A DNA stretch of 55,644 nucleotides, taken from positions 1 through 55,644 of the forward strand of contig JAKBCS010000014.1 in assembly GCA_021807595.1 (NCBI GenBank), in the 5' to 3' direction. Both the position numbers and the translations under genes were made by a program. Numbering within the stretch: position 1 is the stretch's first letter; every line of letters begins with the position of its first letter. The notes beneath the pieces are model-generated. The model was not told the DNA's origin and did no database searches. It saw only the letters and a program-made list of their open reading frames with translations. The DNA is from Planctomycetota bacterium. Lineage in GTDB: Bacteria; Planctomycetota; Planctomycetia; Gemmatales; Gemmataceae. Of this stretch, positions 1-55,644 are shown in pieces.

Positions 1-165
1 TTCGACTTTGGTGACGGCGAGTTGGTCGTCGATGGCAATGGCGACCTTATGATTGAGCATGGCCAACGGCGGCAAGCTCTTGTCTTCGGGAATCAACAGG
101 CCGTGAGCGTGCAGAGCCGAACTGCCAAGCAACAGCGTCGCGGCGATTGAGAGGAATCGACACAT
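1..165 (-). CDS. VIT-domain secreted protein, N-terminal fragment
   Basis: Only the first 55 codons lie in the window; the gene runs off the left edge. The reverse strand starts with ATG at 165, preceded by GGAAAGGG as a ribosome site. Residues 1-20 form a signal peptide (MCRF, a hydrophobic LSIAATLLLG core, then SALHA). The mature start HGLLIPEDKSLPPLAM followed by a short segment ending DQLAVTKVE matches the opening of VIT (vault inter-alpha-trypsin) domains that planctomycetes often join to a von Willebrand A domain. The domain call is from memory of the family and only its first strand is visible. It lies 95 bases downstream of the anti-sigma gene on the same strand and could be the third gene of that transcript. 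Its role is unknown, perhaps a secreted adhesive or envelope protein. Confidence 0.72.
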   Translation of the reverse strand, partial: MCRFLSIAATLLLGSSALHAHGLLIPEDKSLPPLAMLNHKVAIAIDDQLAVTKVE

Positions 166-260
166 GGCAGACCCTTTCCGAGATAGACCCAAGTTCGGAC
201 TACTAATTAGACGAATCTTGGGACGAAAAGATTGCCTGCGCAGCGCGGGGATTCCCCCGG

Positions 261-1613
261 TTACGAGCCGCGTAAGACGAGGAGGACGTGCAAGGAGCCG
301 GGACGCGCGGGCTTGCGGCTGTCGAGAAAGCGCTTGATTTCCTCGGAGCCAGGCGCGGGACGAACGGGATTGTAAGCCAGAACCAAGGCGAATCGTTCGG
401 GCGGCATGACCGGCTTCTTGCCGGCTTCGGGACGTGGCGTCCCCTGCCCCGCCAAGGCCAATCCCAGTTGCCTCGCAGTTTGGTCGGACAGAGGCTTACT
501 CGGATCAGTTCCAAGCGGTCCCTTCGAGGAAGGGGGCGAGGGCATGGGATCGATCCCTAGCAGCGACGAGAGATCCTTGCGCTGCTTTTCCGTCATGCGC
601 GTCAGAACGAGACGGTCGATCTGCTCTTCGAGCGCCTTGCCCCCGGCCAACTTCCGATCCTCGTCGCTGAGCTGTTGCAGGAATCGAATCAACTCTTCCG
701 GCGTCACGTTCTCGAGATAAAGGACATAATTCGTATGCCACTTCATCTTGATGCGCTCTTGGGCTTGCTTCTCGACGATCAAGCCGAGTTGGATGGTCGG
801 CGCGGCGCGGCGCACGCGCTCGAATGCCTTGGTCCCGTGCTTACAAGGCACTTCGATGCGGAAATTCGTGTCTCTGCGCAGTTCCTCAAGGAAACTCTTA
901 CGACGTGTCTCTTGCTTGAGATCGGCTACTTTAACGACGACCGGCAGCGTGTCGGGGACGCGATCCAGCTGGAACATCTCCAGACGGTCGGTCAATGTGG
1001 TTTCTTCCTTCGGCTCAACGAAGGGCTTGTCCGTATCCTTCGGTTTCGATCTTTCACCCTCGTTGTGGACGACGGTGGGCGTTTCAACGACCGCGGGAAG
1101 ATTGGATTGGTCTTTCGGCTTTATCGGTTCCTTCAACGCCGTTTGAGGTTCGTCTTTCTCAAGGGGAGAAGTGAGAGCCGCGCGATCGGTGGCAGGTGGA
1201 GAGGAGGGAAGAATCTTCTCCGACTTGGCCAGCTCCGTCGTAGTCGGGGGTGTCCAAGTGACAGAAAAGTAGAGATACGAGGCCGCGCCCAAGAGGAAAA
1301 GCACAGTCGCTGCGGCGACATACGGGGCGAGCGATCCAAACCATGCGGCATTCGTCGATAGATTTGCGAGGCGTCGTCGTCCGGGTGCGAGGCGGCGCTC
1401 GTGGATCGTCCTTACGATGCGGACGCTCAAATCTTCGGACAGAGCCGGACGTGGAAGGGTGCGAAGCGTCCGAGCGTCTCGTTGGAGCTGTTGAAGCAAT
1501 TGTCGCGCTTCGACGGACTGTCTTAACAATCGGTCGACGGCGCGGCGTTGACGCTTGCTCAACTCGCCATCGACGTAGGCAGTCAAAAGTTGCCGGTAAC
1601 GATTGAGGAGCAT
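261..1613 (-). CDS. membrane-anchored anti-sigma factor-like protein
   Basis: 450 residues. The ATG at 1613 is chosen over an in-frame codon at 1661 because AAAGGA lies 8 bases before it. Residues 1-70 (LLTAYVDGEL, then an Arg/Leu-rich helix) resemble the cytoplasmic N-terminus of anti-sigma factors of the zf-HC2 type, but without the HxxxCxxC zinc site. A single membrane segment follows at about residues 95-115 (AAATVLFLLGAASYLYF). The rest, about 330 residues, is Pro/Lys/Glu-rich and then mixed alpha/beta, presumably periplasmic. It follows the ECF sigma gene by 78 bases on the same strand, the usual arrangement for a sigma and its inhibitor. Inference: it holds the sigma factor inactive at the membrane until an envelope signal arrives. 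The long C-terminal domain is not recognised and may be the sensor. Confidence 0.72.
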   Translation of the reverse strand: MLLNRYRQLLTAYVDGELSKRQRRAVDRLLRQSVEARQLLQQLQRDARTLRTLPRPALSEDLSVRIVRTIHERRLAPGRRRLANLSTNAAWFGSLAPYVAAATVLFLLGAASYLYFSVTWTPPTTTELAKSEKILPSSPPATDRAALTSPLEKDEPQTALKEPIKPKDQSNLPAVVETPTVVHNEGERSKPKDTDKPFVEPKEETTLTDRLEMFQLDRVPDTLPVVVKVADLKQETRRKSFLEELRRDTNFRIEVPCKHGTKAFERVRRAAPTIQLGLIVEKQAQERIKMKWHTNYVLYLENVTPEELIRFLQQLSDEDRKLAGGKALEEQIDRLVLTRMTEKQRKDLSSLLGIDPMPSPPSSKGPLGTDPSKPLSDQTARQLGLALAGQGTPRPEAGKKPVMPPERFALVLAYNPVRPAPGSEEIKRFLDSRKPARPGSLHVLLVLRGS

Positions 1614-1691
1614 GGCTCCCGGTCCTTTCGCAGGGATTCGTTCGTTTCGTGGGCGCTTCACGTCGCTTGGGCAATGCGGCGCGATTCGTAG

Positions 1692-2261
1692 CTATTTGGC
1701 CTCTTCGCTCTTTTCCAATAGCGCGCGTAATTCGAGTCTCGCGCGATGGAGTCGACTGCGGATGGTACCAATGGGCACTTGCAGAATCTCGGCCATCGTT
1801 TCGTACTTCTGCCCTTCTAGATCCTTAAGTACCAACACCGCGCGATGCTCGGGCGAGAGTCGGTTTAGGGCGTCGTGGACGCGACGTTCCAACTCGGCCT
1901 GCTCCAACGCATAGCCGGGCCGATTGTCCTCGGAGGAATCGGCCGGTTCAAAGGTGCGTTCGCCTTCGTCTCCGGTCTCGATTCGCGCCAAGGCGCGCCG
2001 TTTGCGCTTCAGGCTGATCGCCGTGTTAACGGCTATCCGATACAGCCAAGTGAAAAAAAGCGAGTCGCCCTTAAACCCGTCGAGCGATTGGTAGGCGCTC
2101 AGGAACGCTTCCTGTACCACATCTTGAGCATCCTCAACGTTGTCTACCAAACGATAAACGCAGTGGTAGAGACGCTCTTGATAGCGGCGCACTAACTCGC
2201 CAAAGGCTTCCGTGTTGCCCTGGTTGCACTCAGCGATAAGACGTTTCTCATCGGCGCTCAC
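1692..2261 (-). CDS. ECF RNA polymerase sigma factor
   Basis: 189 residues, GTG start at 2261 with AGGG upstream. Region 2 is clear (RYQERLYHCVYRLV, then DAQDVVQEAFLSAYQSLDGF and TWLYRIAVNTAIS), a variable acidic linker follows at about residues 100-120, and region 4 is the helix-turn-helix segment LSPEHRAVLVLKDLEGQKY to GTIRSRLHRARLELR. Length and layout are those of extracytoplasmic-function sigma factors (sigma-70 family regions 2 and 4, no region 3). The downstream gene on the same strand is a membrane anti-sigma candidate, so the pair probably forms an envelope-stress or surface-signal switch, possibly autoregulated. The target regulon cannot be read from this window. Confidence 0.93.
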   Translation of the reverse strand: MSADEKRLIAECNQGNTEAFGELVRRYQERLYHCVYRLVDNVEDAQDVVQEAFLSAYQSLDGFKGDSLFFTWLYRIAVNTAISLKRKRRALARIETGDEGERTFEPADSSEDNRPGYALEQAELERRVHDALNRLSPEHRAVLVLKDLEGQKYETMAEILQVPIGTIRSRLHRARLELRALLEKSEEAK

Positions 2262-2341
2262 GGTGGCCCTACCGCTGTTTGACGAAAGAGGCGTCGCGGA
2301 AGTTCCCGATTTTGGGCATTTGCCATGATGTCACATCCGCA

Positions 2342-2370
2342 TCGACGTGTCAAAGAGAACCTGCTATAAG
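2342..2370 (+). promoter_or_regulatory. putative sigma-70-type promoter for the GT-C-like gene
   Basis: TCGACG (2342-2347), a 17-base spacer and TATAAG (2365-2370) lie 24 bases before the start at 2394, followed by the ribosome site GGGAAGGA. The -35 element differs from consensus at two positions. This is a visual match only. Confidence 0.45.
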
Positions 2371-2393
2371 ATAGAACAAAAGGGAAGGATGCG

Positions 2394-3869
2394 ATGGTCG
2401 ATTCAATCCAAGGTGGGAAACGGCGCGAACTTATAGTGGAGAGTCTGCTCGTGCTAGCAGCCCTGGCATTGGCCGCAGCCGCCGCTCGACCTTACGCCGA
2501 TTCGTGGAACGATGGCAGCCGACTGGCCACGGTCGAATCGCTGGTCGATCGGCACACCTGGATCATCGATCGGTCGATCTTCGTTGCGGTTCCCCAACCG
2601 GAGAAAGACGGCCCTCCCCTGCCCTACAATCCGAACGATCGCACGCTGCTCGAACACGGAACCTTGGACAAACTGTATATCAACGGACATTTTTACTCCG
2701 ATAAGTCCCCGGTCCCTGCGCTGTACATGGCGGGGCTCTATCAAGTCTGGGAGTGGGTTACCGGATGGACGGTTCGAGATCATGCCGATCGCTTCTGTTG
2801 GTTCATCACCTTCGCATCTTCTGGGTTTGCTTACGTCCTCTCGGTGTGGTGCATCGCTCTTCTGGGTCGGCGTCTGGGACTTCCGCTCTCGTCGAGGCTG
2901 ATTCTGTGCGTTAGTTTCGGACTGGCCACCGTCGCCCTACCCTATGCCCGGCAGACGAACAATCACATACTGTTATTGGCCGTCGCCGCCGCCCTCACGC
3001 TCCAAGTCGCCCAGCTGGCCGAGGCACGGCGCGACGGCAAGGCAACCTGGCGACGCTTCGCCTTCATGGGTTCCTTGTGCGGTATCGGTTACACGATCGA
3101 TTTGGGAGCGGGACCCGTGCTAATAGCGGCTACAGCCGCCTACATCCTGTTCGATCGATCCGAAGGGGCAATCGATCTCGCCGGTCGGCGATTCGCGATT
3201 CGTTCGACCCACCCTACCCTCTTTTTCGCGCTGGCAGCCGTTCCCTGGCTGGCATTGCACCACGCTTTGAATTATTTAATTGGCGGTTCGTTGAAGCCTG
3301 CGAATGCCAACCCCGAATATTTCAACTACCCCGGCTCGGTCTTCGCCGCCAACAATCTGACCGGAACTTGGGTCCATCCCCACGTCGGTTCATTTCTTCT
3401 CTATGCGGCCAGTATGTTGTTCGGCAAGAAAGGGTTCATCGGCCACAATCTACCTCTTTTTTTAATGCTACCTGCTCTCATCGCTTTGTGGCGGCAGCGG
3501 CGAGAAACGCGACGCGAGTTGACCTGGGCCGCGGCGTGCTGGGGCGGCACATGGTTGATCTACGCCGCCATGTCGAACAACTCATCGGGACAATGCTGCT
3601 CGATTCGTTGGTTCGTGCCGTTGTTGGCACCGGGTTATCTCGTACTCGCGCTTCTGCTGCGATCCGCGTCGTGGCTCAGGATCGACCTCTCGATCCTGAG
3701 CGCGTGGGGCGCATTGCTCGCAGTCATGATGCGCAATGGCCCTTGGATGGGAGGCATGGTTCCACTATTTTGGCCGATTCAGGCATTGGCTCTCCTCAGC
3801 TGGGGCGCGTTCCACTACCTACGCTCAGCGCGGCGCAAACGAGGACATACTCTTGAGATCTCTACCTAA
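2394..3869 (+). CDS. polytopic membrane protein, GT-C glycosyltransferase-like
   Basis: 491 residues, ATG at 2394 with GGGAAGGA 5 bases upstream. Hydrophobic segments are spread over the whole length, with about ten probable membrane helices. The first extracytoplasmic loop holds DSWNDGSRLATVESLVD and later YINGHFYSDKSPVPALY. A long first loop with acidic residues after the first helix is typical of GT-C enzymes that use lipid-linked sugars (dolichyl-phosphate-mannose/ArnT-like families), and planctomycetes carry many such proteins. Substrate and acceptor cannot be told, and a non-enzymatic membrane protein is not excluded. The downstream uvrA appears to have its own promoter within the end of this gene, so the two are probably separate transcripts. 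Confidence 0.62.
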   Translation: MVDSIQGGKRRELIVESLLVLAALALAAAAARPYADSWNDGSRLATVESLVDRHTWIIDRSIFVAVPQPEKDGPPLPYNPNDRTLLEHGTLDKLYINGHFYSDKSPVPALYMAGLYQVWEWVTGWTVRDHADRFCWFITFASSGFAYVLSVWCIALLGRRLGLPLSSRLILCVSFGLATVALPYARQTNNHILLLAVAAALTLQVAQLAEARRDGKATWRRFAFMGSLCGIGYTIDLGAGPVLIAATAAYILFDRSEGAIDLAGRRFAIRSTHPTLFFALAAVPWLALHHALNYLIGGSLKPANANPEYFNYPGSVFAANNLTGTWVHPHVGSFLLYAASMLFGKKGFIGHNLPLFLMLPALIALWRQRRETRRELTWAAACWGGTWLIYAAMSNNSSGQCCSIRWFVPLLAPGYLVLALLLRSASWLRIDLSILSAWGALLAVMMRNGPWMGGMVPLFWPIQALALLSWGAFHYLRSARRKRGHTLEIST

Positions 3870-3881
3870 CATGCGTATAGT
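3853..3881 (+). promoter_or_regulatory. putative uvrA promoter
   Basis: TTGAGA (3853-3858), a 17-base spacer and TATAGT (3876-3881) give a good sigma-70-like match that overlaps the last codons of the upstream gene. The expected transcript start is near 3889, leaving about 40 bases of leader before the ATG at 3929. No LexA-like palindrome was recognised around it. Confidence 0.55.
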
Positions 3882-3928
3882 AAAGGGTTGGGGATTATCT
3901 GGCGATTAGGAGCAGCGGCGTTCTCGTT

Positions 3929-6900
3929 ATGGAAAACAGCACCATCGTCATTCGCGGCGCTCGGGAACACAATCTCCGCAACATCAACCTCGATCTGCCG
4001 CGAAATCAACTTATCGTCTTTACCGGAGTAAGCGGATCCGGCAAAAGTTCACTCGCGTTCGACACCCTTTACGCCGAAGGACAGCGGCGCTACGTCGAAT
4101 CGCTGTCCAGCTATGCGCGGCAATTCTTGGGGCAATTGCAAAAGCCGGATGTCGATTATCTCGCGGGTTTGTCGCCGGCCATCAGCATTCAACAAAAGGC
4201 GGCGGGACGCAATCCGCGCTCCACGGTCGGGACGATCACCGAGATCTACGATTATCTTCGAGTCTTGTTCGCGCGCATCGGCCTCGGTCATTGCCCCGAA
4301 TGCGGACGACCGATCACGGCGCAGACGCGCGAACAAATCTCGTCGCGCATCCTCGCTCTGCCGGAAGGGAGCCGCTTTGTCGTCCTCGCGCCAGTAGTGC
4401 GCGGACAGAAGGGCGAGTACAAGGATCTCTTCGCCGACATGCTCAAGCGCGGCTTCGTCCGAGCGCGCGTCGATGGCCAGGTGGTTCGATTAACGGACGA
4501 CCTAAAACTCGACCGTCGCATCAAGCACAATATCGAGATCGTCGTAGACCGATTGAAGAACGAGGCCGGAGTGCGTTCGCGTTTGGCCGAAGCGGTCGAA
4601 CAAGCCCTGGCGTTGGCCGAAGGCGCGCTCATCGTATCCGTCGAAGAGGCGAACGGGGATCGTCGGCCCCCAGCTGAGGCGAAACGGGGGGCCGAAGCCT
4701 CCCGTTCGCCGCGAAACGATGACATCCTCTTCTCCGCTCACTACGCCTGCACCCATTGCAATCGCAGCTACGAACCTCCCAGCCCGCAACTCTTTAGTTT
4801 CAACAGCCCGCACGGCATGTGCGTCGATTGCGATGGACTCGGTACGCGCTTCACCTTCGATCCCGCTCTACTCGTACCCGATCCGTCACTCAGCTTCTTC
4901 AACGGCGCGATTCCGCTCGTTGGCAAGCTGCGCGGCATGGGTCGATGGCGACGGCACACCTACGAAGGGGTGGCCCAATCGCTCGGCATCGACTTGAAAA
5001 CGCCTTGGGAAAGACTGCCGCGCGAACAGCGGGACCAGCTCCTTTATGGGAGCGGCGACAAACACATCGCCTACGAATGGAAGCAGCGCGGCGGCAGCGT
5101 GTGGAAGCACGGCGGCAAGTGGGAAGGCATCGTACCGCAGTTGCTCAGCGGTTTCAAGAAGACTGCCGCCGGGCCGCGCCGGATGCAATTGGAAAAGTAC
5201 ATGCGCGTCGTCCGGTGTTCGACGTGCGGAGGACAACGGTTGAACGCCCAAGCCCGCGCCGTGCGCGTGGGCGGTAAAACGCTCGCCGAAGTGTGCGCGC
5301 TGCCCGTCGGCTCTCTGGCGGCATGGCTGGAAGCGGACAAAGGCGATCTCGAAAAGAGCCTAGCACCGATTCAGCGCGTCATTGCCGAAGAGATTCTCAA
5401 GGAACTGCGCGGCCGCGTCGGCTTTCTCCTCAATGTCGGTCTGCATTATCTCACACTCGACCGCGCCGCGCCGACTCTCTCCGGCGGCGAGGCGCAGCGC
5501 ATTCGTCTGGCCGGTCAAATCGGCTGCGGACTCGTCGGCGTGTTGTACATCCTCGACGAGCCGAGCATCGGCTTGCATCCGCGCGACAACGAGCGATTGT
5601 TGGACAGTTTGCTGCACTTGCGCGACATGGGCAATACCGTGGTCGTCGTCGAACACGATGAGGACACCATGCGGGCGGCGGATCATCTCGTCGATTTCGG
5701 CCCCGGTCCCGGCGTGCGTGGCGGCGAAGTCGTGGCGGCGGGGACGTATGCCGAAGTCGTCGCCAATCCGGCCAGTTTGACAGGACAATATCTATCTGGA
5801 TTAAAGCAAATCGTCGTCCCTGCGCGGCGGCGGCGACCGACGAACAAGAAGCTGAGCATCGTCGGCGCGCGGCATCACAATCTGAAGAATATCACCGTCG
5901 AAATTCCGCTCGGTCTGTTTGTGTGCGTCACCGGAGTCAGCGGTTCCGGCAAAAGCTCGCTCGTCAACGACATCCTCAAACAAGGACTACGACAGCGCTA
6001 CCAGCCCGGCGCGCGAGCGACGGGCAACGGCGACGAAGACGAAAGCAGCGAGAACGGCAAACCCATCGGCGAACACGATCGCATCACCGGCGCAGACGGC
6101 ATCGACAAGATCATCGACATCGATCAAACGCCCATCGGCCGCACCCCGCGTTCCAATCCGGCAACCTACATCAAAGTGTTCGACGAGATTCGTTCGCTGT
6201 TCGCGGAGATGCCGGAGGCGAAAGTGCGCGGCTATCAACCGGGACGTTTCAGCTTCAACAAGCCGGGCGGGCGCTGCGAGGCGTGCGAGGGCAACGGATC
6301 GAATCGTTTGGAGATGGATTTTATCGCCGATGTGTGGATGACTTGCCCCGTCTGCGAGGGTCGGCGTTTCAACCGCGAGACGCTGCAAGTCCGCTTCAAA
6401 GCCAAAAGCATCCGCGACGTTTTAGAAATGGATGTCCAGGAAGCCCTCGATCACTTCCAAAACGTGCCGAAGATTCGCGGCATGTTGCAGACTTTGCACA
6501 ATGTCGGTCTCGATTACATCAAACTCGGTCAGGCGGCTCCGACTCTCTCTGGGGGCGAGGCTCAGCGCGTTAAACTGGCGCGCGAACTGTGTCATCGTGC
6601 CACCGGACGCACCCTGTACATTCTCGACGAACCGACGACGGGACTGCACTTCGACGACATTCAGAAACTCTTGCAAGTGCTGCACGGCTTCGTGGAATCC
6701 GGTAATACAGTCGTCGTCATCGAACACAACCTGGATGTCGTGAAGACGGCGGATTGGATTCTCGACCTTGGCCCCGATGGCGGCGGCGGCGGCGGCGAAA
6801 TCGTCGTCGTCGGCACGCCGGAAGATGTGGCCGCATGTGAGGAATCTTACACCGGAATGGCGCTAAGGCCGGTGTTGGGACTCGATCGGAAGACGAGGAC

Positions 6901-9900
6901 GCAACGAGACGAGGCGAGCAAGCAACAAAAGAAATCTGTCCCTCGGTTCGATGCCTCGTCGCGTGCGAATCTCGTGGTCGAAGGAGCGCAACAACACAAT
7001 CTTCGCAATCTCACGGTGTCGTTGCCGCGCGAGAAGATGAGCGTTTGCTGTGGGCCGAGCGGATCGGGCAAAAGCTCGCTGGCGTTGGATACGATCTATG
7101 CGGAGGGGCAGCGGCGCTACATCGAATCGCTCTCGGCCTACGCGCGGCAATTCCTCGGCCAGATGCAGAAGCCGAAAGTCGAACACGTTAGCGGCTTGTC
7201 GCCGGCCATCAGCATCGAACAGAAATCGACGATCCGGAGTCCGCGCTCCACCGTCGGCACCGTCACCGAAGTGTACGATTACTTGCGCGTCCTCTACGCG
7301 CGCCTCGGTCAGCCGTATTGCCCCGCCTGTCAAATCCCCATCGGCACGCAGACCTCCGATGAGATCATCGAACGCATCCTGTCGTTGCCGGAAGGAAGCA
7401 AGCTCTACCTGATGGCCCCTTTGGAACGACGAGGCCAGGAAAAGTACGACGCGCTGTTCGACGAGATTCGCCGCAGCGGGTTCGTCCGAATGCGCGTCGA
7501 TAAGCGTTCGTACAACATCGACGATCCCCCTCAGATCGATCATCGTCGCAAGCATCTCGTCGAAGTTGTCGTCGATCGCGTGGTGGTTCGCAGCAATCAA
7601 CGCACGCGCATCGCCGACGCAGTGGAGGCATGCCTCGATCTCGGCCGCGGCGTCCTGCACATCGCCTCTGTCGAAGACGGCAGGCCGGAGCCGGACTGGC
7701 GCGTCGAGCGATACAGTCAGCACTTCGCTTGCGATCGCTGTGGGCGCAGCTTCGAGCCGCTCAATCCGCATCATTTCTCGTTTAACAGTCCGCTCGGCTG
7801 GTGTCCGACCTGCGAGGGGTTGGGCCTTCAACAAGGTGCCTCCCCTGCCCTGCTCATCCGCGACCCCCGCCGTTCGTTGCGCGACGGCGCGCTTGCCGCC
7901 TGGCCCGATTTGAACGAAAATCGTTCGTTTCTCCTCTTCGCCGAAGCGCTGGCGCGCCACGAGGGGCTTTCGCTCGATACACCGTTCGAGGAGTTGACGA
8001 CTCCGCAACAACATTCCATTTTGCACGGCACCGGCGAGACGTGGATTTCTCTCGAAGACGAGGCGAACCGCCCGAGTAAGCTGCCGAGTACGAACCACCT
8101 GGGAGCTAACGCTGCCGGTTCGCCCGGACTGCGCTTTCAGTACAAGGGATTGTTCCCCGCCATCGACGAGGCTGCTCGCGTCAGCCCCGCCTATCGGCAA
8201 CGGCTCGATCATCTCGTCACCGAAGTCGCTTGCTCGACCTGTCGCGGTTCGCGCCTGCGCGACGATGCCGCCGCTTGCCGTCTCCCCTTCGGCAACGACC
8301 GGCCTGCCCTCACGATCGGCGGACTATCCGCCCTGCCCCTCGGCGAGACGCTGCAGCTTTTCAAGTCGATGAACGTGACGAAGGCCCAGCAGCAAGTGGC
8401 CGGGGAGTTGCTGCGCGAAGTGCGAAATCGTCTGCAATTCCTGGTCGATGTCGGCCTCGATTATCTCTCCCTGTCGCGCCCCGCGCCAACGCTTTCCGGC
8501 GGCGAATCGCAACGCATTCGACTCGCCAGCCAAATTGGCAGCGGGCTAACCGGCGTCCTCTACGTCCTCGACGAACCGACCATCGGACTTCATCCGCGCG
8601 ACAATCACCGCTTGCTCGGCGCGTTGCAACATCTCCGCGATCTCGGCAATACACTCGTCGTCGTCGAACACGACCGCGAGGTCATCGCGGCCGCCGATTA
8701 TCTTCTCGATTTCGGTCCCGGCGCGGGCGACCGCGGCGGCGACATCACAGCGCGCGGCAGCGTCAAACAAGTGTTACGAAGCAAGGAATCACTAACAGGA
8801 CAATATCTATCCGGTAAGAAGTCTATCCCCGTGCCGAGCAATCGACGCATTCAACTCGCTGCGGAGAACGCAGAGAAAAAGACGATAAAGAAGAAGAACA
8901 AAACGATCGCCCAGAGTGAGTATTGCCTGAATTCTCCTCCGTCCTTCTCTGCGCGCTCTGCGTCCTCTGCCGTGAATCCTCTTCGTTGGCTGACAGTCAA
9001 GGGAGCGCGGCAGAACAATTTGCAGAATATCGATGTGGCGTTCCCTTTAGGTGCGTTCGCCGCCGTTACCGGTGTCAGCGGCAGCGGGAAAAGCTCGCTC
9101 GTGAATGAGATTCTCTATCAAACTTTGGCGAGACGTTTACATCGCGCCCGCACCCCGGCCACCGCCCACGACGACATTCTCGGAATCGAACACATCGACA
9201 AAGTCATCAATGTCGATCCAGATCCCATAGGCAACACGCCGTCGTCGAACCCGGCCACCTATACCGGCGTCTTCGATCTGATACGCCAATTGTTCGCGCA
9301 ACTGCCGGAGTCAAAGGTGCGCGGCTACCGACCGCAGCGCTTCAGCTTCAACAAGCCGGGTGGACGATGCGAGGCGTGCGAGGGCGACGGCCAAAAGAAA
9401 ATCGAAATGCACTTTCTCCCCGATGTCTGGGTGGAATGCGACGTGTGCCACGGTCAGCGCTACAATCCCGAGACGTTGGCCGTCCGTTATAAAGAACATT
9501 CCATTGCCGACGTGCTGTCCATGCGCGTTCACGAAGCCCTGGAGTTATTCTGCAATCTCCCGAAGATTCGCCGCGTCCTCCAAACGCTGGCGGACGTTGG
9601 ACTCGACTATCTGTCGTTGGGTCAAGCCGCGCCGACGCTGTCCGGGGGCGAGTCACAGCGCGTCAAGCTGGCGTCCGAGTTGGCGCGGCCCAGCACTGGA
9701 CGCACGCTGTACATTCTCGACGAACCGACGACGGGATTGCATTTCGACGACGTACACAAATTGCTCGAAGTCCTCAATCGGCTCGTCGATCTCGGGAACA
9801 CGGTCATCGTGGTCGAACACAATCTGGACGTGATTAAGACGGCGGACTGGGTGATCGATCTCGGCCTCGAAGCCGGTCCCGCCGGCGGCCGCATCGTCGC

Positions 9901-11023
9901 GCAGGGGACGCCCGAAGAAGTGGCGAAAGCCTACGGCACAAGCCATACCGCCGCCGCTCTCGTTCCCGTTCTGAAAGCCGGTCCTTACGTCGAACGGCCG
10001 CGCTTCGATCCGAATGCCGCCGATACGCCGCGCGCCGACGATGTGGAATTAGAGGAAGTCGGCAAGGATGCGGCCATGCCGTGGCAAGCGGACGGACGCC
10101 GTTGGCACACCGTCGAGCGCGTCACCACCGAGGGCAAACCGTGTCGCTGGGATGGCCGGATGCTCGATTGGATCGACGATCGCATTCACGAAATGGGAGA
10201 CTTTGGAGATACGGATTGGAACCAGCGTTCCGTCGTCGAAATCGCCGCTCCGATCAAGACGCAAGGTTGGTTTCTGCACGCCATGACCAGTCAAGAATGG
10301 CTTCTTCGACTGGTCTTCCGGGTCGAGAAGAATCGCTTCAAAGACGCCGACCTCATCCGCCGCCTCGGCATCCGTCCATTGAATGAGACGCCGGGATTGG
10401 AAGTCTACGGCAACGAACAGCGCGTGTGGACGACGGCACACAAAGGACCGTGGCAATCGGTGACGGTTCTCACCCATCGGCTCGGCGAAATTGAGACGCT
10501 GGCGTTCCGCGAATTTCTCAACGAAGCGGCCGCTTCTTTCCACAACAATTTGAAGAGGCTGCGCACCAAACCGGAAGACGTGATGCCGTGGAAGATCAAC
10601 GGCGAACGCTGGCACCTCGGCGACAAGGGTTTCCCGCCGGGAAAGAAAGTGCGCTGGGAGCGTTCGCTGCTGACGCGCCTGTTGCAAATCGTCCGCGAGA
10701 TCGAACCCGCTCTCGAGGTTCGTTGGGATGCGCGCGATGCCATCACGCTCCGCCTTCCGGAAGTAAGCCGCGCGTGGGCACAATGGCGTACCAAGAAGGC
10801 GAGTGCCTTGGAGTGTCATTTCCTGGGCCGACGCGGACAATTCAACCTCAGTCAAATCGAACATCTGGGTATCGAGCCTCGCATCGGCTCACAGCGCAAG
10901 GACGGCGATGTGTTGTCGTTGCACTTCCAAAAAGTGGATCAAGAACAAGCGAATCGGTTGCGAGACATCTTGGTCGAACATCTGCGCGGCTTTCGCGAGA
11001 CGTTTTTGAGACGGGCAAAGTAA
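3929..11023 (+). CDS. uvrA: tandem UvrA (two full excinuclease ABC A units in one polypeptide) with duplicated C-terminal module
   Basis: 2364 residues, about 2.5 times a normal UvrA (about 940-970). Unit A (residues about 1-985) and unit B (about 1010-2020) each contain two ABC ATPase halves. Walker A motifs GSGKSS occur near residues 37, 672, 1045 and 1717. Signatures [39 protein letters not shown] and [13 protein letters not shown] are present, with Walker B LDEP each time. Both pairs of CxxC...CxxC zinc modules are intact in each unit (for example CTHC/CVDC and CEAC/CPVC in A, CDRC/CPTC and CEAC/CDVC in B), so neither unit looks dead. UvrA acts as a dimer that finds DNA lesions and loads UvrB in nucleotide excision repair; this chain could supply both protomers. 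Residues about 2050-2364 form an unrecognised module with two related blocks, starting [11 protein letters not shown] (2050) and [11 protein letters not shown] (2219). Two short segments are palindromic DNA read in frame (see repeats). I recall UvrA fusions in other planctomycetes but did not check. Confidence 0.93.
4648..4710. repeat. nested palindrome inserted in frame in UvrA unit A
   Basis: Outer arms GGCGAACGGG (4648-4657) and CCCGTTCGCC (4701-4710) are exact inverse complements. Inside them CGGCCCCC (4664-4671) pairs with GGGGGCCG (4687-4694). The 63 bases are 21 codons and keep the frame. They encode a low-complexity Ala/Arg/Pro stretch just before the first zinc module, where ordinary UvrA proteins have only a short loop. 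It looks like a REP/MITE-type element domesticated in a permissive loop. Confidence 0.7.
8863..8970. repeat. inverted repeat in the inter-domain linker of UvrA unit B
   Basis: GGAGAACGCAGAG (8863-8875) is nearly the inverse complement of CTCTGCGTCCTCTGC (8956-8970), 11 of 12 bases matching over the core. The intervening bases encode a Lys-rich then Ser/Ala-rich linker between the two ATPase halves of unit B. Short CTCTGCGT-type repeats are, from memory, dispersed in several bacterial genomes. The reading frame is preserved through the element. Confidence 0.55.
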
Positions 11024-11033
11024 GCCGTTACTC

Positions 11034-12236
11034 CTATCCCAAGAAGTAGCGCATTAACTCGTGCCCCTTCTCGAATATCAAATCGCTTTTTTCTCCCACA
11101 ATTTCGTCGTAAGACGATTGTCCCTTGCTCGCGATGCCGGTACCGGCGACGGCGAATGGGACCATGCCGTAGGCGTGGGCGCGCGTTCGCAGCGTGGTAC
11201 GGTGATCCGGCGAGACGAGAATGCGAAAGGGTCCGCGATCGTGCAGTGCCTTCCACAGGGGGCCGACAATGTGTCGGTCGATGCGCTCCAGTGCTTTGAC
11301 CTTCTCCCCGGCTTTGCCTTCATGGGAAGCCTCGTCCGGTGCTTCGACGTGAACGCAGACCAAATCGTAATGTAGTAGCGCGGCGACGGCGGCTCGGCCC
11401 TTGGCGGCATAGTCGGTGTCGAGGTAGCCGGTCGCTCCCGGTACGTCGATGCGCTGCCAACCGAGCAACACACCGACGCCACGCACCAGATCGACGGCGC
11501 TGATGATCGCGCCTCGCTTGCCGTACACCTCGGCAAACGGCTTCAGCGACGGTGCCCTACCCTGACCCCAGAGCCAAATCTGCGTGGCGTCGCGCTGTTT
11601 GGCGTCGCGCCGCTTCCGATTCACCGGATGATCGGTGAAGATCGCTCGGCTGCGTTCCATCAAGCTCCGCAACAGATCGCTACCCGGTCCTTGGGGCAAA
11701 TGATCGGCGATGGGGCGATCCGGCACATCGTGCGGCGGTTGCGTTTTCGTCTGGTCCGAGAAGGGTGCCGAGGTGCCGGGGATGGGGCGGTAGACGAGAA
11801 TGTTGCGATAGCTGACGCCGGGATGGAATTCGAGTTGGGCGTCACCGAGCGCCGCTTGCAGCGCTTCAATCAGCGGTCGTCCATCTTCGCTGGTAATGTG
11901 TCCGGCGGTGAAATCGCGCATGCACTCGTTTTCGACGTGAACGAGATTGCACCGGATGGCCCAATCGTTGGGGCCGAGAGGAATACCCATCGCCGCCGTC
12001 TCCAAAGGCGCGCGGCCGGTATAGACGACGAGCGGATCGTAGCCGAACAAGCTCAACGTCGCCACGTCGCTGGCCGGCGTAAGGGGAATGGGCACATTGT
12101 CGGCGCGCCCAACTGCGCCGAGCTGGGCGATGCGATCCATGTTTGGCAAGTCCGCCGCTTGCAACGGAGTTTTTCCGCCGAGCGAATCTTGCCCTTCGTC
12201 CGCGCAGCCGTCCGGGATAACGATGACGTATTTCAT
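11034..12236 (-). CDS. apgM: 2,3-bisphosphoglycerate-independent phosphoglycerate mutase, archaeal (ApgM) type
   Basis: 400 residues from the ATG at 12236; the upstream 33 in-frame codons are not family-like. The start MKYVIVIPDGCADE carries the first metal-binding Asp (D9). TPASDVATLSLFGYDP holds the probable nucleophilic Ser (S56), followed by the characteristic GRAPLETAAMGI segment. The C-terminal metal site is seen in EAPDEASHEGK and VSPDHRTTLRTRAH. The enzyme interconverts 3- and 2-phosphoglycerate in glycolysis and gluconeogenesis using two metal ions, in the alkaline-phosphatase superfamily. The family is shared by archaea and many bacteria, including planctomycetes. The gene stops 10 bases from the convergent uvrA stop and lies 99 bases downstream of the frameshifted membrane-protein gene. 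No strong ribosome site is visible, so the start is chosen by protein alignment from memory. Confidence 0.88.
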   Translation of the reverse strand: MKYVIVIPDGCADEGQDSLGGKTPLQAADLPNMDRIAQLGAVGRADNVPIPLTPASDVATLSLFGYDPLVVYTGRAPLETAAMGIPLGPNDWAIRCNLVHVENECMRDFTAGHITSEDGRPLIEALQAALGDAQLEFHPGVSYRNILVYRPIPGTSAPFSDQTKTQPPHDVPDRPIADHLPQGPGSDLLRSLMERSRAIFTDHPVNRKRRDAKQRDATQIWLWGQGRAPSLKPFAEVYGKRGAIISAVDLVRGVGVLLGWQRIDVPGATGYLDTDYAAKGRAAVAALLHYDLVCVHVEAPDEASHEGKAGEKVKALERIDRHIVGPLWKALHDRGPFRILVSPDHRTTLRTRAHAYGMVPFAVAGTGIASKGQSSYDEIVGEKSDLIFEKGHELMRYFLG

Positions 12237-12335
12237 GCGTGCTGTCGATTCAATCGGAAACGAGGATCTCCCCACGCTGTTGTACGGGCAACGCCGTTCC
12301 CGTCCACGGACTTCTGCGCAGAGCGCGAGAGCCAT

Positions 12336-13903
12336 TCATTCTTGCTGGAAACTCCTCACGGCGATCGACGGTCGATTCTCGAAACAATTCCTGGCCTCCG
12401 GGCCGGCATGGATCGAAAGCATTCGGATGCGAGGCAGGGGTTTGCCGAGGAAATAGCTCTCCAGATCATCGTGGTTTCGCAACAGTGGATCGACGAGAAA
12501 ACTCGTCTCGGCCATACTCGGGATAAGACGGAAGGAGTGCTTCTCTCCGTCCGTGGTGGTTACGTTGAGGGACAGATGAGCCGAGCGGAACAGTGCCTTC
12601 GTGAGTCGCCCGCGAAAGGTGTCGGTCACATGAATGGACAGGAGCTTGGCGGACGCTCCGAACTCGTCCAATCGGATCACTTCGTCGAAAGTGATGTCTT
12701 TTTGTAGCAACAAGGGCGGGTCGGCGGCCCTCGGCGGTTTGTCGTCCCGGCGTTCGAGTAGAAGTAGCCCTTTCTCCCGTGCGACAAATCGATAACGGCG
12801 GAGAATTTCGAGAAGCGCTGCGCAGTCTTCCATCGCCGGAAAGCGGTTGTCGATAGGCTCGAGTCGGCAGAGAACGAAGTCAGGAGCGCGTTCGCCTCGG
12901 TAATAGTCGGCGTTGACCTCCATCGAGTCAGGGGTATAGGCGGAGTAGCTTTGAAAGATCGGGCGCGGATGGTAGTTCAAATGGTTGAGAAAGAGAACGC
13001 CCTGCGAATAGGTCAAAAGATCCACGGGTCGATCGCCCACAATGCTGCAAATCTTTGGCAGCGCCCATTCGTCGGCCAATACCTTTTGTTCAACCTCAAG
13101 GAGACGGGCGAGCCGAGTCGGTGCCAGGGCGAAGATGCCGTTGGTCAGTAGACGGCCCGCCCAAGGGACGGGTAGAGGTATGCCTCGGCCCAAGATTCCG
13201 AGGACGATTGTTGATGCCAACAAAAGGACGCGGATCGGCCTCGTCCTCGGGCCGCCTAGAAGTCCATCCGCCGCAAACGGAACGACGACCATGAACCCGA
13301 AAAAAAAGTTTGTGTGAAAGTCTTGACGAATGAATCCATGTTTCCAGACCATGAACGCGCCGGCGCACAACAAAGCGATGCCCAGGAGATTCTCGCGGCG
13401 GCGCAGCACTGAAATGGAGCGTACCGTGGCGAGCAGCAGAAAGCAGAGTCCGGCCGCCAGCCCGCGTCGCGCAGCGGCAACAACCCCATGAGGATGAGGC
13501 AGAAGAGATACAGCGTGTCCACGGAGCCGGCCAGAAAGTAGAGTACCAATCCGAGGAACGTCGCGCGCATCCAACCGGCGCACAGCAGCCTGGCCCAGCG
13601 CAGCAGAATCCATGTCAACGCGAATTTGACGGCCAACTCCCAGGCATACTTCCACCAAAAGAGATCGGTGTCATACACAATGTTGACGAAATAGCCCAGC
13701 GGGCCATAGGTCCAAACGTAATCGACGCCGCACTGGAATCGGTGGGTGAGGAAGTATCCCAGACAGCGTTGCCAAGACGTGTCATTCCCCACACTGGCGA
13801 TGTTATGCGGTAGATCGAGCAAGCTGATCCACAGTAGAAGGAAAAACGACAGACGCAGCGAGAGCGACTTTCCTCCTTCGTCCTCGGAACGAACGGCACT
13901 CAT
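12336..13903 (-). pseudogene. polytopic membrane protein disrupted by a single frameshift
   Basis: Two overlapping reverse-strand frames make one protein. The N-terminal part (from ATG at 13903, or GTG at 13918) reads through hydrophobic helices to LILMGLLPLRDAGW. The same protein then continues one frame over as AGLCFLLLATVRSISVL and onward to the stop at 12336. The switch falls in the GC run near 13450-13466; adding one base there gives a continuous 522-residue chain. It has about ten hydrophobic segments in the first 300 residues and a soluble C-terminal part (DYYRGERAPDFVLCRLEPID onward), like GT-C-type or O-antigen-ligase-type membrane proteins. No specific family is recognised. It may be a true pseudogene, but a sequencing or assembly slip is equally possible because both halves show no other decay. 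Confidence 0.7.
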
Positions 13904-14209
13904 GTTCTCGCAGTTCACTCCTGGGTAGAAAGTGTCATCCTATCGCTTTTTTTTACCATCACCCCACCCTCCGGCAACCGATTCGTGGTCGAGGATCCTA
14001 TAAACGAGTAACGCCGGTCGGCGAGTAGCGTGGGGCCGCCCTTGACGAATACGAGAATGCGACAATAATCCAGGGTGGATTTGATGCGCAGGCTTCGTGG
14101 AGAGTGCGGACTCCGAGAGCCGCCCACCTTTGTTATTCGTCTGGGTTTGTTGCGGTTCATCACATGGTTGTGCCGACAAATAGTAAATCCAACGCGGAGA
14201 ATCGCTCAG
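13904..14209. other. divergent intergenic region
   Basis: About 306 bases between a leftward and a rightward membrane-protein gene. Short reverse-strand frames exist here but look random in composition and lack ribosome sites. CGGAGA at about 14195 serves the next gene. No further element is recognised. Confidence 0.5.
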
Positions 14210-15658
14210 ATGCGCCTTCAACCCTCCTTGTTGTGGACGTGGAGCAGCACCCTTGACCGCCTCCCTTATTTGGTGATCGGCGCGGTCTTGTTCCTGGTGA
14301 AGTTCGCTCTCGACTGGACAATAGCCCGTCAGTTCTTCGGACAGTCCTGGTCTCCGTTCAATTATGTCCTTTGGCCAAATGAGCGCGTCTTGCATGTATT
14401 CGAGTTGGGCGATTCAGATCGGGGATTTTCCCTGACAATGCTGCTGTCGTCCTTGCCGTTCATCTGGACGGGAGTAATCCTCACGTTCCACCGTCTGCGG
14501 GCCACGGGATTGCCCTTGAGCCTCATCCTCCTGTTCTTCGTCCCCGTGGTGAATCTGCTGTTATTCTTGGTCCTCGTATTGCTACCGACACGCGAGGTAC
14601 TCGCCGCAGTGGCCGTTCCGCGGTGGCGAGGTCAGCACGTCGAATCTTTGCGGACGGTCCACCGGAGCGTTGTGCGCGAAAGCTACTGGCGCAGTGGACT
14701 ACTGGCGCTGGCGATCGCCGTCCCACTGGAAGTGTCGGCAGTTGTATTGAGTGCGCAGGTGTTACAGAGTTATGGCTTCAGCTTGTTCGTAGGCGCACCT
14801 TTCACGCTCGGCATGATCTCGGTGTTATTGTTCGGCTTCTCGCGCCCCCAACCGTTGGGAGCGTGTCTGACCGTGGCCCTTTCCGCGGCGACGTTGGTGG
14901 GAGTGATGATCCTCGCCATCGCCTTGGAGGGAATCATCTGTCTGCTGATGGCGGCTCCCATCGCCTATTTTCTCGCCGTTCTGGGAGCCTTGGTCGGGTA
15001 CGCCATCCAGGCACGCCCTTGGCTCAACGAGCGGACGGCCGCGCTCGTGCTGGCGATGATGGTCTCGATGCCGGCGTTGATGGCGGCCGAATCCACGAAC
15101 GAACCGGAACCGGGTTTGCGAGTCGTGAAAACCGAGGTGGAAATCGACGCGCCTCCGGACCAAGTCTGGCCGCACGTCCTCGCCTTCCCCCCTTTGGCGG
15201 AGCCGGACGATTGGGCCTTCCACACCGGCATTGCCTATCCACAGCGTGCCGAGATTCACGGCACGGGAGTCGGCGCGATCCGCTACTGTGTCTTCTCGAC
15301 TGGAACTTTCGTCGAGCCAATCGACGTCTGGGATCCCCCGTCTCGGCTCCACTTTCGGGTTACTGAACAGCCGGAGCCGATGCGCGAGTGGAGTCCCTAT
15401 CACATCCACCCCGCCCACTTGGATCATTACCTTGTAAGCAAACGGGGCGAATTTCTTCTACAGCGCTTGCCCAATGGCCGCACGCGCCTCGTCGGCACTA
15501 CCTGGTACAGCAACCGCATGTGGCCAGCCCCCTATTGGGGTTTGTGGTCCGACTCGATCATCCACCGCATTCATGGCCGCGTGTTAAATCACGTCAAGCG
15601 ATTGACTGAGGAATCGTCCCGTCGAAGCAGTGCCGTACGCCCTAGCAGTGAGAACTAA
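14210..15658 (+). CDS. multi-span membrane protein with C-terminal SRPBCC (START-like) domain
   Basis: 482 residues from the ATG at 14210, chosen because CGGAGA lies about 10 bases upstream and the earlier in-frame extension is Arg-rich and not membrane-like. Residues about 15-325 hold eight or so hydrophobic helices. The first part (FFGQSWSPFNYVLWPNERV and the following paired helices) resembles DUF805-type small inner-membrane proteins. From about residue 335 a soluble domain begins (VKTEVEIDAPPDQVWPHVLAF), the usual opening of SRPBCC ligand-binding folds, and it runs to near the C-terminus. Fusion of a membrane domain to SRPBCC suggests handling of a hydrophobic ligand or a membrane sensor role, but no function is established. 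It is followed by the tRNA-Gln unit with its own promoter. Confidence 0.72.
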   Translation: MRLQPSLLWTWSSTLDRLPYLVIGAVLFLVKFALDWTIARQFFGQSWSPFNYVLWPNERVLHVFELGDSDRGFSLTMLLSSLPFIWTGVILTFHRLRATGLPLSLILLFFVPVVNLLLFLVLVLLPTREVLAAVAVPRWRGQHVESLRTVHRSVVRESYWRSGLLALAIAVPLEVSAVVLSAQVLQSYGFSLFVGAPFTLGMISVLLFGFSRPQPLGACLTVALSAATLVGVMILAIALEGIICLLMAAPIAYFLAVLGALVGYAIQARPWLNERTAALVLAMMVSMPALMAAESTNEPEPGLRVVKTEVEIDAPPDQVWPHVLAFPPLAEPDDWAFHTGIAYPQRAEIHGTGVGAIRYCVFSTGTFVEPIDVWDPPSRLHFRVTEQPEPMREWSPYHIHPAHLDHYLVSKRGEFLLQRLPNGRTRLVGTTWYSNRMWPAPYWGLWSDSIIHRIHGRVLNHVKRLTEESSRRSSAVRPSSEN

Positions 15659-15756
15659 ATCCTTGGCAACGCCGCCGAGATTCGCTGGGAAACGAAATAC
15701 GGACTAATGGATATTTCTATCGCGTCCCGACGTCCCACGCTACCCAGAGAGAAACA

Positions 15757-15785
15757 TTGACTCTTGAGCAGGAAACTCATAAACT
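15757..15785 (+). promoter_or_regulatory. putative promoter of the tRNA-Gln gene
   Basis: TTGACT (15757-15762), a 17-base spacer and TAAACT (15780-15785) sit about 30 bases before the mature tRNA start. This is a good -35 and a moderate -10, at the distance expected for a stable-RNA promoter with a short 5' leader. Confidence 0.6.
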
Positions 15786-15815
15786 GACTACTACAAAAGA
15801 AGCCAACATCGCTCT

Positions 15816-15886
15816 TGGGGATTGGTGTAACGGTAGCACGACTGACTCTGGATCAGTTAGTCTAGGTTCAAATCCTAGATCCCCAG
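15816..15886 (+). tRNA. trnQ: tRNA-Gln (anticodon CTG)
   Basis: The acceptor arms TGGGGAT (15816-15822) and ATCCCCA (15879-15885) pair fully, with discriminator G. The anticodon arm is ACTGA, loop CTCTGGA, TCAGT, giving anticodon CTG, which reads CAG. The T arm CTAGG, loop TTCAAAT, CCTAG is perfect. The D arm contains the usual GGTAGCAC-type sequence. The 5' U-A pair with a weak end and the G discriminator are typical of bacterial glutamine tRNAs. CCA is not encoded; the following bases are CTA. It has its own promoter upstream and a strong terminator 10 bases downstream, so it is a single-gene transcription unit. Confidence 0.95.
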
Positions 15887-15893
15887 CTAACTC

Positions 15894-15935
15894 AAAGGCC
15901 GCTGTAGCAAGCAGTTACAGCGGCCTTCGTTTTTT
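15894..15935 (+). terminator. rho-independent terminator of tRNA-Gln
   Basis: The stem GGCCGCTGTA / TACAGCGGCC (15897-15925) has a 9-base loop. It is preceded by AAA and followed by TTCGTTTTTT, a classic intrinsic terminator directly after the tRNA. Confidence 0.9.
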
Positions 15936-15971
15936 GCTATGGCTGACTAAGCTCCACTTGTGCCCATTTAT

Positions 15972-16236
15972 TCAAGGTTGTGCCGCCGGAGTCGAGCCGG
16001 CGAGCAGCAACTCTTGAAAGGGACGCTTGAGTTTTGAAAAGGCCGGGCTACGACCGAGAATTGCAAAAGCCCATTCCACCCATAGCCACCGGCGAACCGC
16101 CATCAGGGCGTCCCAGAATGTTACGTCTTGCTTGCCCAGCCAAGACACCGCCCACACGACGACGAACCGGCAACTGCACATACAACGCGGCTACCACCGT
16201 TAACAACCCGAACAGACGCGGTGCCACACGCAACAC
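15972..16236 (-). pseudogene. transposase C-terminal remnant, frame-broken
   Basis: On the reverse strand one frame reads RLFGLLTVVAALYVQLP (upstream part) and a second frame continues as DVTFWDALMAVRRWLW, EWAFA, FSKLKRPFQELLLAG and stops at 15972. The combination of RLFGL, then TFsDAL-RRWLW-EW-F and a final KL-P-ELLL is, from memory, the C-terminus of transposases common in planctomycete genomes. A shift is needed between the two parts and no intact upstream catalytic domain is present. The fragment therefore seems to be the decayed end of an insertion element lying directly after the tRNA terminator. No terminal inverted repeat or target duplication was identified. The family assignment is tentative. 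Confidence 0.45.
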
Positions 16237-16595
16237 CGTCCGTTCCGTTCAACCCCGTGTCGATCGACTTCTGACAGAGTTCGACAAGTGCGTCCAGACG
16301 ATCCCCCCGGTGGGGATGCCGCTCGTGCTGCGCACTTGCCAACATTTTAGAGGAGAAGTTCGAGGCAAAACTGGCCGATTTTCGCCAGCGTCCAAATTGT
16401 GTAATCGGTTGTCTTGAATTGAGACATCGAGGGGTTGGAGTTGGCGAATGAAAGTAAACATCCCTCCAAAAGCTCGAAGGGTTCAAAAGTCAGTCATCGA
16501 GAGGTCGCTTGAGCGTGCGCGTCGTCTCCGATAGGATAACTTTCACTGCGGCATAGTTCTCCTTTAGCGTTTTCCCCACCTGGTTGGAACCGACG
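16237..16595. other. non-coding stretch between transposase remnant and tatC
   Basis: About 360 bases. Reverse-strand frames here may include further decayed transposase sequence but cannot be recognised. The last 60 bases presumably contain the tatC leader; no clear promoter was identified. Confidence 0.4.
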
Positions 16596-17768
16596 ATGAG
16601 CAGTAACGGCACGCCTCGCGATCCCGACGATTTCTTCTCCGAAACACGCATGACCTTCGGCGATCATCTGGAAGATCTTCGTCTGCATCTGTGGCGCGCT
16701 GTCGCTGGGTTTGGCGTCGCCGTCTTCTTCAGCTTCTTCATCGGTCGGGCGGCGGTCAACTTTATCACCGCGCCGGTTAAGCAACAGCTGCGCGAGTTTT
16801 ACCGGCATCGCGTCGAGAACACGATGAAGGAATCGGGAGAAGATCCCGTCTTGCAACGAGCCAATCAACCGACCGCCTTCGCGGGACTGTATTTTCGCCG
16901 CGATCAGTTGGAGGCTGTCTTGAAGGGTGAGCCTGTCGAAAAAATCAATGCGTTCAAACGTCCCGTATGGAAAACAGACGGCGAGAACGGGAAGAAGGCC
17001 TCGTGGTTCGAAGACCTGATCGGTCACTCCGGTGGACCCGAAAAGAAAGAGGACGAAGAAGAGGTCACCCTCGACGATGTCGTTCGCATTTGGGCTTCGC
17101 ACGGCGAGCCGCTCACCGAAACCGCGGCGAATCAAGAAGCGCTTCGCATCGTCGGCGATCTCGACACTATGGCGACGCTGAACGTGCAGGAAGCGTTCAT
17201 GGTATGGTTCAAGGTCTGCCTCGTGTGCGGCTTCATCCTCGGCAGTCCGTGGATTTTCTGGCAAGTCTGGATGTTCGTCGCCGCCGGTCTGTATCCAAAC
17301 GAAAAACGTCTCGTCCACGTCTATCTGCCGGTCAGTCTCGGTCTTTTTCTCCTCGGCGCGGCGGTGTGCGAGTTTTTGGTCATACCGCGGGCCATTGAGG
17401 CGTTGTTGTGGTTCAACGAATGGCTCGGACTGAAGCCGGATCTGCGTTTGAACGAATGGCTCGGCTTCGCCATTTACATGCCGTTGATCTTCGGGCTGTC
17501 GTTTCAGACGCCGTTGGTCATGTTGTTCACCGCGCGCTTGGGCATTTTCGATGCCAATTCGTTCCGCAACAAACGCCGCTATGCCTGGATGGTTATGGCC
17601 CTGTTTGCCGCCCTCATCACGCCCTCGACCGACGCCATGAGCATGTTGTTTTTATGGGTTCCCATGAGTCTTCTGTTCGAGCTGGGCATCGTACTCATCC
17701 GAATGTCGCCGAACGAACCGGAGATAGGCGAGGATGTTCCAGACTCGTCGGAGATGATCGAGGTTTGA
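16596..17768 (+). CDS. tatC: Sec-independent protein translocase TatC
   Basis: 390 residues from the ATG at 16596; an in-frame TTG at 16584 is less likely. The diagnostic N-terminal motif FGDHLEDLRLHLWRA precedes the first membrane helix. Later helices show GSPWIFWQVWMFVAAGLYPNE, the conserved TatC core, and ALITPSTDAMSMLFLW near the end. TatC is the receptor for twin-arginine signal peptides of folded proteins; DUF1501 proteins such as the one at 38822-40141 are likely clients. Ordinary TatC has about 250 residues. The extra length lies mostly in the first periplasmic loop, roughly residues 55-200, which is charged and rich in Glu/Lys (for example KKEDEEEVTLDD). No tatA or tatB is adjacent in the window. 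Confidence 0.93.
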   Translation: MSSNGTPRDPDDFFSETRMTFGDHLEDLRLHLWRAVAGFGVAVFFSFFIGRAAVNFITAPVKQQLREFYRHRVENTMKESGEDPVLQRANQPTAFAGLYFRRDQLEAVLKGEPVEKINAFKRPVWKTDGENGKKASWFEDLIGHSGGPEKKEDEEEVTLDDVVRIWASHGEPLTETAANQEALRIVGDLDTMATLNVQEAFMVWFKVCLVCGFILGSPWIFWQVWMFVAAGLYPNEKRLVHVYLPVSLGLFLLGAAVCEFLVIPRAIEALLWFNEWLGLKPDLRLNEWLGFAIYMPLIFGLSFQTPLVMLFTARLGIFDANSFRNKRRYAWMVMALFAALITPSTDAMSMLFLWVPMSLLFELGIVLIRMSPNEPEIGEDVPDSSEMIEV

Positions 17769-17808
17769 GGATTTCGACTTTCGAGGGAGGAAATGGGGAT
17801 GCCCGCTT

Positions 17809-19416
17809 ATGGATACGGAAAAGCATAACTTCGTCGACGAAAGAGCCTCGTCGGACTCGATCGGACCTCCGTATTCCTCTTCGGACGAACGAACGGGTGC
17901 GGCGAGGGTGGCACTCGTCGGTGCGGGGCCGGGCAACCCAGGTTTACTCACGGTGCGCGCGGTCGAGCTTTTGGGACGCGCCGATCTCGTGTTGTACGAT
18001 CGTCTCGTGCCCGCGCGCTTACTCGATTTTGCCCCGGCGGAGGCGAGGCGCATTTGCGTCGATTCGCTACACGGCACGCATCCAGAGCGTTGGCCGGAGA
18101 TCTATCGGATCGCCATCGACGCGGCACGACAAGGCTTGCGCGTGGTGCGGTTGAAGGGCGGCGATCCGTTCGTCTTCGGGCGCGGCGGCGAGGAGGCGGA
18201 ATCGCTGCGCCAGGCAGGAATTGCCTATGAAATCGTCCCCGGTGTGACGGCGGCTCTGGGAGCAGGCGCGTTCGCCGGCATCCCACTCACCCATCGTCGA
18301 CACGTCAGCGCCGTGGCCTTTGTCACCGGGCACGAGAAGCCAGATAAAACAGATAGCTTTTTGGATTGGCCGGCACTGGCACGCTTTCCAGGCACGCTGG
18401 TTGTCTACATGGGCATGGCACGCCTCTTTCATATCGTCGAGCAGTTGATCGCGCACGGCAGAGCGGCGGACACTCCGGCGGCGGCGGTTCAATGGGCGAC
18501 GACGGGCAGACAGCGCACCGTCACGGCGACCCTCCTCGATCTCCCGGCGGCGGTGCTGCGAGCGGACCTTAAAGCGCCGTCGCTAGTGATTATCGGATCG
18601 GTCGTCGAACTGCGCGGCGAGTTGGCGTGGTTCGAGTCGAGACCACTGTTCGGCCAGCGCGTGTTGGTGACGCGCCCTCGCCATCAAGCCGGTACCATGG
18701 TTGCGCGCCTCGAAGAGTTGGGCGCGGTGGTCTCCGTATTGCCGACCGTGGAGATCCGCGCGCCGGACGATTGGTCTCCGGTCGATCGCTCTTTGGCTCA
18801 GCTGGAACGCTATCGATGGCTGGTCTTCACCAGCGTCAACGGCGTGGAGGCATTCTTGACTCGTCTGCGGCACGTTGGCCGCGATCTGCGCGCGCTGGGT
18901 TCGACGCAGCTGGCGGTCATCGGTCCCTCCACCGCCGATGCACTCCGTCGCTTTCACCTCGAGCCAGACCTGATGCCCACCGTTTTCGATTCCGAGAGCC
19001 TGGCCGAGGCACTACTTCCTCATGTCGCAGGGCATCGCGTCCTGATGGCACGGGCCGACCGGGGGCGCGATGTGCTGCGCGAGCGCTTGGCGAAGGTTGC
19101 CGAGGTCGAACAAATTGCCGTCTATTCGCAGGTGGACACTCTCGATCCGAACGCCGAAGCGATGGAAGCACTGAGACAAGGGGAGATCGACTTCATCACC
19201 GCGACCAGTTCCAACATCGCGCGATCGCTGCTGTGTAGGCTGGATGAGGCGAGCGCTCGGCGGATTCGATCCGGCGAAATTCGGTTGGTGAGCATCAGTC
19301 CGGTAACGAGCGCGGCGATAGTGGAGATGGGCTTTCCCGTGGCGGCGGAGGCGCGCGTTTACACGGCGGAAAGCGTGATTGAGGCGATTCTAACCCTGCG
19401 GTCTCAAGGGCCTTAG
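17809..19416 (+). CDS. cobA/hemD: uroporphyrinogen-III C-methyltransferase / uroporphyrinogen-III synthase fusion
   Basis: 535 residues. The N-terminal half (about 27-270) is a SUMT/CobA methyltransferase: VALVGAGPGNPGLLTVRA, then VRLKGGDPFVFGRGGEEAE and YEIVPGVTAALGAGAFAGI, which are the family's SAM and substrate motifs. The C-terminal half (about 285-530) is a HemD-like synthase, beginning VLVTRPRHQAGTMVARLEE and including VFTSVNGVEAF. HemD closes hydroxymethylbilane to uroporphyrinogen III and SUMT methylates it to precorrin-2, so the fusion couples the tetrapyrrole trunk to siroheme and cobalamin branches. Such fusions are known in several bacterial phyla. A GGAGG lies about 20 bases before the ATG, farther than usual, so the true start could be an alternative codon nearby. 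The 3' end overlaps the convergent small gene by 4 bases. Confidence 0.92.
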   Translation: MDTEKHNFVDERASSDSIGPPYSSSDERTGAARVALVGAGPGNPGLLTVRAVELLGRADLVLYDRLVPARLLDFAPAEARRICVDSLHGTHPERWPEIYRIAIDAARQGLRVVRLKGGDPFVFGRGGEEAESLRQAGIAYEIVPGVTAALGAGAFAGIPLTHRRHVSAVAFVTGHEKPDKTDSFLDWPALARFPGTLVVYMGMARLFHIVEQLIAHGRAADTPAAAVQWATTGRQRTVTATLLDLPAAVLRADLKAPSLVIIGSVVELRGELAWFESRPLFGQRVLVTRPRHQAGTMVARLEELGAVVSVLPTVEIRAPDDWSPVDRSLAQLERYRWLVFTSVNGVEAFLTRLRHVGRDLRALGSTQLAVIGPSTADALRRFHLEPDLMPTVFDSESLAEALLPHVAGHRVLMARADRGRDVLRERLAKVAEVEQIAVYSQVDTLDPNAEAMEALRQGEIDFITATSSNIARSLLCRLDEASARRIRSGEIRLVSISPVTSAAIVEMGFPVAAEARVYTAESVIEAILTLRSQGP

Positions 19417-19595
19417 CGCAGATCGCGGAAGGCATCATATGCCAGGTATAGAACGATGCCGCAACACAAGACGATCAGGACATCGACCGTCGAGCTTATC
19501 CCACCGAAGGGGAAACTCAGAAAGAGATCCAGCAAGAATAAGAGCAGGAGCAATCCGGCGACTCCCATAGAGCCCCAGCACAACCATTTTTCCAT
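19413..19595 (-). CDS. small two-helix membrane protein
   Basis: 60 residues. The ATG at 19595 is chosen over a longer in-frame extension because AAAGGG stands 6 bases before it and the remaining protein is compact. Two hydrophobic helices (MGVAGLLLLLFLLDLFL and VLIVLCCGIVLYLAY) are separated by a Gly/Ser turn (FPFGGISSTVD), with a short charged tail DAFRDLR. I recall similar short proteins in planctomycete genomes, but no function is assigned. It converges on the SUMT/HemD fusion with a 4-base overlap. A TACAAT on this strand at 19711-19716 could be its -10 element. Confidence 0.7.
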   Translation of the reverse strand: MEKWLCWGSMGVAGLLLLLFLLDLFLSFPFGGISSTVDVLIVLCCGIVLYLAYDAFRDLR

Positions 19596-20031
19596 GAAGA
19601 GCCCTTTCACCGCCTGCATGATGCCGCCCCGGCTCCACAGGTTTACCGCGAATCCGCATCGTTGCAAGATCCAAAACAGATCCGGCACTGTCCCACAAAT
19701 CAATTGCAACATTGTAGCGGTTTCAACTCAAGTCGCCACTTCCATTCTGTTTAGAAAAAGTACCCCCTCAAGTCAGCGCAATCGGCATCATCGCTATAAA
19801 CGAATCCTCCCCGCCATCGCCAACGAGGCGAGCCGTGGTCTAAACTCTCCGAGAGAGATCGTCCGCGGACTGATGCCCGCCGCTCGACCGATTGTTCCGA
19901 TCGTCCTTCGATAAATCGTCTTTTCTCTGGAAGTCGCGGGCGCGCTCGTGTAAAGTAAGTACGATACGAGATATGCTGAATTCGGTTTCTACTTCTCGAA
20001 CTCCGCTATCGACGGCAATGGAGAGAGCGGC
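19596..20031. other. divergent intergenic region upstream of exbB
   Basis: About 435 bases between a leftward small gene and the rightward ExbB/ExbD operon. It presumably contains both promoters. I see no repeat, RNA gene or convincing coding frame. Confidence 0.45.
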
Positions 20032-20724
20032 ATGCAAGCGCTGTGGACTTTTATCACGCACGATTGGTACTTCTTTTGGCCGTTGTTCCTCATGTCGTTG
20101 ACGGGGTTGACGCTGGTTTTCTGGCGCTTGCTCCTCAATCTGAACGGTGCCACCAACATGAGCGAGTTTCTGCCAGAGTTTCAGCAAAAGCTGGAGCGAG
20201 ACGGCGTGGAAGGAGCGTTGCGTTACTGTCGCACTCGCTCCGACATCATCCCGCGCCGCCTGTTCGTCGCCGGTTTGGAAACCTCGAAGCAGGGCTTGTC
20301 GGCGGTGCGCCGCGCCATGGCCAACGTCATCGAATTGGAGATCATGCCCGATCTGAACTTCCTGTTGCCGACGATCTTGGCCATAGCTAAAGTCGCCACG
20401 ATGGTCGGGCTGCTCGGAACGGTCATCAGCATGATCGGCACGTTTAACGAAATCCAAAAATCGAAGGGTGGCGATGTGGGTTCGCAGGCCGGGGCGATCG
20501 GCCTGGCGCTCTTCGCAACGGCCTTGGGATTGATTACCGCCATACCGCTGGTCTTCACCCACGTCTTGTTCAAAGCCTGGTTGGCGCAGTTTGAAACACG
20601 GATGAAAAGCTCCGCGCAGAAGTTGCTCCTCTTGCTCCAAGCCAAGCCGGCCGGCAAAGCTGCTCTCCCGGCAGTTGCCAACGCCGCGGCGGGAGCGCAA
20701 GGCTCGCAAATGCCGCGCAGGTGA
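20032..20724 (+). CDS. exbB: MotA/TolQ/ExbB-type proton channel protein
   Basis: 230 residues, ATG at 20032 with GGAGAGAG upstream. The first membrane helix is at about residues 10-33 (WPLFLMSLTGLTLVFWRLL). A cytoplasmic stretch follows (REGAL-like DGVEGALRYCR). Two C-terminal helices contain the family hallmark TMVGLLGTVISMIGTF and IGLALFATALGLITAIPLVF. These are the conserved features of ExbB/TolQ, which form the pentameric stator channel around an ExbD/TolR dimer and use the proton gradient to drive outer-membrane or cell-wall processes. Six bases separate it from the first exbD gene, and the second follows immediately, so the three form one operon. No tonB gene is present in the window, so the driven partner is unknown. 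Confidence 0.92.
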   Translation: MQALWTFITHDWYFFWPLFLMSLTGLTLVFWRLLLNLNGATNMSEFLPEFQQKLERDGVEGALRYCRTRSDIIPRRLFVAGLETSKQGLSAVRRAMANVIELEIMPDLNFLLPTILAIAKVATMVGLLGTVISMIGTFNEIQKSKGGDVGSQAGAIGLALFATALGLITAIPLVFTHVLFKAWLAQFETRMKSSAQKLLLLLQAKPAGKAALPAVANAAAGAQGSQMPRR

Positions 20725-20730
20725 TTCGAC

Positions 20731-21447
20731 ATGGCCGAAAAACGATTTCTCGACGTGTGGATTCTCGTCACGAACACCGTGTATCGAGAGGTGCCGTTCC
20801 CCGTCGTCTCCGATTGGATTCAGCAAGGGCGGCTGCTCGAGAACGACATGCTGCGGCGATCGGGAACGGCCGAATGGTTTCCCGTCGGCGGTTCCCCCGA
20901 CTTCGCTCCTTATCTGCCGCGCTCCGAACCGGATCGCGTCAACGATGTGGCCGAGGCGTTGGAGCCGGTCGAAATCGACTTTCGCTGGAAGAAATCTCAC
21001 GACGACGAAGACGACGACGTGGATATGATTCCGCTCATCGACGTGAGCCTGGTGTTGCTGATCTTCTTCATGTTGACCGCCAGCACGGCTGGACTCGCCG
21101 CCTTCGTGCCCACGCCTCCGGCCGAATACGGTGCCCTTGCCCCCAATACCGACGAAGTGCAACTGAACGTTAATCTCGAAGGTGAAGGCGACGCGCGCAA
21201 GCCCGTCTTCTCCTTCTCGGTCGGCAACAAATTCCTCGACCCCAAAGACGATGGCTTGGCGACGATGGACGAGTTGTTGAACCGATTGCGAGATTATTTG
21301 GACAAACTTCCTAACGATGTCGATGTCACCATCAATGCGCATCCGGACATAAAGTCTGGTTTGGTGCGCGAGTTGATCGCGAGGCTGGAGTACGATCCAT
21401 TCCGCAAGCGCATCTTACAAAAATACATTGGCGTCTCGGAGAAATAG
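20731..21447 (+). CDS. exbD: ExbD/TolR protein with N-terminal GYF-like domain
   Basis: 238 residues, ATG at 20731, six bases after exbB. Residues about 1-65 (FLDVWILV, YREVPFPVVSDWIQQGRL, TAEWFPVGG) have the pattern of GYF_2-type domains, which bind proline-rich or peptide ligands. The ExbD part starts near residue 95: VDMIPLIDVSLVLLIFFML is the single membrane helix with the essential Asp, followed by a periplasmic alpha/beta domain to about residue 235 with the usual conserved DVTINAHPD-like strand. ExbD normally has about 140 residues with a very short cytoplasmic N-terminus, so the added domain sits on the cytoplasmic face, where it could recruit partners or sense a signal. The GYF assignment rests on pattern similarity only. 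Confidence 0.87.
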   Translation: MAEKRFLDVWILVTNTVYREVPFPVVSDWIQQGRLLENDMLRRSGTAEWFPVGGSPDFAPYLPRSEPDRVNDVAEALEPVEIDFRWKKSHDDEDDDVDMIPLIDVSLVLLIFFMLTASTAGLAAFVPTPPAEYGALAPNTDEVQLNVNLEGEGDARKPVFSFSVGNKFLDPKDDGLATMDELLNRLRDYLDKLPNDVDVTINAHPDIKSGLVRELIARLEYDPFRKRILQKYIGVSEK

Positions 21448-21449
21448 CG

Positions 21450-22070
21450 ATGTGGAAGGTGCGCCACGAGGGTTCTCCGACGGCAATGGGCGATCTGACG
21501 CTGGCGCAGGTGGCGGAGGGTCTGGCCGACGGTCGTTGGGAACCGACCGATGAAGTCATGGGGCCGAACGACTCGGCTTGGGTTCCCATCGAAAGCCATC
21601 CCCAGCTGGCCGAAATCGCCGCCGACTTGGAGCCACCGCCGCCGCGCCACTACGACGACGAAACGCGCCTGGACATGAATGCGCTCATCGACGTGTGCTT
21701 GGTACTACTCATATTCTTCATCTTGACCACGAGCTACGCCGTGCTGCAAAAACGCCTGGAAGCGCCCGGCGTCAGTTCGGATAAAGTTGGACCGCCCATC
21801 ATCACCAAGGCGAAGATCGAGCAACAGATGGTCTACGTCCAAGTGCGCATGGAGAACGGAAAGCCGGTATTTCGGGTGGAGAAGGACATCGTGGAACCCG
21901 AACGACTGGAATACGAGCTGAGCCGCTTCATTAAAGCGACGAAGAAGACGCAGCTGATTATCGATCTCGACTACGACGCGCCCCAAAGTGCCTTGGTCGC
22001 CGTGCAGGACGCCGCCAAAGGTGCGGGCATGGAAAAAGTCAGTTTAGTTGTCCCCGACAAGGGGAAATAA
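21450..22070 (+). CDS. exbD: second ExbD/TolR protein with N-terminal GYF-like domain
   Basis: 206 residues, two bases after the first exbD. The N-terminus (MWKVRHEGSPTAMGDLTLAQ, then EGLADGRWEPTDEV and DSAWVPIESHP) is a clearer GYF_2-like pattern than in its neighbour. The membrane helix is LDMNALIDVCLVLLIFFIL, again with the channel Asp, followed by a periplasmic domain ending near the C-terminus. The two ExbD genes differ considerably, so they may form a heterodimer inside one ExbB pentamer or serve alternative complexes. Paired exbD genes occur in many Gram-negative bacteria; the GYF-like additions on both are the unusual part. A gap of 174 bases follows before the next gene. Confidence 0.87.
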   Translation: MWKVRHEGSPTAMGDLTLAQVAEGLADGRWEPTDEVMGPNDSAWVPIESHPQLAEIAADLEPPPPRHYDDETRLDMNALIDVCLVLLIFFILTTSYAVLQKRLEAPGVSSDKVGPPIITKAKIEQQMVYVQVRMENGKPVFRVEKDIVEPERLEYELSRFIKATKKTQLIIDLDYDAPQSALVAVQDAAKGAGMEKVSLVVPDKGK

Positions 22071-22244
22071 TAGAATACTATCGTTCCTCAAGCCTCTTGC
22101 TTTCTCGCGGAGAAAATGAGAGGATACCAACCACTCCATTGAATCCTACCGCGACTATCCGTTGAAACGGTTCGACATTCCAACGCCGGAATGGTCTCTC
22201 TCCAGACTAGGCTCCTTTTGTTTAGCGAGAGGAGAGCTGCCACG

Positions 22245-24530
22245 ATGTTTACCCTACCTCGCAATCCAGCGACGATTGTGAATGTGGAAGAAAATGCGCT
22301 CGTTCGTTCGACACTGACGAATTCCTTGCGAGAAGCGGGTTTCCTCGTTCACGAAGCGGCTTCGGCACATGAACTACAGCGCTTTACGAGGGAGAAGCCC
22401 GACCTCATTGTTCTCGGCGTTCATCTGCCCGATGGCAACGGCGTCGATCTATGCCGGAGCATCAAGGAGGATCCGGACACTGCTTCCAGCCTCATTTTGT
22501 TGATCGCCGACGATTCGTCGCAGAGCGGCGATCGGATTCGCGGCCTGGAAATCGGGGCGGACGGCTTCTTGGCCAAGCCGGTGAATGCCGATGAGGTGGT
22601 CGCCCACGTCAAGGCCATGCTCCGCTTTCGCCACAACGAAGAACACTATCATCTCCTGACCGAAAGCATTCCCCATTTCGTGTGGATGGCGCGCGCCGAC
22701 GGCCAAGCGGAATACGCAAATTCTCGCTGGTACGAATACACGGGCTTGCCGCCGAGCGAATCGCATGGTCTGAGTTGGCTGCAACAGATCCATCCATCCG
22801 ATCGCCTCAAGGCGCGGAAGACATGGGAGAACGCCGTAGCCACAGGGTTTCCCTACACAGTCGAATATCGCCTGCGACGGGCCGACGGTAGCTATCGTTG
22901 GCATCTCGCTCAGGGCTTGCCCTTCCGCGACGAGCGCGGGCAGATCGTCAAGTGGATAGGCACCTGTACCGACATTCACGCCCAGAAGACGGCCGAAGCG
23001 GAACTGCGACTGCGGGATCGCGCCTTGCAGGCCGTTTCGGAAGGCATCCTCATCACCGATCCACGACAGATCGACAATCCGATTATCTTCGCCAGCCCTG
23101 GTTTCGAGAGGCTTTCAGGCTACACGGTAGGCGAGGCGATCGGCCACAATTGTCGTTTTTTGCAAGGCAAGGATACCAGCCCCGACACGCTCGCCCAACT
23201 GCGCGAGGGCATTCGCTCGGCTCGACCGACCACCGTCGAGTTGCTCAACTATCGCAAGGATGGCACGCCGATCTGGATGTCCCTGTCCGTCTCTCCCATA
23301 CGCAACGAGGAAGGGGAGGTAACGCATTTCGTCGGCGTGCAGTCCGATGTCACCGAACGCCGACAGATGGAACAACAGCTAAGACAAGCGCAGAAGATGG
23401 AAGCGGTCGGACAGCTGGCCGGAGGGATCGCTCACGATTTCAATAACCTGCTGACCGTTATCAACGGCTACGGCGAAATGTTGCTGAATCGACTCAAAGT
23501 CGACGATCCTTTGCGCGAATCCGTCAGCGAAATGACCAAGGCCGGCGAACGGGCCGCCGCGTTGACCCGTCAATTGTTGGCCTTTAGCCGCAAGCAAGTT
23601 CTTGCACCGAGCATTCTCGATTTGAACTCCGTAGTCATCGATCTGGAGAAGATGTTGCGGCGCGTGATCGGCGAGGACATTCGGCTGGCAACGGACCTGC
23701 AATCGCCCCTGGACGCGGTGAAGGTCGATCGAGGCCAAGTGGAACAAGTCCTCCTCAATCTTGCCGTTAATGCGCGCGACGCCATGCCGCGCGGCGGGCA
23801 GTTGACGTTGCGAACCCGCAACGTCGCATTGGACGAAGGCTACGCGCGCGACCATCCTTATACGCACCCCGGCGCTTATGTAGCCTTGGTGGCGTCCGAC
23901 ACCGGCCACGGCATGACCCCGGAGGTCAAGGCGCGGATTTTTGAGCCTTTTTTCACCACCAAGGGACCGGGAGTGGGCACTGGCCTGGGACTGGCCACGG
24001 TCTATGGCATCGTCAAACAGTCCGGAGGCTACATCGAAGTTTTCAGCGAGCCTGGCGCGGGAGCGACCTTCGAGATTTATCTGCCTCGGGCCGAACGCGC
24101 GGTTCGTTCGAGCAAATCGCACCCCGGCGAGGCTCGTCCGGCTCCGCGGGGAAGCGAAACGATTCTCCTCGTCGAGGACGACGACGCCGTGCGCGCGTTG
24201 AGCCGATTGATCCTGCGCCAAAGCGGCTACACCGTTTTAGAGGCGCGAACTGCCCAGGAAGCGCGCGATGCGGCATTCCGTCGCGCCGAGCCGATTCAGC
24301 TGCTGGTGACCGATGTGGTCATGCCGGAACTCGGAGGCCGTGAGCTGACCGAGCGCCTTCTGATCGTTCATCCGGAGATGCGGGTACTCTTCGTATCCGG
24401 CTACACCGACGACGCCATCGTTCGCCGAGGCGTTTCCGAAGAGGAGGTCAATTTCCTACAAAAGCCTTTTACGCCTTTGGCTCTAGCGAGCAAGGTGCGA
24501 GAGATTCTGGACTCGATGCCCGCGAGTTGA
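22245..24530 (+). CDS. hybrid histidine kinase: degenerate REC - PAS - LOV-like PAS - HisKA - HATPase - REC
   Basis: 761 residues from the ATG at 22245, supported by GAGAGGAGAG 9 bases upstream. Order: receiver-like domain (about 8-125), PAS (about 140-250), second PAS (about 265-375), HisKA with EAVGQLAGGIAHDFNNLL (phospho-acceptor H397), HATPase with NLAVNARDAMPRGG, DTGHGM and GTGLGLATVYGI, and a C-terminal receiver with intact LLVTDVVMPELGG (Asp near 690). In the first receiver the phospho-acceptor position is Gly (DLIVLGVHLPDG, G58), so it cannot be phosphorylated in the normal way. The second PAS carries GHNCRFLQG, the LOV-domain signature with the flavin-reactive Cys (C303), plus LLNYRKDG and HFVGVQSDV. 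It lacks one usual flavin-contacting Asn (IWMSL where LOV domains have FWN). Inference: a blue-light or flavin-redox sensor kinase. A beta-carbonic anhydrase gene follows after 32 bases and may be cotranscribed. Confidence 0.9.
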   Translation: MFTLPRNPATIVNVEENALVRSTLTNSLREAGFLVHEAASAHELQRFTREKPDLIVLGVHLPDGNGVDLCRSIKEDPDTASSLILLIADDSSQSGDRIRGLEIGADGFLAKPVNADEVVAHVKAMLRFRHNEEHYHLLTESIPHFVWMARADGQAEYANSRWYEYTGLPPSESHGLSWLQQIHPSDRLKARKTWENAVATGFPYTVEYRLRRADGSYRWHLAQGLPFRDERGQIVKWIGTCTDIHAQKTAEAELRLRDRALQAVSEGILITDPRQIDNPIIFASPGFERLSGYTVGEAIGHNCRFLQGKDTSPDTLAQLREGIRSARPTTVELLNYRKDGTPIWMSLSVSPIRNEEGEVTHFVGVQSDVTERRQMEQQLRQAQKMEAVGQLAGGIAHDFNNLLTVINGYGEMLLNRLKVDDPLRESVSEMTKAGERAAALTRQLLAFSRKQVLAPSILDLNSVVIDLEKMLRRVIGEDIRLATDLQSPLDAVKVDRGQVEQVLLNLAVNARDAMPRGGQLTLRTRNVALDEGYARDHPYTHPGAYVALVASDTGHGMTPEVKARIFEPFFTTKGPGVGTGLGLATVYGIVKQSGGYIEVFSEPGAGATFEIYLPRAERAVRSSKSHPGEARPAPRGSETILLVEDDDAVRALSRLILRQSGYTVLEARTAQEARDAAFRRAEPIQLLVTDVVMPELGGRELTERLLIVHPEMRVLFVSGYTDDAIVRRGVSEEEVNFLQKPFTPLALASKVREILDSMPAS

Positions 24531-24562
24531 GTTGATTTTTTTCCGGGGCGAAAGGATCGTTC

Positions 24563-25270
24563 ATGTCGCGCATTATGGGCGGGGCAACCCGCATTCTTCA
24601 GGGAATTCAGCACTTTCAACAGTACGTTTTCGGCTCAAAAATGTCTCTATTTCGGCGGCTGGGAAACGGACAAGCGCCGTTGGCTCTCTTCATTACCTGT
24701 TCCGACTCGCGCATCAATCCGAATCTGTTGACGCAAACCGAACCCGGAGAACTGTTTATTTTGCGCAACGCCGGCAACCTGGTGCCGACTCACGGCGGGG
24801 TCAGCGGTTCGGCGGCGACGATCGAATACGCCTTGAAGGTGTTGCACCTCCGCGACGTGATTGTCTGCGGACACTCCAAATGCGGAGCCATGCAGGCACT
24901 GCTTGCTCCCGAAACGCTGCGCGACCTTCCGGCCGTTTCCAGTTGGCTTACCCATGCCCGCGACATTCTTCCCGAAGTCGATGCGGCCGGCGCTTCGTTG
25001 ACCCCCGCCGAAAAGCTCAACTTCGCCATCGAGCGCAATGTCCTACTGCAAATCGAACACATCCGAACGTATCCATTCGTGGCCGAAATGTTAGCGGCGG
25101 GACAATTGCGTCTACACGGTTGGGTCTATCATCTCGAATCGGGTCAGGTTACGGTGCATGTTTCCGGCCGAGATCGATTCGTGCCCTTGGCCGAGGCGAT
25201 GCTTCATTGGGAACGAACTTCGGCCGCCGGAGAGGGAATGGGAACGGGAGCCTGGAGTGATTCGATTTAA
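24563..25270 (+). CDS. beta-class carbonic anhydrase
   Basis: 235 residues, ATG at 24563 with AAAGGA 7 bases upstream. The zinc ligands and active-site pair of beta-carbonic anhydrases are present: CSDSR (C46, D48, R50) and GHSKCGAM (H104, C107). The flanking RNAGNLVPTHGG and the glycine-rich SGSAATIEYAL segments are also typical. The enzyme interconverts CO2 and bicarbonate in the cytoplasm. Length is normal for the family. It follows the LOV-type kinase by only 32 bases on the same strand without a visible terminator, so cotranscription is plausible, though a functional link is only a guess. The C-terminal 25 residues are Gly/Glu-rich and variable. Confidence 0.93.
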   Translation: MSRIMGGATRILQGIQHFQQYVFGSKMSLFRRLGNGQAPLALFITCSDSRINPNLLTQTEPGELFILRNAGNLVPTHGGVSGSAATIEYALKVLHLRDVIVCGHSKCGAMQALLAPETLRDLPAVSSWLTHARDILPEVDAAGASLTPAEKLNFAIERNVLLQIEHIRTYPFVAEMLAAGQLRLHGWVYHLESGQVTVHVSGRDRFVPLAEAMLHWERTSAAGEGMGTGAWSDSI

Positions 25271-25272
25271 CA

Positions 25273-25307
25273 GAAAAAAAGTGGCCGGCCCCATACGGGG
25301 GCCGGCC
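25273..25307 (-). terminator. intrinsic terminator reading leftward
   Basis: GGCCGGCCCC (25283-25292) and GGGGCCGGCC (25298-25307) form a perfect 10-bp stem with a 5-base loop. The A tract at 25274-25280 becomes a U tract only for leftward transcription. There is no T run on the rightward side. It therefore fits a terminator for a transcript entering from the right, although it sits directly after the rightward carbonic anhydrase stop codon. Confidence 0.6.
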
Positions 25308-25903
25308 GGTGTCACGCTGTCGCCCAATCAACGTGACAAAGGTAACATAACATTTTCTCCTCCTCAATCTCAAGCGACATTCGATTACTTTTTCGCAAGG
25401 TAAAGAAACGGTCGGATACCACTCGAACTGGGCCAATAATCTGGACCGCAGATGCGAAGGATTCGAGCAATCGAGAGCTGGTTTCTCTCCAACGTCTGGG
25501 GATGGAGTTCCGCAAGCACTTCAAAAGAGCGTTTACCTTCACGGTAGGCGTTGGCGCATCTCTGCGTGGCTCGAAACCATTGACGGCGAAGGCGATTGAG
25601 AAACAGACCGAGGTTCGGGAAATCCACTTCCAAGCGGTCGCCGGTCGGCCTTTTGCGGCTGGTGGAAGTCGGTCGAAAAGTGACCGACCGCTATTCGATT
25701 ATGAATACCATCTTCCAGCTTCGGCGAGAATTCTCGGCTCGTTCGTCCTCTTTGTTCGAGAGGCTGCGCCCGCCACTTCGGGTTGCAACGGTCGATCCGT
25801 ATTGACCTGGCGCGCTGCCCTGCCCTAGACTAATACACTGGCGATTTTGTTCCTCGACGGCACACAATATGCGCGGATGCGCCATGCGGAGGCATGGATC
25901 TCG
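25308..25903. other. gene-poor stretch upstream of secA
   Basis: About 600 bases. A reverse-strand open frame spans roughly 25385-25633 (about 82 codons, continuing open further upstream without an ATG); it has no ribosome site and resembles nothing I recognise. It points toward the leftward terminator at 25273-25307, so an unrecognised small gene or decayed gene is possible. The secA promoter should lie here but was not pinned down. Confidence 0.35.
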
Positions 25904-28900
25904 ATGAGTAGTCAAACGTCAATGGATGTGGGTTTTTGGGAGAAGCTGGGCGACGGGTTGTCCGCCGTTTCGGACAACGTCGGGAAGTTTCTCTTGCGCC
26001 TGTTCGGGTCCAGCAACGAGCGCTACATTCGCGGACTCGGCTACGTCCGCGCATCGGCGGCGGGCTCGACGCATACCGTCGTCCCCGGTTCTCTGTTGGC
26101 TCAAGTCAACGCTTTGGAAGAAACGATGCGAGGACTGAGCGACGACGAACTGCGCGAGTTGACGCCGAAGTTCCGGGAACGATTGGCCAAGGGGGAACCT
26201 CTGGACAATCTGTTGCCGGAAGCGTTTGCCGCCTGCCGCGAAGCGGGGTGGCGGACCAAGAACATGCGTCACTTCGACACGCAGATTCTCGGCGGAATTG
26301 TGTTGCATCGCGGCAACATTGCCGAAATGGTGACGGGCGAGGGCAAGACACTCGTGGCCACTCTCCCGGCCTACCTCAACGCGCTCGATGGCAAAGGCGT
26401 TCACATCGTCACCGTGAACGACTACTTGGCCCGTCGCGACTGCGAATGGATGACGCCGATCTACAAGGCATTGGGCGTCACAGCCGGCTACATTCAGTCG
26501 GACATGGAACCGCTCGATCGACGCAAAGCCTACGACTGCGACATCACCTACGGAACCAACAGCGAGTTTGGTTTCGACTACCTCCGCGACAACATGAAGC
26601 CGGCGCGTTGGGGCGATCCTACGTTCGATCCGCACTATCAGCAAGTGCAGAAAGCGCTCAATTACGCCATTATCGACGAGGTCGATAACATCCTCATCGA
26701 CGAAGCACGCACGCCGCTCATCATCTCCGGCCAAGCGTTCAGCGATCTAAGCCGCTACACCCGCGCCAACGATGTGGCCGTGCAATTGGGCGAACTCCAG
26801 AAGAAGGAGCCGGGCAAATACTTCGAGATTAAGGAGAAAGAGCAAACCTGTCATCTGACGGAAGACGGCATTCATAAAGCCGAAGAGTTGCTTGGCATCG
26901 AAAGCATGTATACCGCCGGCAATCTGGAATGGCCACACCTTATCGACAACGCCTTGAAGGCGCACCACCTGTACAAAAAAGACAAACGCTACGCCGTCAT
27001 GCGCCATCCCGAAAGCGGGGACATGAGCATCGTCATCATCGATGAGTTTACCGGACGATTGATGCTCGGCCGGCAGTGGTCCGATGGCCTGCATCAGGCC
27101 GTCGAAGCCAAGCATGCGCGCGACGGCGTGAAGATCAAGGAAGAAACGCAGACCTTGGCCACCATCACGCTGCAAAACTATTTCAAACTGTACAAGAAAT
27201 TGTCCGGCATGACGGGTACGGCTATGACGGAAGCCGACGAATTCTGGAAGATCTACCATCTCGAAGTCCTCGCCATTCCTACCAACAAGCCGCTCATCCG
27301 CGTCAATCACCCCGATGTGATTTTCCGCACCGAAAAGGAGAAGTGGAAGGCGTCCGTCGAGGAGATCGTCGAAGTCAACAAGGAAGGAAGGCCCATCCTG
27401 GTCGGCACGACGGATGTGGACAAGTCGATCAAGCTGAGCGAGTTGCTGAAGCGTCGCGGCATTCGACACGAATTGCTCAACGCTTTGCCCGAACACGCGG
27501 CGCGCGAGTCGGAGATCGTGGCACAGGCTGGACGCATCGGTGCGGTGACCATTGCCACCAACATGGCCGGTCGCGGCACCGACATCATTCTCGGCGGCAA
27601 CCCCGAAACCCTGGCCTGGGCGAGACTCAAGGACAAATATGCCTCGCGCCTCGACGTGCCCGAAGCCGAATGGAAGCAGATCGTCGACGAGATCGAACGC
27701 AAAGAGAAGATGAAAGAAGAGGGGCGTAAAGTGGCCGAGATGGGCGGCATGCACATTATCGGCACCGAACGCCACGATGCCCGCCGCATCGACAATCAGT
27801 TGCGCGGACGCGCCGGACGCCAAGGGGATCCCGGTTCCAGCCGATTCTATCTGTCGCTTGAAGACGATCTCATGCGCATTTTCGCCGGCGAGTGGGTGTC
27901 GAATCTTCTCCAACGCCTCGGCATGAAGGAAGGCGAGGCCATCGAGAGCCGCATGGTGTCGCGCCGCATCACCGCCGCACAGAAAAAAGTGGAGGAACGC
28001 CACTTCGATGCCCGCAAGCATCTCCTCGAATACGACGAGGTCATGGACCATCAGCGCAAGGAGGTCTACGGAGCGAGGCAGCGCATGCTCGAAGGGGCAA
28101 ACTGCAAGATGCGCATCTGGTCGATGTTGGACAAACAAATCGACTCGGCGTGCGAGCGCTATCTCGACGCGGATTATGGCTCGGCCAGTTTCGCCGAATT
28201 CGCCGCCAATCGCCTCGGCGTCGAATTCGATTCCGCCGACTTTAGCCGCTGCGATTTCACCGAGGCGGACAAGACCGCCCGCGACAAGGCCACCCGCGCC
28301 GTGGAGACGCAAGTTCACGAGATGATGGAAGAGAACCTCGGAAGCGAGGACTCGCGCGAATGGAACTGGCAAGCGCTCTCCAATCAAGTGAACGCGCTGT
28401 GGAATCTGAAGGCGACGGATCGCCAACTGAGGCAGATCGGCAAAGACGCCCTTTCCGAATACCTGCTCGAACAAGCCAATCGCTATGTCGCCGACATCGA
28501 CTTGAACGCGGGCCGGGAGTTTCTCGAACCCAGCTGGGGCGTCCGCGCTTTGTGCGACTGGGCGCGTCTCAAATTTCAGATCAAGCTGTCGCCGGACGAA
28601 CTGACCGGCAAGGACGAAGCCGATCTCAAGAAAATGTTGCGCGACGCGGTGGCAAAGCTCTATCGCCAGCGCGAGATCGAGTTCCCGATTCGCACGGCGA
28701 TGGCTCGTTTCATGGCGGATCAACCGGGAGCGTCGTCCGGCAGCCAGCGCTACAACCGCGAAGGCATCTTCTACTGGGCAACCATGCGCTTCCCGCAGGC
28801 GCGCGAACAGTTGCACGAAGACGACTTCCGGACGCAACCCCGTCCGCGACTTTTTCAATTACTCTTGGAGGTGAGCCGATCCGCTTATCCGTCCGACGGC

Positions 28901-29548
28901 CATGAAGCGATCGATGCCAAGGTCGACGATGTGTTCGAGGGAAGCAATCGCCCCGCCGACGCCGACGACGTCAAGGAGTTGACCGATTGGCTCAAGACGA
29001 CGTGGCAATTGGATGTGCCGGAAGCATTCTTGACCGGGGCAACTCGCGAGCAAGTCCGGCAAGTTCTGTGGAATGCGTTCGACGAGCGTTATCGCCCCGA
29101 AATGCGGCAAATGGAACGCAGTCTGTTGTTGAATCAACTCGATTCGGCATGGAAAAATCACCTCTATCAGATGGATTATCTTCGTTCCGGAATCGGACTG
29201 CGCGGCTGGGGGCAGGAAGATCCCAAAACGCTGTACAAGCAAGAAGGCATGAAGGAATTTAAGTCCATGTGGGAAGGCGTCGAAGACAAAGTGACCGATA
29301 CCGTCTTCCGCATGGAAGAGACCGAGGCCTTCCAAGAATCGCTGTGGGCCATCGGGGCGACCACCCACGAATCGGCCCCGCGAGCCATCGACGAAGCCGT
29401 TCTAGGCGCTCAGACCACGAACGCTACAACCGAGGTCAAGATCGTCGAGCCGATTCGCAATCGCGGCGACAAGGTCGGTCGCAACGACCCATGTCCCTGT
29501 GGCAGCGGGAAGAAGTACAAGAATTGTCACATGCGGCAGGCGGTGTAG
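25904..29548 (+). CDS. secA: preprotein translocase ATPase SecA, enlarged form
   Basis: 1214 residues from the ATG at 25904, which has GGAGG 11 bases upstream; in-frame codons at 25847 (TTG) and 25877 are less well placed. Walker A is in [11 protein letters not shown] (about 140-150), the DEAD-like box is in [16 protein letters not shown] (about 258), and the second nucleotide domain includes [14 protein letters not shown] and [13 protein letters not shown]. The C-terminus ends in a SEC-C zinc motif ([18 protein letters not shown]) that binds SecB or ribosomes in other species. SecA drives proteins through SecYEG. The distance from the helical scaffold motif [14 protein letters not shown] to [17 protein letters not shown] is about 375 residues against roughly 120 in Escherichia coli. 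The extra length is thus an expansion of the helical-wing region, with charged, helical sequence. Confidence 0.95.
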
Positions 29549-29641
29549 CATTCGTTTAGCCGCGATCCGAAGAGGAGCGCGAGGGTGGACTCGCCCCTCC
29601 GGATCGGGGCCGAACCTAGGCGCGACCGGGAAAGGATTCCC

Positions 29642-30931
29642 ATGTCCTGGCTCCTCAATATCGTCTATTTCTTCTTTCTACTTTTCTTGTCTCCCTGGCT
29701 GATTTATCGCGCGCTGCGGACGGGCCGCTATCGGCGTGGCCTGAGCGACAAACTGCTGGGTCTGCGCGGGTCGTCGCCGAACGAAGCGATTTGGTTCCAC
29801 GGCGTCAGCGTGGGCGAGATTCATCTCCTCCGTCAAGTGATCGCCGCCTTTCGTCGTCGCCATCCCGATCTACCCTGCGCGGTTTCAACGACGACAGAAA
29901 CCGGCTACGATGAAGCGAAGCGTTGCTTTCCCGATCTGTTCGTCTTCTTCTTCCCCTTCGATTTTTCGTGGTCGGTGCGGCGCGCGTTGGCCGCGCTCGC
30001 CCCCCGCCTGATCGTACTGGCCGAGGCGGAGTTGTGGCCGAACTTCCTCATGGCGGCGCGAAGGCAAGGCATCCCCGTCGCCGTCATTAATGGCCGCATG
30101 AGTCCGCGAAGCCTCAAGCGCTATCTGTGGGTCAAACCGTTGGCCCGTTGGCTGTTCGGCCACATCGATCTTCTGCTGATGCAGACGGAACATTATGCGC
30201 GCGCCGTGCGCATTCTTGGCGTCGAGCCGCGGCGCGTGGCGGTGACGGGCAACATCAAGTTTGACGGCGTACTCGCCGAACGTCGTAACCCACGCACGCG
30301 GTTTCTCCGCGAGGCGCTGCGAGTGAAAGACGACGACTTCATCTGGATCGCCGGCAGCACGCAAGCACCGGAGGAAGAGATCGCGTTCGACGTTTGGCTA
30401 AAATTGCATAAAGAGTACCCTAAATTGCGTTTATTTCTCGTCCCGCGCCACAAGGAGCGCTTCGAGGAAGTGGCCCATCTGCTGGCCCGCTCCGGCGTGG
30501 ACTTCGCTCGGCGATCCCACGGTGCAGGCTCAGATCTAAATAAGCCGGTGGTGCTGGTGGACACGATTGGCGAACTGGGGCCTCTGTGGGGCTTGGCGGA
30601 CGTGGCGTTCGTCGGCGGCAGTCTCGATGGCCGGAGAGGCGGGCAGAACATGATCGAACCGGCTGCTTTCGGAGCGGCGGTGATCTTCGGCCCCTATGTC
30701 TGGAACTTCGCCGAGACGGCGAGACGACTCATCGACGCCCGCGCCGCCTGCCAAATCGCCGACGCGACCCAGCTGGAGACGGCGGTGCGCATGCTGCTCG
30801 AAGACGGACGCGAACGGCATCGTCTGGGCGACGCTGCACGCGCGTTCGTGGTCGGCCAACAGGGAGCGACCGAGAAAACGATTGCCCGGTTGACTGACTC
30901 GATCGCCTCGCGCCGGTTCCGGGCGGCATGA
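29642..30931 (+). CDS. waaA: 3-deoxy-D-manno-octulosonic acid (Kdo) transferase
   Basis: 429 residues from the ATG at 29642 (GGAAAGGA upstream; an earlier in-frame ATG at 29585 gives an Arg-rich leader unlike the family). The N-terminal hydrophobic anchor (NIVYFFFLLFLSPWLIYRAL) is followed by IWFHGVSVGEIHLL, the conserved KdtA/WaaA glycine motif with catalytic Glu. STTTETGYDEAK, LAEAELWPNFL, VTGNIKFD, GGSLDGRRGGQNMIEPAAFG and GPYVWNF are further family signatures. The enzyme adds Kdo from CMP-Kdo to lipid A at the inner membrane (GT-B fold). Its presence supports a Gram-negative-type outer membrane with LPS. It starts 93 bases after secA on the same strand and may share its transcript. Confidence 0.95.
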   Translation: MSWLLNIVYFFFLLFLSPWLIYRALRTGRYRRGLSDKLLGLRGSSPNEAIWFHGVSVGEIHLLRQVIAAFRRRHPDLPCAVSTTTETGYDEAKRCFPDLFVFFFPFDFSWSVRRALAALAPRLIVLAEAELWPNFLMAARRQGIPVAVINGRMSPRSLKRYLWVKPLARWLFGHIDLLLMQTEHYARAVRILGVEPRRVAVTGNIKFDGVLAERRNPRTRFLREALRVKDDDFIWIAGSTQAPEEEIAFDVWLKLHKEYPKLRLFLVPRHKERFEEVAHLLARSGVDFARRSHGAGSDLNKPVVLVDTIGELGPLWGLADVAFVGGSLDGRRGGQNMIEPAAFGAAVIFGPYVWNFAETARRLIDARAACQIADATQLETAVRMLLEDGRERHRLGDAARAFVVGQQGATEKTIARLTDSIASRRFRAA

Positions 30932-31009
30932 ACGCAAGTAGCGCTACGCTTTATACGATAAGGAAATGGAGACGCCTCTTCTCGACCGGTTCGCACCTCG
31001 CTGCCGGCC

Positions 31010-31038
31010 TTGGCAAGGCGCTTTCTCGGGGGTATGAT
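31010..31038 (+). promoter_or_regulatory. putative promoter upstream of purine nucleoside phosphorylase
   Basis: TTGGCA (31010-31015), a 17-base spacer and TATGAT (31033-31038) make a strong sigma-70-like promoter. The predicted start near 31045 leaves a leader of about 120 bases before the ATG at 31168, long enough to hold the tRNA-like sequence at 31116-31140. Confidence 0.6.
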
Positions 31039-31115
31039 TCTCTGAGGTATACTGTGCGACGGCACTTGCGTCGTCAGGATCCCTGAACTGACGGTATGTG
31101 CGTAAGGCTGCGGTC

Positions 31116-31140
31116 CAGGGTTCAAATCCCCGAGGCGGCT
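31116..31140 (+). other. tRNA 3'-end-like sequence in the leader of the phosphorylase gene
   Basis: CAGGG, loop TTCAAAT, CCCCG (31116-31132) has the sequence and spacing of a tRNA T arm with one mismatch. It is followed by AGGCGGC and a discriminator-like T, then a run of T (31140-31146). A complementary 5' acceptor strand GCCGCCT is absent upstream, and no proper D or anticodon arm is found, so it is not a functional tRNA. It could be a duplicated tRNA 3' end left by an integration event, or a leader RNA mimic. Confidence 0.4.
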
Positions 31141-31167
31141 TTTTTTGCTTGGCGATGAGGGATCGAA

Positions 31168-31989
31168 ATGCCGGAGATGTACGAGCAGATCGAGGAAGCC
31201 AAGACGGCAATCCAATCTCGATGGCACGCTCGGCCGGTCGTCGGCATTATTCTCGGCACCGGACTCGGTGGTTTGGTCGACGAGATCGAGTGCGAAGCGG
31301 CCATTTCTTACGGCGATATTCCACATTTTGCCCACTCCACCGCACCCACGCACGCCGGACGATTCATCTGTGGGCGACTCGCGGGGAAGAACGTTGTCGT
31401 CATGGAAGGACGCCTGCACTTTTACGAAGGCTATTCGCTGCAACAGATCGCGCTGCCCGTGCGCGCGATGAAGGCGCTCGGTTGCGAAATACTCGTTGTT
31501 ACCAACGCTTGCGGGGGACTCAACCCGCAGTTTGCCAAGGGCGATTTGATGGCGATCGAGGATCACATCAACCTGATGGGCGACAATCCGCTCATCGGCA
31601 AGAACGACGACCGCCTCGGCCCGCGTTTTCCGGATATGTGCTATCCGTACGATCGGGAATTATTGGCGCTGGCGAGACGCGTTGCCTTGGAGGAGGAAAT
31701 CCTTCTGCATCAGGGCGTGTTCGCTGCCGTCGCAGGCCCCAACTTGGAGACGCGCGCCGAATATCGCTATCTGCGCACCATCGGGGCAGATGCTGTCGGC
31801 ATGTCTACGGTTCCGGAGGTCCTCGTTGGCGTTCACTCGGGTCTGCGCAACGTCGGAATCTCCGTGATCACCGACATGGGCCTGCCGGACGCGCTCAAGC
31901 CGATTTGCCTTGCCGACATTATCGAGACGGCCAATGCCGCCGAGAAAAAGCTGCGCGTCCTCGTGCGGCGAATCGTGGCCGAATGCTGA
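31168..31989 (+). CDS. punA: purine nucleoside phosphorylase (trimeric class)
   Basis: 273 residues, ATG at 31168 with GAGGGA upstream. Conserved family motifs are ILGTGLGGLVDEI (phosphate loop), THAGRFICGRL, GRLHFYEGY, NACGGLNPQF, then GPNLETRAEYRYL and GADAVGMSTVPEV. The enzyme splits purine nucleosides with phosphate to base and (deoxy)ribose-1-phosphate in purine salvage. E194 corresponds to the base-binding Glu. The position that is Asn243 in mammalian 6-oxopurine-specific enzymes is Asp here (SVITDMGLP, D236), a change associated with acceptance of 6-aminopurines, so specificity may be broader than guanosine/inosine. The gene has its own candidate promoter and a tRNA-like leader. An ABC ATPase gene converges on it 7 bases beyond the stop. 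Confidence 0.93.
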   Translation: MPEMYEQIEEAKTAIQSRWHARPVVGIILGTGLGGLVDEIECEAAISYGDIPHFAHSTAPTHAGRFICGRLAGKNVVVMEGRLHFYEGYSLQQIALPVRAMKALGCEILVVTNACGGLNPQFAKGDLMAIEDHINLMGDNPLIGKNDDRLGPRFPDMCYPYDRELLALARRVALEEEILLHQGVFAAVAGPNLETRAEYRYLRTIGADAVGMSTVPEVLVGVHSGLRNVGISVITDMGLPDALKPICLADIIETANAAEKKLRVLVRRIVAEC

Positions 31990-31996
31990 GACGCGC

Positions 31997-32725
31997 TCAC
32001 GAAACAAGTTTGAAGAATAACTCTTCGAGATCGTCCTGTTCGTAGCGTTGTCTCAGTTCCGCCAAGGTGCCGCACGCTTGCACCCGGCCTCGGCTGACAA
32101 CGGCCACCCGATCGCACAACCGCTCCACTTCGCGCATGATGTGCGTCGAAAAAAGAATGCACTTACCCATGGCGCGCAATTCCACGATGGCATCGAGTAC
32201 GGCTCGACCGACCAAAATATCGAGTCCCGCCGTCGGCTCGTCGAAGATCAGCACTGGAGGGTCGTGGATAATTGCCCGCGCGATGGAAACTTTCTGGCGC
32301 ATGCCGGTACTCATCTTCGCGCCGAGGCGGTCTCGAAAGTCGTTCATATGAAGGTTTTCAAACACCGTCTCCATCCGGCGGCGCAGCTGTTCGGCGTTCA
32401 TCCCGTGCAATCGGCCGAAGTATTCGACCAATTCCCACGCGGACATGCGGTCGTAGATGGCGGTATTGGCGGACATGAAACCGATGTGCCGACGAACGAG
32501 ATGCGCCTGTGTGGCCACGTCGAAGCCGGCCACACGCGCCGATCCGCTACTGGGGCGCAGCACCGTGCAGAGAATGCGCATGGTCGTGGTTTTGCCCGCG
32601 CCGTTGGGTCCGAGGAGACCGAAGATTTCACCCGGTCGCGCCTCGAAACTCACCTCGTCCACGGCATGTACCAACCCGCGACGGAGATCGCGGAACGATT
32701 TACGAAGATTGTCGACCTGAATCAT
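31997..32725 (-). CDS. ABC transporter ATP-binding protein, NatA/CcmA type
   Basis: 242 residues from the ATG at 32725 ([11 protein letters not shown]); the 27 upstream in-frame codons are not family-like. Walker [17 protein letters not shown]-loop region [18 protein letters not shown], an altered signature [15 protein letters not shown] (usual LSGGM becomes MSTGM) and Walker [14 protein letters not shown] with the switch His in [13 protein letters not shown] identify a complete ATPase. The closest types are the NatA/ABC-2 exporters, usually paired with a multi-helix NatB-like permease. No permease is adjacent: downstream is the convergent phosphorylase and upstream the divergent kinase. It may work with a permease encoded elsewhere. 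Exported substrate unknown. Confidence 0.9.
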
Positions 32726-32925
32726 GCGTCGCCGTCCGCTGGTAGTCGGATCGTGCCATGCGATAGCATACAACATGCCGCGGGGAACGATGTCGAGAAG
32801 CGGCAACCGGAAGAGAAACTCGAATTGATTTCATAAAAAATGTCCATTCTTCGAGCAGACTCGCCATTCTTAATCTAAAGTTGCATCAGGCAAAGTCTCC
32901 CATCCTCGGATCGGTGGATGATTCC

Positions 32926-34353
32926 ATGCTGGGTCGCATATTCATGGGGCGGTACGAAACCGTTCGCCTCCTCGGCGAAGGCGGGATGGGGCGAGTTTAT
33001 CTCGCCCGTCAACTCGACTTGGGCCGACAAGTCGTCGTCAAAGTGATGCACGATCACATCGCCACCGATGCCAAGTTCCGCGAACGCTTTGCACGCGAAA
33101 CGCTGCTGATGGCTCGTTTCCAACATCCCTATGCCGTCACCCTGTACGATGCCTCGCTCAACGATCCCCAGGGATCGTGCATTGTCATGGAGTACATTCG
33201 CGGCATCACCCTCGATCAATTGTTGATCAACAACGGAAAGCTGACTCCGGCACGTGTCGGCAGACTGCTGTATCAATTGTGCGAAGTTCTCCAAGCGGCC
33301 CACGGATTGGGCATCATTCATCGGGATTTGAAGCCTGCCAACCTGATGATCGTCGATCCAGATACACCCTATGAGCTTCTCAAAGTCATGGATTTCGGCT
33401 TGGCCAAGATGCTGACGGCGGACCAATTCGCCAAGATCACTCAGACCCATACCGAATTTGCCGTCGGTACGCCGGGGTATATGTGTCCCGAACAGGCGCG
33501 CGGCGACGAGATGGACGGACGCGGCGATCTCTATAGCGTCGGCATCATTCTCTACGAGTTGCTGTCGGGCCGTTTGCCGTTTGCCGGTCGATCGACGATG
33601 GATCTGTTGTTGGCGCACGTTACCGAGGAGCCGCCTCCCTTGTGCGCGGCCGATCTCGACGTGCCGCCCGGCATTGAGGAAGTGGTTCAGAAGTGCTTGG
33701 CCAAACATCCCGATGGCCGACCCCGCAGCGCCCGAGAATTGGCCGAACTCTTTGAGGCTGGACTAGCACGCGAGACGGTGTATACGTCGGCGGCCGGCGG
33801 TTCCGATCCCGATTCCAAGAAGTGGGAATCGACTGCGGTAGCGGAATCGGCCGATCGCCGGATGGCGGAAGGACGCTTGGGAAGCGAGGGGCGCACCCAG
33901 GCGGTACCCATCACTCCTGTGGCCGCGAGCGCCGACTCCGAACCGCACGATCCCTTCGCCGTGATCCATCATCTCAATGCCTGGATGCCGGAACGCATTG
34001 CCGAATACAAGCTGCTCGGCTTCATCCAAGATGTGGGCGGCGAGATGCTTGAAAGCATACCGGGGCGCATCCGGGTGCGGCTCGGCGGGCGCGGCAGTGT
34101 CTACACCGCGCCGCGCCAAGGTCGCTCATGGTTGGGTATCGTCCGACGCTCCAATCTGATCGACATGGAACTACGCTTGGAACACTCCGACTCCTCGCGT
34201 GGCAATCAGCTGCGCATCACCGTCTTATTCCGCTCTCCCGGCAGCGACCTCCACGCCAACCTGGCTTGGCGAAACGTCTGCACGCAGATCTTTTGCGATC
34301 TGCGCGGCTATCTCATGGGCCAGACGGGTAGCGTCGGCCCGACGAACGAATAG
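32926..34353 (+). CDS. Hanks-type Ser/Thr protein kinase with a conserved C-terminal domain
   Basis: 475 residues from the ATG at 32926 (GGTGGA upstream; a TTG at 32881 is in frame but poorly placed). The kinase domain covers about residues 10-280: LLGEGGMGRVYLA glycine loop, Lys39 in VVVKVM, HRDLKPANL with catalytic D134, DFGLAK with D156, and GTPGYMCPEQARGDE activation segment. A variable Ser/Ala-rich linker follows, then a distinct domain at about 345-470 (WMPERIAEYKLLGFIQDVGG, then RIRVRLGGRGSVYTA) that I do not recognise. No membrane helix is evident, so the kinase is probably soluble. It is divergent from the ABC ATPase and has a hairpin just after its stop. Substrates unknown. Confidence 0.9.
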   Translation: MLGRIFMGRYETVRLLGEGGMGRVYLARQLDLGRQVVVKVMHDHIATDAKFRERFARETLLMARFQHPYAVTLYDASLNDPQGSCIVMEYIRGITLDQLLINNGKLTPARVGRLLYQLCEVLQAAHGLGIIHRDLKPANLMIVDPDTPYELLKVMDFGLAKMLTADQFAKITQTHTEFAVGTPGYMCPEQARGDEMDGRGDLYSVGIILYELLSGRLPFAGRSTMDLLLAHVTEEPPPLCAADLDVPPGIEEVVQKCLAKHPDGRPRSARELAELFEAGLARETVYTSAAGGSDPDSKKWESTAVAESADRRMAEGRLGSEGRTQAVPITPVAASADSEPHDPFAVIHHLNAWMPERIAEYKLLGFIQDVGGEMLESIPGRIRVRLGGRGSVYTAPRQGRSWLGIVRRSNLIDMELRLEHSDSSRGNQLRITVLFRSPGSDLHANLAWRNVCTQIFCDLRGYLMGQTGSVGPTNE

Positions 34354-34368
34354 CGAAAAAAGCTCTTT

Positions 34369-34396
34369 GGCGTGCGGGAGACGATCGCCGCACGCC
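34369..34396 (+). terminator. hairpin after the kinase gene
   Basis: GGCGTGCGG (34369-34377) and CCGCACGCC (34388-34396) form a 9-bp stem 15 bases after the stop codon. No T tract follows, so it is a weak or rho-assisted terminator at best. Confidence 0.4.
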
Positions 34397-34509
34397 GACG
34401 AGTACCAATTGACTTACTCTGCTCGCGCGCCATTTTTTCTTCCAATTCATCCGATGCCGTCCATGCCGCCGCAGGTCTAAAGAGACTGCCTGAGAAGCTC
34501 ACCTTTTTC

Positions 34510-34590
34510 CTGTATTCAGGGAAGAGGGGTCGGGGCAAGAAATCGCGCAGAACCCACCCGCTCACCCCAACCCCTTTCCCCTGAGTACAG
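34510..34590. repeat. long imperfect inverted repeat (CTGTACTCAGGG family)
   Basis: The 26-base arms at 34510-34535 and 34565-34590 are near inverse complements, each holding CTGTATTCAGGG / CCCCTGAGTACAG next to G- or C-rich runs. The same core occurs again at 35259-35274 on the other side of the ACT gene. These sequences read as dispersed non-coding palindromes, and open frames across them are low-complexity. Apart from this element the interval 34397-34638 shows nothing coding. Confidence 0.65.
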
Positions 34591-34638
34591 CGGAGAGGGG
34601 CGTTTAGGACAGACGATAAGGCCATTCGCCAGTCGAGA

Positions 34639-34668
34639 TTGACGTTTGCGCTCTCCTTGACGTACACT
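34639..34668 (+). promoter_or_regulatory. putative promoter of the ACT-domain gene
   Basis: TTGACG (34639-34644), an 18-base spacer and TACACT (34663-34668), with a second TTGACG inside the spacer. The expected leader before the ATG at 34702 is about 27 bases and contains AAGGGG. Confidence 0.55.
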
Positions 34669-34701
34669 ACAAACCACAATTGACCCAAGGGGATACGGTC
34701 C

Positions 34702-35214
34702 ATGAGCCAAGAACACGGTGGAGAGAGCGGCACGACGACGCCCTACGAAACGGCGCGGGGACGAGATTGGCCAAGCGTCCGACAGTTCAATGTTTTCGTC
34801 GAAAACCGGGTCGGCAATCTCTTGTCCGTCGTCCGTCATTTCGAGAGTACGGACATCCGCATTGTGTCTTTTATGGTCGTCGATTCGGCCGATTGCGCCA
34901 TCATTCGCATGGTGTTGAGCGATCCCGAACGGGCGCGCGAGATATTCGAGCGCGCGGGACTGCCGATCACCGAGAGCGACTTGCTCGTGGTGCAGCTGCC
35001 CGAGGGCATGCGCCCTTTGCTCGACATCTGCAAGGCACTCTTGGGAGCGGAAATCAGCATCCATTATGCATATCCCCTCCTCGTCGGTCCTCACGGGTGC
35101 GCTTCCGTCGCCCTGCACGTCGAAGATCATGAAACCGCCGCCGGGGTCCTCTCGCGCTTGGGATTCACGCTGTTCACGGAAGGCGATCTGCAAATCGATG
35201 AAGATCTGACCTAA
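34702..35214 (+). CDS. ACT-domain protein, tandem regulatory domains
   Basis: 170 residues, ATG at 34702 with AAGGGG about 10 bases upstream. After a disordered start of about 25 residues, FNVFVENRVGNLLSVVRHFE and the following strand VSFMVVDSADCAIIRMVL form a typical ACT beta-alpha-beta-beta unit (ligand-binding glycine in RVGNL). A second, weaker repeat follows from about residue 95 (LLDICKALLGAEISIHYAY, then GCASVALHVEDHETAAGVL). Small ACT-only proteins often bind amino acids and regulate biosynthetic enzymes or act as sensors, but no partner enzyme is adjacent and the ligand is unknown. The gene sits alone between two copies of a dispersed palindrome and has its own candidate promoter. 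Confidence 0.85.
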   Translation: MSQEHGGESGTTTPYETARGRDWPSVRQFNVFVENRVGNLLSVVRHFESTDIRIVSFMVVDSADCAIIRMVLSDPERAREIFERAGLPITESDLLVVQLPEGMRPLLDICKALLGAEISIHYAYPLLVGPHGCASVALHVEDHETAAGVLSRLGFTLFTEGDLQIDEDLT

Positions 35215-35252
35215 GGAGCGGTCCTTCCGCGCTCCGTCCTCATTGGCACTGC

Positions 35253-35281
35253 CCCTCTCCCCTGTACTCAGGGGGAGCGGG
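35253..35281. repeat. palindrome with CCCCTGTACTCAGGGG core
   Basis: The core CCCCTGTACTCAGGGG spans 35259-35274, flanked by C-rich and G-rich runs. It lies between the convergent stops of the ACT gene (35214) and the LOG gene (35298). It belongs to the same family as 34510-34590 and may act as a bidirectional transcription stop. Confidence 0.6.
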
Positions 35282-35297
35282 ACTACTCGGGCCAATG

Positions 35298-36344
35298 CTA
35301 AGCGCGATTGATGACATCGATCATCTGACGCAAGCGGCCGAGGCTGCGGCGGTCGAAGCGGAAGCGCAAACGGGGCAGGTCGGCGATGTGGGTTTCGTTG
35401 GCCTCTTCGGGCAGCGCGTCGGTTTGCTCGAATGTGCCGGCGGCCAAGATGTCGGCGAACTCCGTGCGAAGCCGTTCCATCGTCTCGTCCGAAAGCCGAT
35501 GGATCAGTCTCAAGAGCAGCTCGCCGCGGACATAGCGCATACTATGATAAACGCGATAGAAATTGTGGACCTCGGCCACCGCCTCGTCCACCGAGTTCGT
35601 GACTTTGAACAGGGACATATCGGCGGGGGAGATCAGTTTGCGTTCGAGCAATTCGTCTTCGATGTACTGACGCCAACGCACCCAGTAATCGCCGCCCGGT
35701 TCGTCGAGCATGACGATGGGGAAAATTTGGCTTTTGCCGGTCTGCACCAGGGTCAGCACCTCGAAGCATTCGTCTTGGGTTCCGAAGCCTCCGGGAAAGA
35801 GGGCGACGGCGTCGGACTCCTTCACGAACAGGAGCTTGCGCGTGAAGAAGTATTTCAGGTGCATGAGTTTGAGATCGCCGCGAATAATCGGGTTGGCTTC
35901 CTGTTCGAAGGGCAGAAGGATATTGACGCCGATACTCTTTTCGCGTCCTGCGCCGACGTGTCCGGCTTCCATGATGCCGCTGGCCGCTCCGGTGATGACC
36001 ATCCATCCGTCGTCGGCGATGCGCTTGCTGAAGGCGACCGCCGAGGCATAAGCCGGATGGCTGGCAGGCAGGCGAGCCGAGCCGAAAACCGTCACCTTGC
36101 GTAAATGCCGATACGGTGTGAACACCTTGAGAGCATAGCGCAATTCTTTCAACGCGGTGCTGAGCAACTTCATGTCGCCGCGCGTCGCGCCATCGCGGAG
36201 GAGTTTATCGGCGGTCTCGCGCATCTGCTGCGCCAACTGCTCGACGCCGATCTGCTGGCGGTCGTCGATCGCCGCGTCGTCGTGTATGTGTTGAAACGAA
36301 CCGTGAAAAGAAGGGCCGTTTGCGTCGGGAGAGAGTTTGTGCAT
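35298..36344 (-). CDS. LOG-family (TIGR00730-like) Rossmann protein, long form
   Basis: 348 residues from the ATG at 36344 (an in-frame extension to 36422 is Ser/Arg-rich and unlikely). The central Rossmann part shows [33 protein letters not shown], and the LOG signature PGGFGTQDE (residues 184-192). LOG proteins release free cytokinin-type bases from nucleotide monophosphates, and bacterial members were once mis-annotated as lysine decarboxylases. Many are simple nucleotide 5'-monophosphate nucleosidases. This one has about 80 extra N-terminal and 100 extra C-terminal residues compared with the 190-residue family core. It converges on the ACT gene with a palindrome between. Substrate specificity is unknown. 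Confidence 0.85.
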
Positions 36345-36453
36345 GAGAGAACAACTCGGTGACGGAGCGATGGACGGCTTCGTACCCGCCCGAACGCGAC
36401 AGCGAGAGGACGTTCCTTCCACCGATTGCGCCGTCGAGCGGGTTTCAAAGAGG

Positions 36454-36831
36454 TCAATCGCCGGTGAGGGCGGCCAATGCTTCGGCGCGCGTGTCGTACA
36501 GCGCCCACAGCGTATCGAGTGCGGTCATGTGCAAGAGTTCGCGGGCGCGATGCGAGGCACCGGCCACCACGACTTCGCTACCGTGTTCCTTGACGCGCTT
36601 GTGGCAACGCAACAGGAAGGACAAAAACACCGAGCCGACGTAATCGACCCGGCTGAGGTCGAAGATGAGGCCGGCCGGCGGGTCGGAGCGCAAGGGGGCC
36701 AACACCATCAGGGCCGCCTGCTCCATCAGATTCTCCGGCATTTTCTCCACTTCTGGAGACGGCGTGATGATGGCAATATCGCCGTGCCGTTCGATGTGGA
36801 AACTTTGCGCCTGTTTGCTTTCGTCCGTCAT
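36454..36831 (-). CDS. STAS-domain anti-sigma factor antagonist-like protein
   Basis: 125 residues. The fold pattern matches SpoIIAA/RsbV-type STAS domains: [15 protein letters not shown], then [20 protein letters not shown] with S67 at the usual phosphorylation position, and [20 protein letters not shown]. Such proteins bind anti-sigma kinases and are switched by serine phosphorylation in partner-switching systems, or carry messages in other signalling. No RsbW-like kinase is adjacent, though two Hanks-type kinases are encoded elsewhere in the window. The start at 36831 has no strong ribosome site. It precedes the LOG gene on the same strand by 109 bases. Confidence 0.85.
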
Positions 36832-36897
36832 GATGGTCGCCGTGCTTGAGACAGGAAAATACCCATTTTCTTCAAGCTATCAGCCCGCGCCGGCGAA

Positions 36898-38454
36898 TCA
36901 AGGCATATCCAATCCTTTGATGGGTACCGTCTGTTTCGTGGGGTTGCTGAAACCGCCGTTCGATCCGATTATCGAGGAGGGCATGGGGCGAGGCTGAGAC
37001 GGTGTTCCCCCCAAGGGAGGCGAGGGCGGTTTCGGCGCATCACCTCCCAGCGGATTGCCGAAGTTCGGCGGCGAGACCCGTTGCCGAGACGTCTCCTGAG
37101 CATCGGTCGTCGGAGTGGAGGTTGAGGACGGGGCGTCGGTCGGCTTCACCTCAATGCTCTTGATGCGAGGAATTTTCAGATCGACTTTTACCACCTCGCG
37201 CCACTGATCCGATCCAACATTACCGGCCTCGTCGATCGCCGTCACTTTCACATAAAACTCGTAACGTCCGCCCAGTATCGGCGCGTCGGTCTTGATGCGC
37301 CAACTTCCCGTGTTCGCCAAGTTGCCTTCAATGGGCATCCAAGTACCGCTCTGCGGGGTGGGCGAAAGGAATATGCTTATGGGTGTGGCGCGTAAGAACG
37401 TGTCTTCGGCCTTCCAATACACGGTCATGTAGCCGCCGTCGTCTTCCTGCGCGACCGTGACGTTGGTGATCTTGACCTTCGGAGCTTCTTCGTCCACTTC
37501 GACCCAGATGTCGGGCGCGTCTCCGGGACGAGGATCTCGCTCGGCCAAACCGACGCCGCTGCGCGGGATGAGGCGAAAACCCCATCGCCCCGCGGAGTTT
37601 ACGGAAATCGCCACGGGACCGTCCGACGTGCCCTTCTCCGGGCATTTCGCCCACGCTTGCCCCCGATGCACTTTCCAGATGTCCACGGTTGCCACTTTGG
37701 ACGGCCCGACCGATTCGATGTCGAGTTTATAGTTGAGTTGAAACTTCTTGCTTTTGACGTAAATCACTTTCCCCTCGGTGGCGGCATCGTCGGGGTGGGG
37801 CATGTGCGCCACATTCTCTGGGACGTTCAGGCGGAGTTTCTTGACCTCCGAACGATTGCCCGCTCGATCCAACGCCTGCATCCGCACTTCCAACTCGCCC
37901 CCCCAGGCGGGCTTCCATCTCCACGTTTTCTCTGGCTCCGCTTGTGGAAACAGCGGCACCCAATCGCCGCCGTTGACCGAACGATACTCGAGCCAGATTT
38001 CCTTTAGATTCTCCTCTTTTATCTTCCAGTGAATGCCGGGCTGTCTCGATTCCGCAGTTGGAGGTACCGCGGACAATTCCTCAATGACGGGGGCTTGGGT
38101 ATCGACACAAATGCGAATGCTCGGAGAGACCGATTTGACGTCGGACGGAGAAAGGACTCCGTTCGCGCTTCGGGTCTGTACCACGAACGAGTACCACCCA
38201 TCGCCCTCGGCAGGGTAAAAGAACTTTCGCGCGCTGGGCTTCACGGCTCCGACATAGCTGTAAGGCTTGCGATCCGTCGAAACATAGAGCAAGATGTCGG
38301 CGATCTGCGGATCGTTCATCGCACCGAATGGGATGTTGAAATCCCGAAAGTTGACGTAGTGCGTTCGATTGTTATCGTCGGCTTGTGCGAAGAGGCCGGA
38401 CGGAAGGGCGGAATGCAACCCGCAGGCTAGCAAAACGATTGCGCACGCCCTCAT
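36898..38454 (-). CDS. secreted protein with Ig-like repeats
   Basis: 518 residues if the ATG at 38454 is used, which gives a clean signal peptide (MRACAIVLLACGLHSALPSG, cleavage near LFAQA). An upstream ATG at 38499 in the same frame is possible. The mature part has several beta-rich units with repeated fibronectin/Ig-like phrases: DTQAPVIEELSAVPPT, MQALDRAGNRSEVKKLRLNV, VTAIDEAGNVGSDQWREV. The last 90 residues are Pro/Ser/Gly-rich and probably disordered. No enzymatic motif is visible. It is most likely a periplasmic or surface structural protein. It is followed at 66 bases by the STAS gene. Its function is not recognised. Confidence 0.72.
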   Translation of the reverse strand: MRACAIVLLACGLHSALPSGLFAQADDNNRTHYVNFRDFNIPFGAMNDPQIADILLYVSTDRKPYSYVGAVKPSARKFFYPAEGDGWYSFVVQTRSANGVLSPSDVKSVSPSIRICVDTQAPVIEELSAVPPTAESRQPGIHWKIKEENLKEIWLEYRSVNGGDWVPLFPQAEPEKTWRWKPAWGGELEVRMQALDRAGNRSEVKKLRLNVPENVAHMPHPDDAATEGKVIYVKSKKFQLNYKLDIESVGPSKVATVDIWKVHRGQAWAKCPEKGTSDGPVAISVNSAGRWGFRLIPRSGVGLAERDPRPGDAPDIWVEVDEEAPKVKITNVTVAQEDDGGYMTVYWKAEDTFLRATPISIFLSPTPQSGTWMPIEGNLANTGSWRIKTDAPILGGRYEFYVKVTAIDEAGNVGSDQWREVVKVDLKIPRIKSIEVKPTDAPSSTSTPTTDAQETSRQRVSPPNFGNPLGGDAPKPPSPPLGGTPSQPRPMPSSIIGSNGGFSNPTKQTVPIKGLDMP

Positions 38455-38748
38455 GCGGCCTACGTTCGGCTTCCTGCCTTGTGGGATGACTCGCCCCATG
38501 TCGCTCTCGCTATTCTCCGAGCAAGAGAGCGGCATCGCCTCAAGTCGGAGGAATGGAATCTTCGGTTTTTTATTGTTTCGATCCGCCGCCTCATACCCGA
38601 AATACGCCGACGCCGCAATGCGATTCCATTTCGCGCGCCACCGCCGTCGTGTCGTGGAGGGGGCATTCCCCATTTTTCATCATCGACCGCGGCTTCGATA
38701 CACTTGAGGTAATGTGGGAAGGAAAGCGAACCGGCAGCGCGACCTGAA

Positions 38749-38814
38749 GGCGAACCGGCATCGTAAGCTGCCGGGTATGTTCCCATACCATGCAGCTTAC
38801 GATGCCGGCTCGCC
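38749..38814. repeat. large perfect-type hairpin after the DUF1501 gene
   Basis: Arms of about 31 bases (38749-38779 and 38784-38814) are inverse complements with only a few mismatches around a TTCC loop; for example CCGGCATCGTAAGCTGC pairs with GCAGCTTACGATGCCGG. It lies 7 bases beyond the DUF1501 stop codon on the reverse strand. No T tract follows, so it resembles a mobile palindromic element used as a transcript end rather than a standard terminator. The rest of 38455-38748 shows nothing recognisable. Confidence 0.8.
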
Positions 38815-38821
38815 AAGAGGG

Positions 38822-40141
38822 TTAGGCCAAGCCCTTGAGGGGTTTGCCGTCGGCGATTTCCAACGGACGACCGAGGTTGTCGCGCACCTTGGTTCCCGGA
38901 TCGACGCCCAAACCTTTGAACACGGTAGCGAAGAGGTCGCCAATGCTGGCGCGCGCGTCGCCTTGCACGTCCATGCCGTCTTTGGAGGTAGCCCCGAAGA
39001 TCTGCCCGCCTTGAATCGCTCCACCGCCGACCACGACCGACCAGCAGCGTGCCCAATGATCGCGTCCAGTGTTCTGATTGATGCGCGGAGTGCGGCCAAA
39101 CTCGCCCATCCACAAGACGACGGTGTTCTTCCACATGCCGCGTTCGACGAGATCCTTCACCAGCGTGCCCATGCCCTTGTCCAAGCGCGGGCCGTTGCCG
39201 TTCTTGAGCGTGTTGAAGATGTTGCCGTGGTTGTCCCAACCACCGAGGTCGATCTCAACGCAAGTGACACCCTGCTCAACGAGCTTGCGTGCCAGCAAGC
39301 AGCCCATGCCGAAACCGTTGCGTTGTCCACCGTAAGCCTCGATCACCTTGGCCGGCTCTTTGTTCACTTCAAAGACCGTGCGCAGCGGTGAGATGGTAAG
39401 GTCGAAGGCTTTCTTATAAATGGCTTCGTGGGCCTGGGCCGCGCTACCGGCTGCCTCACGATCCGAGGATTTCTTCAAGTGGGGGAAAGCTCCCTCGTTG
39501 AAGTTATCCTCGACGGTGTAGAAAAGCCGTTGTCGGCGACGCAACCGTTCCGTGGTCTCTTCCTCGCTGCCCAGCCCGGGCGCTTTGATATTCTGCGGCG
39601 GTTGTCCCGCGTTCTGCACCGAGAACGGAGCGTACATCATGCCGAGGAAGCCCGGCCCGATGCGTTGGGCCGTGCCGCCGACGCCGATGAAGCCCGGCAA
39701 CGGTAGATTCTTATCGGTCAACAGCGACGACGCGGTGGCACCCAATGCTGGGTACTGAACGACGGGGCTGGGCTGTCGGCCCGTGTTCATCAACACCGTG
39801 CCGCGTTCGTGGCTGCCTTCGTTGGTCACGAGCGAACGCACGATGGACAGATTCTTGAATTGGCTGGCGACGGTCGGCAGAATTTCGCTGATTTCGATGC
39901 CCGATGCAGGCGTCTTAATCGGCTTGAATTCGCCGCCGGTTTGCTCGCCGGGCTTGAGATCCCATAAGTCGATGGTGGATGGTCCACCGCCCATCCACAT
40001 GATGATGAGACTCTTGTTGTCTTTTTTGAGTTTGGGCGCGGCCGCCTGAAGCCCTTGCCAGAATTGCATACCCGGTACGGCAAGAGCCGACGCCGTCGCC
40101 ACATGCTTCAGAAAGTGCCGACGATTCATACCCGCGGACAT
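38822..40141 (-). CDS. DUF1501 domain-containing protein with Tat signal
   Basis: 439 residues, ATG at 40141 with AGGGGG upstream. The N-terminus MNRRHFLKHVATASALAVPG is a twin-arginine signal (RRHFLK). The mature domain is DUF1501, a sulfatase-like fold abundant in planctomycetes: IIMWMGGGPSTIDLWDLKPG, HERGTVLMNTGRQPSPV, ETTERLRRRQRLF, VTCVEIDLGGWDNHGNIF, VVLWMGEFGRTPRINQNTGRD. Export through TatC, encoded at 16596-17768, is expected. DUF1501 genes usually stand next to a DUF1549/DUF1553 (PSD1) gene. Here the neighbours are a DUF4139 protein upstream and a large hairpin downstream, while a PSD1 gene lies 7 kb away. The biochemical role of the family is not established. Confidence 0.93.
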   Translation of the reverse strand: MSAGMNRRHFLKHVATASALAVPGMQFWQGLQAAAPKLKKDNKSLIIMWMGGGPSTIDLWDLKPGEQTGGEFKPIKTPASGIEISEILPTVASQFKNLSIVRSLVTNEGSHERGTVLMNTGRQPSPVVQYPALGATASSLLTDKNLPLPGFIGVGGTAQRIGPGFLGMMYAPFSVQNAGQPPQNIKAPGLGSEEETTERLRRRQRLFYTVEDNFNEGAFPHLKKSSDREAAGSAAQAHEAIYKKAFDLTISPLRTVFEVNKEPAKVIEAYGGQRNGFGMGCLLARKLVEQGVTCVEIDLGGWDNHGNIFNTLKNGNGPRLDKGMGTLVKDLVERGMWKNTVVLWMGEFGRTPRINQNTGRDHWARCWSVVVGGGAIQGGQIFGATSKDGMDVQGDARASIGDLFATVFKGLGVDPGTKVRDNLGRPLEIADGKPLKGLA

Positions 40142-40377
40142 GGAGAACCCCCTGTTTCGTGTTGGCGAGCTGTTCCGATTCGGGAGGCAGCCCTACCGTT
40201 TCAGCATGGAACGAACCTCCCGGTCTGTCAAGTAGCTCCCACCGCTTCGCACACCGGGGCGTTCTAATCATAAGACGATAGGGTATTCCGAGTAGTTCCG
40301 TAAAATCTCGAAGCCCGAAGAGTCCGCGAAGGTTGGTATTCCTTCGCGGACGCCTTCAGGCTCTGAAATACGCACCG

Positions 40378-42555
40378 TCATTCGGCATTGAAAGAGGCAA
40401 GGTAATCCTCGAACACTTTGCGTTGATCGTGTTCTATACCCTGTTGCTTTTTGATGTCGGCGAGATACTTTTCGATCTGGTTTTCCTGTTCGTTAAACTT
40501 TTTCACAATCCGCTGGAACGCCTCCGAAGTTTGCGGCAACTCCTTCAAATTGGCTCGCAGTCGCGGCTGATCGTTGCGAATGGTGTCCAGCTGCCGTTGC
40601 AACTCGGCGATCTCGCGCTGCGTCTTCTGCATGGTCCAACGCAACTCCATCGACTTCTGCAAACCGGCTTTGACCTTCTCGCTGCAAACCGGCTGATTCA
40701 TGAAGATCCGGATGTTATTGTCGTCGAGATTTGTTAGCTGAATCGTTTGCTGGGTCACGCGCTCTTCGGTGACTGCTTCCTTCGTCGTCTTACCGGGTGC
40801 GACTTTGACCTGGAAGCGGTAGAAGTCGCTGGCCGTCTCGACCGGCTTTTCGGTGGACACGAGTTTGAAATCGTTGCGAACTGGATGCTCGATCAAGACC
40901 GTGCGCTCGCGATCGTTGCGGTTTTTGATGGTATACGTCTTGGTCTCCCGCAGTTTCGTCGTGGTGTACACAATGCCCTTGACGGCTTTGAGTTGCGTCA
41001 TGCGGCCATTGTCGGAGGACGGGACGGGATTCACTTCGGTGCCAAGATCGACGGCGTAGGAGAGGAGCCGTTCCTCATTGGGTTGCAGATCGAGAATCCG
41101 GGCATCGCCGGCATAGTTCGATCCTTCAAAAACGGTGATAGGCCCCTGCATCAGGTGCATCCCCGACGTGTTCTTGAACCGCAATCCAAGCAGCGGGAAC
41201 TTGGCTTGCGTTCGTTCGTTGTAGATGGAAACCCGACCGCCATCCACGTCTTTGTTGATGATGGGCAATAGGGCCGATTTCTGGCGCGCCAAAGACACTG
41301 GCTTATCGAGAGCGTACTGGAAAAAGTCGCCCAATTTGCCGGCCGAAGCCGCGCTGGAAACGCTGGCCGCCAGTTCCATGCGATCCTCGAGAATCGCTTT
41401 ACGCTTCTCCATCGCCTCCCCCTTTCCAGCTCCTCGACCTAATGCACCGCGAAAGCGCGCTTGCTCGTCGTTCTTCTGCAATTCCATTTGACGCCTACCG
41501 GGCATGGCCATGCCTGGTGCCGGCCCTGCGGCGGCGGCGGCCACTTGGTCCACGGGTTGGTTCATGCCGCCACTGTAGGCGACCGGGCGCAGCGAAGCGA
41601 ATAGTTCCATCTCGACCACCGGGCGCGGAACGTACAGGGGTTGATACAAATCCATCTGGAACGAGATGGGACGACCGCTAACGAGCGCCATGCGCACGTC
41701 CTTCCAATCTTCGTCGGTCGGATTTTCGACTACGGCCCACCCTTGCAAGAAAGGCTTCTGCGATTCTTTGTCCAGAACCAGGCGATAGCTCGTCTTCCAG
41801 ATCGGGTTTTCGATGACGTAACCGACGCGGACCTCGCGCTTGCCTTCGCCGAGGAAGCTGATCGACACGGACTTCTTTTGGGTATCGTGCGAGAGCGCCA
41901 GGGTTTCTAAGGCTTTTTTGAACTCGCTGTCGATGATCGGGTTGAGGAAGCGGAGTCGTTGCACCTCCGGCAACTTCAAACAGCGCATGCCGTCGGCGCA
42001 CCACAGATTGAGCATTTCGACCTCGACGGTGTCCTTTCCACCGACGGCCTGTTTGTGTTTCTCGCAACCGATGAGCGTGCCGGTCAGAGTGCCGGGCTGC
42101 GTGGCGTTGGTCTGTTGCAGCACGACTTCGACTTTCTCGCCGCGCGCCTGGTCTAGAATTTGTGCAAAGGTCGGATTCGTCGTCAGGTTGACGGCAAAGC
42201 TCTTGAGTGTGCGTTCGAGGGGAGCGTTGGAATCGTAGGAGACGGTGGAAACGTGTCCGCCGTCGAGATCGCGGACGACCAGCGATTTCAGGAGATCGTT
42301 GATGTCCTGCACGGGGAAGGAGAGATCGACCCGTGCTTTGCCCTCGACGCTGCCTTCGCGTTGGAAATAGCCAACGCCGCTGCTAAAGAGGACGACTTGG
42401 CCAATGGGCAACTGCGTCGTTTGAAACGAGGACTCTTGCCGTGCCGCAGCCTTGGATGCTTCGGCGGACGAAGGCCGCGGCGACAGAAAGACCATGACCC
42501 CCAGCGCCGACAAGACGCCTCCGGCCACCCAAGCAACATACCATCTACGAAACAT
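40378..42555 (-). CDS. DUF4139 domain-containing envelope protein
   Basis: 725 residues from the ATG at 42555, which follows GGGAGATGGGA; a longer in-frame start at 42705 lacks support. A signal/anchor helix (WYVAWVAGGVLSALGVMVFL) is at residues 4-23. The body matches DUF4139 proteins (MuiA-like): VVLFSSGVGYFQREG near the start, VGYVIENPIWKTSYRLVLD, GWAVVENPTDEDWKDVRMALVSG and the late KRKTYTIKNRNDRERTVLIEHP-like region (seen as ETKTYTIKNRNDRERT). The last 120 residues form a coiled coil (ELRWTMQKTQREIAELQRQ onward). MuiA-type proteins are linked to envelope and capsule phenotypes in some bacteria, but the reaction is unknown. It lies 236 bases upstream of the DUF1501 gene on the same strand; no promoter between them was identified. 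Confidence 0.87.
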   Translation of the reverse strand: MFRRWYVAWVAGGVLSALGVMVFLSPRPSSAEASKAAARQESSFQTTQLPIGQVVLFSSGVGYFQREGSVEGKARVDLSFPVQDINDLLKSLVVRDLDGGHVSTVSYDSNAPLERTLKSFAVNLTTNPTFAQILDQARGEKVEVVLQQTNATQPGTLTGTLIGCEKHKQAVGGKDTVEVEMLNLWCADGMRCLKLPEVQRLRFLNPIIDSEFKKALETLALSHDTQKKSVSISFLGEGKREVRVGYVIENPIWKTSYRLVLDKESQKPFLQGWAVVENPTDEDWKDVRMALVSGRPISFQMDLYQPLYVPRPVVEMELFASLRPVAYSGGMNQPVDQVAAAAAGPAPGMAMPGRRQMELQKNDEQARFRGALGRGAGKGEAMEKRKAILEDRMELAASVSSAASAGKLGDFFQYALDKPVSLARQKSALLPIINKDVDGGRVSIYNERTQAKFPLLGLRFKNTSGMHLMQGPITVFEGSNYAGDARILDLQPNEERLLSYAVDLGTEVNPVPSSDNGRMTQLKAVKGIVYTTTKLRETKTYTIKNRNDRERTVLIEHPVRNDFKLVSTEKPVETASDFYRFQVKVAPGKTTKEAVTEERVTQQTIQLTNLDDNNIRIFMNQPVCSEKVKAGLQKSMELRWTMQKTQREIAELQRQLDTIRNDQPRLRANLKELPQTSEAFQRIVKKFNEQENQIEKYLADIKKQQGIEHDQRKVFEDYLASFNAE

Positions 42556-42753
42556 GATCCCATCTCCCTTGAAATTGTGACTGCTTCTGAAACAACAGGG
42601 TGCGTCTAACCCAATAAGACGATCCGGAGACCTCATTGGATTGACCGCGTTTCCATCGGATCGAGCGCGGCACGCCAGCGCCCCGTTGTTTCGAGCTTCG
42701 GGCAAGCATGGTCTTAGCGGATCGAATCGAAACGCCGGGGCGTATAATTGCGG

Positions 42754-42783
42754 TTGTTGGGAGACGCTGTATCCGTTTATAAT
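42754..42783 (+). promoter_or_regulatory. putative promoter of the TPR-protein gene
   Basis: TTGTTG (42754-42759), an 18-base spacer and a perfect TATAAT (42778-42783). A second TATAAT at 42743-42748 lacks a matching -35. The start codon at 42849 is 66 bases downstream of the -10. Confidence 0.45.
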
Positions 42784-42848
42784 TCAACCACTCGCAAACA
42801 CTCGCGCGAACGGCACATTCGACGCGTCTCAACGTGGGGGGGCGAATT

Positions 42849-43784
42849 ATGGAACCCGGGAAGATCGAGCGCCTGTGTCTCAAGGCCCGGCAAGCCATTG
42901 AGGCCCGCGATTGGGAAAAAGCCAAACAAGCCTACTTGATGGCGCTGGGGCTGCGCTCCGACGCACCGGACATTCACATGGGGTTGGCCACCGTGTACTT
43001 CCAACTCCGCGAACTGACCAGCGCCGCGCATCACTTTCGCGAAGTGACGCGCCTCGATCCCCTGCGCGCCGGTGCCTATGTGAATCTCGGTGCCGTCCTC
43101 AATTTGATGCAAGAGTTCGATGAATCCGTGGCCGCACTGCGGCGCGGCATTCAACTCGATCCGCAGCGCGTCGAAGGCTACTATAACCTCGGTCTGGTCT
43201 ATCGCCGAAAAGGTCAGCTCGATCTGGCCATCCAGGCGTACCGCGAAGCGATCCGTCTGAATCCGCGCATGTCTGACGCCAATCTCAACCTGGCCAATTT
43301 GTTCGTCGACAAACAACAATACCGCCAGGCCATCCAACACTACGACGAAGCCTTGAAGTTGCGCCCTCATTGGGACAAAGCCCTCGAAGGCCGCGCGCAT
43401 GCGCAGGCGCTGATGTCCGGCGATCGTCCCGCGGCGAAGCAAGGCGCGCCCTCCGTCGGCCAAGCCGGCGGGCGATCCGCCGCCGAACTCGAAAAAAGCG
43501 TCGATCCGAATGTCCACGCTCTTTTGCTAACCGCGCTGAACAACGAAGCCGAGATGACGGGAGAACTGGGCCGACGCTTTCAAAAGGTACTATCCGATGA
43601 AATTGAGCCAGCCATTAAAGAATTGTCTAGCTGCTTGCTCTATCCCGATGGTTCCTCAAGCGAGCTAGACGCGTGCGTCCGCCGTTTCGAGGAATCTCTC
43701 CAACACGTGCGCGACGCCCAGAAAAACATGGATGCCGGCATCGCGCGCGTGCAAAAACTCAACGCCCAGTTCCCGACCCACTGA
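42849..43784 (+). CDS. tetratricopeptide-repeat protein
   Basis: 311 residues from the ATG at 42849 (GGGGGGCGA upstream; a GTG at 42834 is in frame but overlaps that site). Residues about 5-185 contain five TPR units, recognisable by A-x-x-x-Y/A patterns such as ARDWEKAKQAYLMALGLR, GAYVNLGAVLNLMQEFDESV, EGYYNLGLVYRRKGQLDLAI and ANLNLANLFVDKQQYRQAI. The C-terminal 120 residues are a helical, charged domain (LLLTALNNEAEMTGELGRRF onward), probably a coiled coil. TPR proteins are scaffolds for protein complexes. The next gene on the strand is a small MshEN-like protein, 80 bases away, and a Ser/Thr kinase converges beyond it. No specific partner can be named. Confidence 0.88.
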   Translation: MEPGKIERLCLKARQAIEARDWEKAKQAYLMALGLRSDAPDIHMGLATVYFQLRELTSAAHHFREVTRLDPLRAGAYVNLGAVLNLMQEFDESVAALRRGIQLDPQRVEGYYNLGLVYRRKGQLDLAIQAYREAIRLNPRMSDANLNLANLFVDKQQYRQAIQHYDEALKLRPHWDKALEGRAHAQALMSGDRPAAKQGAPSVGQAGGRSAAELEKSVDPNVHALLLTALNNEAEMTGELGRRFQKVLSDEIEPAIKELSSCLLYPDGSSSELDACVRRFEESLQHVRDAQKNMDAGIARVQKLNAQFPTH

Positions 43785-43864
43785 CACCTCCATCGTGAGC
43801 TATAGTTGTGCGGAATCCGCGCGCGGAGCTTCCTACCCGTCGGCGGTTCTCAGAGGCACAACGG

Positions 43865-44125
43865 ATGCACGCGGAACAGAAGCTCGGCGAGATCCTCGTT
43901 CGTTTGAAGGCCATCTCGCGTTCGGATTTTCAACTCGTCATGGAAACGCTGCGGCGCGGCGGACGCCGACAAAAGTTCGGTCGAACCGCGCGCGCCATGG
44001 GGCTGGTCGAGGAGGAACACATCCTCGCCGCTTTGGCGGTACAGATGGATCTTTTCCCCGGAATTCAGAGAATGACGCTCGCACAGATTCTCGAATACCT
44101 GCACACCGCCGAAACGCCCCGCTGA
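43865..44125 (+). CDS. small MshEN/GspE-N-like domain protein
   Basis: 86 residues from the ATG at 43865 (AGAGG upstream; a GTG at 43808 is in frame but less likely). The sequence KLGEILVRLKAISRSDFQLVM, then GRTARAMGLVEEEHILAALA and QMDLFPG follows the pattern of the MshEN / GspE N-terminal domain. That domain precedes ATPases of type II secretion and type IV pili, and some members bind cyclic di-GMP. Here the domain stands alone, without an ATPase. It may be an adaptor or c-di-GMP reader; this is inference from pattern only. It follows the TPR gene and converges on a kinase gene. Confidence 0.65.
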   Translation: MHAEQKLGEILVRLKAISRSDFQLVMETLRRGGRRQKFGRTARAMGLVEEEHILAALAVQMDLFPGIQRMTLAQILEYLHTAETPR

Positions 44126-44186
44126 CCTTGAGGGATCGACCGGCAATGGGTCACCTCTCCATCGCCAGGTCGCTTCTCGGTCGATG

Positions 44187-45545
44187 CTATCGCATCGCGA
44201 TTGCCGCGGAGAGCAGAGCGCCGAGTGCGAGTCCGGCAAGAACCAGTCCGAATACCAGAATTTTCGCACGAGTGCCAAGTGAGGACGCGCGCCGATCGGT
44301 CGTGCCCAGTTGCCTCGGCGTCGATTCCGGAGGAGGTGTATTGACAACCGCCGCCCAGTCGTCGGAGGAATTGCCTTCGAGGACATTGGGGTTGACGGCG
44401 AATGCGGCGTCGCTTGGTGGCGCGGCGGCGACGAGATCGGGATTCGACGGAGAAGGCTGCCACGGCGTGGGACCACCTACGGCGAACGGCTGCAACGCCT
44501 CGGCCAACTCGCGCGGCGATTGGTAGCGATCCTCCGGTGATTTGTTCATCAACCGCTCGACAATAGCGGCTACCAAGTCGGGAACATCGTCGCGGAAGCC
44601 GTCGATCCGATCGGGCCGTTCGGCACTATGGCGGATCAGTTTCTCCACCGCCGACCCTCCGGGAAAAGGAGGCCGACCCGTCAGAAGAAAGTAGAACGTG
44701 CAGCCGAGACTGTACAGATCGCTGCGAATGTCGGCGCGATGCAGGTCGCGCGTTTGTTCGGGAGAAAGAAAATCGGGCGTGCCCATGACGGTGTTTTGTT
44801 TGGTCAAGATCGTGCCGCCCGCTTCGCCTACCGGAGATGCCTCGAGTTCCCCCGCTCCACCAAGACGGGCCAAACCGAAGTCGCTGATCTTGATGAGACC
44901 GGGAGCGTCCTCGTCCAGTCCGCGGCGCTGTACCAGAAGATTGGACGGCTTAATATCGCGGTGAACCATGCCCAGCGCATGGGCCGCTTGCAATCCGTTG
45001 GCCGTTTGTCGGATGTAATCGCAAGCCAGCCCCACCGAGAGCGGGCCTTGCTTTCGCACTAATTGATCGAGATTCGGCCCATCGACATATTCGAGAACCA
45101 GATAGTAGTGGCCGTTTTCCTCGTTGGCGTCGAAAGCGGCGACCACGTTGGGATGAACCAGTTGGGCAAAGGCACGAACCTCGCGCAGAAATAACACCCG
45201 CGCACGCTCGGAATCCAGCAGATGAGGCGCTAACACTTTCAGGGCGACGACGCGCTTCAGGGAGCGATGTTCCGCTTTGAAGACGTGCCCCATGCCGCCC
45301 CGACCCAATCGGTCGAGAATGCGATAGTGCCCCAATAAAAAGCCGGTGTTGCGACCGGCCAACAGACGCTCGGCCTGAAAGCGCGTCAACCACTTCTTCT
45401 CGACGAAGAAATGCGCCAGGGCGAGACTGTTTGGGCTTTCCGGCAACTGAGCGAGCGCCTCGGCAAACTGCTCGTCGGTGAGGAGCCGGCTTTGCTTCAG
45501 ATTGAACAAAAACGTCTTTCGATCCACGGGTCGCGGAACGCTCAT
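44187..45545 (-). CDS. membrane-anchored Hanks-type Ser/Thr protein kinase
   Basis: 452 residues from the ATG at 45545 (AGAGG 6 bases upstream; upstream in-frame residues are not kinase-like). An N-terminal helical domain of about 70 residues (RKTFLFNLKQSRLLTDEQFA, KKWLTRFQAERLLAG) precedes the kinase, a layout common in planctomycete kinases. Kinase motifs are LGRGGMGHVFKA, Lys103 in VALKVL, HRDIKPSNL with D197, DFGLARL with D222 and MGTPDFLSPEQ. After a Pro/Ser-rich linker a single C-terminal membrane helix (LVFGLVLAGLALGALLSAAI) ends the protein, with almost no extracellular part. It is therefore probably a cytoplasmic-facing kinase held at the membrane. It converges on the MshEN-like gene. 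Confidence 0.92.
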   Translation of the reverse strand: MSVPRPVDRKTFLFNLKQSRLLTDEQFAEALAQLPESPNSLALAHFFVEKKWLTRFQAERLLAGRNTGFLLGHYRILDRLGRGGMGHVFKAEHRSLKRVVALKVLAPHLLDSERARVLFLREVRAFAQLVHPNVVAAFDANEENGHYYLVLEYVDGPNLDQLVRKQGPLSVGLACDYIRQTANGLQAAHALGMVHRDIKPSNLLVQRRGLDEDAPGLIKISDFGLARLGGAGELEASPVGEAGGTILTKQNTVMGTPDFLSPEQTRDLHRADIRSDLYSLGCTFYFLLTGRPPFPGGSAVEKLIRHSAERPDRIDGFRDDVPDLVAAIVERLMNKSPEDRYQSPRELAEALQPFAVGGPTPWQPSPSNPDLVAAAPPSDAAFAVNPNVLEGNSSDDWAAVVNTPPPESTPRQLGTTDRRASSLGTRAKILVFGLVLAGLALGALLSAAIAMR

Positions 45546-45950
45546 GGAACCTCTCGTGCGAGCAGGGTTGGCCGGCAGCCGTAATTCGACGCCGCGAAGA
45601 AGAGAGCTTTGAGGGAAGGTCTCGCGCGGGGGCATGTCTCTCCTCGTTGGAGATTAGACGCATGGACGCGACATATCGTTCTCGCCGGTTCCCAAATGCG
45701 TCGATTCTAACGGCTTATTAACGAAAGTTCCGGCGATTGACGTTGCGAGTCGATTCAACCACCGCCGAAGTATGGCATACGGTTGTAGCCGCTGTCAAAC
45801 CCGATGGCAAAAACACATGAGAGTCTCAGGGCGATCGCAACGAGCCGCGCAGTGGGCATCCACTTCCGAGCGGACTTGTGCCGGGTCGTTGACGCCGCTA
45901 ACGTAGGGGTGTGTACGCTCCGCCAAGCGATTCGACATGCGAGGTGCGCC
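45546..45950. other. divergent intergenic region
   Basis: About 405 bases between a leftward kinase and the rightward EEP gene. An in-frame extension of the EEP gene back to 45804 exists but reads as non-secreted, cysteine-rich and unlike the family. No RNA gene or repeat is recognised. Confidence 0.4.
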
Positions 45951-47015
45951 GTGGGACCGATCTCTTCTCGACATTTGCGAATCACATCGCTGCTTCTGTG
46001 TATCGCGGCGATTGGCTGCGCCGTGCCGGAACGCGCGTCGGAGAGTCCGAGCGGCGAATATCTCCTTTGCTTTTGGAACACCGAGAACTTCTTCGATAAT
46101 CGCGTCAATGGCTGGCGCAACGAACCGGATAAAGACTTCGATCGTTGGTTCGGCGAGGACCGAGCCGTATTCGAGCAGAAGATCAAGAATCTAACCGAAG
46201 TGTTGGCCGCTCTCAACGACGGACGAGGACCGGACATCCTGGCTTTGGCCGAGGTCGAAGTCGAATCGAAGGCAGCAGACGCGCTTGCGGCGTCGTTGAA
46301 CGAGGCGATCCAGAAAGAAACGCCGCCCTATCGGCACATCTTGATGAAAAATCCACGCGGCGGACGAAACATCGCCACAGCCATTCTGACGCGCTTGCCC
46401 GTAGTTGCGGATCGCACCCAATTGCTCGGCAATCGTCATCGCATTCTCGAGGGGCATATCGTGGTGGACGGGAAGGATTTGACCGTGTTGGCCACGCACT
46501 GGACCTCGCGCGTCTCCGATAAGGCGGGCGAGGGGCGAGAGAAATACGCCAAACAAATCTATGGCCGCTTCCGCGCCATGCACAAAGCGAATGCCGATGT
46601 CTCGCTACTCGTCTGCGGCGATTTCAACGACAACCCCGACGATCCCAGTGTAAAGGAATACTTGCACGCCAGCGGCGATCTCGATCGCGTGAAGGCCAAC
46701 GACGATCCGCCTCTCCTGTGCGATCTCTTCGCCAAACGATGGGCCGAGAAGAAGGACATCGGCACCCATTACTATCGAGGCCGTCCGTTCGTTTTCGATC
46801 ACCTCGTCGTTTCACCCGCCATGCTTAACGGCAAGGGCGGTTGGCTCTGCCTCCCCGAGACGGCCAAGATTGTCGAGCATCGCTTTGTCGTCCCGCGAGG
46901 CCGCAACAAAGGCCATCCCCTTGCGTTCGGCAACGAGAGAGAAAACGTTCCCCTCTCCAAACGCGGAGTCAGCGATCACTTGCCCGTCACGGTGCGCCTT
47001 CGCGTCAACAAATAA
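45951..47015 (+). CDS. endonuclease/exonuclease/phosphatase-family lipoprotein
   Basis: 354 residues if translation starts at the GTG at 45951, which has GAGG 6 bases upstream and exposes a lipoprotein signal (ITSLLLCIAAIGC, lipobox AIGC, modified Cys23). An ATG at 45804 in the same frame would bury that signal. The mature domain shows EEP-superfamily motifs: LLCFWNTENFFD (metal/Asn site), DILALAEVEVES (Glu), GRNIATAILTRLPV, VLATHWTSR, LLVCGDFNDNPDD (catalytic Asp and Asn) and the final SDHLPV (Asp-His). The family cleaves phosphodiesters in DNA, RNA or lipids. A secreted lipid-anchored form suggests extracytoplasmic nucleic-acid or phospholipid turnover. Substrate is unknown. Confidence 0.85.
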   Translation: MGPISSRHLRITSLLLCIAAIGCAVPERASESPSGEYLLCFWNTENFFDNRVNGWRNEPDKDFDRWFGEDRAVFEQKIKNLTEVLAALNDGRGPDILALAEVEVESKAADALAASLNEAIQKETPPYRHILMKNPRGGRNIATAILTRLPVVADRTQLLGNRHRILEGHIVVDGKDLTVLATHWTSRVSDKAGEGREKYAKQIYGRFRAMHKANADVSLLVCGDFNDNPDDPSVKEYLHASGDLDRVKANDDPPLLCDLFAKRWAEKKDIGTHYYRGRPFVFDHLVVSPAMLNGKGGWLCLPETAKIVEHRFVVPRGRNKGHPLAFGNERENVPLSKRGVSDHLPVTVRLRVNK

Positions 47016-47082
47016 TCCGTCGGCATTGCCTCCGCACTGGCACCGAAGCGAAAGCCGAATGTGCCTCGTTCGCCGAGTGCCT

Positions 47083-49878
47083 CTAATTCACAAAGACAAA
47101 CTCGTTGGCGTTGAATAGCGTGCGGCAGAATAGTGTCAAGCCGTGCGTCCTTACCAGATGGAGCGCGGCTTTCGCTTCCCTTGCCGTCGGAGATCGCCCA
47201 AAGGCCAATCGGAACGCTCGGTGAATTTGGGCATCCGTCTCGGTCCCAACCTCGCGCCGCAAGCGTGCCGCGAAGCGTTCGCTCTGGTCCAACACGAAGG
47301 GGTCGTTGAGCAGATTGAGCGCTTGCAGTGCCGTGGTGGAGCGGTTGCGGCGCGGCATGGCGGTGGTGGCATCGGGGCAGTCGAACGCGCCGAACGTGCC
47401 GTCTTGTTGCAAGCGCGGTTTGAACTGATAAATCATCCGGCGGAACTCTTCGGCTCCCAGGGTCTTCTTCGGAGAAAAGGATATGACGTATCCGGAATAG
47501 TCCCACAGGTGATAGCCGGGGCCGCCCATGCGCCGATTCAGTACCCCACTGACGGAGAGCATGCCATCGCGGATCGCCTCGGCCTCCAGCCGGCGCGGTT
47601 CGTAGCGCCACAGCAGCCGATTGCCCGCGTCCACGGCGGCGGCCTTGGCGTCGATCCGGCTCGACTGGCGGTAGGTACTCGACAAGACGATGAGCCGATG
47701 CAACGGTTTCAGATGCCCGCCGTTGCGAAGATACTCCGCAGCCAGCCAATCGAGTAACTCCGGATGCGACGGACGATCGCCGTTCGTGCCAAAATCGCTG
47801 GGCGTTCGCACCAGACCGCTTCCGAAATGCCAATGCCAAACGCGATTGACCACGACGCGCGCCGGGAGCGGATTATCGGGATGGGTAATCCATGTTGCCA
47901 ACGCCAATCGACGCTCTGCCTCCGTGGCTCCAGGCTTCAGCGTGAATCGCGGTCCAATACGGGAGAGGGCCGACGGCTGGACCTCCTTGAGCTTTTGCAT
48001 CGGATCGCCGCGCTTGAGGATGTAGGTTCGATCCGGAGTACGGAACGTGCCGGCGTAAACGCGAGATGGTTTCTCCAATTGGTTCAATCGTTCGTCGAGG
48101 ACTCGGCGGTCCTCGAGCAGACGACGGACGGCCTCGGAACTGCCATCGCTCCGACCCGGCAATCGACGATCCCAAGAACCGGCGACGGTTTTCCACTCGC
48201 GCCCGTCGGTCGAGACCTCGATGCGATAATCCCGGGGCAGACGATCGACGTATTGCCGCTGGCGGTCGCGTCCCCAAACGACGCGCTCGATCCGCGCGGA
48301 TTTAGGCAACTCGATCTGTACCCAGCCGCGTCCCGCTTCGTGCGAGATCCAACTGCGGTCGTTGCCATGCCGTCCGTCGTTAACGTGTTCGATGCGATGT
48401 TTGGGATTATTCGGATAAACCGACGAGGCAGTCGCCTTGACGCCGCGCTCGGACAGAGCGAGATCGCCCTCTCGTTCGTCGCTTCCGTACAGCTCCAATT
48501 CATCGATGCAAGGCTCCGTGCCATCGTTCGTGGCGTTGACCGTGAATCGGACGAACTTCGCCTCGACCGCGCCAAACCGTTCGAGGTTCCGGGTCGGTTG
48601 AACCGGCGAGCGGACGGGAGGCGAGCCTGGCAAACCGGCGCGTGGCTCCAGCGCATCGAGTTGACGGTCGAGACCCTGCCGTTCGGCCCGGACAACCTCG
48701 ATCTCTCGCCGGCGCGTAGGGTCGGCAGGCGCGAGCCATTCGCGTTCGGCGTGTTCGACCCCGGCGAAGACGGCCTGCAGCGAGTAGAAATCGGCCTGCG
48801 TCACCGGATCGAATTTGTGATCGTGGCAACGCGCGCAGCCAACGGTGAGGCCAAGAAACGTCGTGCCCGTCGTGGAAACGATATCGAAGAGATCGTCCGA
48901 ACGCTGCTGCATTTGCCCCTCAAGGGTGGCATTGCCGACCATGTCGTGGGGTCCGGCGACGAGGAAACCGGTGGCCGCGGCCGCGCGCGCGTCTCGGCTG
49001 CCGAAGCTGTCTGCGGCAAGCTGTTCGGCAACAAATTGCGGATAGGAAATATCCTCGTTGAAGGCTCGGACGACGTAATCGCGATAAGGCCAGGCGTTGG
49101 GTCGCAGCGTGTTCATTTCGTAGCCGTGGCTCTCGGCGAAACGCACCACATCGAGCCAATGTCGCGCCCAGCGCTCGCCGTATGCCGGCGAGGCCAACAG
49201 TCGATCCACGAGCGATTCATAAGCGTTCGGCGACGCATCGTGGATAAACGAGTCAATTTCCTCCGGCTTTGGCGGCAATCCGGTCAGGTCGAAAGCGACG
49301 CGGCGAATATAGGAGCGGCGATCTGTTTCGAGTGACGGCCGAAGATTGGCCTTGTCGAGTTGAGCCAGCACAAAAGCATCAATCGGCGTGCGAATCCAGC
49401 TGGGATTTGAGACGGACGGCGGCCCGGGCCGACGAATGGGTTGCAGCGACCACCCGTTCCGAGCCGTCTGCGATGCTCCGCCTTGCGGCGGTTTCAATGC
49501 CGGACCCGACCACGACGCGCCGCCGTCGATCCAGCGCCGAAGCAAGGCGACCTCCTGGTCGTTCAAGGGCTGTTTGGGAGGCATCTTTTTGTCGCGGACA
49601 TACTCGAAGAGCAGGCTGTCCGACGATTTGCCCGGAACGATGGCGCTGCCGCTGGAACCACCGGCTTGCAGGCGATCTTGGCGCGTCAGATCGAGTTCTC
49701 CCTTGGCGCTTTCGCCGCTGTGGCACTTAAGGCATCGCAGCGTCAACAAGGGGGCGATCTCCCGCTCGAACGAGGGCGAAGGCTCGGCGGCAAGCGAGGC
49801 GCATCCCAAAAGTGCAATCGACCAAGTGAATACCAGGCGGCTACTCGAAGTCATCCAGAAAACTTGCGGCATCGGCAT
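47083..49878 (-). CDS. PSD1 protein: cytochrome-c-like, DUF1549, F5/8-C-like, DUF1553
   Basis: 931 residues from the ATG at 49878 (GGGACGA upstream; in-frame alternatives at 49890 and 49854). After a signal segment (LVFTWSIALLGCASLAAE, possible lipobox LLGC) comes a heme-binding site CLKCH (C49, C52, H53) of the planctomycete cytochrome-c type. DUF1549 follows (WIRTPIDAFVLAQLDKANL, RHWLDVVRFAESHGYEMN, CARCHDHKFDPVTQADFY), then an inserted discoidin-like part (KFVRFTVNATND to VSTDGREWKTVAG) and DUF1553 (NPLPARVVVNRVWHWHFG, TRMGGPGYHLWDYS-like region). Such proteins are abundant in planctomycetes, and a link to degradation of complex polysaccharides has been proposed. The usual DUF1501 partner is not adjacent; one is 7 kb away at 38822-40141. 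Confidence 0.93.
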   Translation of the reverse strand: MPMPQVFWMTSSSRLVFTWSIALLGCASLAAEPSPSFEREIAPLLTLRCLKCHSGESAKGELDLTRQDRLQAGGSSGSAIVPGKSSDSLLFEYVRDKKMPPKQPLNDQEVALLRRWIDGGASWSGPALKPPQGGASQTARNGWSLQPIRRPGPPSVSNPSWIRTPIDAFVLAQLDKANLRPSLETDRRSYIRRVAFDLTGLPPKPEEIDSFIHDASPNAYESLVDRLLASPAYGERWARHWLDVVRFAESHGYEMNTLRPNAWPYRDYVVRAFNEDISYPQFVAEQLAADSFGSRDARAAAATGFLVAGPHDMVGNATLEGQMQQRSDDLFDIVSTTGTTFLGLTVGCARCHDHKFDPVTQADFYSLQAVFAGVEHAEREWLAPADPTRRREIEVVRAERQGLDRQLDALEPRAGLPGSPPVRSPVQPTRNLERFGAVEAKFVRFTVNATNDGTEPCIDELELYGSDEREGDLALSERGVKATASSVYPNNPKHRIEHVNDGRHGNDRSWISHEAGRGWVQIELPKSARIERVVWGRDRQRQYVDRLPRDYRIEVSTDGREWKTVAGSWDRRLPGRSDGSSEAVRRLLEDRRVLDERLNQLEKPSRVYAGTFRTPDRTYILKRGDPMQKLKEVQPSALSRIGPRFTLKPGATEAERRLALATWITHPDNPLPARVVVNRVWHWHFGSGLVRTPSDFGTNGDRPSHPELLDWLAAEYLRNGGHLKPLHRLIVLSSTYRQSSRIDAKAAAVDAGNRLLWRYEPRRLEAEAIRDGMLSVSGVLNRRMGGPGYHLWDYSGYVISFSPKKTLGAEEFRRMIYQFKPRLQQDGTFGAFDCPDATTAMPRRNRSTTALQALNLLNDPFVLDQSERFAARLRREVGTETDAQIHRAFRLAFGRSPTAREAKAALHLVRTHGLTLFCRTLFNANEFVFVN

Positions 49879-50197
49879 GGCTCGTCCCACTTCTGCGTCG
49901 ATAGTTCCCTATTCGATCGATGGTCTCAGCTTAATTGAAGCGACGCGATTGGGCAAGATTTATGTGTCCCATAGAATCCGAACGAAAGAGTCCGAACGCT
50001 TATCTCTCCCCACGCCAATCAATCCGAATCTCTCACCGCCGAGTACACCGAATCCGCATCGAAGAATCGGAACACGAATTCCCTGCCTCGGCGATGGACA
50101 CGACTACGTCCGCTCTGTACACTATGGAACTTACCCGAAGACCACGGATTGTCCGCAGAGCATCTCGAATGCGGGGTCGATGACGAGGAGCCTAGCC
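49879..50197. other. divergent intergenic region
   Basis: About 319 bases between the PSD1 gene and the zinc-ribbon membrane protein. A long rightward frame crosses this region but is arginine/serine-rich and non-family-like. GAGGAG at 50184-50189 is the ribosome site of the next gene. Confidence 0.45.
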
Positions 50198-51202
50198 ATG
50201 CCCACCGAGCAGTTGATTTGTCCCGCCTGTTCGAGTCGTCTGAAACGTCCCAAGTCGTTGCGCGACGGCGATCCGTTCGAGTGCCCCATGTGCGCCACGG
50301 AGTTTCGCACCGGCGGGAGCGCAGGAGGCATCCAGACCGCCGATCGATCGCGGAAAAGCAGAATCGAAGAGTTGGATGTTATCGAAGACACGACTCTCGA
50401 CGATGATGTGGAAGTCGTTGGCGAAGTCAGCATCCAGAAGCGGCGAAAAGGGCGCAAACAACGTCGTTCCGCAGTGGTCGAAGTGGGCCATTGGCTACGC
50501 ATCGCTCTCGAACATTGGATGCCGATGCTGCCTCCCTCGGTTGGATTCTTCCTCCTCTTTATACTCGCCGGTGTGATCGTGGGATTCGTGATCGCGTTTC
50601 TCGGCTATTTTCTCGCGCGCGCTCTGCCGATCGTGGGAAATATGGTCACTCTATTCCTCTATTTAGCGATCATGGTCCCGCTCAGCGGCGGAATGACCCT
50701 GGTATCCGTGCAACAACTGGTTGGAAGGCGCTGGGCATTCAGCGAGTTTTTCAGCGGCTCGCAATGGTGGCTGATTCTGGTACTCAACTATCTATTACTG
50801 CAAGTTTTCTATGGGATCGTTGTGTTCGTGCCGGCCATTTTGTTGACGTTTGCATTGGGAGCCCTCGTGCATCCGCTGGTGGGGACGCTTCTCGGTTGCG
50901 GCCTTGGCGCGTTACTCTATCTCTGTCTCTATCCACTGACTTGGATGTTCTCGTGGCAGTTGATTGTCGATGGCAATTATGGTCCAGTCGAGGCGATCAC
51001 GGAGAATTTTCAAATGGCGCTGCCGAACTATTTCAAGTTGTTGCCCCTGGCGGCGCTGACGCTGTTCATTCGCGCACTCGGAATCTTGTTGTTCGGAGTT
51101 GGATTCGCCGCCGCTTGGCCTTTGGCCGTCCTGATCGAATCCACCGCATACTTGCGAATATCGGGACGAAGAGTCGTAGAAAAAGGATCGGAGATGCGTT
51201 GA
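50198..51202 (+). CDS. zinc-ribbon multi-span membrane protein
   Basis: 334 residues from the ATG at 50198, with GAGGAG 8 bases upstream. The first 30 residues form a zinc ribbon (CPAC, 16 residues, CPMC) of the type planctomycetes place at the start of many membrane proteins. An acidic linker (DVIEDTTLDDDVEVV) follows, then a basic stretch. From about residue 110 there are six hydrophobic helices (for example FFLLFILAGVIVGFVIAFL, LYLAIMVPLSGGMTLVSVQQ, WLILVLNYLLLQVFYGIVVF), with the YGPVEAITENFQMAL loop resembling membrane-protein families annotated DUF975/YesK-like. No specific function is recognised. Convergent with prmC, 4 bases apart. Confidence 0.78.
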   Translation: MPTEQLICPACSSRLKRPKSLRDGDPFECPMCATEFRTGGSAGGIQTADRSRKSRIEELDVIEDTTLDDDVEVVGEVSIQKRRKGRKQRRSAVVEVGHWLRIALEHWMPMLPPSVGFFLLFILAGVIVGFVIAFLGYFLARALPIVGNMVTLFLYLAIMVPLSGGMTLVSVQQLVGRRWAFSEFFSGSQWWLILVLNYLLLQVFYGIVVFVPAILLTFALGALVHPLVGTLLGCGLGALLYLCLYPLTWMFSWQLIVDGNYGPVEAITENFQMALPNYFKLLPLAALTLFIRALGILLFGVGFAAAWPLAVLIESTAYLRISGRRVVEKGSEMR

Positions 51203-51206
51203 AGTT

Positions 51207-52106
51207 CTACGCTTTGGCTCGACTCGATGTTCCATTCCCTTGCCACCGTGCGATCAACACGCGCGGATGTCCCGAACCGTCGCGAATCGTTTTCTCTAAT
51301 TCGTATCCTTCATGTCTTGATATTCGTTCGCGCGCCGGCACTTCTTGCGGCGATCCAATCTCGATTAGTAAATACCCGTCCGGATTCAGATGTGTCGATG
51401 CTTCGGCGATCAGGCGCTCGAAGACGGCGAAGCCATTGACGCCGCCGTCTAGCGCCAGATGCGGTTCGTAATTGCGCACTCCGTCTGCGAGCTTCGCAAT
51501 TTCCTCGCGCGGGATGTAAGGCGGATTGCCGAGGATGAAATCGTAGCGTTCGCCGGGGGGAAGCGATGCGAATAGATCGCCCTGGATGAAACGGATGCGT
51601 TCGCCGACGCCGTGCCTGTCGGCGTTGCTCGCCGCCACCGCCAGTGCTTCCGGACTAATGTCCACCGCCGTCACGCGCGCTGTTTTGAGATGCTTGGCCA
51701 CGGCGACGGCGATGCAGCCGGAGCCGGTGCCCACGTCTAAGATCTTCGGCTCGGTCTTCTCCTTGGCCAAGCGCAAGCATTCGATGACCAGGCACTCGGT
51801 GTCGGGACGCGGAATTAAGACGGAGCGTGAGATCGTAAAATCCAGCGAGAAAAACTCCTTGCGGCCGACGAGATACGCCACCGGACATCCCTCAATGCGC
51901 TGGCGCACCAGTTCGCGGAAGCGCTGCCGTCCTGGCTCCGGTGCTTCTTCGCCGTGGCGCGCGTACAAGTCGATGCGTTTGCAACCGAGGGCGTGAGCCA
52001 ACAACACTTCGGTATCCAAGCGCGGCGATTCAGAGCCTTTTTGTCGTAAATAGTTCGTCGTCCATTCGAGCAAACGACCGATAGTCCAAGTCTGCTCCGT
52101 ACTCAC
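51207..52106 (-). CDS. prmC: peptide-chain-release-factor N5-glutamine methyltransferase
   Basis: 299 residues from the GTG at 52106, preceded by GGAAAGGA 8 bases upstream; the longer frame to 52283 has no such site. The N-terminal helical domain (SESPRLDTEVLLAHALGCKRI and RIEGCPVAYLVGRKEFFSLDF) and the SAM domain ILDVGTGSGCIAVAVAKHL with the catalytic FILGNPPYIPREE are those of PrmC/HemK. The enzyme methylates the Gln of the GGQ motif in release factors RF1 and RF2, which speeds termination. In many genomes it follows prfA; here the upstream neighbour is instead the toxin-antitoxin-like pair. The gene stops 4 bases from the convergent membrane-protein gene. Confidence 0.94.
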   Translation of the reverse strand: MSTEQTWTIGRLLEWTTNYLRQKGSESPRLDTEVLLAHALGCKRIDLYARHGEEAPEPGRQRFRELVRQRIEGCPVAYLVGRKEFFSLDFTISRSVLIPRPDTECLVIECLRLAKEKTEPKILDVGTGSGCIAVAVAKHLKTARVTAVDISPEALAVAASNADRHGVGERIRFIQGDLFASLPPGERYDFILGNPPYIPREEIAKLADGVRNYEPHLALDGGVNGFAVFERLIAEASTHLNPDGYLLIEIGSPQEVPARERISRHEGYELEKTIRDGSGHPRVLIARWQGNGTSSRAKA

Positions 52107-52132
52107 GAGTCCATCCTTTCCGGGGGTTTGCC

Positions 52133-52445
52133 TCATGTCACGGCCAGTGCCAGGCGCAAACGGGCCTGCACTTCTTGCCAATCGCGATCCGAGAGACGGC
52201 CGATGGCGATTAACTTGGTTTGCATCTCCACGGCGAAGTAGACGCGGAAGGCGGTCGGCTGATGCAAGTTTGCTGCCTTCCAATCTTGCAGAACGTAGTC
52301 GATTGGCCTCTGGGCCTTGGCTACCTGCGAGGTCAACTCCGCGACGATGGTAGCTACGCCACTGGCATGATAGAGATCGGTGGAAACCACGACGGACGGA
52401 CGCCGTTTTCTGCCCTGAGCGCCTAAAAAATCACAAAGCCACCAT
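52133..52445 (-). pseudogene. MazF/PemK-type toxin with a shifted frame at its start
   Basis: Downstream of 52432 the reverse strand reads DFLGAQGRKRRPSVVVSTDL, then YHASG, IVAELTS, PTAFRVYFAVEMQTKLIAIG and GRLSDRDWQEVQARL, the standard MazF/PemK fold with the active-site Arg (KRRP) and Thr (ELTS). The natural start is the ATG at 52445, which overlaps the stop of the antitoxin-like gene (TGATG). From that ATG the frame reads MVAL and hits TGA after four codons, one base out of phase with the toxin body. No in-frame ATG, GTG or TTG precedes KRRP after the nearest stop; the first in-frame start, GTG at 52390, would lose the catalytic loop. Either a one-base net shift inactivated the toxin, a frameshift is programmed, or the base call is wrong. 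Confidence 0.78.
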
Positions 52446-52672
52446 CAACCGGCGCGAGCATCTTCTATCGCCTCGCTCGGGTAGGGATCGCGCTCCTCGA
52501 AACGGCGACAGGCTTCTTCTTGAGCCTCATTTCGATCTTCGTCCGTCCAATAGTCCTTCTCGTCCGCCGGCTGCTCTGCTCCGTAACGATTCCTCAGAAA
52601 GACCACTAAATCGCGCACCTCCGCGAAGGCCTCCGCCCGCCCTTGCAGCGACGACCAGATCGGTTCGTCCAT
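52445..52672 (-). CDS. antitoxin-like small acidic protein
   Basis: 75 residues, ATG at 52672 with a near-perfect AAAGGAGGT 7 bases upstream. The C-terminal half is strongly acidic (DEKDYWTDEDRNEAQEEACR, FEERDPYPSE), a common property of toxin-neutralising tails, and the N-terminal half is helical. The stop codon overlaps the ATG of the MazF-like frame, the usual coupled arrangement of a type II pair. No DNA-binding fold is recognised. The family is unknown to me, so the antitoxin role is inferred from position, size and charge. Confidence 0.72.
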   Translation of the reverse strand: MDEPIWSSLQGRAEAFAEVRDLVVFLRNRYGAEQPADEKDYWTDEDRNEAQEEACRRFEERDPYPSEAIEDARAG

Positions 52673-52692
52673 AATTGACCTCCTTTAAGGTT

Positions 52693-54207
52693 CTATTGTG
52701 CCGAGCCGCCTTCGATGCCCGTCGTCAGCCCCTGAGCCATCTTAACTTCGGTGCCGTGATTGACCGTCCACGCCGTTTTGTGCGTCACCGTCTCGATCAG
52801 TCCCGCCGCCGACGGATGGCCGTTGCCGCTCTTCTTGACGCCGCCGAACGGCAAATGCACCTCCGCGCCGATGCACGGCAGATTCACATAACCCATGCCG
52901 TACTCGCACTCATCGCGGAACAGACGCATGGCTCGATAATCTTCGGTCACTACCGCCATCGACAATCCGTAAGGCGTGTCATTGTAGATCCGCACCGCAT
53001 CCTCATTGGATTTGAACGGCACGAGAGCCAGATGGGGCCCGAACACTTCTTCATGCAGCACGCGCGCATCGGGCCGATGCACCATCCGGTAGACGAACGG
53101 CGACAGATAGCAGCCATTCGCGTGTTCGCCGCCGGTCAGCCGTCCGCCGTCGAGCAACACCGTCGCGCCTTCCGCGCGCGCCAAAGCGTTGTAGTGTTCG
53201 ACCTTCTCGACTGCGCCGCGATGGATTACGGGTCCGGTGAAGTTGCCGCCGTTGAGCGGATCGCCGATGCGCAGTCGCTTCGCTGCGGATACCAGTTTGT
53301 CGGCGAATTGGTCGAAGATCGACTCGGCGACGAGAATGCGCCCCGCCGAGACACAGCGCTGGCCGCTGGTCTTAAAGCCACTAATGAGAGCGCAATTGAC
53401 GGCCAAATCGAGACGCGCATCGGCGCAGACGATGACGGCGCTCTTGCTGCCCATCTCGCAAGCGACGATGCGGTCGTAATGCTCCGCCGACAACTGTTGA
53501 ATGCGATGGCCGACATCGTAACTGCCGGTGAACAGTACGACGTTAACGTCGCCATCGCGCACCAGCGCCTCGCCGGTTGCGCCGTCGCCGTGAACGAGAT
53601 TGATGACGCCGGCAGGAAAGCCGGCTTCCTCGAACAGTTCGGTCAAGCGCTGGCCGATGGCCGGCGTGTCCTCGGACGGCTTGAAGACGACGGTATTGCC
53701 TTCCACTAGACTCGGCCCAAGCATCCACAACGGCACGGCGAAAGGGAAGTTCCACGGTGTAATGACGGCGACGACGCCCCACGGCTTGCGGCGCATAAAG
53801 GCGTCCTTCTCGGCGATCTCCGAAGCCAATACGTCGCCGACCGGCATGCGTCCGGTGCCGAAGACGTATTGAATCATGTGCAAACCTTCAATCACCTCGG
53901 CGCGGCACTCGCTGACCACTTTGCCGCATTCGCGCGCCATCAGTTGAGCGAGATTGTCGGCTTCCCGTTTGACGATCTGTGCTAGGTTATCGAACAGTTC
54001 GGCGCGATGAATGCGGCTGGTGCGCCGCCAAGCCGGATAGGCTTCGCGCGCGGCGGCGACGCCCCTTCTCGCTTCTTCGGGGCTGCTGGTGGGAAAGACG
54101 CCGATCACTTCGCTCTGGCGCGAGGGGCTATGACTCTCGAAGCGATCGCCGTTCGTCGAATGCCAGCGGCCAGCGATGAGATTTTTTCCCGTGACGACGG
54201 CGGACAT
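52693..54207 (-). CDS. NAD(P)-dependent aldehyde dehydrogenase
   Basis: 504 residues, ATG at 54207 with GGAGG 9 bases upstream. The family motifs are complete: NPWN-type site PWNFPFAVPLWML (N153), FKPSEDTPAIG, FTGSYDVGHRI, the general base Glu in CEMGSKSA (E251), the catalytic Cys in SGQRCVSAGRI (C285) and EVFGPHLALVPF near the C-terminus. It oxidises an aldehyde to the acid with NAD(P)+. Overall features (GNGHPSAAG near the end) recall ALDH7/aminoadipic-semialdehyde-type or succinate-semialdehyde-type enzymes, but substrate cannot be assigned. It lies 126 bases downstream of the nitrilase gene on the same strand with a palindrome between them, so the two may act on the same pathway. Confidence 0.93.
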   Translation of the reverse strand: MSAVVTGKNLIAGRWHSTNGDRFESHSPSRQSEVIGVFPTSSPEEARRGVAAAREAYPAWRRTSRIHRAELFDNLAQIVKREADNLAQLMARECGKVVSECRAEVIEGLHMIQYVFGTGRMPVGDVLASEIAEKDAFMRRKPWGVVAVITPWNFPFAVPLWMLGPSLVEGNTVVFKPSEDTPAIGQRLTELFEEAGFPAGVINLVHGDGATGEALVRDGDVNVVLFTGSYDVGHRIQQLSAEHYDRIVACEMGSKSAVIVCADARLDLAVNCALISGFKTSGQRCVSAGRILVAESIFDQFADKLVSAAKRLRIGDPLNGGNFTGPVIHRGAVEKVEHYNALARAEGATVLLDGGRLTGGEHANGCYLSPFVYRMVHRPDARVLHEEVFGPHLALVPFKSNEDAVRIYNDTPYGLSMAVVTEDYRAMRLFRDECEYGMGYVNLPCIGAEVHLPFGGVKKSGNGHPSAAGLIETVTHKTAWTVNHGTEVKMAQGLTTGIEGGSAQ

Positions 54208-54290
54208 GATGCGATTCCTCCTGAATACGAAAACCGAAGCGCAAGGTTCCGTTCGTTACGTTGGTATTATAGAAGTCCTTGGATTTACTT

Positions 54291-54319
54291 CTCGTTCCGA
54301 CGCTCCGCGTGGGAACGAG
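54291..54319. repeat. REP-like palindrome between nitrilase and aldehyde dehydrogenase genes
   Basis: CTCGTTCC (54291-54298) and GGGAACGAG (54311-54319) pair across GACGCTCCGCGT. The motif CTCGTTCC...CGTGGGAACGAG is, from memory, a widely dispersed palindromic repeat in many bacteria. It could stabilise or terminate the upstream transcript. Confidence 0.75.
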
Positions 54320-54333
54320 GTGATGACCATCGC

Positions 54334-55356
54334 TTACGCTTCCGGCTCCGGGAAGTTTGCCAATCGGTTTCTCCCCGCGACGACGGCCCGCTCGTTGCTT
54401 TCCAGGGTCGGCGGTCGGCCATCGACGGTGCTACCAGGATAGATAGACTGGCCATATCCTTTATATGCTTCCGTGCGCAGATGCGCCAACATCTGATGCC
54501 CACGTCGGCGTTCGCGTTCGTGGCGCAGGGCGGCGACATCAATCGGGCCGACGACGACTTTTTCGCCGGGTCCGGGATCGGCTTGGCTGAGGATGCGGCC
54601 ATCGTAATCGACGATCATGCTGCCGCCCGGCCAAGTGAAGGGTGGATAGTGATGGGCTGAGGCTCCCTGATTGCTGGCCACGACGTAGGCGAGATTCTCC
54701 ACGGCTCGACAGCGATTGATGAGCGTCCACCAGTCCAGGGGCGGCGTCGCGCCCCACGGGTCCATGTACGCCGACACGCGCAGCAGCACTTCCGCTCCAC
54801 CCAGAGCGAGTTGACGAATCGCCTCCGGAAACAGCCAATCGTAGCACGTCGCCGCGCCGAGTCGACCGATCTCCGTGTCGGCCACGGGGAACAGCGGCTC
54901 GTCGTAGCCCGGCAGATCGTGCGGGCTGGTGTGGACCTCCCAGGGTATCCACGGATGCACCTTGCGATAGCGCGTCAGCAGACCGTCGGGACCGATCAGA
55001 CACGTTGTATTGAAGACGTGGCCGGGGTATTTCTCTGCGCGTTCGAGAAAGCTGCCCGTCTGGATGTAAATGCCGTGTTCGCGCGCCTTGCGGTGATAGC
55101 GTTCGGTATGCTCGTTGGGAATCGTCACGGCCAGCTTGTCGTAGAGTTCCTCTGCGGTGGGATAGATCGGCGCGGCGTGGGCGAATTCTGGAAAAACGAC
55201 GAGACGCACGGTCATAAACGGCTCGTAGCCGAGAACTGCGCGGTCGATGGTCGCCAGCATGCGATTGACCGCCGAAGCGATGCCGGAGCGGTCCACCGGA
55301 TTGGGGCAGTCGGTCTGGCAGGCGGCCGCGGCGTAGCGAAGAGTCGGAAGGTTCAT
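54334..55356 (-). CDS. nitrilase-superfamily carbon-nitrogen hydrolase
   Basis: 340 residues, ATG at 55356 with AAAAGGAT 9 bases upstream. The Glu-Lys-Cys triad of the nitrilase superfamily is visible: E57 in VVFPEFAHA, K132 in TRYRKVHPW and C171 in GAATCYDWLFPEA. Length fits aliphatic-amidase or N-carbamoyl/nitrilase-type members. The enzyme hydrolyses a C-N bond of an amide, nitrile or ureido compound in the cytoplasm. The C-terminal 50 residues (AYKGYGQSIYPGSTVDG) extend beyond the core fold. Its likely operon partner is the aldehyde dehydrogenase downstream, which suggests catabolism of an amide or amine-derived aldehyde, but the substrate is not determinable here. Confidence 0.9.
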   Translation of the reverse strand: MNLPTLRYAAAACQTDCPNPVDRSGIASAVNRMLATIDRAVLGYEPFMTVRLVVFPEFAHAAPIYPTAEELYDKLAVTIPNEHTERYHRKAREHGIYIQTGSFLERAEKYPGHVFNTTCLIGPDGLLTRYRKVHPWIPWEVHTSPHDLPGYDEPLFPVADTEIGRLGAATCYDWLFPEAIRQLALGGAEVLLRVSAYMDPWGATPPLDWWTLINRCRAVENLAYVVASNQGASAHHYPPFTWPGGSMIVDYDGRILSQADPGPGEKVVVGPIDVAALRHERERRRGHQMLAHLRTEAYKGYGQSIYPGSTVDGRPPTLESNERAVVAGRNRLANFPEPEA

Positions 55357-55485
55357 CGAAGCGTATCCTTTTCACCCGAAATATCCCGAAACAATTGTTA
55401 CGGATCGGGAGTTGCGTTGGGTCGAAGAATCTCGATCCTCGTCGAGAAGTCCAAACCGGAGAAACGAAAAGTTGACTGAAACCGA

Positions 55486-55514
55486 TTGACGAATCGTCCA
55501 CTCCCGTTTATGAT
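55486..55514 (+). promoter_or_regulatory. near-consensus promoter for the right-edge gene
   Basis: TTGACG (55486-55491), a 17-base spacer and TATGAT (55509-55514). Predicted start about 55521, leaving some 45 bases of leader with AGGTGG before the ATG at 55566. This is one of the best promoter matches in the window. Confidence 0.65.
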
Positions 55515-55565
55515 TTTTTCATCCTTCGAGTGTCGATCCCTCCCCCAAAGTGTATAGGTGGCATC

Positions 55566-55644
55566 ATGACACCTGCCCTCCGCCTGAAACTCGCCCTCAC
55601 GGCCATCGCCTCCGTCCTCGGAGTTGCCTTCGCCTGGAACGCGT
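55566..55644 (+). CDS. start of a secreted or membrane protein, cut by the window edge
   Basis: Only 26 codons are visible from the ATG at 55566, which has AGGTGG 5 bases upstream. They encode MTPALRLKLALTAIASVLGV and a few more hydrophobic residues, a typical signal peptide or membrane anchor with a basic start. The product cannot be identified. A good promoter at 55486-55514 supports a real gene. Confidence 0.6.
   Translation, partial: MTPALRLKLALTAIASVLGVAFAWNA

Follow-up and report, generated by a model that had tools for sequence, protein, structure and literature searches.

Pseudo-receivers are common in bacteria. Aspartate-less or pseudo receivers make up about 4-6% of receivers, and their working has been described as largely unknown (PMC12632262). 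Among the replacements in aspartate-less receivers, Asn accounts for 16% and Gly for 11%, and the Gly type was without a solved structure in the survey concerned (PMC4395418). The pseudo-receivers of the hybrid kinases CikA and ShkA inhibit their own kinase, and binding of a ligand or partner alters this inhibition (PMC12632262), while RitR, a response regulator outside any photoreceptor kinase, carries a PF00072 receiver without Asp (PMC4395418). Among light-driven kinases the order LOV domain, linker and kinase is found in the natural LOV histidine kinases Brucella LOV-HK, Caulobacter LovK and EL346, and in YF1 (PDB 4gcz), where the YtvA LOV domain is joined to the FixL kinase by a coiled coil. 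In YF1 variants, a linker of 7n residues gives a kinase that works in darkness and is repressed by light, and a 7n+1 linker gives the reverse (PMC6798134).

The window analysed here, a stretch of 55,644 nucleotides from a Gemmataceae metagenome-assembled genome (5.67 Mb in 282 contigs), contains a gene which joins these themes in one chain. The open reading frame starts either at the ATG at 22191 (779 aa) or at an in-frame ATG at 22245 (761 aa), from which all residue numbers are counted, and ends at 24530 on the + strand. In the protein, Pfam recognises receivers and PAS domains, two of each, together with HisKA and HATPase_c. The features are:

22191 to 24530, + strand: gene of a hybrid sensor histidine kinase, REC1-PAS-LOV-HisKA-HATPase-REC2 (open reading frame, Pfam, AlphaFold2 model)
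22260 to 22640, + strand: REC1, putative pseudo-receiver, residues 6-132, with the EE acidic pair, Gly58, Ala88 and Lys111 and a complete predicted fold
22416 to 22418, + strand: codon GGC for Gly58, the phospho-acceptor position of REC1 (AAC, Asn, in the same-genus relative)
22641 to 22985, + strand: PAS_3 domain, residues 133-247 (Pfam)
23016 to 23396, + strand: LOV domain, residues 258-384, with the candidate adduct Cys303 in GHNCRFLQ and with N335 and Q366 kept
23277 to 23279, + strand: codon ATG for Met345, the YtvA N104 position of LOV (ATT, Ile, in the same-genus relative)
23397 to 23600, + strand: HisKA/DHp domain, residues 385-452, with phospho-His397, 29 residues from Asp368
23601 to 24095, + strand: HATPase_c domain, residues 453-617, CckA-like, with intact N, G1 and G2 boxes
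24153 to 24527, + strand: REC2, the intact C-terminal receiver, residues 637-761 (E644, D645, D690, S718, K740)

The part comprising LOV and kinase finds YF1 and the natural LOV histidine kinases as its top matches; unlike these, the protein has REC1 and another PAS domain before LOV, REC2 after the kinase, and Met in place of Asn104. It is probably, though far from certainly, a blue-light hybrid histidine kinase which is repressed by light and retains REC1 as an aspartate-less docking or conformational module; this reading builds on the observed domain order, residue states, conservation and linker length, and from these we infer flavin binding, the light response, its polarity and the role of REC1. 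Under blue light, an FMN-bound LOV domain would form an adduct between Cys303 and the flavin, and the signal would pass through the coiled-coil linker to HisKA/HATPase, there setting the net autophosphorylation of His397, from which phosphate would be handed to REC2. The combination of a LOV hybrid kinase, an aspartate-less receiver and a lost flavin Asn is a variant of known themes and not a new type of system. A literature search that covered few of the subscription journals turned up no paper on a LOV kinase bearing a pseudo-receiver.

The kinase motifs are intact (H397, QVLLNLAVNARDAM, DTGHGM and GTGLGL), and the best single structure match of the HisKA-HATPase part is the CckA-type core of PDB 5idj (E 7.3e-66), a likeness that does not extend to the sensory domains and does not imply a role in the cell cycle. 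REC2, which the first-pass annotation had left out, has an acidic pair (E644 and D645), the phospho-acceptor D690, S718 and K740, and since it is intact, the usual phosphotransfer within the molecule is still open to the kinase. In 44 of 45 family kinases, the Asp of the DVT motif precedes the phospho-His by 29 residues, against 36 in YF1, the difference being one heptad. As 7n linkers yield light-repressed kinases and the linker is one heptad from that of YF1, and thus in the same heptad register, the net kinase, which would feed REC2, is predicted by analogy to work in darkness and to be repressed by light.

The first-pass annotation had proposed, from the string GHNCRFLQG in the second PAS domain, that this is a blue-light sensor of the LOV type, to be tried by aligning the domain with LOV families, and the assignment to LOV is borne out by sequence, by predicted fold and by a residue filter from the literature. 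The string is present at residues 300-308, inside the Pfam PAS_9 match (266-371), and the adduct-Cys motif is complete (G300, N302, C303, R304, F305, L306, Q307). When the region is compared with all solved structures, its best matches are LOV photoreceptors, with E values down to 1.5e-37, including the Meiothermus ruber LOV domain (46% identical), YtvA and aureochrome. In an AlphaFold2 model for which 45 family sequences served as input, the region has a pLDDT of about 94 and the whole chain a mean of 83.9 with YF1 as its top fold match, while the pTM of 0.49 makes the placement of, and contacts between, domains unreliable. In the filter of PMC9098866, passed by domains with at least eight of nine conserved residues plus the active-site Gln, eight of the nine are present, as is the Gln (Q366, YtvA Q123). 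The ninth, on which the first-pass annotation was silent, is the Asn that in YtvA (N104) contacts the flavin C4=O (PMC10949197), here Met345. As only the first flavin-contacting Asn is kept (N335, YtvA N94), a definition of LOV by both Asn would leave the domain out, and the filter tolerates the loss of one residue, both Asn being usual in LOV and not defining (PMC9098866).

The loss of Asn104 lends some weight to a rather unlikely alternative, namely that the domain binds flavin but is no light switch and serves chiefly as a PAS domain that senses redox state or is constitutive: the residue is replaced both here (Met) and in the same-genus orthologue (Ile345), Phe343 is changed to Ile, and the equivalent of N104 is lost in only four proteins among about 60 family LOV domains. 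Against this, the equivalents of the Cys, N94, Q123, the Arg and Q66 are kept in both orthologues, and in YtvA mutation of N104 does not destabilise the protein and the photocycle persists, with moderately faster dark recovery (PMC4161478); the mutants considered from that study include neither Met nor Ile. Since N104 changes affect the photocycle only moderately, a functional, faster-recovering LOV domain is expected by analogy, and the natural Met and Ile variants may test how far this flavin contact is needed.

REC1 is recognised by Pfam as Response_reg (PF00072), in two stretches, and like RitR it belongs to the aspartate-less receivers. The first-pass annotation had reported a Gly in place of the phospho-acceptor Asp, and this is correct: REC1 reads VLGVHLPD where VLDVxLPD is usual, with Gly58 encoded by GGC. 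Its further claim, that the domain would be unable to take phosphate on Asp, appears even stronger than stated, as the Thr/Ser switch is also gone (Ala88); the residues point to a receiver incapable of phosphorylation. The acidic pair reads Glu15-Glu16, and Lys111 is retained. The wider reading in the first-pass annotation, of a light- or redox-responsive kinase that uses the pseudo-receiver as a fixed regulatory module, is plausible. An alignment of 332 receiver domains taken from the collected loci, some duplicates included, has Asp at the phospho-acceptor position in 320, and given the published share of about 4-6% a single missing Asp is uncommon, yet not extraordinary.

The only close relative found is the orthologue in a genome of the same genus (G003), at the same locus within a collinear block of 8.9 kb (90% nucleotide identity), the two proteins being 88% identical in a gap-free alignment; in its REC1 it has Asn58, Ser88 and Asp16. 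This bears on the suggestion that faulty sequencing or assembly of the metagenome-assembled genome produced the change from Asp to Gly, as GGC is one base from GAC. With the relative also lacking Asp (AAC) at the collinear locus, and Ala88 adding a second, separate change to that site, this is very improbable and was rejected; since the relative has Asn58 and Ile345, neither the loss of Asp in REC1 nor that of Asn in LOV is likely to be such an error.

Estimates of dN/dS between the two orthologues are 0.21 for REC1, 0.14 for PAS, 0.30 for LOV, 0.12 for HATPase, 0.13 for REC2 and 0.20 for the whole protein. In REC1, the orthologues differ at six of nine phospho-site positions and at 16 of the other 118 (Fisher p 0.0008, from two sequences only and for nine positions, the landmarks of PMC12632262, that were set after the alignment had been seen), and in REC2 none of the nine differs. 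On the plain reading, the phosphate chemistry of REC1 is free to drift in this orthologue pair while the remainder of the domain is constrained, a pattern of drifting phospho-site and purifying selection as expected for a retained pseudo-receiver. The purifying selection between the two orthologues tells that REC1 is kept; it says nothing of what REC1 does. The value for LOV is no lower than that for REC1, and a weaker constraint on LOV is possible.

A retained domain may also be a passive one. It is conceivable, though not likely, that LOV senses light while REC1 is a remnant or folding spacer, slowly decaying after the loss of its phosphate input, as the phospho-site is lost in both orthologues and the decay has gone further here, with Gly, Ala and Glu16 against Asn, Ser and Asp16 in the relative. 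Such decay is, however, at odds with a dN/dS of 0.21, near that of the whole protein, with the absence of stops and gaps, with the retention of the structural Pro62, Gly66 and Phe108, and with the complete, alternating beta-alpha fold predicted by AlphaFold2. The dN/dS likewise does not favour a pseudogene stretch. On the preferred reading, REC1 would descend from a normal receiver whose phosphate chemistry was lost in this genus, and would be retained as a docking or conformational module tied to the first PAS domain by one continuous predicted helix (residues 115-141); as the last helix of REC1 runs unbroken into this domain in the model, docking of REC1 could exert pressure on the sensor. 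CikA and ShkA also carry a receiver without a working phospho-site within a hybrid kinase, a likeness drawn from function alone; REC1 is N-terminal here.

The nearest other relatives of REC1 retain Asp. Gemmataceae LOV hybrid kinases such as L116 of genome G050 (REC-PAS-LOV-HK-REC) have the same domain order and linker length at about 50% identity, and unlike REC1 their N-terminal receivers keep Asp, with the exception of L174 in genome G084. Among family LOV kinases, Asp is present in all 53 C-terminal receivers and missing from three of 21 N-terminal ones, those of the window kinase (Gly), its G003 relative (Asn) and L174 (Gly). The latter is a distant multi-PAS LOV hybrid kinase of 1719 aa whose N-terminal receiver has the same pair of Gly and Ala; as this receiver is visibly unlike REC1 in sequence and looks like the receivers with Asp found in other kinases analysed, the changes from Asp to Gly and from Thr to Ala apparently represent an independent, convergent loss. 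A quite unlikely extension of the preferred reading is a two-input photoreceptor kinase, arisen at least two times in Gemmataceae, in which a pseudo-receiver with a ligand or partner as input instead of phosphate would gate a fast-recovering LOV switch. Coupling to a light-driven kinase would make the effect of a pseudo-receiver readable by switching the light, and relatives that keep Asp are natural comparisons for REC1. Kinship of the window kinase with another LOV kinase was considered and set aside, as the tree places the window pair alone with the nearest branches unresolved.

The named close relatives of the protein belong to Gemmataceae (Limnoglobus, Zavarzinella and Gemmata), to which the tree assigns the family members as well. 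LOV-like domains are widespread in Gemmataceae, with a match at E 1e-22 in 43 of 95 genomes, many of these being true LOV; the family counts derive from a profile, a regular-expression scan having missed some domains (e.g. L174, with GRNCRDLQ). Among some 60 LOV domains of Gemmataceae, about 11 have Leu, Val or Ile in place of the active-site Gln (L129, L131, L180, L182, L116, L197, L130, L190, L194, L199 and L185), and natural glutamine-deficient LOV receptors, a kind known from PMC9098866, seem to be frequent here.

The genome of the window holds no other LOV match at E 1e-22. A paralogue on contig C6 (L002) is 51% identical in kinase core and REC2 and is joined to an HDOD-like domain and PAS; a LOV domain was considered for this protein and rejected, as its sequence reads as an HDOD-like/PAS kinase. 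The LOV kinase gene is an accessory gene, absent from two other species of the same genus, and in one of these (genome G001, L217 and L214) ExbD and carbonic anhydrase are directly adjacent without the kinase. In the window (20032-25270) it is flanked by an ExbB/ExbD/ExbD cluster on one side and carbonic anhydrase on the other, with SecA nearby, neighbours which do not suggest an operon-based role in light. Elsewhere in the window (3929-11023, + strand), an open reading frame of 2364 aa carries the set of UvrA domains twice within a single chain, as a UvrA that is fused or duplicated.
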